Shown here piece after piece: positions 1-64,000 of a DNA stretch of 64,000 nucleotides (positions within the stretch are counted from its first letter, which is position 1; each line of letters begins with the position of its first letter). The stretch covers positions 62,001 through 126,000 of the forward strand of contig JAUHWG010000026.1 in assembly GCA_030424595.1 (NCBI GenBank), written 5' to 3'. The DNA is from Polyangia bacterium (GTDB lineage: Bacteria > Myxococcota_A > Polyangia > Nannocystales > Nannocystaceae). A program made the position numbers and the translations under genes. The notes below the pieces were generated by a model, which had not been told where the DNA came from, searched no databases, and worked only from the letters and a program-made list of their open reading frames with translations.

Positions 1-155
1 TCGACCGGCCACCCGTGCACGAGGACGAGATCGGGGCCGTTGCCGATGATCCAGTAGGGCAGCCGGGCGTGGCCGAGCTCGAGCCAGCGCTCTGGCTCGG
101 TCATCAACTCCTCAGAGATGGTCAGTTCGGCGACGCGCTCGGTGAAGGTAGGCAT
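1..155 (-). CDS. alpha/beta-hydrolase fold protein, N-terminal part
   Basis: The minus strand opens with ATG at 155 and stays open to the window edge, giving 51 residues that begin MPTFTERVAEL and end in LVLVHGWPV. The last segment is the strand leading into the HGxP oxyanion-hole motif that opens alpha/beta-hydrolase domains of the epoxide hydrolase and haloalkane dehalogenase type. The nucleophile elbow and the rest of the catalytic triad lie outside the window, so the substrate cannot be given. The gene is read away from the decayed region at 156-950 and has no neighbour here that suggests a pathway. Confidence 0.7.
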   Translation of the reverse strand, partial: MPTFTERVAELTISEELMTEPERWLELGHARLPYWIIGNGPDLVLVHGWPV

Positions 156-950
156 GGGTGTTCCTAGCCGACTCTACCCGTCGATCAGCGCATGCGGTCT
201 AGGGGTTCGAAGCGGGAAATCGAGGAGGGCGTAGCCAACAGCCCGCGGAGGTGGCGGGCGCACTCGGCGCGCCAGCATCGCCCAGCTGGAGCACCGTGCT
301 CCACGGCGCGTGAAGCCGCAGTTGCCCAACTCACGGCCCAGGCCGGCATCGCCGACGAGCGGTGCCCGGGCGACTATAGGTCCGCGAGGAAGCGCTCGGC
401 GAAGCCGCCGCGTCAGCACGCTCGGACTCTCAGAGCACGCCGAGCGGCGGCACACAACCTCCGACGCCTCCAGCCCTCCTGCCGAGCTCGGGCGAGCACG
501 CCGAGGCCGGTGTAGGTCTTGCCGATGCCGGCTCCGGGGGCACGACCGGAGGGGGCGGCAAGAGCGGGGGTGGTATCGGAGGGGCGAAGGAGGCGGCGTC
601 GGGTCCGGGAAGGGCAGCGGCACCTCTGGAAGCGAAGCAGACAAAGACGAAGGCGGCGACCTCTTGCGCCGGAGCACCCGGGTCTACCTCGCTCGCCTCG
701 ATGCCACCACGTCTACCTCGCCTCGATGCCGCAAGTCGTTGAGCACCCGAGGCGTGGAGCAAGAGTCCTGTCAAAGGTAGTCATCGCTCGGCACAAGAAG
801 GCCGGTTCGCAGCTCAACGGCGGCACAGAGCGAGTGTGCGCGCGGCTCGGAAGCCGATCCGAAAACCATCCCCCGCCATGGATCGATGGAGGCCCGACGG
901 CCGCGGTGATACAACCCCAGGCAGCCCCCTCGCAGGACGCGATGAGCGGG
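156..950. other. decayed spacer without an intact gene
   Basis: No frame here shows convincing domain content or the sharp third-position GC bias of the neighbouring genes, although several frames stay open by chance. It holds one short helicase-like fragment (about 445-548, minus strand) and a direct duplication of CTCGCCTCGATGCC near 690-735. The right edge abuts the point where the kinase gene loses its N-lobe. I read it as rearranged, decaying DNA. Confidence 0.5.
445..548 (-). pseudogene. possible helicase/ATPase Walker A fragment
   Basis: On the minus strand about 30 codons read GAGIGKTYTGLGVLARARQ. This looks like the Walker A region of a superfamily 2 helicase or restriction-type ATPase, where GTGKTYTGL is common. 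Here the usual T or S is replaced by I. No longer homologous frame continues on either side, so this would be a remnant and not a gene. The stretch is short and the call is tentative. Confidence 0.3.
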
Positions 951-951
951 A

Positions 952-3900
952 GTGATCTCCCCAAAATTGGGTCGATCCTGGATCGATTCTGGATCGAGGG
1001 CGATAGAACTTCGGAATTCGGGACCTAGAAGGCCATACGACGCACACCAGGCCATAATCGGTGACGACGGTCGGGTCCGGGTCTTCGACTTCGGCCTCGC
1101 CCGCCCGACCGGGTCGACGAGCGAGCAGGAGCTCGACTACGCCGCCGCGTCAGCCCACGAAGCCCTCGGCGAGCTCGCGGCGATCACCGCGACCGGGACG
1201 ATCCTCGGCACCCCCGGCTACATGTCACCGGAGCAGCACATGGGGCGCCCGGCCGACGCGCGGAGCGACATCTACGCCCTCTGCGTCTCGCTCTACGAGG
1301 CCTTCTACGGCCGACGCCCCTTCGTCGGCGAGACCCACTCCAAGCTCGCCAACGCGGTGATCCGCGGCGAGTACCAGACCCCGCCGCGAGGGGTGATCCC
1401 GCCGCGGATGCGGAAGATCATCCGCCGCGGTCTCGACGTCGATCCGGGCGCCCGCTGGCAGAGCATGGAGGCGCTCCTGAGCGCACTGACCGACGATCCG
1501 GTCCGCCGGCGGCGAAGGGCGGCGCTCATCGCCGCCGGTGTCTTCACGCTACTCGCGCTCCTCGCCGTCGCGCCGACGCTCGCGCTCAAGATCTACGAGC
1601 GCTGGCAGAGCGAACGCCACGAGCGGATCGCCGAGGAGCGCTGGCGATCGACCTCCGCCCAGATCGGATCGATCGACACCCTCGCCGACGAACGCCAGCG
1701 AGCCCTCGAGAGCGAGCGGATCTTCAACACGTTCGCCAGCGCCGTCGATCATCGCGGCACCCGAGCCCTGACCAAGGCGTGGATCGATCGCGGGTCCGCG
1801 GCCCGGGAGAAGGGCGACACCAAGGGCGCCTTCGCGGCCTACGCTCAGGCCTACGCCAACGCCAACGACCAAGAGCTGACCCGCCAGGCGCTCCTCGAGC
1901 TCGCGGAGCTCGCCCTCACCCGTCGCGACTGGCCGGCCCTAGGGACCCTCCTCTCCGAGCTCGATGAGCGCCAGGGCAAGGCCGAGGGTGAGGCGAGCTC
2001 GCGGCTGGCGGAGCTCCGCCTCCATCACGCCATCGCCGTCCGCTCCGCGAGCCTCAGCGACGCGCCGCCGCCGGGGATCAACCGCGAGCAAGCGGCGCTC
2101 GCGAAGCTCGTCGCGCCGCTGACCCAGGGTCGTCGCCTCAGCTATCGCATCTCGGCGGCGAACCTCGCGGACACCGATGACGACGGGATCGATGAGCTCA
2201 TCCTGGTCTCCGACGACCTCCACTCCGTGGTCGTCCTCGACCGAGATCTACGGCTCCTCCTCCGCCACGAGCTCCCGTCCGGCCTCGGTCACGCCCTGCC
2301 GATCCCAGGTCGCCCGCTGGTCCTCACCTACGGCGACGCTCATCTCCGCCTCCACCGGGTCGGCGATCGCTTCGACGAGCTGTGGCGGATCCCGGCGGAG
2401 TCCTCCCCCTATGCGGCGATCAGCGGCGATCTCGACGGCGACCAGAGCGACGAACTCTACGTCGGCCTCGCCGCCTACCGCCGCGGCCTCCACGTCCTCC
2501 GGACGCCTGCGGGCGAGCGGCCACGGCTCGAGATCGCCGAGCCGTCGATCGACGCCAGCCGCTCCGACATCAACGACCTGAAGATCGCCGATCTCGACGG
2601 CGATGGGGAGCAGGAGCTCATCGCCGCGCTCGGGCCCTGGCACGCCTACGACCTCCGGATCCTCCGCCCCGGCCCTGAGGGGCTGGAGCCCGTCGACAGG
2701 GTCCAGCTCGGCAACGTCGCGAGCCTCGCGGTCCTGCGCGACAGCGAAGACCGGCCGCTCCTCGCCGCGCTCAAGGACGACCGCTGGCCCAACCGCCGGG
2801 TCTTCCCCGCCGCGCCGCATACGGGCGAGCCGGCGGGCGTCTACCTCTACGGGTTTGACGGCGAGCGGCTCCTCCCGCGCGGCTACGTCGATCCCCTCGC
2901 CGACTTCGCCACGCCCGCCCGCAACTTCCCGGGACACCTCCTGGTCGGCGACTTTGACGGCGATGGCCTCGACGACCTCGTCCTCAACGCGAACACCGAC
3001 GAGAGCACGCTCGGGCGGATGCTGATCGTCCTCCGACAGGACGAGCGCAGCTTCACCCCCGCTCGCCTGCTCGGCCTCCACGCCTTCGCGATAGCCGACC
3101 TCGATGACGACCCGGAGCCCGAGCTGATCGTCCGCGACTACGCGGAGGTCAACAGCTTCTGGGCGATCGGCCTCGCCGATCAGCCCCTGCCCAGCCCCTA
3201 CACACCGACCCCTCACGCAGGGATCCCCCAGCGCCTGACCGACGACGCTGTGCGGGACGGCTGGCGTCGCGCCGAGCGCATGGCGTCGATCGGTCAGACG
3301 GAGGCGGCGGCCTCGGCCCTCCAGGCGACCGCTCTCCGCACCGAGCCCGGCAAGCAGCGCCGGATGACCGAGACACGCGCCGCCCAGCTCTACGCCGCCG
3401 CCGGCGATGACAAGCGCGCGCTCGCCCTCTACCGCGCCGATGAGCGCCACCCCGCATCCCAGGCCAACGCTGACGCGGCCCCCTCCTTGATCCGCCTCGG
3501 ACGATACGACGAGGCCGCCGACTTGCTGACCCGCGCCGACCCGGATCTCCACCTCCCCGACCGCCTCCGCCCGGCGGACCTCGGGCATATCGTCGACGCT
3601 GCGCCGCGCTCGACGATCACCTTTGAGTCGCCGCTCGCCCCGAGCTGGGAGATCCTCGATCCGCTCGCCGTCCGCCGCGATCCCACGAGCGACACGCTCC
3701 GGGTGCGAGCCGCCCGCTCGTCGACCCCGATCGCCCGCCTCCCGCTCCTCTGGGACGGCGGCCCCTTGGCGCTCAAGGCCTCCTTCGCGGTCGTCCACAG
3801 CGAATTCGCAGGCGCGCTCGACGTCTCGATACGCGGCGGCGATGGCCAGAGGATCGCCGGCTTTTGGATCAACACGATCGGCGGCGCCGAGGTGTACGAG

Positions 3901-4908
3901 CATCAGGTCGGCTGCCTCACCCACAACCGCGACGACGGCAGCGGCCTCCTCCTCGCCGAGCCCAGCGAGACGATCGACCAGCGCTTCGAGCACACGCTCA
4001 CCCTGACGATGATCCCGAGCCGCGGCGCGTCGACCTGCCGCCTCGACGCGCCCCTGCTCGAAGAGCTCCACAGCAGCCTCCCCGACGCCCTCCCGCCCGG
4101 CCCCTACACCCTCGAGATCACGACCGGCGGGCGCAGGGACGACGCCGGGACCCACGTCACCGTCGACTTCACCGAGCTCGAGCTCCGCGGTGCGACCCTC
4201 TCCGCGCCGACCTCCTCGGGGTCGACGGCAGCGGCCGCAGGCGCGCGTCTCCTCGCCGACGGAGAGACCGCCGCAGCCCTCGCGAGCTTGGCCACGATCG
4301 TCGACGGCCCCCCTGAGATCGAGCTTTGGCGCGCCCTCGCCCACGTGCGCCGCGGCGACCTCCGGAGCTCCCGCGAGGCGCTCGCGACCAACCTCGAGCT
4401 CGACCCGCGACCGCAGCTCCATCGCCCCGACCTCAGCCGCCTCCTCCGCCTCGCGCCCGAGCTCGCGCCGCTCCTCCGCGAGGCGCTCGATGACAGCTTC
4501 ACCGACCTCCTCCTCGCGGCTTGGGCCGGGACGATAGGTCAGCACCCTGACGATCCCTACGTCACCCGCACCCTGATCGAGGAGCTCGAGCGTCTCGGGG
4601 TCACCGCAGAGGACCCACACGCAGCGCTCCTCCTCGCCGCTCGCGGCCGGGCGTGGCACCACGTCGGCGAGCCCCAGCGCGCCCTCGTCGACCTCCTCGC
4701 CGCCGAGGCCCACGCTCGAGCCGACGACGACGACGAGCTCCTCGCGGACATCGCCGTCAGCCTCGCGCGCCTCCAGCTCGACCTCGGAGATCCGAAGAGC
4801 GCTTTGGCCTCGCTTGACCTCGCGCTATCGCTCAGCCCGACGCCGGAGCTTCTGCTCGAGATCCTCCTGCGCGACCCTGCGCTCGCGCCTGTCCTCGAGG
4901 CCCGCTAG
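952..4908 (+). CDS. 5'-truncated Ser/Thr kinase with FG-GAP repeats and TPRs
   Basis: Kinase similarity starts abruptly at about codon 34 (nt 1051) with IIGDDGRVRVFDFGLARP. It continues through the activation segment (GTPGYMSPEQ) and the C-lobe (ARSDIYALCVSLYEAFYGRRPF). The glycine loop, the catalytic Lys and the HRD motif are all absent, and the upstream sequence is unrelated. A hydrophobic segment near residues 190-212 is followed by a long presumably extracytoplasmic part. That part has at least five FG-GAP calcium-type loops (for example DTDDDGIDEL, DLDGDGEQEL, DFDGDGLDDL) at about 400-730, a lectin-like sandwich at about 895-1050, and TPR-like helices to the end. The frame is intact for about 1,285 codons after the breakpoint, so the receptor part could still be made, but kinase activity is not expected. 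The true start is unknown; 952 is simply the first ATG in frame. Confidence 0.75.
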   Translation: MISPKLGRSWIDSGSRAIELRNSGPRRPYDAHQAIIGDDGRVRVFDFGLARPTGSTSEQELDYAAASAHEALGELAAITATGTILGTPGYMSPEQHMGRPADARSDIYALCVSLYEAFYGRRPFVGETHSKLANAVIRGEYQTPPRGVIPPRMRKIIRRGLDVDPGARWQSMEALLSALTDDPVRRRRRAALIAAGVFTLLALLAVAPTLALKIYERWQSERHERIAEERWRSTSAQIGSIDTLADERQRALESERIFNTFASAVDHRGTRALTKAWIDRGSAAREKGDTKGAFAAYAQAYANANDQELTRQALLELAELALTRRDWPALGTLLSELDERQGKAEGEASSRLAELRLHHAIAVRSASLSDAPPPGINREQAALAKLVAPLTQGRRLSYRISAANLADTDDDGIDELILVSDDLHSVVVLDRDLRLLLRHELPSGLGHALPIPGRPLVLTYGDAHLRLHRVGDRFDELWRIPAESSPYAAISGDLDGDQSDELYVGLAAYRRGLHVLRTPAGERPRLEIAEPSIDASRSDINDLKIADLDGDGEQELIAALGPWHAYDLRILRPGPEGLEPVDRVQLGNVASLAVLRDSEDRPLLAALKDDRWPNRRVFPAAPHTGEPAGVYLYGFDGERLLPRGYVDPLADFATPARNFPGHLLVGDFDGDGLDDLVLNANTDESTLGRMLIVLRQDERSFTPARLLGLHAFAIADLDDDPEPELIVRDYAEVNSFWAIGLADQPLPSPYTPTPHAGIPQRLTDDAVRDGWRRAERMASIGQTEAAASALQATALRTEPGKQRRMTETRAAQLYAAAGDDKRALALYRADERHPASQANADAAPSLIRLGRYDEAADLLTRADPDLHLPDRLRPADLGHIVDAAPRSTITFESPLAPSWEILDPLAVRRDPTSDTLRVRAARSSTPIARLPLLWDGGPLALKASFAVVHSEFAGALDVSIRGGDGQRIAGFWINTIGGAEVYEHQVGCLTHNRDDGSGLLLAEPSETIDQRFEHTLTLTMIPSRGASTCRLDAPLLEELHSSLPDALPPGPYTLEITTGGRRDDAGTHVTVDFTELELRGATLSAPTSSGSTAAAAGARLLADGETAAALASLATIVDGPPEIELWRALAHVRRGDLRSSREALATNLELDPRPQLHRPDLSRLLRLAPELAPLLREALDDSFTDLLLAAWAGTIGQHPDDPYVTRTLIEELERLGVTAEDPHAALLLAARGRAWHHVGEPQRALVDLLAAEAHARADDDDELLADIAVSLARLQLDLGDPKSALASLDLALSLSPTPELLLEILLRDPALAPVLEAR

Positions 4909-4962
4909 CCCGGCAATTCCGGCCCTTCAGACGGCCCCTCCGAGGCCCCGCCAAGAGGGCGG

Positions 4963-5277
4963 ATGATCTCCACTGGCACACTCGACAGTGGCACCCTGAC
5001 GAGGCTCGTGAGCTACCGAAGCCTCATCACCGTCCGCGTCCGCGTCGCCGTCGTGATCGACGATCGCGGGCGCTATAACGCCTGCGGCTGGAGCGGCGCG
5101 GAAGATCCCGCGCGCTGGGCGAGGGACGGCCTCGACCGCGGCGACGGAGCCGCGCAGGTCGAAGAGGTTCACTTTATCGAGGCGGAGATACCTCTGCCCG
5201 CGCCCCATCGCGCCGGCGTCATCGCTGGCACGATCGAGCCGGCTCGCGCGCCGACGCTCGACGCCCCCCATGAATAG
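4963..5277 (+). CDS. hypothetical protein, possibly a remnant
   Basis: A 104-codon plus-strand frame with coding-like third-position GC lies between the truncated kinase and the next lipoprotein. Its readable core is RVRVAVVIDDRGRYNACGWS followed by a charged stretch and HFIEAEIPLPAP. I do not recognise a family. There is no clear Shine-Dalgarno before the ATG, and antisense frames are open over the same stretch, so it may be a degraded gene end. It lies 54 bp after the kinase stop in the same direction. Confidence 0.35.
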   Translation: MISTGTLDSGTLTRLVSYRSLITVRVRVAVVIDDRGRYNACGWSGAEDPARWARDGLDRGDGAAQVEEVHFIEAEIPLPAPHRAGVIAGTIEPARAPTLDAPHE

Positions 5278-5366
5278 GACCCACTCCCCGGCGGACGATT
5301 CTCGGTCGTCGACGCCGACAAAACCCTGTACCGTAGTCGCGTACACGTGCGGTTAGGGATAGGGAT

Positions 5367-7511
5367 ATGACGATTCGCCTCCATTGGTTTCCAGCTTTTG
5401 CACTGCTCTCCTTCGGCTGCGCCGGAGACGACGCGGCCAGTACTGACACCTCAGCCACGGCGTCGGTGACCGCGACCGACACCGCGAGCGGGACGGCGAC
5501 CAACACAACGCCGGGGACCGCGACCGACACCACCGTCGGCACCGCGACCGACACCACCGTCGGCACCGCGACCGAGCCGAGCGGTAGTGACACCGCGGGA
5601 GAGAGCGACAGCACCACGACCACCGCCGGCATGACGACCGGCATGATGACCGAGAGCGACAGCACCACCGACGGCGGTGACGGGACGATCATCGAGGTCA
5701 AGATCGATCCGCTCGATCCGATCATCACGGTCGTCGACGGCGTGATCCCGCCGGCGCTCGGCTTTAGCGCGGTCGGTGTCACCGACAAGAACGTCGAGGT
5801 GCCGATCACGGGCAACTGGGACTACGACCGCCTCGACCTCGCCGGGATCGACAAGGCAAGCGGCGACTTCACGGCGACCGGCTTCGCCGGCGGGGTCGGG
5901 ACCGTCACCTTCGACGCGGGCGGCGGCCTCATGGCCCAGACCTCGGCGACGGTCAAGCTCAAGTTCCAGGACGAGCCGAACCCGGTCGATCCCGAGGACA
6001 AGATGGACTTCGACAACGCCGTCGATCCCGACCCGTCGATGGCGCTCCTCTACCCCTACGACAAGACGGTCTTCCCCCGCGGCCTCCAGGGCCCGACGGT
6101 CCAGTGGAACGGCGGCAACCCGGACGACCTCTACTACCTCCACGCGGTCTCGGAGTTCTTCGAGTTCGAGGGCTGGTACACCGTGCCGCCGCCCTCGCGC
6201 TTCAACTGGCCGCTGGTCCCCGACGACGTCTGGACCAAGCTGACGGCCTCGACCGACGGCGACGTCGTCTTCGACATCCAGCGTCACGACGGCAACCAGG
6301 CCTACCTCGCCAAGACCCAGACCTGGACGGTCGCCCCCGCGAACCTCACCGGCGCCGTCTACTACTGGGAGGTCAACAACGGCAACGTCGTCCGCCTGAC
6401 GATCGGCGCCGACGCCCCCGACAACTTCATCCAGAAGGACGGCAACACCCAGTGCCTCGCCTGCCACTCGGTCTCCAAGGACGGCTCGCGGATCGCTGCC
6501 GCGGCCCAGGGCGGCTGGAGCCCGTGGACGACGATCGATCCGGTCGACGGCAACATCCTCTACTACTCGGCCCAGGCCTCCGGCTTCCAGGCGATCTCGC
6601 CCAACGGCTCGCACGTTCTCTGGGGCCAGTCCAACGGCCAGGGGCCGCTCAAGCTGAGCACGTACAACTCGAACGCGGTGCTCGGCCAGCTCACGATCCC
6701 GGGCGCCTACTTCGTCCACCCGGCCTGGGCCGGCGACACTACGCACGTCGCCTTCGCCCAGCGCCTCAACGGCAACTGGCTCGACTTCACCGCCTCCCAC
6801 CTCTGGATCACCGAGGTCGACCTCGACAACAACTCGTTTAGCGAGACCAAGAAGATCGTCGACTCCGCCGGTGAGCTGACGACCGTCTCCTTCCCGACCT
6901 TCAGCCCGGACTCCGAGTGGATCGCCTACATGCGGGCCAACCAGGTCCGGACCCGCGGGGCGACGGCCGAGGTCTGGGTGACCAACCTCGACGGCAGCAC
7001 CCAGATCCGCCTCGACAACACCAACGGCCAAGGCATCATCGAGCCCGGCCAGGACAAGCTGACCTACGAGCCGACCTTCCTCCCGGTCGCCCTCGGCGGC
7101 TACTACTGGATGGTCGTCGGCAGCGAGCGCAAGTACGGCAACACCCTGACCAACACCGGCGCCAACAACCGGCCCAAGCAGCTCTGGGTCACCGCGATCG
7201 ACCCCAACCCGAAGCCCGGCGAGGATCCCTCCCACCCCGCCTTCTGGCTCCCGGGTCAGGAGCTCAACAACGCCAACATGCGCGGCGAGGTCGCCCTCGG
7301 ACCCTGCAAGGACAACGGCGACAGCTGCGCTGGCGGCTTCGAGTGCTGCGGCGGCTTCTGCTACGACCCCGAGGGCGGCGACGACCCGATCTGCAACGAG
7401 GGTCCGGACGGCGAGTGCTCGGAGATCGGCGACGCCTGCGAGCTCGACGCGGCCTGCTGCGACGACGAGGCCAAGTGCATCGGCGGCTTCTGCTCGATCA
7501 TCCCGGGCTGA
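5367..7511 (+). CDS. beta-propeller lipoprotein with one CXXCH haem motif
   Basis: The 714-residue product starts MTIRLHWFPAFALLSFGCAG, a lipoprotein signal with the lipidated Cys at 18. A Thr/Ser/Asp/Gly-rich linker follows to about residue 105. The middle resembles TolB/WD40-type propeller blades (FPTFSPDSEWIAYM, AISPNGSHVLWG). A single c-type haem motif, CLACH, sits at about residues 363-367 in the context QCLACHSVSKDG. The C-terminus has two small cysteine knots (GFECCGGFCYDP and AACCDDEAKC). A purine-rich GGGATAGGGAT precedes the ATG. It is presumably anchored in the outer membrane facing the periplasm or surface. A role in electron transfer is suggested by the haem motif but not shown. 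Confidence 0.85.
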   Translation: MTIRLHWFPAFALLSFGCAGDDAASTDTSATASVTATDTASGTATNTTPGTATDTTVGTATDTTVGTATEPSGSDTAGESDSTTTTAGMTTGMMTESDSTTDGGDGTIIEVKIDPLDPIITVVDGVIPPALGFSAVGVTDKNVEVPITGNWDYDRLDLAGIDKASGDFTATGFAGGVGTVTFDAGGGLMAQTSATVKLKFQDEPNPVDPEDKMDFDNAVDPDPSMALLYPYDKTVFPRGLQGPTVQWNGGNPDDLYYLHAVSEFFEFEGWYTVPPPSRFNWPLVPDDVWTKLTASTDGDVVFDIQRHDGNQAYLAKTQTWTVAPANLTGAVYYWEVNNGNVVRLTIGADAPDNFIQKDGNTQCLACHSVSKDGSRIAAAAQGGWSPWTTIDPVDGNILYYSAQASGFQAISPNGSHVLWGQSNGQGPLKLSTYNSNAVLGQLTIPGAYFVHPAWAGDTTHVAFAQRLNGNWLDFTASHLWITEVDLDNNSFSETKKIVDSAGELTTVSFPTFSPDSEWIAYMRANQVRTRGATAEVWVTNLDGSTQIRLDNTNGQGIIEPGQDKLTYEPTFLPVALGGYYWMVVGSERKYGNTLTNTGANNRPKQLWVTAIDPNPKPGEDPSHPAFWLPGQELNNANMRGEVALGPCKDNGDSCAGGFECCGGFCYDPEGGDDPICNEGPDGECSEIGDACELDAACCDDEAKCIGGFCSIIPG

Positions 7512-7551
7512 TCGAACCAACCGAACAGACCGAACAGACAGAACAAAGGAC

Positions 7552-7584
7552 AAGCGCCCGTCCGCTCTCCGCGGTCGGGCGCTT
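7552..7584. terminator. hairpin between convergent genes
   Basis: AAGCGCCCG at 7552-7560 pairs with CGGGCGCTT at 7576-7584 around a 15-nt loop. It sits between the stop of the plus-strand lipoprotein and the stop of the minus-strand zincin, so it can serve both. A good T-run is missing on either strand. Confidence 0.6.
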
Positions 7585-7621
7585 CGTCGTCGTGGCCGAG
7601 CTCTCCTCGGCAGCGACGATG

Positions 7622-8344
7622 CTACTCGAGGCCGAGCTCGGCGACGCCGTCCTCGTCGAGGCCGAAGTAGTGGCCGATCTCGTGGAGGACCGTGACCCGC
7701 ACCTCCTCTTCGAGCTCCTCGGGATCCGCGAAGGAGACGACGAGGTTCGCGGTGTAGAGGACGATCCGCGAGGTCATGGGCGCTATCTCTAGCACCCGCT
7801 GGCCGTAGTCGTCGGGCCCCTCGAACATCCCCAGCGCCCGCGGATCAAAGCCGTCGGCGACGATGTCCCAGTGCGGCCGGGTCTCGACCACGACCGCGAC
7901 GTTCCCGAGCCGCTCGCTGAGTTCCTCTGGCAGGGAGCCGAGGGCAGCCTCGGCGGCGGCGACGATCTTCGCCTCCTCGGCCTCGCCGACCGCGGAGGTC
8001 TCCTCGTCCTCCGCCGCGTCGAGGGCGAGGACAGCGATCATATGCCGAGCGCTGAGGATCGGCTCGCCGAGATCTTCGTAGACGCCGGCGAGGGCGTAGT
8101 GCGCGTCGGCGAAGCTCGGGTCCTCGACGATCAGCGCCTTGAGGAGCGGCTCGGCCTCCTCGGCGCCGTCCCTTAGCCAGATCCCGGCCGCTCGGAGATA
8201 GCGGTCGGCGCTGTCCTCGGGGTCGAGCCCGAGGGCGTCGAGGGCCTCCATCGCCGCGTCGGGATCATCGGCGAGCATCTCCTCGATCGCACCGAGCTGC
8301 TCCGCCAGCTCCTCTTCGCTCTGGGTCTCGTCGTCCTTCACCAT
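7622..8344 (-). CDS. TPR-zincin metallopeptidase family protein
   Basis: This 240-residue protein has an acidic helical N-terminal half with TPR-like repeats (ADAHYALAGVYEDLGEPI). Its C-terminal half matches the minimal zincin family (Zincin_1, formerly DUF1025) with the metal site VTVLHEIGHYFGLDEDGV near residues 217-234. The HExxH plus a downstream Asp is the expected zinc ligand set. There is no signal peptide, so it should be cytoplasmic. The substrate of this family is not known. ATG at 8344 is the only well-placed start. The next gene on this strand ends upstream, about 50 bp beyond that start codon. Confidence 0.85.
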   Translation of the reverse strand: MVKDDETQSEEELAEQLGAIEEMLADDPDAAMEALDALGLDPEDSADRYLRAAGIWLRDGAEEAEPLLKALIVEDPSFADAHYALAGVYEDLGEPILSARHMIAVLALDAAEDEETSAVGEAEEAKIVAAAEAALGSLPEELSERLGNVAVVVETRPHWDIVADGFDPRALGMFEGPDDYGQRVLEIAPMTSRIVLYTANLVVSFADPEELEEEVRVTVLHEIGHYFGLDEDGVAELGLE

Positions 8345-8395
8345 CGCCGGAGGCTAGTGCACCGGGCCGGGCCCGTCGACCTCAAAGCGACGATC

Positions 8396-9871
8396 TCAAC
8401 CGCTCGTCTCGAGCTCGAGCGGTCGCCGCCCGACGACCGTGACCTTGGTGATCCGCTCGATAAAGGAAGTGCGCGATGAGCCCCGCCCGAGCTCGAGGTT
8501 CGAGACCTGGATCCGGTCGACATGGACCAGCGTCTCGCGCTCGCCCGCCGGCATGTCCGCCGTGCGCCCCTCACAGGGCACCAAGTACTCCGCGAACGAG
8601 TGCAGGGCCATCGGCACGCCCCCCTCATCACGGCCGAGGTAGAGCATGATGTGGTTCGGGAAGTGGAGCAGCACCAGGCCTCGCCAATGGGCCCTGTCGA
8701 TCACCTTGAGGCGCTCGACCTCCGAGAGACCCGGCCCGACCTCGATCACCTCGCCGGCGACCGCCTGATCGCTGCTGTGCCGCGGGAGGTCGACGCCGAA
8801 CCCCGCGAAGAGATCCATCAGGAAGCGCGAGCAGTCGCGCCCCTCGTGGTAGCCGCCCCAGCCGTAGAGCTGCCCGCGATAGCGAAAGGCGTCGGTGAGA
8901 AATTGCCGACGGGTCAGGGAGCGCCCGGTCGGCGCCCAGGCGAGCGCGTCGACCGGAGAGGCCTCGACGACCCCCCGCTCGGTGGCGACGAGGATCTCTC
9001 CGGGACCGCCCTTGCCTCCGCGCCCAGCGAGGAGCGGCGCCCGGCTCGCGAAGGGGATCCGGCGGAGCTCCCCCTGCGCGGTCCGGGCCTCGCCATCGCG
9101 CGACGCGACCATCCACGGGCCCAGGACGAAGGCCTCTCGCTCCTCGCGCGAGGTGAGAGCCGGGGAGAGCCCCGACGAGGCCGGGATCCAGCCGAGCACA
9201 TAGCCGGAGCGGGCCAAGAGGAGCTCATCGGACCACTGCATCAGCACCTGCACCGGCTCCTGAGCGCGGATCACAGAGCAGAGGTTGCGATCAAAGGCCG
9301 CGTCGAGGCTCGCTGTGAAGAGGCCGTCCAGGCGGGGACCGCAGTGCACGGGGACAGGCTCCAGAGCGACCCGGAGCTCCGGCTGGAGCCGCGGGAGCGC
9401 GTGGACCGGGGCGAGCGCGGCGGCCTCCTCCTCGCTCGGGACGGTCCCGTCCGCCCGAAAGTAGGCGCCCGCGGCCAGCTTGCCGCTGAGGTAGGCGAGG
9501 CGACGATCGACGGCTTCGACGATCCGCGGCGCCTGCACAGGGGCGAGGAGATCGTAGCGGACCCCGACAGACTCTGCGCCGATGGTCCGGTTGTGCTCGG
9601 CGATCGCCCCTGGCGAGAGCACCTCGGCGTCGAGCTCCGTCACCGCCGCGGTCCGCTCGAGCCAGTACTCCAGCGTGTCGTGCTCGGGGCGCACGCCCGG
9701 GAGGGACGCTGGCGCCGGCGCGCTCGCGGGACACTCGCTCTCGGCCGCCGCGGGCTCTGGCGCCTCCACCTCGGGGGTCTGCACCTCCTGCGGTCGCACG
9801 CTCGGTTCTCCGCAGCCCGCGAGCACGAGCCCAGCGCCGAGGAGCGCCGTCCGCAAGGCAGCTCCCCTCAT
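8396..9871 (-). CDS. SH3b/NlpC-P60 cell-wall peptidase lipoprotein
   Basis: The chosen ATG at 9871 gives MRGAALRTALLGAGLVLAGC, a clean lipoprotein signal. A frame 26 codons longer is open but would bury it. After a Glu/Pro-rich linker come an N-terminal NlpC-associated domain and SH3b-type strands. The C-terminal NlpC/P60 domain has the catalytic Cys in GRDCSRFLMDLF and the His in LHFPNHIMLYLGRDE. The family cleaves gamma-D-Glu-diaminopimelate bonds in stem peptides, so peptidoglycan recycling or remodelling in the periplasm is the likely role. It is divergent from the CapA-like gene across a 500-bp gap. Confidence 0.85.
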   Translation of the reverse strand: MRGAALRTALLGAGLVLAGCGEPSVRPQEVQTPEVEAPEPAAAESECPASAPAPASLPGVRPEHDTLEYWLERTAAVTELDAEVLSPGAIAEHNRTIGAESVGVRYDLLAPVQAPRIVEAVDRRLAYLSGKLAAGAYFRADGTVPSEEEAAALAPVHALPRLQPELRVALEPVPVHCGPRLDGLFTASLDAAFDRNLCSVIRAQEPVQVLMQWSDELLLARSGYVLGWIPASSGLSPALTSREEREAFVLGPWMVASRDGEARTAQGELRRIPFASRAPLLAGRGGKGGPGEILVATERGVVEASPVDALAWAPTGRSLTRRQFLTDAFRYRGQLYGWGGYHEGRDCSRFLMDLFAGFGVDLPRHSSDQAVAGEVIEVGPGLSEVERLKVIDRAHWRGLVLLHFPNHIMLYLGRDEGGVPMALHSFAEYLVPCEGRTADMPAGERETLVHVDRIQVSNLELGRGSSRTSFIERITKVTVVGRRPLELETSG

Positions 9872-10368
9872 CCACAGGAGAGGGCTCGCGATCCCTGAGC
9901 TGGGGCGCGTGGCGGCCACCAGACGATCATCTCGGGAGGAGGTCAACAAGGCTGGGTCCCCAGTGTACGGGCTCGCCGACCGTTGGCGAAATCAAAGCCG
10001 AGCGCGGCGCAGAGCCGCCGAAGATCGTCATGCGCGTCCCCCCTGCGCCCCGCCGCGATCGCCCCCCAAAGCGCCCACACCGGGCCTTCCGCGCTCTGTC
10101 GGGCGCGCGAGCCAGGAGAGCCGATCGCCTGCGTCCGAGGCACCACAGGCTGTCCTCGGCGCCGAGAGAGGCGCGCGAGCGGGCGCGCCGACCGGGTTGC
10201 GCGAGGGTGCCACCTTGGGGATACGCGCGCACGCCATCACCTCTTCCCGACTGGCCTCCCCTGCGCTTCCCTCCGCTCCCTGCGCTCCTCCCCGCTCGAC
10301 CGCCTCGCCCCCCCGGCGCCTCGGACCAACTCGCCCAGCCCGCGTCGCCCGTGCTATCTCCAGAGTCG
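9872..10368. other. divergent intergenic region
   Basis: This gap separates the divergently read peptidase and CapA-like genes and should hold both promoters, although I cannot point to convincing -35/-10 boxes. A minus-strand frame ending near 9943 contains GPVWALWGAIAAGRRGDAHD and LCAALGFDFANG, which look protein-like and may be the tail of a lost gene. Nothing else in it is interpretable. Confidence 0.4.
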
Positions 10369-11838
10369 GTGCAGCCCCAAGACCCGGCAACTCGGCGCCC
10401 TGAAGGTACCCAGCGTCGGATCGCGCGGGACCGACGGCGTAGGCTCCCGCTCGCCGTCCCCTTCGCCCTCCTCGCCTGTGTCGGTCGACCTCCGGGCGGA
10501 GACGCCGAACCTCCGCCCCCCACGGCAGTCGCCCCTAGCCCCGCACAGATCGCGCCCGCCGGTGTTGCCCCGCCGCGGCCCGAACCGCCCAGCGAAGCGC
10601 CCTCAGCCGAGGCCGCCGACGAACCCGAGCCGGCTCCTCCGGCCCCGCCCCTCCCCGACACCTATCTCGCCTTCGCGACCGCCTGCGGCGAGCCCTCCCT
10701 CGGAGAGACCGGCGACGATGCGGGCAATTCGGGCGAGGACAAGGCTCCAAGCCCCTCTGCGAGCCCCGGCGCGACCGTCACGATCGCCGCGGTCGGCGAC
10801 GTTCTCCTCCACCACGAGCTCCAGATCCAGGCCTTCGCCGCCGACGATCGCCACCGCGCGCTGTGGCGCTCCATCGAGGATCTCCTCGGCGCCGCCGACA
10901 TCACCTACGCCAACCTCGAAGGGCCGATGGCCGCGGGGATCGACAGGAACGGCGAGGACGTCGGTGATCCCGGCGAGGTCTTCGACAGGGTCGTCTACAC
11001 CGCCTACCCCCGCTTCAATTTTCACCCCAGCGTCGCCGTCGATCTCAAGCGCTCCGGCGTCGACGTCGTCTCGACCGCCAACAACCACGCGCTCGACCGA
11101 CAGGCGATCGGCGTCGACCGGACCATCGACGCCCTCAAGGCCGCAGGCCTCGCCTACACCGGGACCCGCCGCGGCGACGACAGCGAGGGTCCGTGGCACA
11201 CCGTGATCCGCCGCAAGGGGCTGCGGGTCGCCTTCATCGCCTGCACCGGCCTCCTCAACGTCCGCCCGGACAGCGGCGGCCAGGTGCTCCGCTGCCGCGG
11301 CAAGGACTTCGAGCGTCGGGTCGCCGCCCTCGCCAAGAACCGGAGGATCGACGCGGTGATCGTCACCCCCCATTGGGGCAAGGAGTACGAGCCCGAGCCC
11401 CGCCAGCGAGAGATCGAGCTCGCCCACCGCTGGGCCGAGGCCGGCGCCACCGCGATCATCGGCTCCCACCCGCACGTGCTCCAGCCGTGGGAGCTCTACC
11501 GGACAGCCGACGACCGCGAGGTGATGATCCACTACTCCCTGGGCAACTTCGCGAGTCACCAGCCCGAGCTGCCCAAGCGCTCGACGATCCTCCTCTACCT
11601 CGGCATCGGCCGTGACGGCGACGGGATCACCCGCGTCCGCGGCGTCCGCTACCTGCCGCTGCATGTCCGCCAGGACGGCGAGGAGTTCTTCGTCGAGTCG
11701 GTCGATCGGGTCGGCGGTCCTGCGGACGCGCGCGAGCTCATCGTCAAGATGTACGGCGAGGCGAACCTCATCGCCCCCGACGAGCCCCTCGAGGTAGCCC
11801 CCCACTGCGATCCCAGCTGGCGCCCCTCAGGGTCCTAG
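10369..11838 (+). CDS. CapA-like metallophosphatase-fold lipoprotein
   Basis: The C-terminal 350 residues match the PGA_cap family related to poly-gamma-glutamate capsule protein CapA. Recognisable motifs are VGDVLLHHEL, YANLEGPM, VVSTANNHALDR, VTPHWGKEYE and IIGSHPHVLQPWEL, which carry the expected metal-binding Asp, Asn and His residues of this metallophosphatase-like fold. A frame beginning at 10030 is open, but its first 110 codons look non-coding. I prefer GTG at 10369 because it is followed by a basic stretch and the lipobox-like FALLACVG. A Pro/Ala-rich linker follows. No capsule genes lie nearby. The TAG stop is embedded in CTAG, where a repeat relic begins. Confidence 0.75.
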   Translation: MQPQDPATRRPEGTQRRIARDRRRRLPLAVPFALLACVGRPPGGDAEPPPPTAVAPSPAQIAPAGVAPPRPEPPSEAPSAEAADEPEPAPPAPPLPDTYLAFATACGEPSLGETGDDAGNSGEDKAPSPSASPGATVTIAAVGDVLLHHELQIQAFAADDRHRALWRSIEDLLGAADITYANLEGPMAAGIDRNGEDVGDPGEVFDRVVYTAYPRFNFHPSVAVDLKRSGVDVVSTANNHALDRQAIGVDRTIDALKAAGLAYTGTRRGDDSEGPWHTVIRRKGLRVAFIACTGLLNVRPDSGGQVLRCRGKDFERRVAALAKNRRIDAVIVTPHWGKEYEPEPRQREIELAHRWAEAGATAIIGSHPHVLQPWELYRTADDREVMIHYSLGNFASHQPELPKRSTILLYLGIGRDGDGITRVRGVRYLPLHVRQDGEEFFVESVDRVGGPADARELIVKMYGEANLIAPDEPLEVAPHCDPSWRPSGS

Positions 11839-11927
11839 CGGCCGCTAGCAGCAGGCTGCGTTGCCTCTCGCAGGGGCCCCACGATCCCGGCGCGAGAGCA
11901 CACGGGACCTCCACCACCGCCTCCTAG
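11835..11927. repeat. relic of the CTAG-ended short repeat (family 2)
   Basis: The gap between the CapA-like stop and the Sua5 stop is bounded by CTAG on both sides. Its right half, CGGCGCGAGAGCACACGGGA followed by CCTCCACCACCGCCTCCTAG, resembles one end of the fuller copy at 24405-24567. The final CTAG includes the TAG stop of the minus-strand Sua5 gene, and the first CTAG includes the TAG stop of the plus-strand gene. The left half is not clearly similar. Confidence 0.5.
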
Positions 11928-12976
11928 CCGAGCGCGGCCCGGCGGAGGCGATCCATCAACGCTCGACCTATCCCGAGCTCGGGCACTGTGACCGCGAGGA
12001 TCCGTTCGACCGAGAGCTCGTCGAGGGTCCGCAGCGCTGCGAAGAGCGAGCGCGCGTACTCCTGCGAGGTGCTCCCGAGGCGGAGCCAGGAGACCCCGCT
12101 GAGCTGCGGATCCTCCCCCTGCCCCGGACCGCCGTCGATCACCCCGAGACGGAGACCATCCCCGGCGAGCTCCCTCGATCGACGCTGGAGCATCGCAGGC
12201 TCGACCAGCTCGACCTTCGCCCGCGGCGCGTAGTGGCGATGACGCAGGCCCGGGGAGCGGGCGAGCGCCTCCCCGTGGGCGTCCCGCACGGCGCCGATCT
12301 TCGCCGCCAACGCCTCCCGCGTGATCGCCCCCTGGCGCAGGAGCAGCGGCGCATCCCCGCCCTTCTCTCCGCTCGCTCCGCTCCCACCGCGGGGCCCGAG
12401 CTCGCTCAGATCGAGCACGGTCGACTCGATCCCGTGCTCCGTCGGCCCGCCGTCGACGATCATCGCGATCCGACCGTCCAGATCCGCGGCGACATGCGCC
12501 GCCAGGGTCGGGCTCGGGCGACCCGAGCGGTTCGCCGAGGGGGCCGCGAGCGGTCGACCGCAGGCGCGGATGATCGCCCGCGCGACGGGATGCGCCGGCA
12601 CCCTGACCGCGACCGTCGCGAGGCCCGCGCTGACGATCGCCGGGACCACATCACGACGACGGAGCACGAGCGTCAGCGGCCCCGGCCAGAACGCGGCCGC
12701 GAGCTCAAAGGCGAGCTGCGGCGGACGCTCGACGATCCCCTCGAGCTCGCCCGCCTCGCTAAGGTGCAAGATCAGCGGGTTGTCGGCGGGTCGACCCTTG
12801 GCCGCGAAGATCCTGGCGACGGCCGCAGGGTTCAACCCGTCCGCCGCGAGGCCGTAGACCGTCTCGGTCGGCATCGCGACCAGGCCCCCCTCGCGGAGGA
12901 TCACGCCGGCACTGGCGATCGTCTCCGGGTCCGCCGGGCGTACAGGGGTCTCCGTCACGGGCGCACCATAGATCAC
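11924..12976 (-). CDS. sua5: threonylcarbamoyl-AMP synthase, long Sua5 type
   Basis: The protein (350 residues, GTG start) has a YrdC/Sua5 domain in its first 210 residues: GGLVAMPTETVYGLAADGLN, KGRPADNPLILH, FWPGPLTLVLRR and CGRPLAAPSANRSGRPSPT. It also has the extra C-terminal Sua5 domain, which the short TsaC form lacks. Sua5 makes threonylcarbamoyl-AMP from Thr, bicarbonate and ATP for t6A37 modification of ANN-decoding tRNAs in the cytoplasm. The KxR/SxN set for nucleotide binding is visible (KGRPADNP and SANRSG). The TAG stop coincides with a repeat terminus. Function is well supported by motifs; the exact start between GTG 12976 and GTG 12958 is open. Confidence 0.92.
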   Translation of the reverse strand: MIYGAPVTETPVRPADPETIASAGVILREGGLVAMPTETVYGLAADGLNPAAVARIFAAKGRPADNPLILHLSEAGELEGIVERPPQLAFELAAAFWPGPLTLVLRRRDVVPAIVSAGLATVAVRVPAHPVARAIIRACGRPLAAPSANRSGRPSPTLAAHVAADLDGRIAMIVDGGPTEHGIESTVLDLSELGPRGGSGASGEKGGDAPLLLRQGAITREALAAKIGAVRDAHGEALARSPGLRHRHYAPRAKVELVEPAMLQRRSRELAGDGLRLGVIDGGPGQGEDPQLSGVSWLRLGSTSQEYARSLFAALRTLDELSVERILAVTVPELGIGRALMDRLRRAALG

Positions 12977-13324
12977 GACCGCGCGCCGGCGGGATCATCC
13001 TCAACAGCGCCGACAGGCGGCTCTCTCCGGGCGCGACACCTCGCTCTCATGCCGCGCAGGAGGCCACCGCGCCGAGCCCGATGACCCCTGGCCGACGTCC
13101 CCGAGAAGACGCACGACTCACCGAAGAACGGAGTCCGCCCGTCGGCCCCCGGCACCGGCTCGATGGTTCGCAAACCCCAACTAGGTACACGGCGGCGACA
13201 GCGGCCCGAAATTTGCGAGATCGAACCATGTTCTGCCGCAGACCTCCGCTTTTTCGCCGGATCGATTGATATCGCGCCCCACTGCGAGTATGAACGGCGC
13301 CCGCGCGAACGCGCGCGGAGCAAG
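12977..13324. other. divergent intergenic region
   Basis: This is 350 bp between the start of the Sua5 gene and the start of the beta-helix lipoprotein. Promoters for both should lie here. The right third is less GC-rich (GATCGATTGATATCGC near 13259-13274). I see no gene, repeat or clear hairpin. Confidence 0.4.
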
Positions 13325-14965
13325 ATGAGCATGAAAACTCGCAGCATCATCCTCTCGGCACCCCTTCTGCTCCTCTTCGCCGCCTGCGCGGAGCCTGAGG
13401 AGGGTGAAGACAACCTCTCCAACTTCAGCGCCACCGCGAACTCGGGCGCCTCCGTCGGCGAGAGCTCGATCGGCATCTCCTCGCTAGGCACCTCAGTCTC
13501 GGCTTCTGGCTCGGCCTCCGCCTCTGCCTCCGCCTCGAGCACCGACGGCACCGACGGCACCGGCACCGACACCGACACCGACACCGGCGTCATCGACACT
13601 GACACCGACGGCACCGACTCGAGCACCAGCGGCGACACCGACACCACCGACGGCACCGACTCGAGCACCAGCGGCGACACCGACACCACCGGCACCACCG
13701 GAGATACGGACGGCACCACGGGCGACACCGACACCACCGGTATGGAGTTCCCCGACGACGCGATCTTCGTCCACGGCGAGGACGGTCTCGACTCCAACCC
13801 CGGCACCGCCGACGAGCCCAAGCGGACCATCCAGGCCGGCATCACCGCCGCCGCGGAGCTCCCCGAGGGCAAGGTGTACGTCGCCGAGGGCACCTACGAG
13901 CTCGACTTCCAAAACAACAAGTACATCACCCTCGTCGACGGCGTCTCCCTCTACGGGGGCTACAGCGCCGACGACTGGGAGGTCCGCAACATCAGCGACA
14001 CCCCCTCGGTGCTCATCGACAAGAGCGCCTCCGGAGGCTCGAGCTCAGAGCCGAACCGGGCCCTCGACGGTGGCGACGATGTCGGACCCGACACCGTCGT
14101 CGACGGCTTCACGATCCAGGGCGGGACCGGCTCCTACGCCACAGCCGTTCGCGTCTACAAGTCCGAGCCGACCTTCACCAACAACACGATCATCGGCGGC
14201 GCCGCCGACGGGCTCACCTCCTACGGCGTCTGGATCCTCGACGCCGAGCCCACCTTCACCGAGAACGATATCCGCGCAGGCGTCGCGGCCGGCCTCACCC
14301 GCGGCTACGGTGTGTTCATCAACAACAACGCCCACGCGGTCATCGACGGCAACCACATCCACGGCGGCGGTGGCGGCAGCTACTCCACGGGGATCGCGGT
14401 CTACTCGTCAAACCCGATGATCTACAACAACGTGATCAACGGGGGCAGCGGATCGAGCAACGTCCGGTCCATCGAGCTCAGCACTGCATCGCCGTCGATC
14501 TACAACAACACGATCATCAGCGAGAAGCCCTCGACGGCCTACGGAGTCTTCATCAGCTCGAACTCTCAGCCGAAGATCGATAACAACATCATCACCCTCG
14601 CCAGCTACTGCATCTACGAGGGCTCCAACACCGCCAAGTCGGCCTCGATCCGCAACAACGATCTCATGTGCACCAACTACGCCGCGCGGATCGGCTGGAG
14701 CGCCAAGACCCACACGGACCTCGCGCCGATGGAGCTCGACTGCAAGAACGGCGGCGGCTTGGCCTCCGGCAACATCAAGATCGAGCCGACCTTCGTCGAC
14801 ATCGCCAAGAACGACGCTCACCTCCTGGGTGACGGCGACACCTTCTGCGATCTCAGCCAGGGCGCGATGGACCACTCGATGAGCTTCACCCTCGACCGCG
14901 ACCGCGAGGAGCGCAGCGACCCGTGGAGCATCGGCGCCCACGAGCTCGACGGCGCTTGCAAGTAG
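13325..14965 (+). CDS. right-handed beta-helix surface lipoprotein
   Basis: ATG at 13325 (or 13331) follows GGAG and gives MSMKTRSIILSAPLLLLFAA then the lipobox Cys. Residues 35-140 are a Ser/Thr/Asp/Gly linker rich in TDTDGT-type repeats. From about 140 the sequence matches DUF1565/NosD-like parallel beta-helices: IFVHGEDGLDSNPGTADEPK, KVYVAEGTYELD and LYGGYSADDWEVRN. Repeating coils such as NTIIGGAADG, NDIRAGVAAG and NHIHGGGGG follow. The fold is typical of exposed polysaccharide-binding or adhesin-like proteins, but no enzyme site is obvious. The earlier frame from 13163 is excluded because it would precede the signal peptide by 54 non-coding-like codons. Confidence 0.85.
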   Translation: MSMKTRSIILSAPLLLLFAACAEPEEGEDNLSNFSATANSGASVGESSIGISSLGTSVSASGSASASASASSTDGTDGTGTDTDTDTGVIDTDTDGTDSSTSGDTDTTDGTDSSTSGDTDTTGTTGDTDGTTGDTDTTGMEFPDDAIFVHGEDGLDSNPGTADEPKRTIQAGITAAAELPEGKVYVAEGTYELDFQNNKYITLVDGVSLYGGYSADDWEVRNISDTPSVLIDKSASGGSSSEPNRALDGGDDVGPDTVVDGFTIQGGTGSYATAVRVYKSEPTFTNNTIIGGAADGLTSYGVWILDAEPTFTENDIRAGVAAGLTRGYGVFINNNAHAVIDGNHIHGGGGGSYSTGIAVYSSNPMIYNNVINGGSGSSNVRSIELSTASPSIYNNTIISEKPSTAYGVFISSNSQPKIDNNIITLASYCIYEGSNTAKSASIRNNDLMCTNYAARIGWSAKTHTDLAPMELDCKNGGGLASGNIKIEPTFVDIAKNDAHLLGDGDTFCDLSQGAMDHSMSFTLDRDREERSDPWSIGAHELDGACK

Positions 14966-15018
14966 GCGACCGCTCCCGGAGACGCAGGGCGGCGCAGGCC
15001 TCGGCCAGCGCTGCCCTT

Positions 15019-15062
15019 TTTCGTGGTTGTCGTGGTTGTCGTGGTCGTCGTGGTCGTCCTGA
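15019..15062. repeat. 9-bp tandem repeat after the beta-helix gene
   Basis: About four and a half copies of a GTCGTGGTT/GTCGTGGTC unit lie 50-100 bp after the lipoprotein stop. Read on the other strand the unit is GACAACCAC/GACGACCAC, so it starts with GAC like the 9-bp arrays at 7518, 39040 and 40359. It runs directly into the half copy of the CTAG-ended repeat. Confidence 0.8.
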
Positions 15063-15065
15063 TTC

Positions 15066-15126
15066 GACGGGGCCGAGAGGGGCGACGAGGGCTTGAGCGC
15101 GCGGGACTTTTGCCACGGCCTGCTAG
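15066..15126. repeat. half copy of the CTAG-ended short repeat (family 2)
   Basis: GACGGGGCCGAGAGGGGCGA through GCGCGGGACTTTTGCCACGG and the closing CTGCTAG at 15121-15126 match the right half of the copy at 24405-24567 nearly base for base. The left half is missing; the 9-bp tandem array takes its place. Its closing CTAG is shared with the first CTAG of the larger element that begins at 15123. Confidence 0.8.
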
Positions 15127-16726
15127 GCCTAAAGTAAGCGCTGGTGTGAAACCGACCCCCAGTTCCGTGTAGAAGTGCACTCACGCGGACTTTTGCCGCC
15201 CGAGTTCTCGGGCGCGGGTGAAGGCTCACCTCCTGCTTGGCGACGGGCGGAGCTCGGAGGCTGAAGGCGGGCGGGCGAGGGGCGACGAGGCGGGTCCCTC
15301 GCGGACGCGGGTCCTCCCATGCCACGTGCTCGCCACGGGTGGGGCAGAGGTGCTTGAAGAGACAGGTACGCGTGTCTCCGCGCGAGGCACGGGTCCTCCC
15401 GCTGCGTCCCACCCGTCGCCCCTCGCTCGCCCGAGCAAGTCTGTCGGGGCTCCGCTTGCGAGTACGTGGATCGCTTGCTCGCGTCGGTCCTCGCTCGGTA
15501 CGTGCTCGTCGCGACTCTCGACGATGATGAGAAACAACGCGCATCGTCGGCCGAACTTCGGTCCGTGTCGAAGTCCAAGCGAGCGCGAGCCTCCGAGGCC
15601 CCAGTGAGAACACCGAGCGGGACAACTCGCGCGAGTCATCTCAAGGCCGACTGTCGGCGAGAACGGAGCCCACAGGCAAGCGCTCGACCGAAGTGCAAGA
15701 GCTTCGAGCCTCCGCCGGTAGAGTTGGTCGTCGACCCGGATCCTGTGACTCCCTCCGCTGGGCTCACGCTCGCGGCTCGATCGCCTCAAGCTCCGGCGCT
15801 CGATCAGCGGCCGCGTGAAGGTCTTCGAGAACAAGCGCGGCTACGATGAGGCGACGGATGTCCTGAGCCACGTCTACAACCTCTTCATCGGCGGCAGCTG
15901 CATCGAGGACATCGACAAGATGCAGGCCGACGAAGGCGTACGGAGGATCGTCGGGATTGACCAGATCCCCGACCCGACGACCGCGGGGGACTTCCTCCGG
16001 CGTCTCGATCCCGAGAGCCAAGAGAAGCTCAACCAAGCGATCGATGAGGCGCACGAGCAGGTCTGGCGCCAGCGAAACGGGCGACGGAAAGCCCCATGGG
16101 CCGTGGTCGACCTCGACTCTCATGTCCACCCGGTCTACGGCTCGAAGAAGAGCGGCAGCGGCCGAGCGCTCTTCCGGGTGTGCTCGGGTCGCCGACGGTC
16201 GGCCTTCTGGTGGCTCGCGCGAGTCGTCCCGCTCGGTGTTCTCACAGGCGTTTCGGAGGCTCTCGATCGCTCTGGCTTCGGTACGGACCGAAGTTCGACC
16301 GGCGATGCGCGTTGCTCATCATCGTCGAGAGTCTCGACGAGCATGTGTCGAGAGAAGGTCTGCACTCACGAGTCCTCTACGCACCCGGTAGCGGAGCCCA
16401 GGACGACTTGCTCGGGCGAGCGAGGGGCGACGGGTGGGACGCAGCGGGAGGACCCGTGCCTCGCGCGGAGACACGCGTACCCTGTCTCTTCAAGCAGACC
16501 AGCCTATCCCGTGGCGAGCACGTGGCATGGGAGGACCCGCGTCCGCGAGGGACCCGCCTCGTCGCCCCTCGCCCGCCCGCCGACAGCCCCCAAGCTCCGC
16601 CCCTCGCGAATCACGAGGTGAGCGCTCACCCACACGGATACAGCGCGAAGCGCAAACCCCGTGTCACTGACGAATTCTACGCGGGCTGTCTAGGACGCCT
16701 CACAGCAGCGCTTATTTCAGGGCTAG
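15123..16726. mobile_element. 1.6-kb element with long inverted repeats around an IS1380-like remnant
   Basis: The element is bounded by CTAG at both ends. Its termini are GCCTAAAGTAAGCGCTGG on the left and the complement of CCCTGAAATAAGCGCTG on the right. About 567 bp at each end (15123-15690 and 16160-16726) are imperfect inverted copies of each other. The 470-bp centre carries a broken IS1380-family transposase. The same termini and outer sequence, without the centre, form a 495-bp copy at 41917-42411. The right CTAG contains the TAG stop of the kinase gene. CTAG is the likely duplicated target. Confidence 0.8.
15785..16145 (+). pseudogene. IS1380-family transposase fragment
   Basis: One frame reads LRRSISGRVKVFENKRGYDE, then ATDVLSHVYNLFIGGSCIED, PDPTTAGDFLRRL, and ends VVDLDSHVHPVYGSKKSG. 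This is the N-terminal part of an IS1380-type DDE transposase up to the first catalytic Asp region (VDLDSHVHP in place of the usual LDIDAT). The rest of the catalytic domain, several hundred codons, is replaced by the inverted-repeat arm. No start codon with a ribosome site is visible and upstream similarity fades at about 15780. The fragment cannot encode an active enzyme. Confidence 0.75.
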
Positions 16727-17709
16727 GCGCCGCCCATGCCGACGCTCTGGATCAGCTTCGACAGCTCCGTCATCGCGCCCTTCATCTCCGACGCATCCTT
16801 GAAGCGACCCTGGACCTGCTTCGAGCATGCCTTGAAGAAGAAGGCATCGATCGCATCCCGGAGCTCCTTCGGCACGTCCGTCGACATGTAGTGGCTGACT
16901 GGCACCGGGTCACGCTCGCGGTGAGCCCGGAGGAGCTGACGCGGGTGCTGTTCGAAGAGATCCTCGAAGGGGTGGCGGCCGCCGGTCACCAGCTCGAAGA
17001 AGGTCATCCCGAGGGCGTAGAGATCGGCGCGGTGGTCGATGTAGCCCCCGGCGATGGTCTGCTCCGGGGCGATGTAGCGGGGATCGCCCATCACGTGCGC
17101 CTTGCTCTGCGGGGTCAGATCGCTGAGATCCCGGGCGACGCCGAAGTCGAGCAGCTTGACCACCCGCAGCAGGGGATCGTGCGAGTCGCGGGTGACGAAG
17201 ACGTTCGACGGCTTGATGTCGCAGTGGACGATCCGCCGCAGGTGGACGTAGCGCAGCGCCTCCAGGACCTGGAGGAAGATCTCGGCGATCACCGGCACCG
17301 GCACCGGCGTGCCGTTGTCGATGAACCAGCCGACGTCCTTGCCGCGCAGGTACTCCATCGCGAACCAGAGGAGGCCGAATTCCTCGGCGGTCCCGACCTG
17401 CATCACCCGGACGAGGTTGTTGTGCATGAAGTTCGCGCACATCCTCGCCTCGCGCCGGAAGTGGCGATGGGCCCACTCCGGCACGTCGTTCTTCATCACC
17501 TTGAGGGCGACGTAGCGGTTCATCAGGCGATCAAACGCCTTGTAGACCTTGCTCATCCCGCCCTCGCCGAGCCGCTGGACGATCTCGAACTGGCTGCCAC
17601 ACTTGACGACCGTGCCGGTCGGCAGATCTGTCCCTTGGTACCCGTAGTATTCGGAGGCGCTCGTCGACGTGCCGCCGCCGCTGCCGGGGGTGCGGGTCTC
17701 GTTACTCAT
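16723..17709 (-). CDS. cytoplasmic Ser/Thr protein kinase
   Basis: From ATG at 17707-17709 the 328-residue product has a short Ser/Gly-rich head and one complete Hanks-type kinase domain. Motifs are RLGEGGMSKVYKA (glycine loop), VALKVMK (catalytic Lys), IVHCDIKPSNVFV (HCD in place of HRD, Asp retained), LLDFGVAR, DPRYIAPEQ and RADLYALGMTFFELVTG. There is no membrane segment or sensor domain, so it is a stand-alone cytoplasmic kinase. An open frame continues 170 codons upstream but lacks coding character. The 8-bp palindrome GTGTACAC lies at 17728-17735, 18 bp upstream of the start, and could be an operator. The TAG stop is shared with a transposon terminus. Confidence 0.9.
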   Translation of the reverse strand: MSNETRTPGSGGGTSTSASEYYGYQGTDLPTGTVVKCGSQFEIVQRLGEGGMSKVYKAFDRLMNRYVALKVMKNDVPEWAHRHFRREARMCANFMHNNLVRVMQVGTAEEFGLLWFAMEYLRGKDVGWFIDNGTPVPVPVIAEIFLQVLEALRYVHLRRIVHCDIKPSNVFVTRDSHDPLLRVVKLLDFGVARDLSDLTPQSKAHVMGDPRYIAPEQTIAGGYIDHRADLYALGMTFFELVTGGRHPFEDLFEQHPRQLLRAHRERDPVPVSHYMSTDVPKELRDAIDAFFFKACSKQVQGRFKDASEMKGAMTELSKLIQSVGMGGA

Positions 17710-17987
17710 CGAGGTGTGGATCCTGGTGTGTACACCCTGTGACGGTGAACTCGAGCACACTACAACGACAGGGTCGACGGCCGTGTGCAAGGTTACGCAA
17801 GCTACACTACCTAGTACCCCATTTGGGCTCCCTTCGTGAACCTCGCAAGCGCCGGAAAGGTGCGGGGCGCGCCCTTCCCGCAGAGGGTCATTCCGGCCAT
17901 CAGACCCCATCTGTCGCCCCACGCCCCCATTCTCACCCCTTGGCGCGGAGCCCCGGCCTCCGCGCGAGGTCTGGCGAGCGCGGGGAC

Positions 17988-18428
17988 TCAGACGTGCGCA
18001 GCCAGGAGGGCGTCGAGCGCCTTGCCCATCACAGCGCCGGACTGACGCTCGATGACCTTGCCGCCGCGGTAGACCAGGAGAGTCGGGATCGCCTGGATCC
18101 CGAGGCTGCTCGCGACCTCGTTGGCGGCGTCGGTGTTGACCTTGACGACGATCGCCCGGCCCGCGTAGCGCTGCGCGAGCTCGACGATGTGCGGCGCGAG
18201 CATCCGGCAAGGACCGCACCAGGGCGCCCAGAAGTCGACGAAGACGGGGACCGGCGAGCTCTTGATCAGGCGACGCAGGGCCGCGTCATCGATGTCGGCG
18301 GGGCTCGCGGCGAGGTCGATCTGCGCGCGGCAGCGGCCGCAAACCGGTCCCTCCCCCAGACGCTCCGGGGGGATTCGGTTGAGCCCGCCGCACTGGTGGC
18401 AGCGGAAGAACGAGGACTTGTCGGACAC
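17988..18428 (-). CDS. trxC: thioredoxin 2 (zinc-binding TrxC type)
   Basis: The 146-residue product starts at GTG 18426-18428, chosen because GGAGG lies five bases upstream. It opens with a two-CXXC zinc finger (FRCHQCGG and VCGRC), the mark of thioredoxin 2. The thioredoxin fold follows with the active site FWAPWCGPCRMLAP and the cis-Pro loop AIPTLLVYRGG. It reduces protein disulfides in the cytoplasm, and in this family it is often tied to oxidative stress. It is transcribed divergently from the metallophosphoesterase across a 90-bp gap. A longer upstream frame exists but overlaps that divergent gene and is rejected. Confidence 0.95.
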   Translation of the reverse strand: MSDKSSFFRCHQCGGLNRIPPERLGEGPVCGRCRAQIDLAASPADIDDAALRRLIKSSPVPVFVDFWAPWCGPCRMLAPHIVELAQRYAGRAIVVKVNTDAANEVASSLGIQAIPTLLVYRGGKVIERQSGAVMGKALDALLAAHV

Positions 18429-18518
18429 GGTCACCTCCGAGGCCTCTTCTAAGCTCTTCCGCGGAGGACACAAGCCCTGCGGCGGACAGCTCACACTTCG
18501 GCTATCGTCGCTCCGCCC

Positions 18519-19229
18519 ATGCGGATCGCCGCCCTCTCCGACCTCCACATCGGCGCTCACCGCTGGATGGACGAGTTTCGCCACCGCGAGGCGGACTTCC
18601 TCGGCTTCCTCGACAGGCTCGAGGCCAGCTTCGACGCGATCGTCCTGGTCGGCGACGTCTTCCAGACCGACCACGCCTGGCTGCCCGGACGACGAGGCGC
18701 GCTGCGCCAGCTCCGCGCAGCCCAGCGACGCCTCCCGCAGCTCGCCGAACGCTTCTCAAGGGCCCCCTACCGCTACGTCCACGGCAACCACGACGCCGTC
18801 GCCCGCGAACACCTCCAGGCCCCCGAGACCCTCCAGCTCGAGGCAGACGGTCGCCGCGTCTTCTTCATCCACGGTCACCAGTTCGATCCGCTCTTCCGCC
18901 GCGCCTACGCCCTCACGCGGGCCGCATCCTGGTTCACCGGCCGCCTCCGCTACGCCGGCCTGCGGCCGGTCGCAGAGTGGTTCGAGTCCAACGACATCCG
19001 GATCAAGCACGAGCGCTTCCACCGCGACGACGGCCCCTATCTCCGCGCCGGCCGCGACCTCCTCCGCGAGCACGGTGCGGACATCGTCGTCATGGGACAC
19101 ACGCACGTGCCCGTCCGCGTCGAGTACCCAGAGGGCCTCGTCGTCAACAGCGGCTCATGCAGCGTCGGCCAGCACAGCTACGTCGCCATCGACACCCGCA
19201 GCGGCGAGGTCGAGCTGCACCAAAGCTGA
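18519..19229 (+). CDS. calcineurin-type metallophosphoesterase
   Basis: The 236-residue protein carries all the expected metal-site blocks: SDLHIGAH at the start, VGDVFQTDHAW, YVHGNHD, FIHGHQFDP and VMGHTHVPVRV. The arrangement recalls the LpxH-like and YfcE-like branches, but I cannot assign UDP-diacylglucosamine hydrolysis with confidence. It has no signal peptide or membrane segment. ATG at 18519 is preceded by few purines. The gene is divergent from trxC and stands alone. Confidence 0.9.
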   Translation: MRIAALSDLHIGAHRWMDEFRHREADFLGFLDRLEASFDAIVLVGDVFQTDHAWLPGRRGALRQLRAAQRRLPQLAERFSRAPYRYVHGNHDAVAREHLQAPETLQLEADGRRVFFIHGHQFDPLFRRAYALTRAASWFTGRLRYAGLRPVAEWFESNDIRIKHERFHRDDGPYLRAGRDLLREHGADIVVMGHTHVPVRVEYPEGLVVNSGSCSVGQHSYVAIDTRSGEVELHQS

Positions 19230-19298
19230 GCTGCGAGCGCGTCCGAGAGCAGGCCGAGCCCCGAGGCGGACAAAGCGCACGAACCGGCGCGCGCCAGC

Positions 19299-19757
19299 TC
19301 AGACGAAGGGCGAGATCGTCCGCGCCAAGCCGGGCACCGCCTGCGTGACGTGGTCGTGGGCGGAGCCGCGGAGCTTCTTGTAGGTCTTGAGCAGCGGTCC
19401 GCTCGCCTTCTCTGCCCGCCGGTCGGTCACCTGAAGGAGCGCCTCCGCGACCGCCGCGTCGTCCTGCGCGAGTCGCTCCGCGAAGACCCGCGAGACCGGA
19501 CGCTTCTCGGCCTCGGCCGCCGCGACGCTCGCCGCGTAGAAGGGCTCCATCGCCTCCGCAAACTCCGGCAAGAGCCGATCCACGACCTCACCGACCATCG
19601 TCGGCTTGACCGCGCGGACGAGACGGTACCCGGCCTTAACCGCGATCCCGGAGATCCCTTTCTTGGAGTCGACCTCAGCCTCGATCAGGTCGCAACAGGC
19701 ACGAACAACCCGCGGGCGGGTCTCAGACGTGGTGAGAAGATCGACCAGGGAGGCCAT
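19299..19757 (-). CDS. small helical protein, DUF6918-like
   Basis: The 152-residue product is predicted all-helical and starts MASLVDLLTTSETRPRVVRA, followed by CCDLIEAEVDSKKGISGIAV. Its basic C-terminus includes LLKTYKKLRGSAHDHVTQAV. This resembles a family of short actinobacterial and myxobacterial proteins of unknown function (DUF6918, from memory). There is no signal or membrane segment. It is convergent with the phosphoesterase and divergent from the S9 peptidase, so it forms its own transcript. Confidence 0.7.
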   Translation of the reverse strand: MASLVDLLTTSETRPRVVRACCDLIEAEVDSKKGISGIAVKAGYRLVRAVKPTMVGEVVDRLLPEFAEAMEPFYAASVAAAEAEKRPVSRVFAERLAQDDAAVAEALLQVTDRRAEKASGPLLKTYKKLRGSAHDHVTQAVPGLARTISPFV

Positions 19758-19843
19758 AGGCTGGTCACCATCGCCGATTTGGCGTACCCGCGCAAGCGCC
19801 CCGTAGCGTGGACAGCACCGGCTCGCGCTGCGATCATCCCGCG

Positions 19844-22263
<2,420 letters not shown>

Positions 22264-22267
<4 letters not shown>

Positions 22268-24297
22268 ACAAGAAGTACGTCATCAAGTCGACTGGGCCCC
22301 GCCGGGTCCCCTTCGATCTCGGCCGGGACCTCAACCCGCAGCAGCGGGCCGTGGTCGACGCGCCCGCCGGGGAGATCCTCGTGCTCGCAGGGGCAGGGAC
22401 CGGCAAGACCCGGACGCTCACCTACAGGGTCGCGCGTCTCGTCGCCGGCGGTGTCCACCCCGAGCGGATCCTCCTCGTCACCTTCACCAACCGCGCCGCA
22501 CGAGAGATGACAGCGCGGGTCGAGGATCTGCTCGGGATCGACATGCGCCGCTCCGCGGCCGGCACCTTCCACCACGTCGGCAATCGCATCCTGCGAAAGC
22601 ACGGGCAGGCGCTCGGACTCTCGCCGAGCTTTGGGATCCTCGACCCCGAGGACGCGCGCACCTTGCTCGCAGGGGTGATCGCGGAGCAGGGCTTGGCCGC
22701 CCTCAGCAGCCGACGCTTCCCCACCCCGAAGGTGCTCAGCAACCTGATCTCGCTGGCCCAGGGGACCCGTCGATCGCTGCGCAAGGTGGTCGAGGAGCAC
22801 AAGCTCAAGCTCCTCGACCGGGCGCCGATGATGGAGGCGGTCGCAGAGGCCTACGCGGCGCGCAAGCGGTCGATGAACCTGGTCGACTTCGACGATCTCC
22901 TCGGCCTCTGGGCGGAGCTCCTAGAGAACCCCGAGCACCAAGACATCGCCGCCGAGCTCAAGGCGAGCTACGACCACGTGCTGGTAGACGAGTACCAGGA
23001 CATCAACGCCCTCCAGGGGAGGATCTGCGATCTGATGGCCGCCGATCACAGGTCGCTCGTCTGCGTCGGCGACGACGCCCAGTCGATCTACTCCTTTCGC
23101 GGCGCCGACTTCCGCCAGATCTCCCACTTCGCCGTCCGCCACCCGAAGGCGACGATCCTCAAGCTCACGGTCAACTACCGCTCGACCCCTGAGATCCTCG
23201 CGCTCTCGAACCGGAGCATCGCCCACAACAAGGACCAGCACCCCAAGGAGCTGCAGGCGGTCAAACCATCGGGAGCTGTCCCTGCGGTCATCCCACTCCG
23301 GGACGTCTACCAGCAGGCGGAGCTGGTAGCCCAGCGTGTCCTCGAGATCCACCACGAGCAAAACCTCCCGCTCGCGAGGATCGCCGTCCTCTACCGCAAC
23401 CACAGCCACAGCCTGGAGCTCCAGGTCGAGCTGACGAAGCGACAGATCCCCTTCGCGATCCGGAGCGGCCTCCGCTTCTTCGAGCAGGCCCACATCAAGG
23501 ATGTCGTCGCCTACCTGAGAGCGGCTCAAAACCCGCAAGACACCCTCGCCTGGGTCCGCCTCCTCCGCCTATGGCCCGGCATCGGCAGCCAGACCGCGGA
23601 GCGAGTCGCGACCGCCCTCGCCCAGGCGCCCGCCGGGATCCGCTCCGAGGCGATCTTCCAAGAAGAGGCAGGCAAGGCCCGCGGCCGCGCGAAGACGGCC
23701 CTTGTCCGCCTCGGCGATCTCTGGCGAGTACTCGACGACCCCGAGCTCGACAGCCCTGGGGTCGCGATCCGCACGATCGTAACCGAGCACTACGGGGACT
23801 ACGCCGAGCGGACCTTCTCCAACGCGTCGGTCCGCAAAGAGGATCTCGATCAGCTCGCCAGCTACGCCGAGCGCTACGACGACGCTGACGAGTTCCTGAG
23901 CGAGCTCTCGCTGATCCAGGGGATGACCGCCGAGGCGGTCCTCGGCGCCAACGATCCCGACGACATGCTCGTGCTGTCGACGATCCACCAGGCCAAGGGG
24001 CTCGAGTGGCCGATCACCTTCGTCCTCTGGCTGAGCGAGGGGCGCTTTCCGATGGCCACGTCGCTCCGGCTGCCCAAGGATGAGGAGGAGGAGCGTCGCC
24101 TCTTCTACGTCGCCTCGACGCGCGCCGCCGATGAGCTCTATCTCTGCTATCCGGTGATCGAGGAGTCCCACGACGGACCCTCGAGAATCCTCCGACCGAG
24201 CCGCTTCCTCTCTGAGATCGACCGTCCGCCGGCCGTATTCGAGCGCTGGGAGATCGAGGAGCAGCCGCTCGAAGACCCAGACGAGTCCGCTCTGTAA
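22264..24297 (+). CDS. UvrD/Rep-type ATP-dependent DNA helicase
   Basis: The 677-residue superfamily 1A helicase has every canonical motif: [19 protein letters not shown] (Q and entry), [14 protein letters not shown] (I), [10 protein letters not shown] (Ia), VDEYQDIN (II), [14 protein letters not shown] (III), NYRST (IV), [13 protein letters not shown] (V) and [10 protein letters not shown] (VI). The C-terminus is short, without the long PcrA/UvrD tail that binds RNA polymerase. It unwinds DNA 3' to 5', for repair or replication restart. Coupling to a peptidase gene by ATGA overlap is unusual but may only reflect compact packing. A family-2 repeat lies about 100 bp after the TAA stop. Confidence 0.93.
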
Positions 24298-24404
24298 CCG
24301 GCGCCTTTTTGGGCCGTGTATCCGACGCTGGCGTCGCTGCGCGAGCTCCCTTGAGGAGACCTCATGGGACCGCTCAAAGCGCATGAGCGCGCTCTCGTCG
24401 GCCT

Positions 24405-24567
24405 CTAGCCCGTGGCAAAAGTCCCGCGTGCTCTCGCGCCGCAATCGTTGGCCCTCTCGGCTTCGACGAAACGCCGCTGTACTGGGTCGTACCGCAAGTT
24501 TCGGCGGGGCCGAGAGGGGCGAGGAGGGCAAGCGAGAGCGCGCGGGACTTTTGCCACGGGCTGCTAG
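24405..24567. repeat. full copy of the CTAG-ended short repeat (family 2)
   Basis: This 163-bp sequence begins CTAGCCCGTGGCAAAAGTCC and ends GACTTTTGCCACGGGCTGCTAG read in two pieces. The ends are inverted repeats of about 35 bp and CTAG flanks both. The centre holds CGCCGCTGTACTGGGTCGTA and CCGAGAGGGGCGAGGAGGG. Relatives lie at 35866-36036 and 46785-46954, and half copies at 11886, 15066, 41880 and 44893. No protein is encoded. It has the features of a miniature inverted-repeat element. Confidence 0.85.
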
Positions 24568-24594
24568 GCTCAACCTCCGACAGACCACATAGAA

Positions 24595-24626
24595 ATGGCC
24601 CCTCCCATCCTAACGGGAGGGGCCAT
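24595..24626 (-). terminator. strong hairpin after the Pro-rich lipoprotein gene
   Basis: ATGGCCCCTCCC at 24595-24606 pairs perfectly with GGGAGGGGCCAT at 24615-24626 around an 8-nt loop, 18 bp past the stop of the minus-strand gene. On that strand it is followed by TTCTATG. It probably also insulates the helicase transcript arriving from the other side. Confidence 0.75.
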
Positions 24627-24643
24627 CGGGCGGGCTGGTCAGA

Positions 24644-26110
24644 CTAGCGGCGACCGCGCGCACTCGAACGGCCACGCGAGCTCGACGGGCGGCTCGGACG
24701 TGAGGCCGGACGGGACCGCGACGCTGACGGGCGGCTTGGCGAGCGCGACGCCGAAGGACGACTGCTCGGGCGGCTCGGCGAGCGCGACGCCGGCGGCCGA
24801 CTGCTCGGACGGCTCGGCGAGCGCGACGCCGACGGCCGACTGCTCGGACGGCTCGGCGAGCGCGATGCCGACGGCCGACTCGGGGCGACGCGCGTCCGGG
24901 AGGGCGCCCGCGACGCCGACGGACGACTCGGAGTCCGGGAGGGGGCACGCGTCCGGGTGGGCGCGGTCGGTCGCGGCTGAGACATCGACGGACGCGCTCG
25001 CGTCGGCGCGCGGTTGGTCATCGGCTGTGTCCTCGGGCTGCTCGGACGCGCCCCCACCGTGTGGCGGGTCGGTGGTGCGGAGGGGGTGTAGCGCGGAGCC
25101 CTCGCCCCCGTGGGCCGTCCGCTGCTGGTCCGGCCGACACGACCGGGCTGAGGACGATCGCTGCGTGTTGCGTGGACGGAGCTAGCTCCCTGTGGCCGAC
25201 CTGCGGGCCGAGCCGCCGGCTTCTGCGGCCTCACCGCGCTCGCGCCCTGCGGCCTTCCCGCGGGTCGGGCTCCAGGCTTGCGGCCGGCGACTACGCGCCC
25301 CTGACCCGGCTGACCCGCGCTGGGGCGTGCGACGGGAGTGACCGGCGGCTTTCCGCGGTCAGCGCGCAACGTGTCACCGCCCTGCGGCCGCGGGCTCGGC
25401 CGCGCGCCGGGCTTCGGTCGACCCGTCGGGCCCCCAGGATGTCCGCTCGGACGGCCGCTCGGACCCCCTGCATGGCCGCTCGGACGCGGTCGCCCGGTAT
25501 GCCGCCCGGGATAGACATCACGCGGCGCGTAGGCGTGATAGCCGTGGTGGCTAACTCCGCCCCAGTACCAACCAGCGCCGTAGTAGCCGCTCCCCCAGGC
25601 GTAGCGATGGCTCGGGTGGTGATGGTTCCACGCGTACACCAGACCGACCGGCGGGCCCCAGTAGTGGCAGTAGCTGCCGAAGTGCGGGCTGTAGTAGACC
25701 AACGTGCCGTTGACGTTGTGGTAGTAGCGCCCGGACCAATAGACCTTGGGGTAGCTCTCGATCGGCTGCTCGTACGTGTGGACGTACACGACGACCTCGA
25801 CCTGCTCGCCGGTGGAGAGCGTCTCGTACCCGAGCAGCTCATCGTTTTCGCCCACGTCGTAGGCCACTGCGCCGTCGACGTACGCGTAGTCATCGACCGG
25901 CGCGGGTCCGCCCATCACCTCTGCCGTTCCCTGCGGATAGGCTGTCTCCGCGAGATAGACCTGCTGCCCCGGGATCTCGACCACCGTCTCGACCACCGTC
26001 GGCTCGTAAGCGGGCGCAGGCGCCTGATGTCGGTGCGCGCAACCGCTTGAGATACCGATGAGGCCGATGATCGAGGGGACAACCCAGGCGAGGAGGCGAG
26101 GTCGGGGCAT
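24644..26110 (-). CDS. Pro/Arg/Ser-repeat envelope lipoprotein
   Basis: The protein (488 residues) has a lipoprotein signal (MPRPRLLAWVVPSIIGLIGI then SSGC). Its N-terminal domain of about 170 residues is rich in Tyr, His, Gly and Trp (VYWSGRYYHNVNGTLVYYSP, YAWNHHHPSHRYAWGSGYYG). That composition resembles YXWD-repeat and BcpO-like outer-membrane lipoproteins. The remaining 300 residues are basic low complexity: GRPSGRP and GARPAGRPQG units, then 13-residue SPSRPSSRPSASR repeats encoded by a 39-bp tandem. The basic tail could bind polyanionic surface polymer or DNA, but this is speculation. Own terminator downstream. Confidence 0.8.
   Translation of the reverse strand: MPRPRLLAWVVPSIIGLIGISSGCAHRHQAPAPAYEPTVVETVVEIPGQQVYLAETAYPQGTAEVMGGPAPVDDYAYVDGAVAYDVGENDELLGYETLSTGEQVEVVVYVHTYEQPIESYPKVYWSGRYYHNVNGTLVYYSPHFGSYCHYWGPPVGLVYAWNHHHPSHRYAWGSGYYGAGWYWGGVSHHGYHAYAPRDVYPGRHTGRPRPSGHAGGPSGRPSGHPGGPTGRPKPGARPSPRPQGGDTLRADRGKPPVTPVARPSAGQPGQGRVVAGRKPGARPAGRPQGASAVRPQKPAARPAGRPQGASSVHATRSDRPQPGRVGRTSSGRPTGARAPRYTPSAPPTRHTVGARPSSPRTQPMTNRAPTRARPSMSQPRPTAPTRTRAPSRTPSRPSASRAPSRTRVAPSRPSASRSPSRPSSRPSASRSPSRPSSRPPASRSPSRPSSRPSASRSPSRPSASRSRPASRPSRPSSSRGRSSARGRR
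24700..24900. repeat. 39-bp tandem repeat inside the Pro-rich lipoprotein
   Basis: Units built on GACGGCTCGGCGAGCGCGAC plus GCCGACGGCCGACTGCTC recur every 39 bp across about five imperfect copies. They encode the SPSRPSSRPSASR module on the minus strand. Near-identity of adjacent copies suggests ongoing expansion and contraction. Confidence 0.8.
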
Positions 26111-26166
26111 GCACCTGAGACGCCCAGGAGCACATTCTCTTCAGTTCTCAGGCGATTCCCGCCAAG

Positions 26167-26204
26167 AAAAAGCCCCCGACGTCGCTGACGCGTCGCAGGG
26201 GGCC
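26167..26204 (-). terminator. rho-independent terminator
   Basis: On the minus strand GGGCCCCCTGCGACG pairs with CGACGTCGGGGGC around a short loop and is followed by TTTTTC. It lies 20 bp past the stop of the Cys-rich lipoprotein gene and is the best classical terminator in the window. Confidence 0.85.
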
Positions 26205-26225
26205 CATAGAGGGTCGTTTCCGCCC

Positions 26226-27185
26226 TTACGGCACGACGCAAGCGCCGACGTGCTCGAGCCCGGGAGGTGCGTCCATCTCAAACCAGGGGACGCACTCCTG
26301 ACCCATGTCCTTGCCTGCGCAGGTGTTCTCCTCGTTGATATCGCAGTACTCCGAGCAACACCCGCCCGCCTGGCAACCGGGGACGTTCTCGGGGTTCGCG
26401 CAGAAGAGCCCAGGATCGCAGACGTTGATGTACTCGCAGGGGTCGCCGTACGCGCCGGCCTCACCGCTCCCATCAAAGTCGCAGATGAAGTCGCCCGCCA
26501 GGCTGCTGTAGAAGCAGATCTGATCCCCTGGACAGTCGACGAGGAGCGGATCGCAGGTGGGCAGGCAGAGCGTCAGCACGCCTTCGTTGGTGACGTCGCA
26601 GACGGTACCGGAGGGGCACATCGGCGCCTCCTCCGTGCCCGTGCACTGATCGATACACGAGCCGATGTTCTCCTCGTTGACGTACCAACACAGGAGACCC
26701 AGGTCGCAGTTGTCGACACCGCTGACAGCCCCGCCCTCAGCGATGCATTCATCACCGGACTGGCCGGGGTTTGCGTCGACGGGGGAGCACTTCAGCGCGT
26801 TCCAAGAGCCGCCGCCGTCGTTCGCCCACGGCATGCACTTCTCGCCGTCAGGGCAGTCCTGCGCCCAGATATCGCACTCGTTGGTGTCGGGAGCGCCGCC
26901 ATCCATACAGCTGAGGAAGGTGCAGCCGGTCGTCTCGGTCCCCCCCGTCGGGTCGACGTCCGTCGTCGTCCCCGTCGCGCTCTCCGTGCCGCCCTCGGTC
27001 GCGGTCGCGGTCGCGGTCGCGGTCGCGGTCGGATCTTCCGTCGCGCTCCCAGAGGTCGACGTCGCAGAGTCGCCGGTGGTGGACGTCGCCTCCGACGTCG
27101 TCGTCATCGTCTCCGGATCTTTGCAGCCGACGAAGGCGACTGCGCCAGCGAACAACAGGCACGAAATTCTAATATTGCTGATCAT
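26226..27185 (-). CDS. Cys-rich secreted lipoprotein
   Basis: Start ATG at 27183-27185 (or the adjoining ATG at 27188) follows GAGGA at good spacing. It gives MISNIRISCLLFAGAVAFVG then the lipobox Cys. A Thr/Ser linker (TATATATATEGGTES) leads to a domain of about 220 residues with more than 20 cysteines in short spacings: CTFLSCMDGG, CDIWAQDCPDGEKC, CDLGLLCWYV, CDPGLFC and GGCCSEYCD. This composition is common among surface-exposed myxobacterial proteins with Dickkopf-like or EGF-like cysteine arrays. No enzyme motif is seen. It is divergent from the large kinase gene and followed by a strong terminator. Confidence 0.85.
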   Translation of the reverse strand: MISNIRISCLLFAGAVAFVGCKDPETMTTTSEATSTTGDSATSTSGSATEDPTATATATATATEGGTESATGTTTDVDPTGGTETTGCTFLSCMDGGAPDTNECDIWAQDCPDGEKCMPWANDGGGSWNALKCSPVDANPGQSGDECIAEGGAVSGVDNCDLGLLCWYVNEENIGSCIDQCTGTEEAPMCPSGTVCDVTNEGVLTLCLPTCDPLLVDCPGDQICFYSSLAGDFICDFDGSGEAGAYGDPCEYINVCDPGLFCANPENVPGCQAGGCCSEYCDINEENTCAGKDMGQECVPWFEMDAPPGLEHVGACVVP

Positions 27186-27433
27186 CATCGTTTCCTCGTA
27201 GCCCCTTGAGGGGGTTGTCCCGCACCAGTCATTGCCGCGAGCGCTGATGGCCATGCTCCCACACTTCTGCCGACGGGCGCAATCGCGTGTCTCTCGGTCA
27301 GCGCGGCGACTCCTCTCGGCCCGAGTCCGACCTGGAGAGCGGACGTCAGCAGCCCTCGGCGCGAAATCACCCTGCATCCAGGACGCTCCTCTCGCCCTAT
27401 ACTCAGGGGCCCTGGAATCCGGGCCCCTCTACC

Positions 27434-30400
27434 GTGCTCTCCGTCTCGGGATACGACATCGACGGCGTCCTCTATGCCGGGCGTGACGTGATCACCCACC
27501 GCGGTCGGTCTCTCGCCGACGGCAGGTCGGTGCTTCTCCGGTGCCCCCTCAGTGAGCACCCAAGCCGACATGTACTCGCTCGCCTCCGCCGCGAGCTGAC
27601 GATCCTGACGACGCTCGACGGCGATCGCATCAACCGCGCCGTCGAGCTCGTCCCCTGCTCTCGCGGCCTCGCCCTGGTCGTCGAGGATCAGGGCGCCGAC
27701 ACGCTTCGCCAGCACTTCGAGCGCGGGCCGCTCACTCCGGCGAAGTTCATCGAGCTCGCCGTCGGGATCGTCGACGCCGTCGCCGCCCTCCATCGACATG
27801 GCCTCGCCCACCGCAACCTCTCGCCAGAGGCGATCATGGTCTCGGAGGACGGACTGGTCACGCTCACCGACCTCAGCGAAGCCGCTCCCTTCAACAGCGG
27901 TGGAGCGGCCGGCAGCGATCCCGAACGGTCCTTTGAGTACGTCGCGCCCGAGCAGACAGGCCGCCTCAACCGTGCGGTCGATCAGCGCAGCGACTTCTAT
28001 GTGCTCGGCGTGATCTTCTTCCAGCTCCTGACCGGGCGCTTGCCCTTTGTCCAGAAGAACCGCCTCGAGCTCGCCCACGCCCACATCACCGACCAGCCTC
28101 CGCGACCCAGCTCCTTGACGGCGGCGACCCCCGCTTGTCTCGACGCGATCGTCCTCAAGCTCCTCGCGAAGATCGCCGATGAGCGCTATCAGAGCGCCGC
28201 GGGCCTTCGCCACGATCTCGACCGCTGCCGCGAGCTCATCGCTGGCGACCAGACATCCGCGACCTTCCAGCTCGGCGCTGTGGACCCCGCCCCACGGCTC
28301 TCCTTCGCGGACCGGCTCTACGGCTCAGAGGGCTTGGTCCACGAATTCCTCGCGGCCTTCGAGCGCGCGAGCAAGGGCTCACGGGAGCTGGTCCTGATCG
28401 CTGGCGCGCCGGGATCAGGCAAGTCGCATCACCTCAGCGATATTCGGCACAATCATCTGCCGAAGCGAGGTCAGGTCCTAGCTGGCCGATGTCAGCCCCG
28501 CTCGAGCGTCCCCTACGGACCCCTACTCACCGCTGTCCGCGCCCGGTTGCAGGTGATCCTCGAGGCCGAGGAGGCCGAGCTCAGCATCTGGCGAATGCAG
28601 ATCGAAGCTGCGATCGGCGAGGGTGCAGCCCTCCTCGGCGGCTTCATCCCAGAGATCGGACAGCTCCTCGACGAGGTCGGCTCCTCTGCGTCTACGCCCG
28701 CGACCGAAGATGAGGATCGCCAGCGGTTTCAGTCGCTCTTCGATGCTCTCCTGCGGGCGATCGCCACGGCCCAGCCGCCCTTTGTGGTCGTCCTCGACGA
28801 TCTCCACCGGATCGACCCGTCCAGCGCAGGCGCGCTCATCCGCCTCTTTGAAGATCCCCGCGGTCACGCCATCCTCGTCATTGCGACCTACTGCACCGAT
28901 AGCCCGGGCTCGGCACACCTCGTCCGCGAGCTTGCGAGCACGATCTCTGAACACGGCGCGACCGTGACGGAGCAAGCGCTCGCCCCCCTCAGCGGCGGCG
29001 ACACAGTCGCGCTCCTACGCGATAGCTTGACGCCGACGGAGAGCTCACTTCGCACGCTAGCCGACCATGTCCTAGGCGGAAGCGGCGGAAACCCCCACCG
29101 AACCCGGCTCCTCCTCGAGACCCTGCACCGCCGAGGGTCGATTCGCTACGAGACGGCCAGCCACCGGTGGAATTGGTCGGTCGACGGCGAACACCCCGAA
29201 TATGATCTCCTCGCGCACCTCGGAGCGCAGCTCGCCGACGCCCCTGCACCGACGAAGGAGGCGCTGGCTTCGGCGGCCTGCATCGGCCTCCACTTCGACC
29301 TCTCGCTCCTCCGCGACCTCGTCGGAGTCAACGCGGGTCCGCTCGCCCTCGCGCTGAAGCCGGCCCTCGAGCGCGGGCTCATCTGCTCGATAGGCGAACC
29401 CGACTCGAGCACCATCACCTACACGTTCACGCATCCGAGCTTGCTCGAGCCTGCGCTGGCGAACCTCGACGTCGACGCGCGCAAGGACTGCCAACGGCGT
29501 CTTGGGAGGATCCTGCTCGACCGAGGAGCGGCGAGCGACGAGCGTATCTTCGACGCCGCCGAGCAGCTCTCGCTCGGCCTTCGCGACAGCGCTGGCTGGG
29601 CCGAGCGGAGCGAGTGTGCCCGGATCTGCCACGAGGCCGGCACGCGAGCGATGATCTCAGGCGGATATGCGACCGCTGCGACGTTCCTCGAGCGAGGCAT
29701 CGACCTGATGCCGGCCGTCGCCTGGCAGGACGAACACCGGCTCATGCTCGGCCTCTTCACGGGGCTCGCCGACGCGCGCCTCTTCCTCGGCGACTCTGCG
29801 GGCGCGAGCACCCTCTTCGACCAAGCCCTCAGCGAGATGCGCTCCTCGCTCGGCCGCGCCGAGCTCCTCGCGTTCAAGATCAGCCGTGAGATCGGCCTGC
29901 GGCGCTTCTCCGACGCGCTCACCACGGGTCGCGCAGGCCTCAAGCTCCTCGGCGTAAAGCTCCCCGCGGCGAGCTCTCGCACGTCGCTCGCCCTCGAGTT
30001 GACCCGTCTTCGCTGGCAGCTGCGCAAGCGCTCGATCCGCTGCGTGCTCGACACGCCAGAGTCTCTCGACCGACGCACCTACGTCATACACAACCTCCTG
30101 ATGTATATGGCGCCGGCCGCCGTCTTCACGGACTTCAAGCTCGCCGCGCTGATCTTCCTCCGCCTGACGAACCTGACCCTTGAGACTGGGCGTACGGAGT
30201 TCTCCGCCTTCGGAGTGGCGGGGTACGGCCTCTTCCTGGCGACGATACAGGCCGACTACAGCGGCGCAGCCGAGGCGAGTGAGGTCGCGGATGCCCTCCT
30301 CTCCCTGCTCCCAAGCCCGACGACCGAGCCCAGGGTTGATCTCATCACCGGTCTCTTCGTCCAGCCGTGGAGCGGCGCGGTGCATGACGCCAAAGGTCGT

Positions 30401-32578
30401 CTGGAGCGCGGGCACGACGGTGCGCTGCGACGAGGCGATCTCGCCTACGCCTGCTTCGCCGGCAGCCAAGTGGCGCCGATGTCCTTCTTCGCCGGCGACA
30501 ACCTCAGCCGCGTCGAGGACCAAGCGGCGACCTACGCGGCCTTCCTCCGCCACTCAGGCGCCGCCGAGGGGCACCACTTCGTCGCCGCGCTCGAGCGCCT
30601 GTGTCATCACCTCCGCGCCCTCGACGATGCGCCGCTCGACGCGAGCGCCGCCAGGCCCCCCAAGGACCGCGACGGCCGTGCCGGTCAGAGCATGGGAGGC
30701 CTCTACATCCCGCTCTACTACGGGATCTGCCTCTACCACGCGGGGGATCACGGCGAGGCCCAGATCCACTTCGACGCCGCAGCCCAAGACCCGACCCCCC
30801 TCGTCGAGCTCGTGACCCGCGTCGACCTCGACTTCTTCTCGGCGCTCAACCTCGCGGAGCTGGCGATGCAGGCCAGCCCCGGCGAGCGCCGCCGCATCAT
30901 GGGGCGGATCGCAGAGCACCACGAGCGCCTCCTCCGCTTTGCCGCCCTCTCTCGGCCGAGCTTCGGCGCACGCGCTGAGATCGTCTCCGGGGCTCGGGCC
31001 TGGATTGAGGGGCGGACTCACGAGGCCCTCCCCCACCTCAACGCCGCGATTAGCCTCGCGTCTGAGGCTGGCGACTCACACCGGGAAGCCCTCGCCGCCG
31101 AGCTCGCGGCCCGCGTAGCGATCGCCACCGAGACCACCTTTCTCCTCGATCACTACCTCGCTCTGGCCTTCGACGCCTACCAGCGCTACGGCGCGATCGC
31201 CAAGCTCAGCGCCCTGCGGGCCAGCTACGGCGAGCGCAGGCCGGCGAACGAACCGCGCAGCCGAGCCCCGACGGAGACCTCAACCTTGGTCCCCATCGAC
31301 GGCGGCACCGGCAAGTCGCTCGACGTCGGCACTGTCATCAAGGCGACTCAGGCCCTCTCCGGCGAGATCGTCCTCGATCGCCTCCTCGACACGCTCATCC
31401 AGGTCGTCATGGAGAACGCCGGGGCGCGACGTTGCTTCCTGGTGCTCGTCCACGAGGGGCGGCTCCTGATCGAGGCGGAGGGGTCGGTCGACAGCTCAGA
31501 GATCGAGGTGCTCCGCTCGACGCCGATCGAGAAGCACGACGATCTTCCCCACTCGATCCTCAAGTACGTCATCCGCTCAGGCTCGAGCGTCGTCCTCGAG
31601 GACGCAGGTCAGCGCGGCGCCTTCACCAAGGATCACTACGTCCGTCGCGAGGCGCTGAAGTCGGTGCTCTGCATGCCGATCATTCACCATAACAAGGTGA
31701 TGGGCGCCCTCTACCTCGAGAACAACCTGGCGACCGAGGTCTTCACCGGTGACCGCCTCGAGCTGCTCAACCAGCTCGCGGCGCAGCTCGCGATCTCTGT
31801 CGACAACGCTCGCCTCTACGAGTCCCTCGATCAGGCCCGCGAGAACGCGGTCAACGCGGACCAGGCGAAGACCCGCTTCCTCATGAACATGAGCCATGAG
31901 CTGAGGACGCCGCTCAACGCGATCATCGGCTACACCGAGCTCATCGAGGAGGACCTGATGGACGGGGTCTCGGACGGCTTCGTCGACGACATCGGCAGCA
32001 TCCAGACCGCGGCGCTACGCCTAGAGCGGACCCTCGAGAGCGCCCTGGAGCTGTCGCGGATCGAGGCCGGAACCTTCACCATCGAGCTCGAGGATGTCGA
32101 CGTCAACGAGCTGATCCGCGACATCCTCCGCGAGCTCGCGCCGGTCGTCTCGGAGCGCAACAACCAGCTCAACCTAGAGATCGACGAGGTCGGCCTGGTC
32201 ATCAGCGATCGTCTCCGTCTGCGCTACTGCCTGCGCAGCGTCCTCGACAACGCGATCCGCTTCACCGAGGGCGGCTCTGTCAGCCTCAAGGTCCAGGTCC
32301 TCGGCGAGGGGTACCTGTCGCGCCTCGGGATCGTCGTCAGCGACAGTGGGATCGGGATCCCGCCCGAGCACATGCAACGGGTCTTCGCCGCGTTCACCCA
32401 GGCGGACGACTCGACGACCCGCAGCTACGAGGGTTCAGGCGTCTCGCTGGCGGTGACGAGGCATATCTGCGATGCGCTCGGCGGGTCGATCACCGCCGAG
32501 TCGACCGTCGGCGTCGGCTCGGTCTTTAGGATCGACCTGCCGATCCGACGCCCGTCAGCGCAGACTCGGGCTAGCTAG
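27434..32578 (+). CDS. pseudokinase/AAA ATPase/GAF/histidine kinase
   Basis: GTG at 27434 is preferred, giving 1,714 residues. An earlier open stretch from 27287 has no coding character, and TATACT at 27398-27403 would place transcription just ahead of GTG. Residues 1-275 are a Ser/Thr kinase-like domain whose key residues are altered: HRNLSPEAIMV for HRDxKPxN and TLTDLSEA for DFG. An AAA/NTPase domain follows (LIAGAPGSGKSHH at about 319; VVVLDDLHRID at about 449), then a helical repeat region, a GAF domain (about 1297-1460), HisKA with NMSHELRTPLN at about 1485, and HATPase_c. The ATPase G2 box reads EGSGVSLAV instead of GGTGLGLAI. There are no membrane segments. The architecture matches the 'trifunctional' kinase/ATP-binding/sensor kinase family. 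The partner regulator is not adjacent. Confidence 0.88.
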   Translation: MLSVSGYDIDGVLYAGRDVITHRGRSLADGRSVLLRCPLSEHPSRHVLARLRRELTILTTLDGDRINRAVELVPCSRGLALVVEDQGADTLRQHFERGPLTPAKFIELAVGIVDAVAALHRHGLAHRNLSPEAIMVSEDGLVTLTDLSEAAPFNSGGAAGSDPERSFEYVAPEQTGRLNRAVDQRSDFYVLGVIFFQLLTGRLPFVQKNRLELAHAHITDQPPRPSSLTAATPACLDAIVLKLLAKIADERYQSAAGLRHDLDRCRELIAGDQTSATFQLGAVDPAPRLSFADRLYGSEGLVHEFLAAFERASKGSRELVLIAGAPGSGKSHHLSDIRHNHLPKRGQVLAGRCQPRSSVPYGPLLTAVRARLQVILEAEEAELSIWRMQIEAAIGEGAALLGGFIPEIGQLLDEVGSSASTPATEDEDRQRFQSLFDALLRAIATAQPPFVVVLDDLHRIDPSSAGALIRLFEDPRGHAILVIATYCTDSPGSAHLVRELASTISEHGATVTEQALAPLSGGDTVALLRDSLTPTESSLRTLADHVLGGSGGNPHRTRLLLETLHRRGSIRYETASHRWNWSVDGEHPEYDLLAHLGAQLADAPAPTKEALASAACIGLHFDLSLLRDLVGVNAGPLALALKPALERGLICSIGEPDSSTITYTFTHPSLLEPALANLDVDARKDCQRRLGRILLDRGAASDERIFDAAEQLSLGLRDSAGWAERSECARICHEAGTRAMISGGYATAATFLERGIDLMPAVAWQDEHRLMLGLFTGLADARLFLGDSAGASTLFDQALSEMRSSLGRAELLAFKISREIGLRRFSDALTTGRAGLKLLGVKLPAASSRTSLALELTRLRWQLRKRSIRCVLDTPESLDRRTYVIHNLLMYMAPAAVFTDFKLAALIFLRLTNLTLETGRTEFSAFGVAGYGLFLATIQADYSGAAEASEVADALLSLLPSPTTEPRVDLITGLFVQPWSGAVHDAKGRLERGHDGALRRGDLAYACFAGSQVAPMSFFAGDNLSRVEDQAATYAAFLRHSGAAEGHHFVAALERLCHHLRALDDAPLDASAARPPKDRDGRAGQSMGGLYIPLYYGICLYHAGDHGEAQIHFDAAAQDPTPLVELVTRVDLDFFSALNLAELAMQASPGERRRIMGRIAEHHERLLRFAALSRPSFGARAEIVSGARAWIEGRTHEALPHLNAAISLASEAGDSHREALAAELAARVAIATETTFLLDHYLALAFDAYQRYGAIAKLSALRASYGERRPANEPRSRAPTETSTLVPIDGGTGKSLDVGTVIKATQALSGEIVLDRLLDTLIQVVMENAGARRCFLVLVHEGRLLIEAEGSVDSSEIEVLRSTPIEKHDDLPHSILKYVIRSGSSVVLEDAGQRGAFTKDHYVRREALKSVLCMPIIHHNKVMGALYLENNLATEVFTGDRLELLNQLAAQLAISVDNARLYESLDQARENAVNADQAKTRFLMNMSHELRTPLNAIIGYTELIEEDLMDGVSDGFVDDIGSIQTAALRLERTLESALELSRIEAGTFTIELEDVDVNELIRDILRELAPVVSERNNQLNLEIDEVGLVISDRLRLRYCLRSVLDNAIRFTEGGSVSLKVQVLGEGYLSRLGIVVSDSGIGIPPEHMQRVFAAFTQADDSTTRSYEGSGVSLAVTRHICDALGGSITAESTVGVGSVFRIDLPIRRPSAQTRAS

Positions 32579-32769
32579 GGGCCCGAGCTTCAGCCAGGCC
32601 CTTCGGCGTGCCGCCCGTTACGTCCAAGTCTACGACCGTTCTCTTCGTAAGCTTCTGCTCCGCCGCCTGTGTATGCAGCCCCATGCGCTTCACCCTCGGC
32701 GAACGCCGGCTTGCCTGCGCCCTCGCGATCGGGCATATCGACGGCTCGACAAGGCCAAGGAGGCGCACG

Positions 32770-33111
32770 ATGAAGACTATCGACTGGTACTATCACCGCA
32801 AGAGTTGAACGTCCTGCAAACGATCGCAGGAGTTTCTTGCGAACAACGGCGCGGCGATCGCTGAGACGACAATCGCCAACAAGATCCGCTTTGAGGGCGA
32901 GGCCGCCCTCGAGATCGCGCGTCAGACCAAGCGTGTCTGGGTCGCGAAGGGCAAGAAGATCACCAAGCTCGACGTCGCTGAGAGCGCCGATGAGGAGCTT
33001 CTCCGGGTCATCCTCGGGCCGAGCGGCAAGCTCCGTGCGCCGGTGCTCCGCGCGGGTGACCTGCTCTTGGTCGGCTTCAACGCCGATCTCTACAGCGAAG
33101 CGCTCACCTGA
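32770..33111 (+). CDS. ArsC-family selenoprotein (in-frame TGA read as Sec)
   Basis: ATG at 32770 is preceded by a perfect AAGGAGG (32757-32763) with six-base spacing. The frame reads MKTIDWYYHRKS, TGA at 32806-32808, then TSCKRSQEFLANNGAAI and on to a normal TGA at 33109-33111, 113 codons in all. The TGA falls at the first position of the C-x-x-C site of ArsC/Spx-like thioredoxin folds, so the product would carry U-T-S-C at 13-16. Downstream features also fit: VWVAKGKKITKLDV, then LLRVILGPSGKLRAPVLRAG with the conserved Arg-Ala-Pro cis-proline loop. It is probably a cytoplasmic redox enzyme; arsenate reduction is not implied. Sec insertion needs selA, selB and selC, none of which lie in the window. 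The alternative is a broken gene, but codon use stays clean after the TGA. Confidence 0.85.
32806..32841 (+). promoter_or_regulatory. candidate bacterial SECIS element
   Basis: Just after the TGA, CGCAGG (32825-32830) pairs with CTTGCG (32836-32841) around the loop AGTTT. The second loop base is G and the loop starts 22 nt past the TGA. This fits the bacterial SECIS rule as I recall it: a short stem, a G within the first two loop bases, and a distance of about 16-37 nt. A competing stem, TCCTGC (32812-32817) with GCAGGA (32826-32831), starts closer to the TGA. Confidence 0.6.
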
Positions 33112-33535
33112 ACGACCAGGCCTGAGCGAACCCGCGGCCGTCGCACGGGACCCGCCCTCGCAAGACTCCGCGCGTCCCAGCGCGAGCCTTGACGGCGTCC
33201 GGTCGGCGGTCGCGGGTGTGTGCGCGACCACGACCGGAGGCCACCGCCGGTGGCTTCGACGGACGAGATGGAGACGAGCCTTCTCCGCGCCGCGGCCCGA
33301 TAGGACGCCCGGCCCCCTCGCCCATGTCGTGCCTCCGCGAGCCCGTGACGGTCGCACGCGGTCGCACTGTGTCGAGCTAGCGCAGGCTCGGCCTATGCTT
33401 CTGGCTCGGGCGATCTTCGCGACCGAGAAGATGAAGTACACAAGACCCGCCCTGGTGTTGGAGGTCGCTGATGATCCGGGGGTCAGCTTCGCGCCTTGAC
33501 CGCACTCTCAGCCTGGCCGATCGTCAGTGTCTACG
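33112..33535. other. intergenic region without a recognised gene
   Basis: This is 420 bp between the selenoprotein stop and the next ATG. It is GC-rich with small palindromes such as GCCACCGCCGGTGGC near 33240. Open frames on both strands lack protein-like content. A 22-codon frame at 33431-33499 (MKYTRPALVLEVADDPG) is too short to support. Confidence 0.4.
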
Positions 33536-35869
33536 ATGGCGGATGAGGACCAGGCGGACGGACGCGGCCAAACCCAAGGCTCAGCCGAGACCCCGGACCC
33601 AGCCGAGACCCGAACGCTCGGCGCGACCGATCCGATCGCCGAAGACGAAGACGTTCCGACCAGCCGGTGGACCCGCACGATCGATCGGGTCACGTATGTC
33701 TTCCTCCACCGGGGGAGCGCGCTCCTCTACCAGCTGACGATCGCGATCACGCTCGGCACGCTCCTCGGGACCGTGATCGCGCTGGTGCTCTTCGGCGAGA
33801 AGAACCTCGAGATCTTGATCGGTGGTGTCGGCGGGATCGCCGTGGTCTCAGCGCTCCTGCGCTGGGTGGTCGCCTCGGTCCCCGAGCTCGACGATCACAG
33901 CCGGGTGCTGTCGGCGAAGCGGCGGGTCTTCATCCTCACCGTCCTCGCCGCAGCGATCGCGTTCTACGGCCACTATTGGACGATTCGCAGCGGTTTCCCG
34001 CTGATCCCGCTGGGTCAAGACACCGAGCTCTATCGCCGGATCAACCGCCTCGAAGACCAGGTCAAGCAGGTCGAGGTCGACCTCGGGACCGTGCCGATGC
34101 ACCGGCATAGCCTGACGACGGCGCCGCAGGTCCGGAGCTGGCGGCGGATCCCGGTCAAGCCCGGCAAGCCCTACAACCTCCGCCTCGAGACCGGCGACAC
34201 CAGCCGCGATGTGTGGGTAGAGCTGGTCGTCACCGACGAGAAGGGCGACATCCTCGGCGCACGTCGTGCCCTGAGCAGCCGTGATCTCCGGCTCACGGTC
34301 CTCACCGAGGATCACTGGTCGATCGGCGTCGGTGTTCGCTGGTGGCCCCGCGGCACGGGTCCCCTCGACATGATCGACGACGACCCGCCCAAGGCCCCCC
34401 TCGAACTCCAGCTCACGGCGACGGAGGCCCAGGCCGCTCGGATCTCGAGCGCCTGGACCGGAGAGTTCGCCGACCTCAGCTTCGACGGCAGGGAGCTCCG
34501 CGCCAGCGGTGATTCGAGCGAGAGCAGCAGCGACACGATGCGCAGCCGCTGCGGCGGTGATGGGAGCAACGAGCTGCTCTATCGCCTGGATCTATCGCAG
34601 GCCACCTCCGGCGGGTGGTTGGCGATCGCCGCCCAGTCCGAGCTGACGATGGCGACGATCGTCGGGCTCTACGCGGAGGACGGAAAGAGCCTAGACGATG
34701 AGGGGATCGAGACCCTCACGCTGCGCGAGCTCGCCTGTGATGGGTCCGCTTTCCTCTTCGAGGGCAACCCGGACAGCCTCCGCCGCGACAACCTGACGTC
34801 TACGCTGCACGTCGCGGTTCCTCCAGGTATCTACTACCTCGCGATCGACGGTCTGCCGGCGCAGCGTCGTCGCGAGCGACCGCTCGCCCTCCCCTTCACC
34901 CTGCGCGGCACCTTCACCCCCTTCGACGCGACGAGCACGCTGGAGATCGACAGCGACGCGCCCTCGTCGACCCACCTCGTCGATCTCCTCCACGCCCGCT
35001 CGGTCGAGCGCTGCGAGCGGCGTGACATCAACTATGTCGACCTGCCGGTGCGGATCGACGGCGAGCAGAAGCTCGTCACCGCGAGCCTCAGCGCCGAAGG
35101 CTCCCACGTCGCGAGCCGCCTCGTGTGGTTGCCCGATCAGCCCGTCGACCCCGGCTGCGACCTCTACGAGAGCGCCGAGAGCCGGCCCTTTGTCACCGTC
35201 GGCGCCGAGGAGCCGAAGACGATCCGCCTCTTTCGCCCCGCGCCCAACCGCCAGCCGGCGATCGAGTCGCTCTCGTTCCGCGTCGACACCCCCGCCACCG
35301 AGGCGCTGAAAGAGGCCTGCAAGAACGCCCCCGTGCTCGCCAAGTCGAACAGCGGCTCCCTCTACGGTCGGACAGGCTCCGGGACAAACCCGATCATCGG
35401 CCTCGACAACGAGCCCCTCGTGCAAAAGGACGAGCCTCAGTCGCAGGTCTTCGCCGTCGCCGCCTGCGCTGCCAACGCCCGTTGGCAGCCGCCCAGGAGC
35501 GACGACCCTTCGAAGCCGATGCGATCGATAAACCCCCTCGCCTACGCCCCCGGCGAGGACACCCCGGAGTCGATCTGGACCCTGTCGCTGAAGGAGGCCT
35601 CGACGATCGACCTCATGGTCACGTCTTCGGCCCAGGGGCAGCTCCTCTACACGTCGATCATCCGCGAGTGCCAGACCATCCCCCAGGTCATCGCCTGCGA
35701 ACAGGCACGCGGACCGCAACAGGTCACCGCCCACGTCCGCCTCCCCGCGGGGACCTATCAGATCATCGCTGACGGCCCCGGCCCGCACTTCTTGGCGATG
35801 GACATCGACCCTGTGAAGAGCAGCCCCGGCGATCCGCTCGATCCGCGCAACGACCCGCTCGGCGACTAG
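33536..35869 (+). CDS. membrane-anchored protein of unknown function
   Basis: From ATG at 33536 (the preceding GTG at 33527 is possible) the 777-residue product has an acidic cytoplasmic head. Three hydrophobic segments follow at about 60-80, 87-105 and 125-145 (LLYQLTIAITLGTLLGTVIA, EILIGGVGGIAVVSALLRWV, VFILTVLAAAIAFYGHYWTI). Then comes a coiled-coil-like stretch (YRRINRLEDQVKQVEVDLG) and about 600 residues of beta-rich sequence. The latter contains repeated 'PAGTYQIIADGP' and 'PPGIYYLAIDGL' segments, the pattern of pre-peptidase C-terminal-like sandwiches. No catalytic site is recognised. It is presumably exported beyond the inner membrane. The TAG stop lies at the left end of a family-2 repeat. 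Confidence 0.75.
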   Translation: MADEDQADGRGQTQGSAETPDPAETRTLGATDPIAEDEDVPTSRWTRTIDRVTYVFLHRGSALLYQLTIAITLGTLLGTVIALVLFGEKNLEILIGGVGGIAVVSALLRWVVASVPELDDHSRVLSAKRRVFILTVLAAAIAFYGHYWTIRSGFPLIPLGQDTELYRRINRLEDQVKQVEVDLGTVPMHRHSLTTAPQVRSWRRIPVKPGKPYNLRLETGDTSRDVWVELVVTDEKGDILGARRALSSRDLRLTVLTEDHWSIGVGVRWWPRGTGPLDMIDDDPPKAPLELQLTATEAQAARISSAWTGEFADLSFDGRELRASGDSSESSSDTMRSRCGGDGSNELLYRLDLSQATSGGWLAIAAQSELTMATIVGLYAEDGKSLDDEGIETLTLRELACDGSAFLFEGNPDSLRRDNLTSTLHVAVPPGIYYLAIDGLPAQRRRERPLALPFTLRGTFTPFDATSTLEIDSDAPSSTHLVDLLHARSVERCERRDINYVDLPVRIDGEQKLVTASLSAEGSHVASRLVWLPDQPVDPGCDLYESAESRPFVTVGAEEPKTIRLFRPAPNRQPAIESLSFRVDTPATEALKEACKNAPVLAKSNSGSLYGRTGSGTNPIIGLDNEPLVQKDEPQSQVFAVAACAANARWQPPRSDDPSKPMRSINPLAYAPGEDTPESIWTLSLKEASTIDLMVTSSAQGQLLYTSIIRECQTIPQVIACEQARGPQQVTAHVRLPAGTYQIIADGPGPHFLAMDIDPVKSSPGDPLDPRNDPLGD

Positions 35870-36036
35870 GGGCCGCGGCAGGGCCCGCGCGCTCCGGCCT
35901 GCGTCGGCACTCTCGGCGCCGCCAAGAGTCGCGGTACAGCCGGACACAGCGGCGTCTCGCTCGCCGCCGAGAGCCCAGGGGACCCTCGCCGCAGCCGCCG
36001 AGGAGCGGCCCCGCGCAGACGCCCGCGGGCCTCTAG
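35866..36036. repeat. diverged copy of the CTAG-ended short repeat (family 2)
   Basis: The 171-bp interval has CTAG at both ends, and the first CTAG supplies the TAG stop of the upstream gene. Its core CTCTCGGCGCCGCC, CGCGGTACAG and ACAGCGGCGTCTCG matches the complement of the copy at 24405-24567 (CTCTCGGCCCCGCC, TGCGGTACGA, ACAGCGGCGTTTCG). The terminal arm CCGCGGCAGGGCCCGCGCGC corresponds to CCGTGGCAAAAGTCCCGCGT. No gene is present. Confidence 0.7.
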
Positions 36037-36175
36037 GGCGCGCTTGACGCTCTCCATCGAGCGCCCCCAACGGGCGTATAGTCGCCCTGGGGCAGGTTTT
36101 GGGCCTTCGCGAGAAAAATGCGAGCTGGCGTGAACCGGCGGCCCCCCGCTCCGACTACCTTCCACGGAGAGTCCG

Positions 36176-37780
36176 ATGTCCCTGCTCAACTGGCCCAACT
36201 TTACTGCTTCCGTGGAACCCCAGACCGAGGGCGCCGACGCTGAGCTCGGAGCGCTCAGTCCTGAGCGCGCCCTCCTGTCCCCCGTATGGATCGCGTCGCT
36301 CGCGATCCTCGGGCTCAACGATCACCTCTTCAAGGGCTCGGGCCTCCTCCCCGATGTGCTCACGGGCAAGCTGAGCGACGTCGCCGGGATGCTGGTCGCT
36401 CCGGCGCTGCTCGCCGCCGTGACCCGCACCAAGAGCCGCCGCGGGCTCTTCCTCTGTCACCTCGCGGTCGGAGCCGTGTTCGCGGCGATCAACCTCTCCG
36501 GCGACGCTGCGGCCGCATGGAGCGCCCTCATGGGCCTCGTCGGCGCGCCCTGGACGATCACCGTAGATCCGACCGACCTCATCGTCCTGCCGGCGCTCTT
36601 CCTCTCCTGGAGGGCGCTCGCCCCGGACATGACGAAGCCTGTCCCAAGAGGCAGGGTTCGCGCCATCGAGGGGACCCTCGCGAGCGTCGGCGTCTGCCTC
36701 TCGGTCGCGACGAGCCAGAGCGAGCCCTGGGAGGGCGAAGAGGGCTGGTGGACCAACCCGATCAACGCCGATGTCTACGTCCAGAACACCTCGGACGTGA
36801 GCACGGTCGTCCGCCTCCGGAGCCCCCGCGCGGGCGTCATGCTCGACTGTTTTGAGATCGCGGCGAACCCCGGCATCCTCTCCGAGGAGATCTTCGGCGA
36901 GGCCGTCTCCTACACCCTGGCGCCCGGCAACGTCGTCGCTGCCCGCGACACCGGCGTCACCCAAGGCCAAGCGTGCTACGCGGTGCTCGTCGAGGGCGAC
37001 ACCTTCCCGCAGACGCTCGTGTTCTGGGAGAACGGCGACATTCCGGTCGAGTGGATCGACGGCGATCGGGCCCTCGAAGGCGGACTTATCCTCGAGTGGG
37101 AGGACGACCACCACACGATCGAGGCGATGAAGCGCCCTGAGCTCATCCAGCCCCTCGCGGACAGCGACGATCCGCCCGCCGGCGCCTGCACCCCGCAGGA
37201 GGACGGCGGACGGCTCGCCTGGACGCAGCCGCAGAGCGGGTCGCGGCGGGTCGCGGCGCTCGACGTCGGCCCCGACGGTTGCATCGCCGTCGACTTCTCC
37301 TCGGGCGAGCCCGACGGTCTCACCGACTGGTACGTCTGCGCACCGCCGGAGCTCTTCCCCTTCGTGGTCGGCGATTGGATCCGCAGCGAGACGATCAACG
37401 AGGCGCTCATCACCCGCCGCGTCATCGGCCCCGACCAGGAGCCGGTCGCGTCCGCGGAGCTCTTCCTGAGCACCGGCAGCGCCCTCCCGCCGCTGATCGA
37501 CACGACCCTCAGCCTCCGCGCTGACTTCGACTGCGGCCTCGCCCCGGACGCGTGCGGCAGCGTCTCTCGCAACGCCAGCCTGACCGCCCAGCGGAGCGAT
37601 CTTCCGGTCGCCTCGATCGCCGTCGGCGAGACCGCGCACCTCGACCTGCCCGGCTCCGACCTGGCCATCCACCTAGTCCACGCCCAGGAGCGGGTCCTGG
37701 TCAACACGGAGTGCTCCGAAGGACCCGCCGCGACCGGCGATGACATCGAGGTGGTCGCGGTCTACACCGAGCCGCAGTAG
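36176..37780 (+). CDS. membrane protein with NDH/GKLSD motif and exported domain
   Basis: ATG at 36176 follows ACGGAGAG. The first 190 residues contain about four hydrophobic helices. They include the block LNDHLFKGSGLLPDVLTGKL then SDVAGMLVAPALLAA, a signature shared by a group of uncharacterised membrane proteins whose consensus is roughly NDHxLK...GKLSDxAG. The remaining 340 residues are soluble and beta-rich, with scattered Cys and acidic residues (WENGDIPVEWIDGDRALEGG, ILEWEDDHHTIEAM), and presumably face outward. TATAGT lies at about 36077-36082 as a possible -10 box, without a clear -35 partner. Function is unknown. Confidence 0.75.
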   Translation: MSLLNWPNFTASVEPQTEGADAELGALSPERALLSPVWIASLAILGLNDHLFKGSGLLPDVLTGKLSDVAGMLVAPALLAAVTRTKSRRGLFLCHLAVGAVFAAINLSGDAAAAWSALMGLVGAPWTITVDPTDLIVLPALFLSWRALAPDMTKPVPRGRVRAIEGTLASVGVCLSVATSQSEPWEGEEGWWTNPINADVYVQNTSDVSTVVRLRSPRAGVMLDCFEIAANPGILSEEIFGEAVSYTLAPGNVVAARDTGVTQGQACYAVLVEGDTFPQTLVFWENGDIPVEWIDGDRALEGGLILEWEDDHHTIEAMKRPELIQPLADSDDPPAGACTPQEDGGRLAWTQPQSGSRRVAALDVGPDGCIAVDFSSGEPDGLTDWYVCAPPELFPFVVGDWIRSETINEALITRRVIGPDQEPVASAELFLSTGSALPPLIDTTLSLRADFDCGLAPDACGSVSRNASLTAQRSDLPVASIAVGETAHLDLPGSDLAIHLVHAQERVLVNTECSEGPAATGDDIEVVAVYTEPQ

Positions 37781-37800
37781 CCCCTCCAGAGCAAGCGCGT

Positions 37801-37842
37801 CGCCGACCGGCGGCGGTCGTTCACCGACCGCGCCGGTCGGCG
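37801..37842 (+). terminator. long perfect-arm hairpin
   Basis: CGCCGACCGGC and GCGGTCG pair with CGACCGC and GCCGGTCGGCG around a TTCAC loop, giving about 18 pairs with one bulged G. It begins 21 bp past the stop of the preceding gene and is followed by AACTTAATT, not a clean T-run. Confidence 0.7.
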
Positions 37843-37978
37843 AACTTAATTGGCCGACTCGGCGGGAGCGAGACGCAGGCCGCCCCGCTGACGATGACTC
37901 CCAGCGTGACGCCTGCGCGACCGCGCTCGATGAGAGCGGCTGACGTCCCCCTCTGCGCTCGTGTAGGATCAGCGGCGA

Positions 37979-38752
37979 ATGCCCGCGGACGATCACGGCT
38001 GGCTCCCCTCGCAGGGGGGCCCCCAAGCCCCCCAGGCCGGCGGCGGCCCGGGGGCTCAGGCCGCGACCATCGAGCTGCACAGGCGCCCGCGGGTCCGCGA
38101 CCAGGGTGATGTCGGCTGCTGCGTGTCGATCGCGATCACCGGCGCCTTCGAGCTCCTCCTCGCCCGCGGCGGGCGCGTCCCGGAGCTCTCGCCGATGTTC
38201 CACTACTATCGGGCCCGCAGCGACCCCAGCGGCCTGGTCTCGCTCTCGCTCCTCGACGGTCTCCAGGTCGCGGTCCGCGAGGGCATCTGCGATCAACGCC
38301 TGCACGACCAGCCGATCACGGACGTCGGCGCCCGCGTGCCGCCGAGCGACGCCGCGATCGCCGACGCCAAGGCGCTCGCAGGGACCCGCTACAACCCCGC
38401 CACCGGCGGCATGAGGGGGAGCTTCGAGTTCTTCCGCCTGCCCGACTACGATCGCCGCGATGCCTGGCGAGGGGCCCTCGCGAGCGGCTGGCCGATCCTC
38501 CTGGGCTTCTGGCAGACGCCGGGGTACGCGGCGATCCACGCCGGGTCGCCGCGCCACGGCGCGCAGATCAACCCCCGCGCGTCGATCGGCCACGCGGTCC
38601 TCGTCGCCGGCTATCGCCGCGGCAGCGGCTTTCGGGTCGTCGACGCCAAGGGCCGGAGCTTCGCCGAGCGCGGCATGTGGTGGCTCCCTGATGATCTCCT
38701 AGAGACCCCCCTCGTCCAGGAGAGTTGGTTCCTCAAACCGACCTCGTCCTAG
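37979..38752 (+). CDS. C1A (papain-like) cysteine protease fold protein
   Basis: The 257-residue product matches papain-family landmarks. PRVRDQGDVGCCVSIAITGA corresponds to the QGxCGSCWAF segment with the nucleophile Cys and the oxyanion Gln. ASIGHAVLVAGYRRG supplies the His. FRVVDAKGRSFAERGMWWLP corresponds to the NSWGxxWGxxGxxW segment, but with Asp where the catalytic Asn is expected. There is no signal peptide and no inhibitory prodomain, only a Pro/Gly/Ala-rich head of about 30 residues. A cytoplasmic protease, or a non-proteolytic relative, is plausible. The next gene starts 23 bp downstream, suggesting co-transcription. Confidence 0.8.
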   Translation: MPADDHGWLPSQGGPQAPQAGGGPGAQAATIELHRRPRVRDQGDVGCCVSIAITGAFELLLARGGRVPELSPMFHYYRARSDPSGLVSLSLLDGLQVAVREGICDQRLHDQPITDVGARVPPSDAAIADAKALAGTRYNPATGGMRGSFEFFRLPDYDRRDAWRGALASGWPILLGFWQTPGYAAIHAGSPRHGAQINPRASIGHAVLVAGYRRGSGFRVVDAKGRSFAERGMWWLPDDLLETPLVQESWFLKPTSS

Positions 38753-38775
38753 ACCCGTTGGATCGCAGTGTTGTC

Positions 38776-40356
38776 ATGAAGCGCGCTCTCCCCCTTGTCG
38801 CCCTCCCCCTCCTGCTCGCCGCCTGCCAGACCGGACACCGCGTCTACCACGTGTCGGTCGCCCCCGCGGAGGCCCACGGCGTCCACTACGCCCTCCCGCG
38901 GAAGGTGCTGACGGTCGACCTCGAGCTCGAACGCCAGAGCGAGGTCCGCGGCGAGTGCCTCGGCGAGACCGCGCTTCGGGTGGAGCTCGGGCTCGAGGCG
39001 GCGAGCACCCCCCCGCCCAAGAGCCGACGGAGCCAGGCGACCCAGACGAGCCAGACGAGCCAGACGAGCCAGGCGACCCAGACGGTCGTCCCGATGGTTC
39101 AGGCCGACCTCGCCTCGCTCACCCTCCAGGCGTCGCTGCGCGAGCGGGTCGAGATCGATCCCGATGAGGTGTACCTGATCGATCTCCGCGGCCGCGCCCT
39201 CGAGTCGATCGACGGCGCGATCGACCTCAGCCCCGAGGGGCTCCTGACCTCGGCTTCGATCACCGCGGAGAACCACAGCGTCGACATCGCCCTCGCGGCC
39301 ACCGGCGCCGTCGTCGACATCGCCTCGATCGCCCTCGGGGCGACCTTCGCCGGCGACTCGAGGCAGACCTCCTGCGACCGCTACGCCAACCGTATCAAGG
39401 AGCTGCGGAGCCAACGCAAGTCGATCTTCGGCGGCACCTGGCAGGGGCTCGTCGGCGGGATCCCGCGCGACACCCTCGACCGGATCCTCACCGGTCTCGA
39501 CCGTCAGGAGCGGGCGCTCATCGCCCTCTTCACGACGACCGAGCAGACCCTCCGCGGCACCGTCAGCTGCACGGTCGTCCCCACCGCCCCCTCCACCGCG
39601 GCCCCTGAGCAGAGCGGCAACCTGGCGATGGTCTTCCCGCTCGTCCACATCGATCGAACGACCGGCACGGTGTCGCCCGCAGATCCCAGCGTCTCCTGCG
39701 TCATCCCGGCGCAGCTCCAGGCCGCCGCCAGCGCAGGCGGTCAAGCCCAAGCTGCGCAGGCCGCCCAGTCGACCGGGGCCGCGGGCCAGACGACCGCATA
39801 CCTGACCCTCGAGCTCAGGCGGGACGATCTCGCGAGCCAGGTCCGCCCCGATCGCGGCTGCACCGAGACCCGTGAGGGGCGCTGCGCTAGCCCACAGGGC
39901 CTCTACTACAGGATCCCGCGGGAGGTGGAGGCGACGGTCTGGTGGACCCCGAGGCAGCAGGAGGTCCTCGCGACCCGCAACATCCTCGTGCCCCAGCTCG
40001 GGACCACCCTCGCGCTGCCCGCCAACAAGGGACGGCAGCGCAGTCAGCAGGGGATCGCCCTCGACCCGGAGACCGGCGCCCTTCGGGCCTTGAGCAGCGG
40101 CAGCGCGTCGATCTCGAGCGACCAGGTCCAGCGCCTCGCGGACGATGCCGTCCAGCTCTACGGCAGCGCCAAGGGCCGCGACAAGGAGCTCGAGCGGCTC
40201 CAACGAGAGCGGACGATCCTCGAGGAGGCGGTCCGGATCAAGGACGCCCAGGAGCAGCTCGGCGAGGGGGGCCTTGGCCAGCCGTCAGACATGGGTCCGG
40301 GCGATCGCGGCTCCACGCAGCCCAATCCGAAGCCGCCGAGCCGCCTCGATCCATGA
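38776..40356 (+). CDS. lipoprotein of unknown function with 9-bp-encoded repeat
   Basis: ATG at 38776 gives MKRALPLVALPLLLAACQTG, an excellent lipoprotein signal; the frame opens 17 codons earlier but the shorter form is preferred. After a conserved-looking start (YHVSVAPAEAHGVHYALPRK) comes a Thr/Gln/Ser stretch made from the 9-bp repeat AGCCAGACG. A domain of about 330 residues follows with Cys pairs near residues 195 and 375. The C-terminus is a helical segment (RDKELERLQRERTILEEAVR) and a Pro/Gly tail. The overall layout recalls DUF4831-type lipoproteins but I am not sure. The stop overlaps a 40-codon repeat frame by ATGA. Confidence 0.75.
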   Translation: MKRALPLVALPLLLAACQTGHRVYHVSVAPAEAHGVHYALPRKVLTVDLELERQSEVRGECLGETALRVELGLEAASTPPPKSRRSQATQTSQTSQTSQATQTVVPMVQADLASLTLQASLRERVEIDPDEVYLIDLRGRALESIDGAIDLSPEGLLTSASITAENHSVDIALAATGAVVDIASIALGATFAGDSRQTSCDRYANRIKELRSQRKSIFGGTWQGLVGGIPRDTLDRILTGLDRQERALIALFTTTEQTLRGTVSCTVVPTAPSTAAPEQSGNLAMVFPLVHIDRTTGTVSPADPSVSCVIPAQLQAAASAGGQAQAAQAAQSTGAAGQTTAYLTLELRRDDLASQVRPDRGCTETREGRCASPQGLYYRIPREVEATVWWTPRQQEVLATRNILVPQLGTTLALPANKGRQRSQQGIALDPETGALRALSSGSASISSDQVQRLADDAVQLYGSAKGRDKELERLQRERTILEEAVRIKDAQEQLGEGGLGQPSDMGPGDRGSTQPNPKPPSRLDP

Positions 40357-40358
40357 CA

Positions 40359-40429
40359 GACTCGCCCGACTCGCCCGACTCGCCCGACTCGCCCGACGAG
40401 ACCGACGAGACCGACGAGACCGACGAGAT
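40359..40429 (+). repeat. 9-bp tandem repeats at a gene end
   Basis: About four copies of GACTCGCCC are followed by about four of GACGAGACC, starting three bases past the lipoprotein stop. A 40-codon frame from ATG at 40353 would read MTDSPDSPDSPDSPDETDET and stop at 40475. The ATGA overlap with the previous stop makes translation possible, but the composition is that of a microsatellite, so I do not call a gene. Confidence 0.75.
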
Positions 40430-40540
40430 AGGGCTCCTACGGCGGTCACGCTCCTCGGCAGCGCTGCAGCCCTGACGTGTCGCTGTGGAGCGGCGCCGCG
40501 AGGTGGTCTAGGTGCGCCCCGTCGACGCCCGAAGTGGGAT

Positions 40541-41614
40541 CTACTCGGGCACTGAGCACGCCTCGTCAGGCGGCGAGCTCTCCTGGAGAAACGCGCACTC
40601 CCTGCCGAAGGCTCCACCCTCGTAGCAGGTGAGCGAGCCGTAGCAGTCCTTCTTGCCCTCATCGCAGCTCTCGCCCTCATAGCGATAGCTCACGCACTTC
40701 CCCTCGTAGCAGTGGGCGTAGTCGGGGCAGGTCTCGGAGTAGTAGTCCTCGGAGTCGCACTCGTCACCGACCTTGGGCCGGACACACTCCCCGTCGACGC
40801 AGCGATCGCGCACTCGCTCGCAGCCGTTGTCGCCGTACATCTCGTCGCAGGCACCGCCGGTCTTGGATCGCTCCGCGCAGGTCCCTAGACCGTCCACCCA
40901 GTCGTACGCACAAAAATCGCTCAGACACCCCCCATCCCAGACACAGGCGCCGCCGACCGCCTGCTTCGACACGCACGTGTCTTCATCGCAAAAGGCCCCC
41001 TCCTCGCACGCTCGCGTCGGGCAGGGCTCACCCACCTTCGGCAGCGCGGCGCAGCGTTGCTGCGGCTCATCCACGGTCGCCGGCGGGCAGTGGAGCCCCT
41101 CAGCGCACCGTGTCCGCCCGCCGCAGATCTCCCCCTCGGCGAGGCTGTCGGCGATGTAGCGGCAGACCCCGGGACAGCACGAGTCCTCGACCGAGCACGC
41201 GCTGGGGACCGTCGCGCAGAGGGAGGACTCACCGACACACTCCGCGCCGCGATAGCAGGGCTCGTCCGGGCCGACCTTGCCGGTGAAGACCGCGGCGCAC
41301 TCCGCATCGACCTCGCTCTCGTCCTCGTCGCGGAGGCACTTGAGGCGCTTGATCGCGCGAATGCACCTCCGCGCGGCCCATTCGTCGTACTCGATCCGAC
41401 CGGCGTCGATCGCCGCCTCGAGGTAGGGATCCTCGTTGTCCGCCGGAGATGCGCTCATGCAGTCGGAGATCGACCTGAAGGAGCCACAATCGACCGCGTG
41501 CTCGCACCAGGCGCGGGCCCGTCGTTGGGTGAACTTCTCCTCGCGGACACAGCCGACGAGCGCCGCACCTGCGAGCGCGAAGGCGACAAAGACACTCGAG
41601 CGGATCACAGACAC
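40541..41614 (-). CDS. Cys-rich lipoprotein with Dickkopf-like repeats
   Basis: The start is a GTG at 41614 (or 41608), chosen because it leads directly into SVIRSSVFVAFALAGAALVG and the lipobox Cys. A helical N-terminal part (RRARAWCEHAVDCGSFRSIS) is followed by a run of Cys-rich units with the pattern GxxC...C...GxxC: GPDEPCYRGAECVGESSLC, CCPGVCRYIADSLAEGEIC, VGEPCPTRACEEGAFC and GGACDEMYGDNGCERVRDRC. Similar arrays occur in many myxobacterial surface proteins; the ligand is unknown. The gene is convergent with the preceding lipoprotein. An extra 77 codons upstream are open but lack coding character. Confidence 0.85.
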   Translation of the reverse strand: MSVIRSSVFVAFALAGAALVGCVREEKFTQRRARAWCEHAVDCGSFRSISDCMSASPADNEDPYLEAAIDAGRIEYDEWAARRCIRAIKRLKCLRDEDESEVDAECAAVFTGKVGPDEPCYRGAECVGESSLCATVPSACSVEDSCCPGVCRYIADSLAEGEICGGRTRCAEGLHCPPATVDEPQQRCAALPKVGEPCPTRACEEGAFCDEDTCVSKQAVGGACVWDGGCLSDFCAYDWVDGLGTCAERSKTGGACDEMYGDNGCERVRDRCVDGECVRPKVGDECDSEDYYSETCPDYAHCYEGKCVSYRYEGESCDEGKKDCYGSLTCYEGGAFGRECAFLQESSPPDEACSVPE

Positions 41615-41879
41615 GTCCCAACGACCATACGACGAAGCCCGCGCCTCCGTCCCCCACAGCCGTCGATCTAGGTCGAGGAGACGCTCGATACAGGACGCTG
41701 TGGCCCTAGGAGCCCGTCGACGGAGCGCCGCTGCACCGGGCGACCGCGAGTCCAGGCGGAGGCGAGAGGCGACACGAGCGACCAACACCGCCGCCCAAGC
41801 GCCGCTCCAGCCACCGTCCGGCGGGCCGCGCCAGACCGCCATCACACCGGCCGACCCTCAGAGGACCTCGCTAGCGATC

Positions 41880-41920
41880 GCGGCGCGAGAGCCCACGAGA
41901 CCCTTGCCAAGGGCTGCTAG
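41880..41920. repeat. half copy of the CTAG-ended short repeat (family 2)
   Basis: CGGCGCGAGAGCCCACGAGA followed by CCCTTGCCAAGGGCTGCTAG matches the right arm of the copy at 24405-24567. The closing CTAG at 41917-41920 is also the left CTAG of the larger inverted-repeat element, the same arrangement as at 15123. The 265 bp before it, from 41615, show nothing I can identify. Confidence 0.65.
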
Positions 41921-42411
41921 CCCTGAAATAGGCGCTGCTGCGGGGCGTCCCCGACAACCCGCGTAGAACCGTCAGTGACACGGGATTCGCGCTTCGGCTG
42001 CATTCGTGTGGGTGAGCGCTCTCCTCGTGCTTGGCGAGGGGCGGAGCTTGGGGGCTGTCGGCGGGCGGGCGAGGGGCGACGAGGCGGGTCCCTCGCGGAC
42101 GCGGGTCCTCCCATGCCACGTGCTCGCCACGGGATAGGCTGATCTGCTTGAAGAGACAGAGTACGCGTGTCTCCGCGCGAGGCACGGGTCCTCCCGCTGC
42201 GTCCCCCCCCGTCGCCCCTCGCTCGCCCGAGCGAGTCGTCCTGGGCTCCGCTCGCGGGTGCGTAGAGGACTCGTGAGCGCAGACCTTCTCTCGACACATG
42301 CTCGCCCGTGTCTCTCGCGCACCGGATGAGCAACAACGCGCATCCCGTGTCATCAGGGGTTCTACGCGGGCTTGTGAGGGCACCTCACGCCAGCGCTTAT
42401 TTCAGGGCTAG
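41917..42411. mobile_element. 495-bp non-autonomous CTAG-flanked element (family 1)
   Basis: The left end CTAGCCCTGAAATAGGCGCTG and the right end CAGCGCTTATTTCAGGGCTAG are inverted repeats. Weaker symmetry extends about 75 bp inward and includes CCCGCGTAGAACC at both sides. The interior matches the arms of the 1.6-kb element at 15123-16726 in the same order but lacks its transposase centre. Internal self-complementary blocks (near 42062-42087 and 42208-42230) would form a large hairpin. No gene is encoded. The right CTAG contains the TAG stop of the sigma54-type regulator. Confidence 0.85.
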
Positions 42412-43883
42412 CGCTCGATCTTGAAGCTCTGGATCAGGTTGTAGACGTGGGAGCGAGCGACCTCGAGCTTCCTCGCGGTCTGCGTGACGTTCCACTCGCA
42501 CTCCACGAGCGTCCGCTCGAGGAGGCGACGCTGAAAGCGACGGGTCGCCTCCGAGTAGCTGAGCGCGCTGTCCGGGGACTCATCGTAGACGTCGGGGAAG
42601 ACGTGCCGACGATCGATCATCCCGAGCCCTTGGCCGTCCGCTGCGATCGCTGCGCGGACGATCACCTCCTGCAGCTCGTCGAGGTTGCTCGACCACTCGT
42701 GGGCCTCGAGCGCCGTGATCGCGCCGAGAGAGAGGCGCAGCCGCGAGAGGTGCTTCTCCTCGCAGACCTTCGCGCAGAAGTGCTGCGCCAGCTCCGAGAT
42801 GTCCTCGCCGCGCTCCGAGAGGGGCGGCAGGTGCGTCTTCATCACCTCCAGCTGATAGCAGAGGTCATTGCGCAGCATCCCCTTGCGCGCCCGTTCCCGC
42901 AGATCCATCGACGACGAGACCAGGATCCGGACGTCGTTCTCGCCCGCCCCCTCGCCAGGGGCCGCGTGACTCCGGCGCTCGAGCACGGCCATCAGCCGCT
43001 CCTGGGCCGACGGCGAGAGTTCTCCGATCTCCTCGAGGAAGAGCGTCCCCTTCTCCGCCCGCGCGAGCAGGCCCGACCTGCCGCCGCCGAAGAGCTGCTC
43101 CTCCGCGTCATCGTCGCCGCAGTTGAGGTGGACAAAGGGGGCGTCGCACCGCCGACTGTTCTCGTGGATCAGGCGGGCCACCAGCGACTTGCCGACGCCC
43201 GAGGGGCCGCAGAGCTGGACGATGGCGTCGATCTTCGCGGTGAAGGCGATGCTGGTGAGCACCTGTGCGACCGCCGCGGTCCGGCCGAGGAAGGACTCGA
43301 CCTTGAGCTCCTGGCGGAGGCCCTGGGTCGGATCGTTCCTGTCGCGCTCGGTGTTGGCGGCGACGATCCGCCCCGCGTGGGGGCCGAGATGCCGGGCGAA
43401 GGCCTCGATCCGCCGGCGGTCGAGGGTGTCGAAGGGCGTGTCGCCGACCCTGCCCTGGAGGTAGACGACGCCGACCGGCTGGCGCACGCCGATCGGGGCG
43501 CAGAGCACCGCCCGAATGCTGTTTCGACGGACGCTGTCGATGTCCTCGTAGCGGCTATCCCGAACCGCGCAGGCGGTCTCCACGACCTCGGCCCGGGCCA
43601 ACGCGCCGGCGATCAGCTGACCCGAGAGCTGACGACGAACGCCGATGAGCTCCTCGGCGCTAAACCCCTCGGCAAACCACCAGGGCGGCGAGCAGTCGCG
43701 GCTCTCGGGGCTGTAGAGCTCGATGTACCCGCGCTCAGCCCGTGAGGAGTCAACCAGGAGCTCTAGCGCCTCTTCGAGGAAGGGCTCGATCTGCTCGTGA
43801 GTGTTGAGCTCCAACAGCTTCAGGTAGAGATCTCTCTCGCAGGTCAGGGCGCGCACCGTCTCGTCAAAGCTAGAGCTGTCCAC
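42408..43883 (-). CDS. GAF-AAA+-Fis regulator lacking the GAFTGA loop
   Basis: The product has 491 residues from a GTG start. Residues about 25-185 form a GAF sensor domain (RAERGYIELYSPESRD, RAVLCAPIGVRQPVGVVYLQ). An AAA+ domain of the bacterial enhancer-binding type follows: LCGPSGVGKSLVARLIHENS (Walker A), KGTLFLEEIGELSPSAQERL (Walker B, with Glu for the usual Asp) and RKGMLRNDLCYQLEVMKTHL. Where GAFTGA should be, the sequence is LFGGGRSGLLARAEKG, so the sigma54-contacting loop is deleted. The C-terminus is a Fis-type helix-turn-helix (WNVTQTARKLEVARSHVYNL). It likely binds DNA in response to a small ligand, but sigma54 activation is doubtful. The TAG stop is shared with a mobile element. 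Confidence 0.88.
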   Translation of the reverse strand: MDSSSFDETVRALTCERDLYLKLLELNTHEQIEPFLEEALELLVDSSRAERGYIELYSPESRDCSPPWWFAEGFSAEELIGVRRQLSGQLIAGALARAEVVETACAVRDSRYEDIDSVRRNSIRAVLCAPIGVRQPVGVVYLQGRVGDTPFDTLDRRRIEAFARHLGPHAGRIVAANTERDRNDPTQGLRQELKVESFLGRTAAVAQVLTSIAFTAKIDAIVQLCGPSGVGKSLVARLIHENSRRCDAPFVHLNCGDDDAEEQLFGGGRSGLLARAEKGTLFLEEIGELSPSAQERLMAVLERRSHAAPGEGAGENDVRILVSSSMDLRERARKGMLRNDLCYQLEVMKTHLPPLSERGEDISELAQHFCAKVCEEKHLSRLRLSLGAITALEAHEWSSNLDELQEVIVRAAIAADGQGLGMIDRRHVFPDVYDESPDSALSYSEATRRFQRRLLERTLVECEWNVTQTARKLEVARSHVYNLIQSFKIER

Positions 43884-44002
43884 GCGTCCGACGCTAGCAC
43901 GCGCAGCGCGGGCTCCGGCCGATCATGGGCTGTCCTGAATTATGGACAGTGTCGGCTCCATGCCCCTTGTCTCCGACCCGCTGAGGCCGGCATCGTCGGG
44001 CC

Positions 44003-44872
44003 ATGAAGAGCGGACTCGCGGGGCGAAGCGTCGTCATCACCGGGGCATCGGGTGGGATCGGCTGGGCGACCGCTGAGGCCTTCGCGGCTGAGGGCGCCAA
44101 TCTGCTGCTCCACGCCCGCCGCGGCCTCGCGGAGCTCGAGCGGCGCGTCTCCGCGTCGCCCTGGGCCAAGAGGGCGACCTGCGTCGCCGCGGATCTGCGC
44201 GAGGAGGGGGCGAACGACGCGATCTTCACGGCCGCCCGCGAGCGCTTTGGCCGGGTCGACGTGGCGATCCTCAACGCCGGGATCTGGCCGCCCGAGCCGC
44301 TCCCGCTGTGGGAGATGGACGCCCAACGGATCCGCGATGTGATCGACACCAACCTGATCGGGGTCATCCTCGGCGCCCGCGCGTTCGCCCGCCAGCTCGC
44401 CGCCCAGGGCCCGCGGGGCGACGGAGAGGGCGCTAGCGTCGGCCTCGTCGGCTCGACCGCGGGGCGCTTTGGCGAGGCCGATCACAGCGCCTACGCGATC
44501 ACCAAGGCCGGGCTCCACGGTCTGATGCGCAGCCTGAAGAACGAGCTGTGTCGCCTCGACCCCTACGCCCGGGTGAACATGGTCGAGCCGGGGTGGACGG
44601 TGACGCCGATGGCCCGCGCGACCCTCGAGGAGGATCCGAGCGTCATCCCTAAGGTGCTGGCGACGATGCCGCTGCGCCAGCTCGCCCGCCCGGAGGACAT
44701 CGCCCGAGCCCTCCTCTTCCTCAGCTCGCCGCTCCTCGCCCGCCACATCAGCGGCGAAGTCCTGACGGTCGCCGGCGGGATGGAGGGGCGCCGGCTCTGG
44801 GAGCCTGGATCGATCGACCCTGACGAGGTCCGCCGCCGACTCGACCCCGATCCGGAGGACGGAGACAGCTGA
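44003..44872 (+). CDS. short-chain dehydrogenase/reductase
   Basis: This is a 289-residue classical SDR. It has the cofactor motif TGASGGIGWATAEAF, the stabilising NAG in ILNAGIWPPEP, the catalytic Ser in GLVGSTAGRFGEADH and the YxxxK pair in YAITKAGL. After the dinucleotide strand comes HARR, which suggests preference for NADP(H), though this is weak evidence. The C-terminal VEPGWTVTPM and LTVAGGMEGRRLW are typical of 3-oxoacyl-ACP reductase-like members. The substrate cannot be assigned. It is divergent from the regulator across 120 bp, so regulation by that protein is possible but unproven. Confidence 0.92.
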   Translation: MKSGLAGRSVVITGASGGIGWATAEAFAAEGANLLLHARRGLAELERRVSASPWAKRATCVAADLREEGANDAIFTAARERFGRVDVAILNAGIWPPEPLPLWEMDAQRIRDVIDTNLIGVILGARAFARQLAAQGPRGDGEGASVGLVGSTAGRFGEADHSAYAITKAGLHGLMRSLKNELCRLDPYARVNMVEPGWTVTPMARATLEEDPSVIPKVLATMPLRQLARPEDIARALLFLSSPLLARHISGEVLTVAGGMEGRRLWEPGSIDPDEVRRRLDPDPEDGDS

Positions 44873-44892
44873 GAGGGGAGCGACCCGAAGAC

Positions 44893-44932
44893 CGTAGCGA
44901 GAGCGCGCGGGACTCTTGCCACGGCCTCCTAG
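44893..44932. repeat. half copy of the CTAG-ended short repeat (family 2)
   Basis: GTAGCGAGAGCGCGCGGGAC followed by TCTTGCCACGGCCTCCTAG matches the right arm of the copy at 24405-24567. It fills the space between the dehydrogenase stop and the convergent membrane-protein gene. The closing CTAG supplies that gene's TAG stop on the minus strand. Confidence 0.75.
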
Positions 44933-46503
44933 GATCGGAGCTGACGGCCCAGCGCTCGGACGAGAGCCTCGACGCTAGCCCCGCTGAGGCGGCTGAGATC
45001 ATCGCCCAAGGCGACCTCGCAGCCGGCCTCCCAGAAGCGGGCGGTCGCGGTCGGGAAGGCCGAGAGGGCCGCGAGCACGCCGCTCTCCTCACCGCCGACG
45101 AGGCGAGGATCACCCCGCAGCCTGTGCCCCTCGTCTCCCCCCGGCAAGACCTCGGCGTCCGCGCTGCCGCGGCCGATCATCCCGAAGCGGAGGAGGATCG
45201 TCCACCGCTGTCCGTCCGCCGAGCGTGCGCGCAGATCGAGCGCGTCGCGCAGGTGCTCCCCGCGCAGGGCGATCACCGTCCCGGACGCCTCCTCGATGAC
45301 CACCGGCGCCTCGATCTCGAGCCGCTCGGCGACCTCCGCCAGGATCAGCTCCGGCTCATCGGGCGGGGGGCAGAGCACCGGCTCGACCGGGATCACGTGC
45401 CCCTCGCGCAACGACGCGAGGAAGGCGAGCGTCCCCGCAGCGTGCATCAAGAGCAGCTGCGGCGAGGTCAGGCCGAAGCCGGCGATGACGATCAGGGCGA
45501 GGCCGAGCGCGCGCGGGCGCAGGCGCGAGTCCAGGAGCGCCGCGACGATCGCCGCGGTCATCGTGAAGATCGCGACGATCGCGGTGGCAGCCTTCCACCA
45601 GACGACGAAGGTCGGATAGGGCAGCTCAAAGCCGAGGAGCGAGCGAGCCAGACCGCCGACCCGCTCCTCTAGAAATTGGAACCTCGGCCCCTGATAGAGC
45701 GCGTCCAGCTTGTAGCTGACGCCCGCGCCGACCGCGAGTGAGACCACGCGGGCGAAGGCGTCGACCCGAGGACGCAGGAGGACAAAGGCGGTGATCCCCG
45801 CGATCGTCAGGGCGGTCACCATCGGCAACGCCCCGGCGACCCCTGGCGCGCTCCCAGAGAGACCTCCGGTCCCGCCGATCGCGACCCGCACGGCGAGCGG
45901 TCCGATCGCGGCGATCGCCAGGCCGCGCTCAGCCCAGCCGAGCTCCCGCCAGAGCAGGAGGAGCGCCGCCGGGATCGCGAGCAGGAGGGCGACGCTGCCG
46001 ATCTGCCAAGGCAGCTCGAGCTCGGCGCCGATGAGCGGGAGCGAGGCGAGGTGCTGACCCAGCAGGAGCAGCGCCCCGAGCGAGGCCAAGAGCAGCGGCG
46101 CCGCCCGCAGGCCGCCGAGCTCCGGCTCGTGAAGCCAGCGTTGGCCGACGATCAAGCAGATCGCGGCGGCCAGCAGGGCGAGGAAGTGATGGGCGAGGAA
46201 CTCCCCGTAGTAGATGAGCCCGAGCGCGCTCGCAGAGGAGGCGCTCAAGCCGATGGAGAGGGCGCTGCCGAGGAGACCGATGCCGAGGCTGAGCCCCAGG
46301 CGGGCGCGCAGGAGCCAGGCCACCAGCCACGACGCCGTCACCCCGGAGATCGCGAGGATGTAGACCATCGACCCCTCGCCCGCGGCCTGGGCGAGCGCCT
46401 CCGGCTTCGCGAGGCAGAGCAGCACGCCCGCCATGATCTGGAGAAACCCGACGATCACCGCGACGGTGACGAGCTGGGCCGGAGCTGACGCGCGCGCGGT
46501 CAC
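44929..46503 (-). CDS. polytopic membrane protein of unknown function
   Basis: The 524-residue protein (GTG start) has about eleven hydrophobic helices in its first 390 residues, including LVTVAVIVGFLQIMAGVLLC and ALSIGLSASSASALGLIYYG. A soluble C-terminal domain of about 130 residues follows (PELILAEVAERLEIEAPVVI, TVIALRGEHLRDALDLRARS, WTILLRFGMIGRGSADAEVL). The loop YKLDALYQGPRFQFLEERVG sits between helices 8 and 9. I do not recognise the family; it shows no transporter, glycosyltransferase or protease signature. Its stop coincides with a repeat end. Confidence 0.75.
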   Translation of the reverse strand: MTARASAPAQLVTVAVIVGFLQIMAGVLLCLAKPEALAQAAGEGSMVYILAISGVTASWLVAWLLRARLGLSLGIGLLGSALSIGLSASSASALGLIYYGEFLAHHFLALLAAAICLIVGQRWLHEPELGGLRAAPLLLASLGALLLLGQHLASLPLIGAELELPWQIGSVALLLAIPAALLLLWRELGWAERGLAIAAIGPLAVRVAIGGTGGLSGSAPGVAGALPMVTALTIAGITAFVLLRPRVDAFARVVSLAVGAGVSYKLDALYQGPRFQFLEERVGGLARSLLGFELPYPTFVVWWKAATAIVAIFTMTAAIVAALLDSRLRPRALGLALIVIAGFGLTSPQLLLMHAAGTLAFLASLREGHVIPVEPVLCPPPDEPELILAEVAERLEIEAPVVIEEASGTVIALRGEHLRDALDLRARSADGQRWTILLRFGMIGRGSADAEVLPGGDEGHRLRGDPRLVGGEESGVLAALSAFPTATARFWEAGCEVALGDDLSRLSGASVEALVRALGRQLRS

Positions 46504-46784
46504 GATAGGACCGACGATCTAGCACGCCTGGCCGCCCGCGGTGGAAGTCGCGTCTGCGCCGCGCTCCTCCGCCACGCCGGCGCGGACCCGCTGAGCGAGC
46601 GTTTAACCGCGCTCGTTCGGGCACGACCGAGGCTCAGGCTGCGAGAGTGCGGCCCTGGGCCTCGATCTCAGCGCCCTAGACCGGACCGCGACCTCGACGA
46701 GCGCGCGGAGCACGGACCTCGGTTCAGCGCAGGTCCGCCATCCGCCCCGGCCGAGGCCCGGTCGACGATCCCAGGACCCGTCGC

Positions 46785-46954
46785 CGAGGAGCCCGTCGCG
46801 ACAGTCCCGAGCGCTCTCGCGTGCCCGCGTCGCCCCCCTCGATCGGGTCAAGACCTGCGGTGCAGCCCAGCAGGGCGGCATCTCGTCGAAGCCACGACGG
46901 CCGACGATTCCGGCGCCAGAGCACACGGCACCTTCGCCAAGCGCTTCCTGGGGC
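46785..46954. repeat. diverged copy of the CTAG-ended short repeat (family 2)
   Basis: Read on the minus strand this 170-bp interval gives TTGGCGAAGGTGCCGTGTGC, TCTGGCGCCGGAATCGTCGG, GGCTTCGACGAGATGCCGCC and GAGAGCGCTCGGGACTGTCG. These align in order with the copy at 24405-24567 (TGGCAAAAGTCCCGCGTGC, TCTCGCGCCGCAATCGTTGG, GGCTTCGACGAAACGCCGCT, GAGAGCGCGCGGGACTTTTG). The CTAG ends have decayed. It abuts the tRNA-His terminator. The preceding 280 bp (46504-46784) hold nothing recognisable. Confidence 0.7.
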
Positions 46955-46956
46955 GA

Positions 46957-46986
46957 AAAAAACCCCGCAGACCGAGGTCGACGGGG
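46957..46986 (-). terminator. terminator of the tRNA-His transcript
   Basis: On the minus strand CCCCG and CGGGG close a hairpin over GTCGACCTCGGTCTG and are followed by seven T residues. It lies 16 bp past the 3' end of the tRNA. Confidence 0.85.
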
Positions 46987-47001
46987 AATTCGTCTTGGAA
47001 G

Positions 47002-47076
47002 GGCGACTAACGGGATTCGAACCCGTGACCTCTCGGACCACAACCGAGCGCTCTAACCAGCTGAGCTATAATCGCC
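47002..47076 (-). tRNA. tRNA-His (anticodon GTG)
   Basis: The minus strand folds as a complete cloverleaf. The acceptor arm GCGATTA pairs with TAGTCGC (one T-G pair), the D arm is GCTC/GAGC, the anticodon arm CTCGG-TTGTGGT-CCGAG has anticodon GTG, and the T arm is ACGGG-TTCGAAT-CCCGT. An extra G at position -1 opposite C73 is present, the identity mark of tRNA-His. The 3' CCA is not encoded. Confidence 0.97.
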
Positions 47077-47142
47077 GTGCGTGATGCGGTCGCGGTAGTT
47101 AGCACAGATCCGCGACCCCTGAAAAGAGGTCTTCCGAAAAAA

Positions 47143-47676
47143 TTAGGGGTCGGCCTGGGGCGCCGCTGCGGGGCTCTCAGGCTCCCCTCGGAGCACGCGC
47201 AGCCACTCCGGCAAGACTGCGGCGATGTCGCGGGCGAGGGGCGCAGGGACGACCGCATGGGCGAGCCCGTGGTTGGACATGAAGGCGACGATCCCCGCGC
47301 TCCCCGCCTCTAGACGCTCGCGCAGGGCCGGCTCGACGAACACCCGACCGACCACGCCCCCGTCGCCGGCGAAGTGAAAGGGCTCCGAGGCGGCGCTGGG
47401 GATGGGTCCCGCGCTGTCGAGGCGCTGAGCGGTGACCGCCCGACGGATCATGTCGTAGCGCTCTCCCTTGCCGGCGGCCGCGAGCGCCGCTCGATTGAGC
47501 CCCTTGGGGCCCCCGCCCTTACCGCTCTTGCCGCCCTGGCCTCCAAGACCCTTGCCCCCACGCTTGCGCGGTCCCTGTCCGCCCCGACGGGGCTTGCGTG
47601 CCTTGGCCTCCGCGGCCTCGACCTCCTCCTTCGTGACCAAACCTGCGGCGGCGAGCTGGGCCTTTAGGTCGAGCAT
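47143..47676 (-). CDS. DUF2058 (YaiL-type) protein
   Basis: The 177-residue product opens MLDLKAQLAAAGLVTKEEVE, followed by a long Gly/Lys/Arg stretch (GGQGPRKRGGKGLGGQGGKS). Its C-terminal half, with ERYDMIRRAVTAQRLDSAGP, FHFAGDGGVVGRVFVEPALR and FMSNHGLAHAVVPAPLARDI, follows the DUF2058/YaiL pattern. In enterobacteria YaiL is described as a nucleoprotein/polynucleotide-associated protein; the basic middle fits nucleic-acid binding, but the function is unsettled. It is cytoplasmic and lies 66 bp from tRNA-His on the same strand, so it may be read together with it. Confidence 0.85.
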   Translation of the reverse strand: MLDLKAQLAAAGLVTKEEVEAAEAKARKPRRGGQGPRKRGGKGLGGQGGKSGKGGGPKGLNRAALAAAGKGERYDMIRRAVTAQRLDSAGPIPSAASEPFHFAGDGGVVGRVFVEPALRERLEAGSAGIVAFMSNHGLAHAVVPAPLARDIAAVLPEWLRVLRGEPESPAAAPQADP

Positions 47677-48091
47677 CGCCGGACTCTACAACGACTGCCG
47701 GGGCGATCCGCGGAAAAATCCCGGCGTCTCCGCTCTCCTCAGCCGCGCTCGCCATCGACGAGCATCCCGCGCGAAGTCGCGGGAGCCCCGAGCCACGACG
47801 TTCGCGACCGCGGAGCCGAGAGCGGACGATCGACAGCGCGCATCGACGCCCCTTGAGCGTCCAGCGGGTGGCCTCCGCTCGCGATGGCCGCCGGTCGTCG
47901 ACGCCGCTGCAAAACACCCTTAGGACGACCGCAGTACGCCCTGCGAGCCCTCTGGGGCCCACGCGCCGGAGCCCCGAGGACGGGCGCCGAGCCGTCTAGC
48001 ACGAGCGCGCGAGGAAGGCGACGCACCGCGGACGAGCGGGTCTCTACGGCCGGTTTCAGCTCCTTGACCCGTCGCAGGTGAAGGTCCATCC
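47677..48091. other. divergent intergenic region
   Basis: These 415 bp separate the divergently read YaiL-type gene and mpl. No repeat of the CTAG families, no hairpin with a T-run and no convincing frame is visible. The only clear signal is the ribosome site GAAGG just before the mpl start. Confidence 0.4.
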
Positions 48092-49951
48092 TTGCGCGCC
48101 TTGAAGCTCCACTTCATAGGGATCGGCGGCACCGGAATGGGCGCCCTAGCAAACCTGCTCAAACAGGCAGGTCATGATGTCCGCGGCTCCGACACCGAGC
48201 TCTACCCGCCGATGTCGACCCAGCTCGCCGAGGCGGAGATCCCGGTCCTCACCGGGTTCCGGGCCGAGAACCTCGACTGGGGGCCGGACCGCGTCGTCGT
48301 CGGCAACATCTGCACAAAGGATCATGTCGAGGCCGTCGCCGCGATCGAGCGCCAGATCCCCCTCGAGAGCTTCCCCTCCCTCCTCGCCGCGACCCTCCTG
48401 AGCGAGCGCCGCTCGCTCGTCGTCGCCGGCACCCACGGCAAGACCACCACCTCATCGATCCTCGCCTGGCTCCTGCGCAGCGCCGGCACCGACCCGAGCT
48501 TCCTCATCGGCGGGATTCCGCTGAACATCGGCAGCGGCGCCCACCTCGGCCAGGGCGACGCGATCGTCCTCGAGGGGGATGAGTACGACACGGCGTTCTT
48601 CGACAAGGGCTCGAAGTTCCTCCACTACCGGCCGACCCGGGCGATCCTCACCGGCGTCGAGTTCGACCACGCCGACATCTTCGCCGACCTCGCCGAGGTG
48701 ATCGCCGCCTTCGAGCGCTTCGTCGCCCTGATCCCCGAGGACGGCGACCTGGTCGTCTCAGCGACGGACGCCAACGCGATGGCGATCGCCGAGCGAGCCG
48801 CTCGCTGTCGGGTGAGCACGTACCGCTTGGCCGACGATGACGCCGAGATCGCGAGCGCGACCTACGTCGGCCGTGTCCGGGTCCGGCGCGGCACGAGCCG
48901 GGCCGACCTCGAGATCTTCGAGGAGGGGACGAGCCTCGGGATCTTCTCGACCTCCCTGGTCGGCGACCACAACTTCAGCAACCTGCTCGCGGCGATCGCC
49001 GTCGCCCGCCGCGAGGGCATCGGCGCCGCCCTGCTCCAGGACGGCACGCGCCGCTTTCGCGGGGTCAAGCGCCGGCAGGAGCTGCTCGGCCTCGCCGCGG
49101 GCGTCCGGGTGATCACCGACTTCGCCCACCACCCGACCGCGGTCCGACTCACCGTCGCGGCGCTCCGGCACCGCTACCGCGGCCAGGATCTCCACGTCTG
49201 CTTTGAGCCCCGCAGCGCCTCTTCGCGGCGCGCCGTGTTCCAAGAGGCCTACGCCGAGAGCTTCGCCGGCGCGAGCCGGGTCTACCTCGGGCCGCTCTAC
49301 TCGCCGGGCAAGATCCCCGAAGACCAGCGCCTGAGCCCCGCAGATCTCGCGCGCGATCTCAACCTGCGTGGCACCGAAGCCCACGCCTTCGCGGATGTCA
49401 GCGCCCTCGCCGAGAGCGTGCTCGCCCACGCCGTCCCTGGCGACACCGTACTCATCCTCACCAGCGGCTCCTTCGGCGACCTCGGCAACCGTCTCCTCCG
49501 CGGCTTCGGCGACGCCGTGATGTTCGCGACGGCGGCGGACATGCCCGCAGCCAACGCCCTGTGCGCCAGCCACGGGCTTCCGCCGATCGATCCATCCCCC
49601 CACGCCGAGACGATCGTCCTCCGCGACCCCGAGGGACGGCTCGCCGGCGTCGTCTCCCTGCTCGCCGAGGGGGACAGCGCGCTCCTCTTTAACCTCGCGA
49701 TCGCCAACGATCGCCGCGGTGAGGGGCTCGGCTGGATCCTCGCCGACACCGTCCTCCGCCGGTCACGGATCCTGGGGGCCAGCTCGGTCTACCTCCAGAC
49801 CAACACCGCCGCCGAGTTCTTCGGCTCAAAGCTCGGCTTTGTCCCGACCGAGGTCGCGAACGTCGACCCCGCGATCCGCCGCAGCCCCAACTTTACAGCC
49901 CCCGAAGACGCGGTCTGCATGGTCCACGATCTCCGGAAGCGACGACGCTAG
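48092..49951 (+). CDS. mpl: Mpl murein peptide ligase fused to a GNAT acetyltransferase
   Basis: TTG at 48092 is taken as the start because GAAGG lies about 7 bp upstream and the protein then begins at the nucleotide-binding loop LHFIGIGGTGMGALANLLKQ. Residues 1-460 match Mpl, which ligates the tripeptide L-Ala-gamma-D-Glu-meso-DAP to UDP-N-acetylmuramate during wall recycling: VAGTHGKTTTSSILAWLL (ATP loop at about 111), LEGDEYDTAFFDKGSKF, VITDFAHHPTAVRLTV and CFEPRSASSRR. Residues 465-619 form a GNAT domain (LFNLAIANDRRGEGLGWILA for acetyl-CoA binding, YLQTNTAAEFFGSKLGF). Mpl alone is about 455 residues, so this is a true fusion. The acetyl acceptor is unknown. nuoJ begins 17 bp later. Confidence 0.92.
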   Translation: MRALKLHFIGIGGTGMGALANLLKQAGHDVRGSDTELYPPMSTQLAEAEIPVLTGFRAENLDWGPDRVVVGNICTKDHVEAVAAIERQIPLESFPSLLAATLLSERRSLVVAGTHGKTTTSSILAWLLRSAGTDPSFLIGGIPLNIGSGAHLGQGDAIVLEGDEYDTAFFDKGSKFLHYRPTRAILTGVEFDHADIFADLAEVIAAFERFVALIPEDGDLVVSATDANAMAIAERAARCRVSTYRLADDDAEIASATYVGRVRVRRGTSRADLEIFEEGTSLGIFSTSLVGDHNFSNLLAAIAVARREGIGAALLQDGTRRFRGVKRRQELLGLAAGVRVITDFAHHPTAVRLTVAALRHRYRGQDLHVCFEPRSASSRRAVFQEAYAESFAGASRVYLGPLYSPGKIPEDQRLSPADLARDLNLRGTEAHAFADVSALAESVLAHAVPGDTVLILTSGSFGDLGNRLLRGFGDAVMFATAADMPAANALCASHGLPPIDPSPHAETIVLRDPEGRLAGVVSLLAEGDSALLFNLAIANDRRGEGLGWILADTVLRRSRILGASSVYLQTNTAAEFFGSKLGFVPTEVANVDPAIRRSPNFTAPEDAVCMVHDLRKRRR

Positions 49952-49968
49952 GCCCGGGCCTTGAGACG

Positions 49969-50499
49969 ATGACCCCGGACCTGGTCCTCTTCGACGTCGC
50001 CGCTCTCATCGCCCTCGGCGCTGCGGTCCAGCTCCTCCGCTGCCGTGAGCCCAGGGCTGCGATCCGGTGGTTCGCCGTCGCGGTCGCCGCGGTCGCCGCG
50101 GTCGAGCTCCTCCTCCTCGCGCCTTTCGTCGCCGTCGCGGCGCTCTTCGCCGGCGCTTGTCTGGTCGCGATCTTCGTCTTTGTCAGCGACCTCGCGGGCC
50201 CGAGCGTCGCTGCGAGCGGCGGACGTCGACGGCGCCCCCTCCTCCTCGGAGCGGCGACGATCGGCGTCCTGGCCTGGGTCTTCTTCGGCACCTGGGGTCG
50301 TCAGCTCGCCTTCCCGGGCCATGATCTCGCGCCCGGCGCCTCCTTCGGCGGACTCCGCCAACTCTCCGCCGGCGTCGCGAGCGACAAGCTCGTCCTGAGC
50401 ATCGCCCTCCCCCTCCTGCTCTTCGTCGGCGCCCTCGGGGCCGTCGCGCTCGCCTCCCGCGCGGAGTCCGAGCCGGGCGATGGTGATCGGCCTCGCTAG
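49969..50499 (+). CDS. nuoJ: complex I subunit J (NuoJ)-like, diverged
   Basis: The 176-residue, five-helix membrane protein fits NuoJ by size, topology and position just ahead of nuoK. AALFAGACLVAIFVFVSDLA corresponds to the conserved third helix of NuoJ (YVGAVMVLFLFVIMML), which carries the pi-bulge. Otherwise it is Ala/Val-rich and distant from typical sequences. NuoJ links the quinone-side subunits to the antiporter-like subunits in the membrane arm. The upstream complex I genes (nuoA to nuoI) are not here. The gene follows mpl by 17 bp and may share its transcript. Confidence 0.75.
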   Translation: MTPDLVLFDVAALIALGAAVQLLRCREPRAAIRWFAVAVAAVAAVELLLLAPFVAVAALFAGACLVAIFVFVSDLAGPSVAASGGRRRRPLLLGAATIGVLAWVFFGTWGRQLAFPGHDLAPGASFGGLRQLSAGVASDKLVLSIALPLLLFVGALGAVALASRAESEPGDGDRPR

Positions 50500-50567
50500 C
50501 CGCGCTCGCACCTCCACGCCCTTGGACCTGCTCCCGCGCCGTCGTATCGTGCAGCGCAAGGCTCCCC

Positions 50568-50873
50568 ATGAAGAAGCTCGCGTTCACGATCCTCCTGCTG
50601 CTCTGCGTCGGCGGCGCGGCGTCGATGGTCTACACCCAGTACGCCTCACCGCAGGCTCGCCTCTGCACCACGATCGAGAACCAGTGCGGCGCCGACGTGC
50701 TGCCGGCCGACGGCTGCCGCGATGCGATGGCCGGGCTCCCCAGCGACGAGGTCGCCGAGCTCGCCCGCTGCGTAGAGCCGAGCGGGAGCTGCCTCGAGTC
50801 CCTCGGCTGCATCTCCGGCAGCGCAGCCCGCCGCTTCGGCCAGGGCTTCGCCCGCGGCGTCTCCGGCCGCTGA
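50568..50873 (+). CDS. small exported Cys-rich protein between nuoJ and nuoK
   Basis: The 101-residue product starts MKKLAFTILLLLCVGGAASM, a signal peptide or signal anchor, after AAGG at good spacing. The rest has six cysteines, in RLCTTIENQCGADVLPADGC then ARCVEPSGSCLESLGC, enough for three disulfides in the periplasm. I do not recognise the family. It sits in the space normally empty between nuoJ and nuoK, on the same strand, 68 bp after one and 146 bp before the other. An assembly or accessory role for the membrane complex is a guess from position only. Confidence 0.75.
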   Translation: MKKLAFTILLLLCVGGAASMVYTQYASPQARLCTTIENQCGADVLPADGCRDAMAGLPSDEVAELARCVEPSGSCLESLGCISGSAARRFGQGFARGVSGR

Positions 50874-51019
50874 GGCCCGCCCCGGAGTCCACCCAGGATC
50901 CCCGCGAGCTGTCGTTCACGTCGACCGACGGCTCCGCTGACTTGCCCCCGACGGCCTGATTCCGCCACTCTCTGTGCGAGCGCGCCTCGGGGCCCAGGAG
51001 GCCGGGGCGAGGAACGACG

Positions 51020-51310
51020 ATGCTCCCGGTCACCAACGCCTTCTATCTCGCGAGCCTCCTGCTCCTCATCGGCCTCGTCGGCCTGCTGCTCCGACGGCCG
51101 CTGCTGATCACGCTCCTCTTTCTGGAGCTGATGCTGACCGCTGCCCAGCTCGCCCTCGTCGCCTCCTCGCGGCTGTGGGCGAGCATCGACGGCCATGCGC
51201 TGGCCCTCCTGGCGATGACGATCATGACGGTCCAAGGGGCGATCGCCGCGGGCCTCGCCCTCCTCTGGCTCCGCGGGCGCAGGCCCGACGAGGACCCCCC
51301 GCTCCTCTAG
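51020..51310 (+). CDS. nuoK: complex I subunit K (NuoK)-like
   Basis: The 96-residue, three-helix product matches NuoK: FYLASLLLLIGLVGLLLRRP, LLFLELMLTAAQLALVASSR and ALLAMTIMTVQGAIAAGLAL. The first essential Glu of the family (IELMLN, E36 in E. coli) is kept in LELMLT. The second (E72, in VAAAEAAVGL) is replaced by Gln in MTVQGAIAAGL. GAGGA lies seven bases before the ATG. NuoK forms part of the proton path beside NuoJ and NuoN. The 297 bp to the next start (51311-51607) show no gene. Confidence 0.85.
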   Translation: MLPVTNAFYLASLLLLIGLVGLLLRRPLLITLLFLELMLTAAQLALVASSRLWASIDGHALALLAMTIMTVQGAIAAGLALLWLRGRRPDEDPPLL

Positions 51311-51607
51311 CGAGCTCAGCCAACTCCCTCCGGATCCCCCCGTCGGTCGTGATGTCTTCGTCACGGGCCACGCAACGCCGGAGAACGGTCGTAGCGGGGA
51401 CTAGCGTCCTCTTGCGAGCTGTTCTCGGGCGCCGCCCAGGCGGGGAGATCGCGAGGGGACGTCGACCTGATCGAGGAACGGGTGCCGGGAGAAGCTCTCC
51501 TCGCGTCGCTCCCCTCTGGCCTGGTCGGTCCGTCCTGTAGTACGTCCACTGCGGCGACCCGCGGGCCGACGCCAACACCACGCCCCGAACGCGAAGCCTC
51601 GACACGG

Positions 51608-53614
51608 ATGGACGGCGCAACAGAGCTGATCTCGCTGCTTTGGATCCCGGCACTGCCGCTGATCGCGGCGCTCGTGGGTCAGCTCCTCGCGCCACGGCTC
51701 GGTCGATCGCCGGCTCGCTACGCGGCGCTCGCCCTCCAGCTCAGCGTCGGTAGCGCTCTCCTCGCCGGCCTCCTCGCCCTCAGCGCTACGAGCGGCCTCT
51801 TCGCCGACGCGAGCGCGGTGCGGATCAGCGAGACCGCCTGGACCTGGATCGAGGTCGGTACGACCACCGCGCTGCGCTTGGACCTGACCCTCGACCACCT
51901 GGCGGGCACGGTCATCGCGGCGCTGCTCGGCTTCACCCTCTGCGCGCAGATCGCCGCCGCCGGTCGACCGCAGCAGCTCCTGCGGCTCACGGCCTCCCTC
52001 GGGGCCGCGCTCCTCGCCCTCCTCGGCGACTCGCTCCTCGTCGTCGCGCTAGGCTGGCACCTCCTCGGCGCACTCGCCCTCCTCAGCGGTGAGCGGCCAG
52101 GCCCTCGCCGCCTCCGGGCGCTGGCGATCGGCGACAGCGCGCTCTGGCTCTCCTTCGGCCTGATGGTCTATGGCGCGGGGGCACCGAGCATCAGCCAGGT
52201 CCTCCGCGCGACCCTCTTGGGCGAGGCCTCTCGCCCGGCGCTGCTCGAGATCGCAGGCGTACCAGTGGCGACCCTCGCCGCCCTCAGCCTGACCGTCGCC
52301 GTCATCACCCGCGCTCTCGGCTCTCCGCCCGCCAAGGGCGGGCCGACCAGCCCCGACGGTCCGCTCGCGGCGCTCCTCAGCGGGCCGATGGCGCTCCTCC
52401 TCGGGATCTACCTGCTCCTCCGCCTGAGCCCCCTCTTCGCGGTCGGTGCCGGGGCACTCACGGCGCTCGCCGCCGCCGGGGCCGGGCTCGCGCTCTTCGC
52501 CACGGTCGGATCGCTGGTGGCCACGACCCCGGGGACGGCCCTCGTCTGGGTGTCCCGGGCGCAGCTCGGGGTCATCCTCGTCGCCGTCGGCGTCCGGGCC
52601 TGGGTGCCAGCGCTGGTCCTCGCCCTGGTCGTCGCCGCGACCCGCCTCGGCCTCGGCCTCGCCTCGACCTCGCAGGCGGAGGGCGGCGAGACGCACCGCC
52701 CCTGGACCCGCCTCGGAGCCGCCCTCAACGGCCTCGCCGCCGCCGGAGCCACGCCCCTCGGGATCCTCCCGCCGATCGCCCTCATCGCCGCCGCGGCATG
52801 GGGCCTCGGCGGGGGCTTTAGCCTCCTGGCGGCACTCCTCGTCGCCATCACCGCCCTCCTCGCCCTCGCCCTGGCCCGCGCCCACCGACGCCTCTACGCC
52901 GAGACGCCGGGGCGGCCGATGGAGGAGCCGCTCGTCGCCCTGCCGACGATCGTCCTGGGGCTCGGCGCCCTCGCCCTCGGCCTGCTCAGCCTGCCGGACC
53001 TGCTCGCCGCGACCGGTCTCCCGGCGCTCCTCTCCCTCGACCCCTGGCCCGGCATCCTCCAGCCCTCGCTGCGCCTGGCGGAGCTCCTCGCCCCGACCGG
53101 CGCCGCGGGGCCGCAGCTCCTGAGCGGCCTCCTGCTCCTGCTCCTCGTCGCCGGCTGGCTCGGAACCGCTGCCGGACGGCGGATGAACCTGCCGCGCTGG
53201 GCCTCGGGCGGGCCGCTCCCCCGCCTGAGCGCGGTGAGCCAGCCCCTCGTCGCCGTCGCGAGGGCCCCCGGAGCTCTCCTGCGCTGGATCGAGGGGCTCC
53301 TCGCCGAGCTCCGCGGCCATCTCTACCGCCGCCTCTGGCTCGCCGACGCAACTCCCCGCCCGCAGGTCGTCGTCGCCCTCCTCGCCGGCCTGGCGACGAC
53401 GCTCGGGGTCATCTACTGCAACCCAGAGGTCATCGTCGTAGGCCCGACGGAGGTCCACCCGGTCGATCTCGGCGGGATCAACCCCCTGATCCGGGCGCCC
53501 AAGCGGGACGCGAAGGAGTCCCTCAAGCGCGCGCTCGCCCCAGAGCCGCCCCGCGAGGTCAACCCGATCGAAGAGGCCCTCCCGCCCCGGGTCGAGGAGG
53601 ACTACAGCCGATGA
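51608..53614 (+). CDS. nuoL: complex I subunit L (NuoL)-like, key residues lost
   Basis: The 668-residue polytopic protein has about 16 hydrophobic helices, an order and length consistent with NuoL including the C-terminal extension region. The motor residues of the antiporter-like family are gone. The segment normally holding the helix-5 Glu (WEGVGLCSYL) is LGWHLLGALALLSG at about 147-160. The segment with the helix-7 Lys and PDAMxGPTPVSALIHAA is replaced by ALGSPPAKGGPTSPDGP at about 236-252. The C-terminal tail is soluble and ends EEDYSR. ATG 51608 is chosen because 42 upstream codons look non-coding. The stop overlaps the next start (ATGA). Proton pumping by this subunit is unlikely as in E. 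coli. Confidence 0.75.
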   Translation: MDGATELISLLWIPALPLIAALVGQLLAPRLGRSPARYAALALQLSVGSALLAGLLALSATSGLFADASAVRISETAWTWIEVGTTTALRLDLTLDHLAGTVIAALLGFTLCAQIAAAGRPQQLLRLTASLGAALLALLGDSLLVVALGWHLLGALALLSGERPGPRRLRALAIGDSALWLSFGLMVYGAGAPSISQVLRATLLGEASRPALLEIAGVPVATLAALSLTVAVITRALGSPPAKGGPTSPDGPLAALLSGPMALLLGIYLLLRLSPLFAVGAGALTALAAAGAGLALFATVGSLVATTPGTALVWVSRAQLGVILVAVGVRAWVPALVLALVVAATRLGLGLASTSQAEGGETHRPWTRLGAALNGLAAAGATPLGILPPIALIAAAAWGLGGGFSLLAALLVAITALLALALARAHRRLYAETPGRPMEEPLVALPTIVLGLGALALGLLSLPDLLAATGLPALLSLDPWPGILQPSLRLAELLAPTGAAGPQLLSGLLLLLLVAGWLGTAAGRRMNLPRWASGGPLPRLSAVSQPLVAVARAPGALLRWIEGLLAELRGHLYRRLWLADATPRPQVVVALLAGLATTLGVIYCNPEVIVVGPTEVHPVDLGGINPLIRAPKRDAKESLKRALAPEPPREVNPIEEALPPRVEEDYSR

Positions 53615-54018
53615 GCAGCGCCCGAACATATGCCCTGCGCCCGGCGGACCGCCCACCTGCGGTCCCCCCGAGCGCCGGGGTGAGCCCCGGGCCGAAGACG
53701 CGGCCCGGAGCGCGGCCGGGGACGCGGCCGGAGACGCGGCCGGAGACGCGGCCGGGAACAGTGCCGGAGACGCGGCCGGGAACAGTGCCGGTGACTGGGC
53801 CGAAGACTGGGCCGGTGACGCGGCCGGGAACAGTGCCGGTGACTGGGCCGAAGACTGGGCCGGAGACGCGGCCGGGAACAGTGCCGGAGACTGGGCCGGA
53901 GACTGGGCCGGGAGCGGCGCCCACCGGCGTCCCAAGCCTCCGCCCTCGACTCGCCGACGCCCGCGGGGGCTCCTGCGCGGAACCCCAGAGCCGCTCCCCC
54001 CAGGAGGTCCGGCGATGA
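53611..54018 (+). CDS. Pro/Thr/Gly-repeat protein coupled between nuoL and nuoM
   Basis: This 135-codon frame starts in an ATGA overlap with the nuoL stop and ends in an ATGA overlap with the nuoM start. That double coupling supports its being translated. The centre is built from six-residue units (RPGTVPETRPGTVPVTGPKT and similar), a low-complexity chain with alternating Pro and Thr. No signal peptide or membrane helix is seen and there is no recognisable domain. The end (GGSCAEPQSRSPQEVRR) contains the nuoM Shine-Dalgarno AGGAGG at 54002-54007. It may be an extended spacer protein, or the frame may simply keep ribosomes running from nuoL to nuoM. Confidence 0.6.
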   Translation: MSSARTYALRPADRPPAVPPSAGVSPGPKTRPGARPGTRPETRPETRPGTVPETRPGTVPVTGPKTGPVTRPGTVPVTGPKTGPETRPGTVPETGPETGPGAAPTGVPSLRPRLADARGGSCAEPQSRSPQEVRR

Positions 54019-55568
54019 ACGCCCTGTGGCTGCTCGTCCTCCTCCCCTCTCTGGGCGCGCTCGGTACATCGCTCAGCCGGGGAGCGATCGCGACCGCCTT
54101 CGCTCGGGCGACCGCCGCGGCTACGGCCCTCCTCGCGACGATCATCGCCCTCAGCGGGACGATCGGAGCGGCCGCGGAGCTCCCCTGGCTCCCCGAGCGT
54201 GGCCTCCGCTTCGCCCTTCGCCTGGATCCCCTGGCGATCGCGGGGATCCTGACGGTCGCCTGGGTGACGGCCCTCGCCGCGGCCCACGGCCGGGGTCGAA
54301 CGCTGTGCCTCCTCCTCGTCGGCGAGGCCGCCGGCCTGGTCGCTTGGCTCGCCGACGACCTGGCGACGATGGTCGCGGCCTTCTCCCTGCTCTCGCTCGT
54401 CGCCGCGGCGATGGTCGGCCGATCTCGGCAGACCACGCTTGCCGTACTTCTGCCGCTTTCGGCCGCCGCCGCGTCTCTCACGGTCACCGCCCTCCTCCTC
54501 GGACTCAGCCACCACGAGGCCTCGGTGGGTCAGTGGAGCCTCGGCCTCCCCGCGACCCTCGCCGTTCTCTCCCCGTCGACCATGGAGATCGCGATCGTAG
54601 CCTCGTCGACGCTCGCGGCGCTCCTGCTCGTGGGCGCCTGGCCCCTGCACGGCTGGTGGCGGAGCGCCGCCGAGGACGCCCCGGCGGCCTTCGGCGCCTG
54701 GTTGCCGGCCGTGCTCCGGCCCCTCGGCGTCGGTCTCCTCATCCGCGTGACGATGCCAGCGGCCGCGGCCACCATCGCCGCGATCGCGCCGGCGCTCGCG
54801 CTCCTCGGCGGCGCCCACGTCCTCATCGGCTTGCTCGGCGCCGCCAGCGACCGCGGACCCGGGGCGACCGGACGACGCCACCTGCACCTGGGTCACCTGC
54901 CCACCGGGGCTGCCCTCCTCGGCGTCGCGACCCTCACCCCCGAGGGGATCAGCGGGGCGCTCCTCATCGGCCTCGGCGGTGGGCTCGCCTTCGCCCTCGT
55001 CCACATCCTGGTCCACCCAGCCGGGCGACCCGAGCGACCGGTCCACCGTCTCTTGGCGACGATCGGACTCCTCGGCCTCCTCGGCCTCCCCGGGTCGCTG
55101 AGCTTCGCGGGGGTCCTGCCTGTCGGACTGGCGAGCCTGGGCCAGGGCGCTTGGCACCTGCCGGCCGCGCCGGCGCTGGGGCTCCTGCTCCTGAGCGCGC
55201 CGCTCTTGGGCCTCGCGCCGCTCCTGGCCACGCTCCGCGGCCCTCGCCGACCGCTGACGACGGCCGCGACACCGACGAGCAGCCCTCCCTCTCCGCGAAA
55301 CCTCGGGGTTCTCCTCCTCGCCGCAGCGCTCCTCGTCCTCCTCGGCCTGGCGCCAGCGCTGGTCCACCACAGGATCGGCGCGGCGAGCTCGGCCCAGAGC
55401 CACGAGGTCTACGTCCGCTGGTGCTCCGTCACCGCGGCCCCCCTCCTGCGCGCGCGCAGGGCCCCGGAGAGCGCCCCTGAGGGCTGCGAAGAGCCGCTCA
55501 AGACCCTCCGCGCCCTCGCCCGCGGCGATGAGCCCGCTCTCTTGCGGGGAGACGAGGACTCGCCATGA
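54015..55568 (+). CDS. nuoM: complex I subunit M (NuoM)-like, key residues lost
   Basis: The 517-residue polytopic protein stands in the NuoM position, with a strong AGGAGG eight bases before the ATG. Recognisable family traces are WPLHGWWRSAAEDAPAAFGA then WLPAVLRPLGVGLLIR at about 208-240, matching the FPLHTWLPDAHxxAPTxGSV block, and GRRHLHLGHL for SSISHMG. The helix-5 Glu segment is DDLATMVAAFSLLSL without Glu, and the helix-7 Lys is missing in LLLVGAWPLHGW. The C-terminus has a soluble tail with two Cys. The stop overlaps nuoN (ATGA). A structural role in a reduced membrane arm is the simplest reading. Confidence 0.75.
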   Translation: MNALWLLVLLPSLGALGTSLSRGAIATAFARATAAATALLATIIALSGTIGAAAELPWLPERGLRFALRLDPLAIAGILTVAWVTALAAAHGRGRTLCLLLVGEAAGLVAWLADDLATMVAAFSLLSLVAAAMVGRSRQTTLAVLLPLSAAAASLTVTALLLGLSHHEASVGQWSLGLPATLAVLSPSTMEIAIVASSTLAALLLVGAWPLHGWWRSAAEDAPAAFGAWLPAVLRPLGVGLLIRVTMPAAAATIAAIAPALALLGGAHVLIGLLGAASDRGPGATGRRHLHLGHLPTGAALLGVATLTPEGISGALLIGLGGGLAFALVHILVHPAGRPERPVHRLLATIGLLGLLGLPGSLSFAGVLPVGLASLGQGAWHLPAAPALGLLLLSAPLLGLAPLLATLRGPRRPLTTAATPTSSPPSPRNLGVLLLAAALLVLLGLAPALVHHRIGAASSAQSHEVYVRWCSVTAAPLLRARRAPESAPEGCEEPLKTLRALARGDEPALLRGDEDSP

Positions 55569-57427
55569 CCCTGGAGGGCCTCGAATACCTCTCGCCGATG
55601 GCGATCCTCGGGCTTTGGTCGCTCCTCCTGGTGAGCGTCGCCCGCTGGCGTCCGGAGACCCCTGGCGTCCACCGGATCATCGCCCTCATCGGCGTCGTCA
55701 TGGCGCTCCTCGCCGCCCTCAGCCTGGCCGGCGACCCGGCGATCGACGTCGGCGTCGAGCTGCTGGGCGGCGCCCTGGTGACAGACCCGCTCGCGGCCCT
55801 GATCGACGTCGCGATCCTCGCAGCGCTCCTCCTCGCCATCGCTACGGACCGGCGCTTCGCCCAGGAACCGACCTCGCTCGCGACCGCGGTCGTCGGCACC
55901 GCCGGCCTGACCCTGACGATCCACGCCGCCGACCTCCTGCCGCTCGTCGCCGGCCTCGAGATCGGCGCCCTCAGCCTCGTCGTCATCCTCGGCCGCGAGC
56001 CCGAGCACCGCCCGCTGGCCCTGCGCTGGCTCGTCGGCCAGGGGATCCTCTGCGTCGCCATGCTCTTCGGCGTCGCCCTCATCGTCGCCGCCACCGGCAC
56101 CACCTCGATCGCGGGGATCGGCGGTCGGGCGGCGATGATCTTCACCCGCTGGGGCGCCGGACCGGCCCAGATCGCGGTCGACCTGCTCCGCAGCGGCGTG
56201 CCGATCCCCGACGCGCTCGAGGCCGAGGCCCGCAACCGGGCGGTCACGGCGATGGCACCGGCGGCGCTCTTCCTCCCGGGGATGCTCCTGGCCTTCGCCG
56301 CCCTCGTGCTGCGCTTTGGCGCGGTGTTCGGCCACCGTCTCCTCGTCGGGCTCTACGACCGCGGCTCCGCGGCGTCGCTCCTGCTCTTCGAGGGCGGGCT
56401 CCGCCTCGCCGCGCTGGTCGCCCTGATCCGTCTCTTTGTCACCGGCCTCCACGTCCCCCGCCAGCTCTTCGCCCCCTACGGGTGGTCGAGCCCGGCGGTC
56501 CTGCTGATCGGCGCGACCCTGCTCGTCGGCGGCCTCCTCGCGCTCCGGGCTCGGGAGCTCCGGACATGGTTGGCTGGGCAGGCGGTCGTCGGCGGGGGCT
56601 GGCTCCTCCTCGCCGCCTTGGCCGCCGCCAACTTCTACGCCCACGCCGGTCTTCGCAGCGGTGCGATCACCGTGACCGACCATCACGAGTGGGGCCTGAG
56701 CAGCGGTGATGCCGCGATCGCCGCGCTTATCGGCCTCGCCCTCGCGCAGACCCTCGCCAGCGCCGGCCTCCTCGCCGTCCTCTCTGCGCTCGGCGATCCC
56801 CGCGCCCGCGGGCCGCTCCTCCTCCGCGGCCTCGCGACACGCCGCCCGCTCCTCGCCGCCGCCGCGACCGTGCTCCTCCTCGCCCTCGCCGGCTCACCGC
56901 CGACGGCGCTCTTTATCGCGCGCTTCGAGCTCCTCGCCGCCGTCGCCGGCGACACGAACTTGCCGGTCCGCCTGCTGCTCGTCTTCGCCCTCCTCGCCGC
57001 CGTCGCGGTCACGGCGGGGGCGCTCCGCTTCCTCGTCGAGATCTTCGCCGCACCGCCCGCGAACGAGCCGAGCAGCGAAGGCGCAGAGAGCCGCGCTCCG
57101 ACCGCGGTCGCCGTTGTCGCGGCCGTCGCTGTTGTCGTCACCGGCGTCGCCCCCGAAATAGTCCTCCGCCAGCTCGAGCTCGCAGCCTGCGCGGTCGGTA
57201 TGAACCCCGGACAGCGCTCCCGCGGCGAGCGGTTGGAGGCCCTGCGGTCGCGCTGGTCCGGCGAGCCCGCAGCCGACGACCACGGGGGACCGGCCGACAC
57301 GGATGACGACGCGACGCCGCCCATCGCGCCGACGACCACGGTCCAGACCCCTTCGCCTGCCCTGCGAAATGCAGTAGAGATCCAGCCGATGCCCCCGACC
57401 AAGGTTGACCGGGAGAAGACCCGATGA
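55565..57427 (+). CDS. nuoN: complex I subunit N (NuoN)-like, diverged
   Basis: The 620-residue product keeps more of its family than L and M. VAGLEIGALSLVVILG at about 128-143 retains the helix-5 Glu (LELLSLP in E. coli). LALAGSPPTALFIARFELLA at about 439-458 matches the LAGxPPTAGFxGKF block. The helix-7 Lys segment (KxxAVPFHxWxPDVY) is replaced by FGHRLLVGLYDRGSAASLLL, with Arg or His near the Lys position. A long Ala/Gly/Glu tail of about 90 residues follows the last helix and is unusual for NuoN. Coupled by ATGA to nuoM upstream and plsC downstream. Confidence 0.8.
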   Translation: MTLEGLEYLSPMAILGLWSLLLVSVARWRPETPGVHRIIALIGVVMALLAALSLAGDPAIDVGVELLGGALVTDPLAALIDVAILAALLLAIATDRRFAQEPTSLATAVVGTAGLTLTIHAADLLPLVAGLEIGALSLVVILGREPEHRPLALRWLVGQGILCVAMLFGVALIVAATGTTSIAGIGGRAAMIFTRWGAGPAQIAVDLLRSGVPIPDALEAEARNRAVTAMAPAALFLPGMLLAFAALVLRFGAVFGHRLLVGLYDRGSAASLLLFEGGLRLAALVALIRLFVTGLHVPRQLFAPYGWSSPAVLLIGATLLVGGLLALRARELRTWLAGQAVVGGGWLLLAALAAANFYAHAGLRSGAITVTDHHEWGLSSGDAAIAALIGLALAQTLASAGLLAVLSALGDPRARGPLLLRGLATRRPLLAAAATVLLLALAGSPPTALFIARFELLAAVAGDTNLPVRLLLVFALLAAVAVTAGALRFLVEIFAAPPANEPSSEGAESRAPTAVAVVAAVAVVVTGVAPEIVLRQLELAACAVGMNPGQRSRGERLEALRSRWSGEPAADDHGGPADTDDDATPPIAPTTTVQTPSPALRNAVEIQPMPPTKVDREKTR

Positions 57428-58197
57428 GCAGGCTCGCAAGGCTGCAGCAGCGGCTCATCCCTGCCCTGCCCGTGGTCCGAGCGGGCGCAGCGATCGCCTG
57501 GACCGTCGCCGAGCTCGCCCTCGTCGAGGCCCGGATGCGCCGACGCGAGACCGCCGAGCAAGAGGCGGTCTTCGACGTGGAGATGCGCCGCTGGTGTCGC
57601 GGCCTCCTCCGCGTCACCGGGATCCGCCTCCATGTCTCGGGCTCGATCCCCCCGACCAAGGGCGCGCGCTTGGTCGTCGCCAACCACTCGACCGCCGTCG
57701 ACATCCCGATCATCCTCTCGCTCTTCGGCGGCTCCGTGCTCAGCCGCGGCGACGTCAGCGACTGGCCGCTCCTCGGCTACTGCGCCCGTCGGGCGCAGAC
57801 GATCTTCGTCGACCGAGACTCCCGCAAGAGCGGGATCCTGGCCCTTCGGGCGATCCGCGAGCAGCTCCAGCGGGGCCGGACGGTCTGCGTCTTCCCCGAG
57901 GGGACGACGACCGCCGGCGATGAGCTCCTCCCCTTCTCCGCCGGCGCGTTCGCTTCGACCCGCAAGCTCGACGTCGAGATCGTCCCCGTAGGCATCGTCT
58001 ATCCCCCCGGGACCGCCTACACCGAGGACTCCTTCGCCGAACACATCCGCAACGTCTGTAGCCACAGCCATATCGACGTCCATGTCGCCCTAGGCGCGCC
58101 GATACGACCCGAGGGCAAGGCCCAGGCGATCGCCTCCGAGGCGCAGGCTGCGGTCCAGGGTCTGGTCGCCGAGGCCCGGGCGAACTCGCAGCGCTGA
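57424..58197 (+). CDS. plsC: 1-acylglycerol-3-phosphate acyltransferase
   Basis: The 257-residue protein has the PlsC acceptor and catalytic motifs: VVANHSTAVDIPIILSLFGG (H-x4-D), FVDRDSRKSGILALRAI and VFPEGTTTAGDELLPFSAGA (PEGT). It has a hydrophobic membrane-association stretch near residues 15-35 and no further domains. It transfers an acyl chain to lysophosphatidic acid at the inner membrane to make phosphatidic acid. The start overlaps the nuoN stop by ATGA with GGGAG upstream, so it is the last gene of the operon. Its link with a membrane-complex operon could reflect local lipid supply, but this is inference. Confidence 0.92.
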   Translation: MSRLARLQQRLIPALPVVRAGAAIAWTVAELALVEARMRRRETAEQEAVFDVEMRRWCRGLLRVTGIRLHVSGSIPPTKGARLVVANHSTAVDIPIILSLFGGSVLSRGDVSDWPLLGYCARRAQTIFVDRDSRKSGILALRAIREQLQRGRTVCVFPEGTTTAGDELLPFSAGAFASTRKLDVEIVPVGIVYPPGTAYTEDSFAEHIRNVCSHSHIDVHVALGAPIRPEGKAQAIASEAQAAVQGLVAEARANSQR

Positions 58198-58325
58198 GGC
58201 TTCGGCACCCACGCTCGCGGAGACATCGCGAGCCCTCTGCCCTCGGCGCTCGCGGGCCGAGCTTGCGCCCAGGGCCCGCGCCACATGAGGGTCACGCTCG
58301 CGAGAACGTCTGAGCGCTTAGACGC

Positions 58326-58640
58326 CTAGACGCCGCGGAAGAAGCGGAGCATGCTCTCGAACCAACCTGGCTTTCCAGTCAGCTGCTCGAGCTCACCGTC
58401 GTCCAGGAAGACACCGCCGCAGGAGAAGCACTTGTCGACCTTGACCTGGCGGAACTGGACCTCGGAGAGGTTCGTCCCGCACTTGGGACAGCACATCCAG
58501 TGGAGCTCCTTGAGCCGCTTGAGCTCGCCCTCGCTGAGCGCGGAGTTCCGCCTCCGGGCGTCCTCACGACGCCGCGAGATCTCTTGCAGCTCTGCGGTGT
58601 CCCGCTCCGCGTCGATCTCACCAGGTTGCTTGCTGCTCAT
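58326..58640 (-). CDS. TFIIB-type zinc-ribbon protein
   Basis: From ATG at 58640 the 104-residue product has a charged helical N-terminus (RREDARRRNSALSEGELKRL). A zinc ribbon of the zf-TFIIB family follows: WMCCPKCGTNLSEVQFRQVK then VDKCFSCGGVFLDDGELEQL. Four Cys in CPKC and CFSC bind the zinc. Proteins with this domain alone are common and uncharacterised. It is cytoplasmic and lies 40 bp downstream of the larger zinc-ribbon gene on the same strand, probably in one transcript. Confidence 0.88.
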   Translation of the reverse strand: MSSKQPGEIDAERDTAELQEISRRREDARRRNSALSEGELKRLKELHWMCCPKCGTNLSEVQFRQVKVDKCFSCGGVFLDDGELEQLTGKPGWFESMLRFFRGV

Positions 58641-58680
58641 CGCCCACCACCTTGCCCTTCGGCCCGCCTGTTCGGGGAGT

Positions 58681-61107
58681 CTAGCCGCCCCCGCCGAGCG
58701 GGAGGAAGGGAGATCCGCCGGAGTCGTCCGCGGAGTCCCCATCGGACTCGTCCCCAGCGCTCGCCTTTGCGTCACCGGAACCTGAATCCGCCCCTGAATC
58801 CGCACCTGAGTCGCCGGCCGAGCCAGCGCCTGAAGCTCCGCCAGACCCGCTGCCAGACCCGCTGCCAGACCCGCTGCCAGACCCGCTTCCACCCGAGCTA
58901 GCCCCCCCGCCCGCCTTCACGCCCTTCGACGCGAGGTAGCTCTTGGCCGCCTCGTTGTTCGGGTCGACGGCCAGCAGTCGCTTGTAGAGGTCGATCGCCT
59001 GGGCGTCGCGGTTGAGCTTTGCGGCGGCTCCTGCCGCGCCCGCGAGCGCCGGCTTGTTCTTCGGGGCGATCTTCACCGCGCGGCCGTAGAACGACAACGA
59101 TGAGCCCGTATTGCCCATCTTCATGTAGCCCTCGCCGAGGCACATGTAGGTCTCCAGGTTCATCGCGTTGGCGTCGATCGCCGCGAGGAGGAGCTTCACG
59201 CCTGCGGTCGGATCACCGCCGCGGACCTTCTCGCAGCCGCGCGGGGTGAGGCTCGCCGGATCGCCCGACGCCGCATCATCACCGCCCGAGGGCCGCGGGC
59301 GGCGGACCTTCGGGGTCCCTGCCTTTGGATCGACGACCTCGACAGGAGCCTCATCGACCCCCTCCGCGGCGATCGCCGCCGCCAGAGCGCGGTCGAGCGT
59401 GATCGCCAAGGGCTGATCCGGGACCGTCCGGTTGATGTCGATGACGATCCTCTGCGCCCCCTCCTCGTCGCCGGAGCGCCACAGCGCCAGCGCGTGCAGG
59501 GAGCGGCTCAGGGTCGAGGGATCCTGGAGACCCTGGAGCCCGCCTATCAACCCTGAGGGCACGGGGCCGTCGGCGATCTGCCACAGCGGCGCCGCCTTGA
59601 CGACGAGGCCGAGCTCCGTCGCGGTCGGCGGGACCAGGGTCGCGGCCTCCCCGAGGCGCCCTTCGACGAGGGCGTGCAGGCCCTGGGTCCGGCCCCAACG
59701 CTCCTTGTCGACGACCTTCTCGGCGTCGATCGTCGCCAGGAGATCGGCGGCCCAACGCGCGTCCTCGTCGGCGCGCGAGCGGGCGGTGCCGTTGACGGCG
59801 GTCGGATCGAGGCTCACGGCCGCCCGGAAGGCGACGGCGCGGGTCAGGATCAGCTCGACCTGCGCGAGCTTGATGTCGTCCGCCGACTGCTCGCTGGACT
59901 CGCGCGCGTCGATCATCTTCTGTAGGGTCCCCTGAGCGCGGGTCGTCTCTTCGAGACCGAGGCTGTGGATCGCCCCGTCGACGACGCTGAGATCGACCGG
60001 CGCCAGCTCCTTCGGCGCCTTGTCGGCGCCCACCAGGGCGGGCTGCTGAGCGACCGGATCGCTGCCGCCGAAGATCTTCGCCCGGATCTCGGGGACCCCG
60101 AACATGACGGCGAGACCCGCCGCGACGCCGAGGATCGCGAGCCAGCCAAGGCCGCCCCCCTTGTCCTGCGCGGTCTCGGGGCGCTCCCCGAGCTTCGACT
60201 CAGCCGGCGCGCTCGTCAGCGCCGAGGCCTCCGCCGCGGGGTTTCTCGACGAGGGCTCCGCCGCCGCGGCTGCTGCGGCTGCACCGACGGCTGCCCCGGT
60301 CGCGAGCGCAGCGGCGACAGCCGTGCCCGACGAGGGAGTCCCCTCGGCGACGGCGACCTTGGAGCTGCTCGGCGTAGAGGGCTCGCGGAGGCCGGACGAC
60401 GCACCGCTGGCCTCGCCGAGCTGGCCCCCGAGCTGGCCCCCGAGCTGGCCACTTGTCTCACCGCCGCTCGGGGTGGAGGGCTCGATCGCACCGTCCACGA
60501 CCGAGTCCTTCGCCGCGAGGTCCGCGACGAGGATCGGCTGAGAGCGAGCCGCTTGGCGCCGCTGGACGATCCCATCGCCGACCTTCTCGGGCGCCGGCGC
60601 CGGTGGGGCGCTGACAGCCTTGGTCACCGCGTCGAGCATCGACGCCGGCATGCTCTGCGATTCATCCGCCGGCGAATTGCCGACGCCGAACGCCGGGATG
60701 TCGCCGAGGCCCTCGCCGAACGCCGGCGGAGGGCCTAGCTCACCGCTGGGGGCCGGGGGGTCGTCGAGGGCGCGGAAGACCCGCGGCAGCCCGTCGAAGC
60801 CGACGAAGACCGTCGACAGCTCAGGGAGCTCGCCCAGGCGGAGCCAGTGGCTGCCGGTGCGCGAGATCTGATCGTCAGGGCGGAGCTGGCCGTCCTCGAT
60901 CCACTGGATGACCGTCGCGAGGTCAGGGAGGGTGAAGAGGTGATTCTCAGAGTTGCAGAGCTGCCACGGCTGGTGCACACCCGCGTCGGGGTTGGGCTCC
61001 GCGTGGAACATATGCTCGCAGACCGAGCACCGCAGGGTGACCCCCTCAGGACCGACCTGCTGGGGGTTGAGATCAAACTCAGTACTACATTTGGAGCAGC
61101 GGACGAT
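58681..61107 (-). CDS. zinc-ribbon/GYF-like/TPR membrane protein (AgmX-like layout)
   Basis: GTG at 61107 is preferred because the protein then begins at the zinc ribbon MIVRCSKCSTEFDLNPQQVG and LRCSVCEHMF (MJ0042 type). A GYF-like module follows (VIQWIEDGQLRPDDQISRTG then SHWLRLGELPEL). Then come an Ala/Pro/Ser-rich linker, one hydrophobic helix (LGWLAILGVAAGLAVMFGV) near residue 340, about 350 residues of TPR-like helices, and a Gly/Ser/Asp tail. The zinc-ribbon plus GYF start resembles AgmX/PglI of the Myxococcus gliding machinery, but the rest differs, so a motility role is only a possibility. A TTG 12 codons earlier is the alternative start. Confidence 0.8.
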   Translation of the reverse strand: MVRCSKCSTEFDLNPQQVGPEGVTLRCSVCEHMFHAEPNPDAGVHQPWQLCNSENHLFTLPDLATVIQWIEDGQLRPDDQISRTGSHWLRLGELPELSTVFVGFDGLPRVFRALDDPPAPSGELGPPPAFGEGLGDIPAFGVGNSPADESQSMPASMLDAVTKAVSAPPAPAPEKVGDGIVQRRQAARSQPILVADLAAKDSVVDGAIEPSTPSGGETSGQLGGQLGGQLGEASGASSGLREPSTPSSSKVAVAEGTPSSGTAVAAALATGAAVGAAAAAAAAEPSSRNPAAEASALTSAPAESKLGERPETAQDKGGGLGWLAILGVAAGLAVMFGVPEIRAKIFGGSDPVAQQPALVGADKAPKELAPVDLSVVDGAIHSLGLEETTRAQGTLQKMIDARESSEQSADDIKLAQVELILTRAVAFRAAVSLDPTAVNGTARSRADEDARWAADLLATIDAEKVVDKERWGRTQGLHALVEGRLGEAATLVPPTATELGLVVKAAPLWQIADGPVPSGLIGGLQGLQDPSTLSRSLHALALWRSGDEEGAQRIVIDINRTVPDQPLAITLDRALAAAIAAEGVDEAPVEVVDPKAGTPKVRRPRPSGGDDAASGDPASLTPRGCEKVRGGDPTAGVKLLLAAIDANAMNLETYMCLGEGYMKMGNTGSSLSFYGRAVKIAPKNKPALAGAAGAAAKLNRDAQAIDLYKRLLAVDPNNEAAKSYLASKGVKAGGGASSGGSGSGSGSGSGSGSGSGGASGAGSAGDSGADSGADSGSGDAKASAGDESDGDSADDSGGSPFLPLGGGG

Positions 61108-61205
61108 CACGGCTGGCTCTTGGGAGGGGGCAACGTAGCACAAACGCTCGGCGACGACCTACGGTCGAAGACACCGAGACAACATCTATCGGAGCAGCGG
61201 CGCAA

Positions 61206-61409
61206 CTAGCCGCCTTGAGCCGACAAGACGCCGCCTACGACGGTGACCACGAGAGCGCAGCCGAGAACGAGGCCGAAGAGGGCCATCGCCGTCGGGATCT
61301 TTTTGTGAGGCTCGAGGCCCGCCTCCGCTTTGCAGCTCGGGCACGCGTGGGGGGAGTCGCCGTCGGCGACCGAAATTGCGGTGTGGCACCGAGCGCAACG
61401 GTACTCCAT
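61206..61409 (-). CDS. small zinc-ribbon membrane protein
   Basis: ATG at 61409 gives MEYRCARCHTAISVADGDSP then HACPSCKAEAGLEPHKKIP, a two-CXXC zinc ribbon. One C-terminal helix follows (TAMALFGLVLGCALVVTVVG). At 67 residues it is a tail-anchored type of small protein. An upstream ATG at 61448 adds 13 residues without similarity to the ribbon. It lies 98 bp ahead of the larger zinc-ribbon gene on the same strand and divergent from the two-component genes. Function is unknown. Confidence 0.8.
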   Translation of the reverse strand: MEYRCARCHTAISVADGDSPHACPSCKAEAGLEPHKKIPTAMALFGLVLGCALVVTVVGGVLSAQGG

Positions 61410-61522
61410 GGGGATTGGCGTACGACGGGCCCCAGCCGGTGTCAACACCGGCCGGCCCCTTCCTCCGGGCCGCTCGGCCCCGGGTTATTCCCACCCCGCC
61501 CTGAATATGGCAGTCTCAGGCC

Positions 61523-62227
61523 GTGCGTGTGCTCCTCGTCGAAGACGACAACCGCTTGGCCGAGCGCACAGCGGAGTATCTGCGCGACCACGAGATCGAG
61601 GTCGTCGTCGCCGGTGACGGCGAGCTAGGGCTCGCTCAGGCGCTGCGCGGGGGCTTCGACCTGATCCTCCTGGACCTCATGCTGCCCCGCTTGGGGGGCC
61701 TCGACGTCCTCCGCCAGCTCCGCGAGCGGAGCTCGGTCCCGGTGATCATGCTGACGGCCCGAGGCGAGGAGGCCGACCGGGTCCTCGGGCTCGAGGTCGG
61801 CGCGGATGACTACGTCCCCAAGCCCTTCTCGCCGCGCGAGCTCGTCGCCCGGATCCGCGCGGTCCTCCGCCGGGCCCAGCCGCCGGTCAAGGCTGAGCAC
61901 ACGGCGACCGTCGGGCCCCTCGTGATCGATCGCGATCGCCGACGGGCGGAGATCGACGGTGTCGCCTGCGACTTGACCCCCTACCAGTTCGATCTGCTCT
62001 GGGTGCTCGCCGAGGCCAAGGAGATGGTCCTCTCGCGCGATCAGCTCTACAACGGCGTCCGCAGCCTCCGCGGCGAGACGCCGACGGAGTTCGACCCGAC
62101 CGTAGATCGCTCGATCGACGTCCACCTGTCGAAGATCCGCCAGGCGCTGACGACCGCGAACGCCAACGGTGACGGCCTGATCCGGACGATCCGCGGCGTC
62201 GGCTACGTCCTCTCCGCGACCCCATGA
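61523..62227 (+). CDS. OmpR-family response regulator
   Basis: The 234-residue protein (GTG start) has a receiver domain with the acidic pair in VEDDN, the phosphorylated Asp in LILLDLMLPRLGG, Thr in MLTARGEEAD and Lys in DDYVPKPFSPRELV. A winged-helix OmpR/PhoB DNA-binding domain follows (LTPYQFDLLWVLAEAKEMVL, VDVHLSKIR-type helix as SIDVHLSKIRQAL, RTIRGVGYVL). It is coupled to the histidine kinase by ATGA overlap, so the pair is made together and presumably functions as a cognate pair. Confidence 0.95.
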   Translation: MRVLLVEDDNRLAERTAEYLRDHEIEVVVAGDGELGLAQALRGGFDLILLDLMLPRLGGLDVLRQLRERSSVPVIMLTARGEEADRVLGLEVGADDYVPKPFSPRELVARIRAVLRRAQPPVKAEHTATVGPLVIDRDRRRAEIDGVACDLTPYQFDLLWVLAEAKEMVLSRDQLYNGVRSLRGETPTEFDPTVDRSIDVHLSKIRQALTTANANGDGLIRTIRGVGYVLSATP

Positions 62228-63699
62228 GCGCCGCCAAGCGCCCGCCAGCGTCGGGCCTCTTCCGTCGGATCTACCTGACCTTCGTCGGTACGGTGATCAT
62301 CTTCGCCGGGCTCAACGCCCTCTTGGTGCTGGTCGCCAGCTCCCGCTTTGACGACGCCTGGGTCGCGGACGTCGACGAGGCGTTCGAGGCGATCGAGCCC
62401 GATATCGTCGCCCACCTAGACGACCCCGACGCGCTCGACCGCGACCTGCGGCGGATGGCCGAGCGCTACGATCTTCGCCTGGGGCTCCGCTCGCCGAGGG
62501 GCACCTACCTCGCCGGGACCCGGGATCTCCCCCCTCCCCCGCGCCGCCGCCGGCTCAACCGCCTCGACAACGGCAAGCCCGTGGTCATGCGCGGCCCGCG
62601 TTTCGGCCCGCCGATCCTCCACTGGGGGATCCGCGGCTCAGAGCCGGGCCGCGGAGACCAGCGCCGCCTGGTCGCGGTGCTCACCGCGGACGCCGGCGAT
62701 CCCGGACGCTTTCGCTGGATCGTCGGCGGCGCCGTGCTCGGCCTCCTGGTGATGCTCGGCCTCGGCGCCCTGCCCCTCGCGCGCTCGCTCGTCCGCCGCC
62801 TCGCCGCGGTCGAGGACGGCGCCGAACAGATCGCCGACGGCGCCCTCAGCCATCGCCTGCCCTTGCCCCCGGGCGGCCCGCGCGACGAGGTCGACGGCCT
62901 CGCGGCGACCTTCAATCGGATGGCGGAGCGCCTCGAGCGGCTGGTCTCGGGGCAACAGATCCTCCTCGCCAACGTCTCCCACGAGCTGCGGACCCCGGTC
63001 GCGCGGATGCGGGTCCTGGTCGAGATCCTGGAGGAGCGCGTCGAGCTCCTCGGCCAGCGCACGGGCGACGCAGAGGCCCCGCTGGTCGGCCGTCTCTCGC
63101 GAGGGCTCGGCGAGCTCACCGAGGACCTCAAGGAGATCCAGGCGCTGATCGGCGACCTGCTGACCAGCGGGAAGCTCGAGCTCGCCGCCGACGGCGGTGT
63201 CGAGCGGGCGCCGCTGGTCGCCGCCGAGCTGACCGAGCGCCTCGCCGATCGCTTCGCGGCCGTCGGCTCTGCGGAGCCGCCGGATCTCGTGCTCCAGGGC
63301 GACCCGATGCTGCTGGAGCGCCTCCTCTCCAACCTCCTCTCCAACGCGCGGCGCGCCTGCCCCGAGGGAGAGATCACCCTCCGGGCCGCGGCCACGGCCG
63401 ACGGTGGCGCGATCTTCACGGTCGAGGATGAGGGGCCCGGTATCCCCGTCGCCGACCGCGAGGCGATCTTTGAGCCCTTCTCTCGCCTCGACGGCGCCCG
63501 CGACCGCGACCAGGGCGGTGTCGGCCTCGGCCTCTACCTCTGCCGCCAGATCGCCCGCGCCCACGGCGGGACGATCGTCACCGAGGACAGGCCCGATGGA
63601 GCCCGCGGCGCCCGCTTTGTCATCACCCTCCCGGCCGCGCTGCCGGCGACGGGTCCGACCGCCGGAGCAGAGGCGAAGACGCCGGCCCCCCCCGCCTGA
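62224..63699 (+). CDS. membrane sensor histidine kinase
   Basis: The 491-residue protein has two membrane helices (IYLTFVGTVIIFAGLNALLV near 17-36 and WIVGGAVLGLLVMLGLGALP near 165-185) around a periplasmic sensor of about 125 residues. The sensor is Arg/Pro-rich (RDLPPPPRRRRLNRLDNGKP). HAMP (AVEDGAEQIADGALSHRLPL), HisKA with the phospho-His in LLANVSHELRTPVARM, and HATPase_c (LLSNLLSNARRACPEG, EDEGPGIPVADREAIFEPFS, GVGLGLYLCRQIARAHGG) follow. All catalytic boxes are intact. The layout is of the CpxA/BaeS envelope-stress type. The stimulus is unknown. Confidence 0.95.
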   Translation: MSAAKRPPASGLFRRIYLTFVGTVIIFAGLNALLVLVASSRFDDAWVADVDEAFEAIEPDIVAHLDDPDALDRDLRRMAERYDLRLGLRSPRGTYLAGTRDLPPPPRRRRLNRLDNGKPVVMRGPRFGPPILHWGIRGSEPGRGDQRRLVAVLTADAGDPGRFRWIVGGAVLGLLVMLGLGALPLARSLVRRLAAVEDGAEQIADGALSHRLPLPPGGPRDEVDGLAATFNRMAERLERLVSGQQILLANVSHELRTPVARMRVLVEILEERVELLGQRTGDAEAPLVGRLSRGLGELTEDLKEIQALIGDLLTSGKLELAADGGVERAPLVAAELTERLADRFAAVGSAEPPDLVLQGDPMLLERLLSNLLSNARRACPEGEITLRAAATADGGAIFTVEDEGPGIPVADREAIFEPFSRLDGARDRDQGGVGLGLYLCRQIARAHGGTIVTEDRPDGARGARFVITLPAALPATGPTAGAEAKTPAPPA

Positions 63700-63752
63700 C
63701 CCGGCGAGCTCGCGCGCCCCGCAGCGGCGGTTTCGATCTACTCTCTGCGGCC

Positions 63753-64000
63753 ATGGAAGCCTACCAAGCGGCCTTCGTCGACCTCCTCGTCCGTCATCAG
63801 GTGCTCCGCTTCGGCGACTTCACCCTCAAGTCCGGGCGGCGCTCCCCCTACTTCGTCAACGCAGGCCAGCTCCGCACCGGCGCTGCGATCGGCGGCCTCG
63901 GCGAGGCCTACGCGGCGGCGATCCTCCGCCACAAGCTCCCCTGCGACCTGATCTTTGGACCCTCCTACAAGGGCGTCCCGCTCGCGGTCGCCACCGCCAC
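63753..64000 (+). CDS. pyrE: orotate phosphoribosyltransferase, N-terminal part
   Basis: ATG at 63753 opens a frame that runs off the window: MEAYQAAFVDLLVRHQVLRF, GDFTLKSGRRSPYFVNAGQL, LGEAYAAAI and DLIFGPSYKGVPLAVATA. These are the signature blocks of PyrE (FTLKSGxxSPYFxNAG and FGPxYKGIPLA), which converts orotate and PRPP to OMP in pyrimidine synthesis. The PRPP loop lies beyond the edge. It starts 53 bp after the histidine kinase stop. Confidence 0.93.
   Translation, partial: MEAYQAAFVDLLVRHQVLRFGDFTLKSGRRSPYFVNAGQLRTGAAIGGLGEAYAAAILRHKLPCDLIFGPSYKGVPLAVATA

Follow-up and report, generated by a model that had tools for sequence, protein, structure and literature searches.

An in-frame UGA in a predicted selenoprotein gene of family NF041106 from a Polyangia genome

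A reading frame that follows a ribosome-binding site, meets a TGA after 12 codons and then stays open raises the question of whether this TGA ends translation or encodes selenocysteine (Sec) and, if it encodes Sec, what kind of protein is made. We analysed such a frame in a 64,000-nucleotide stretch of a Polyangia bacterium genome (GCA_030424595.1, contig JAUHWG010000026.1, positions 62,001 to 126,000; hereafter the window). Overall, sequence comparison led us to conclude that the gene at 32770-33111 almost certainly encodes Sec, and we regard it as very likely to be a functional selenoprotein gene with Sec at residue 13 and a product of the Spx/ArsC-type fold.

Gene anatomy and family membership

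The initial annotation had described a ribosome site, an ATG, 12 codons, a TGA and 100 further codons, and direct reading and translation reproduced this anatomy exactly: the ATG at 32770 and 12 codons are followed by a TGA at 32806-32808, after which 100 sense codons lead to the TGA stop at 33109-33111. The TGA-T-S-C site and the downstream RAP loop that it had pointed out were both present in the translation of 32770-33111, as U13-T-S-C16 and R89-A-P91, and ordinary bacterial gene calling stopped the frame opened at 32770 at the TGA at 32806, just as it had stated. The features of the locus, in window coordinates, are the following:

32757..32763, + strand: Shine-Dalgarno sequence AAGGAGG, 6 nt upstream of the ATG (direct reading)
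32770..33111, + strand: predicted selenoprotein gene of family NF041106; 113 aa, Sec as residue 13, TGA stop (translated with TGA as U)
32806..32808, + strand: predicted UGA for selenocysteine, codon 13, in the U-T-S-C site; TGA at 93/99 and Cys at 6/99 homologous sites
32824..32842, + strand: SECIS-like hairpin UCGCAGG-AGUUU-CUUGCGA, 15 nt 3' of the UGA; 7 bp, GU in the apical loop
33034..33042, + strand: codons of R89-A90-P91 (cis-Pro loop), invariant among 44 aligned homologues

The bare pattern of these signals alone is not significant. A Shine-Dalgarno sequence with an ATG, a TGA and at least 95 open codons occurred five times in the GC-rich window, and the pattern was therefore not used as evidence for the gene. 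In the pieces scanned, none of the other four occurrences matched Pfam up to 0.01; they resembled wrong-frame GC-rich translations and, for one of them, the upstream extension of a real regulator, and were rejected as chance-like. The gene was taken as real because of its homology, the conserved position of the TGA, the protein constraint after the TGA and the conserved SECIS hairpin.

With TGA translated as Sec, the product matched the NCBIfam model NF041106 (ArsC_rel_Se_1, 'ArsC family (seleno)protein') with 121.4 bits over profile positions 1-107 of 107, against a curated cut-off of 85 bits, while it was barely over the cut-off of the Pfam ArsC family (PF03960; 26.1 bits vs. 24). NF041106 is a curated NCBI model that was made to catch this selenoprotein family, and the window gene is, judged by its profile match, one more member of it. 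The ArsC-family selenoprotein group that the initial annotation had mentioned does exist: a 2026 inventory of prokaryotic selenoproteins has an 'Arsenate reductase-like protein, NF041106, UxxC' (PMC13188914), an arsenate reductase-like UxxC selenoprotein, apparently of the same family, appears in a 2022 review (PMC9312934), and ArsC-like selenoproteins had been reported in 2006 (PMC1794560). No experimental study of the NF041106 family was found in the open-access literature searched. As the family is already catalogued, the window gene is a sound but ordinary find that gives no new principle; it enlarges by one a selenoprotein family found widely in Myxococcota, Planctomycetota and other phyla.

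Conservation of the UGA, its hairpin and the decoding machinery

Compared to a same-genus relative with an 80% identical protein (L020), the sequence after the TGA had a dN of 0.156 and a dS of 0.60 (dN/dS about 0.26), and the comparison to locus L018 gave a dN of 0.39 and a dS of 1.46. The GC content by codon position after the TGA was 0.64/0.44/0.84, while the stretch 3' of the gene was flat (0.74/0.72/0.69). Judged from these substitution and composition patterns, protein constraint acts on the sequence 3' of the in-frame TGA.

A scan of genome contigs returned more than 500 stretches from relatives in Planctomycetota, Gemmatimonadota, Acidobacteria, Bacteroidales, Cyanobacteria and others. 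The initial annotation had named stops or frameshifts scattered among homologues as evidence against Sec, but Sec or Cys was found at the exact codon: at the equivalents of codon 13, read by motif in several phyla, 93 of 99 homologous sites had U and six had C, these being counts of loci and not of independent events, with some sites from close kin or from one contig that had been reached in two ways (L020 and L032; the window and L019). Within the order, the gene scored over the cut-off in nine of 29 genomes, eight of which had one TGA; selA was present in all nine, and none of the six genomes without selA had an over-cut-off match. Across the phylum, such a match was found in 77 of 379 genomes, each with one in-frame TGA except for genome G008 (Cys). 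This Cys version, the only one of the order (L021 1495-1803; G008:C28:296464-296766), adjoins selA divergently, and G008 retains selA. Another genome of the order, G027, carries a second selA (G027:C436:2938-4092, 525 bits) on a different contig from the family-typical one (405 bits), which is possibly a contamination or a transferred copy.

The genome holding the window (9.5 Mb, 65 contigs) contains all four sel genes expected of a Sec-encoding bacterium (selA, selB, selC and selD), so that the lack of selB or selC, which would have spoken against the proposal of the initial annotation, was not observed. Profile matches over the curated cut-offs placed selA, selB and selD together on contig C5, and one strong tRNA-Sec was detected (77.5 bits; ARAGORN tRNA-SeC, anticodon tca (UCA)). 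The raw sequence confirms Sec decoding by this organism. The selD gene of the same genome (L017 1501-2451; G000:C5:28815-29765) carries a TGA in frame at the position of its active site (GGGUAAK) and is likely Sec-encoding itself.

The hairpin at 32824-32842 is predicted to be a typical bacterial SECIS. Over 30 homologues, picked from the relatives that share the register of the window, 95.7% of the cells were paired and 21 cells were altered on both sides; none of 500 shuffles reached either value, and pairing dropped to 23-61% for structures shifted by 1-3 columns. A second group of relatives had the same hairpin, one base longer, and 79 of 87 distinct rows of the full set formed at least five of the seven pairs in one or the other register. 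Relative to synonymous recoding, the mean z of the hairpin was -1.8 in Sec homologues and above 0 in all six Cys homologues. Since the hairpin is found in Sec homologues and absent in Cys homologues, it goes with the UGA and not with the protein. In the window sequence taken by itself, stability was modest to moderate (z -1.8, 55 of 1000 recodings as low), and free folding favoured a competing hairpin. A search of the window with Rfam returned a single tRNA and no SECIS entry.

A second, distinct ArsC/Spx-like protein was observed in related genomes; its frame has a TGA at the equivalent catalytic site (LYLKSTUTSCRDAR and similar), with a strong hairpin at SECIS distance 3' of the TGA. Its loci are L031 (G028), L141 (G386), L142 (G388), L143 (G355), L144 (G333) and L145 (G067), while L028 has Cys at the place of the TGA. 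As L031 fell far short of the cut-offs of both NF041106 and TIGR01617, these loci may represent a selenoprotein group that has no model yet.

Structure, alternative readings and comparison with known systems

AlphaFold2 on 44 homologues gave a pLDDT of 95, and the closest solved structures were Spx, YffB and ArsC-like proteins, followed by glutaredoxins, with moderate TM-scores (0.5-0.6). Residues W6, H9, R10, C/U13, C16, G61, G83, G86, L88, R89, A90, P91 and G102 were invariant in the 44 homologues; Ala90 thus preceded the cis-Pro in 44/44. The fourth residue after Sec (position 17), an Arg in ArsC, was K, T, G, A, V or Q. Classical ArsC has an Arg just before the cis-Pro (Arg94 of plasmid R773). 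The Gly52 segment of Spx contacts the alpha-CTD of RNA polymerase. Frames within 7 kb of about 98 loci were clustered, and no conserved gene neighbour that might hint at a substrate or partner emerged, the clusters comprising small chance groups besides the gene and its shadow frames. In the window, the gene lies downstream of a 1763-aa protein that combines protein kinase, AAA, GAF, HisKA and HATPase domains (27287-32578) and upstream of two long proteins with no Pfam match (33527-35869, 780 aa; 36176-37780, 534 aa).

An alternative explanation is that the TGA at 32806 is a genuine stop, the locus being either a pseudogene or a Cys gene with a sequencing error, which would agree with ordinary bacterial gene calling. 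Such a stop is difficult to reconcile with the same codon being TGA at 93 of 99 sites in several phyla, with constraint that persists 3' of it, with the Sec machinery in the genome and with a hairpin kept in Sec homologues only. Because the TGA is conserved across species, we consider this explanation refuted and its remaining probability negligible.

For a selenoprotein, the Pfam ArsC fold and the name 'arsenate reductase-like' used in reviews (PMC13188914) would suggest an arsenate reductase. This function is highly improbable, as TIGR00014 (arsC) was not among the matches up to E = 1, Ala90 is invariant where classical ArsC has Arg, the position four residues after Sec is variable instead of Arg, and no ars genes recurred beside the gene. 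The 'ArsC-family' label of the initial annotation thus holds for the fold but not for arsenate reduction. A role as an Spx-like regulator, sensing oxidants by Sec-x-x-Cys and binding the RNA polymerase alpha-CTD, is also very unlikely: Spx chains were the top PDB matches in both the profile and the fold comparison, and U-T-S-C aligns with the C-T-S-C of Spx, but TIGR01617 reached 31.3 bits vs. a cut-off of 75.05, the four-residue segment that precedes Gly52 in Spx is missing, Gly52 is not kept, and Ala replaces the Arg before the cis-Pro. With neither this Arg nor the Spx segment, the protein is neither ArsC nor Spx by those marks.

Our preferred reading is a Sec-containing oxidoreductase. At UGA 32806, SelB with Sec-tRNA(Sec) would bind the hairpin at 32824-32842, and Sec would be inserted at residue 13 by UGA readthrough. 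The 113-residue product would adopt a thioredoxin fold of the Spx/ArsC type, in which the redox pair Sec13-x-x-Cys16 lies beside the R89-A-P91 cis-Pro loop; the Sec selenolate would attack the substrate, and Cys16 would resolve the selenenyl-sulfide or mixed intermediate. By analogy to thioredoxin-fold enzymes, a Sec-x-x-Cys pair beside the cis-Pro loop indicates a putative thiol-disulfide or peroxide chemistry, and we infer that the product is probably a thiol-disulfide or peroxide-reducing oxidoreductase. That the invariant W-x-Y-H-R motif ahead of Sec and the R-A-P loop serve a redox-sensor or oxidoreductase activity new to ArsC, Spx and glutaredoxins appears rather unlikely.

Compared to Spx (PDB 1z3e, 3gfk, 6ghb), the window protein has the same ArsC-type thioredoxin fold and a redox pair in the same place (CTSC vs. 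UTSC), but it is without the Gly52 segment for RNA polymerase contact and without the Arg before the cis-Pro, and it has Sec. The glutaredoxin-type arsenate reductase ArsC (TIGR00014) is alike in fold and in the place of the catalytic residue, whereas the window protein is without the tested catalytic arginines and has its resolving Cys three residues on. With the members of NF041106 it has in common the full-length match over the cut-off, the UxxC site, the W-x-Y-H-R motif and the RAP loop; Sec or Cys stands at the same residue, and there is no difference of substance.
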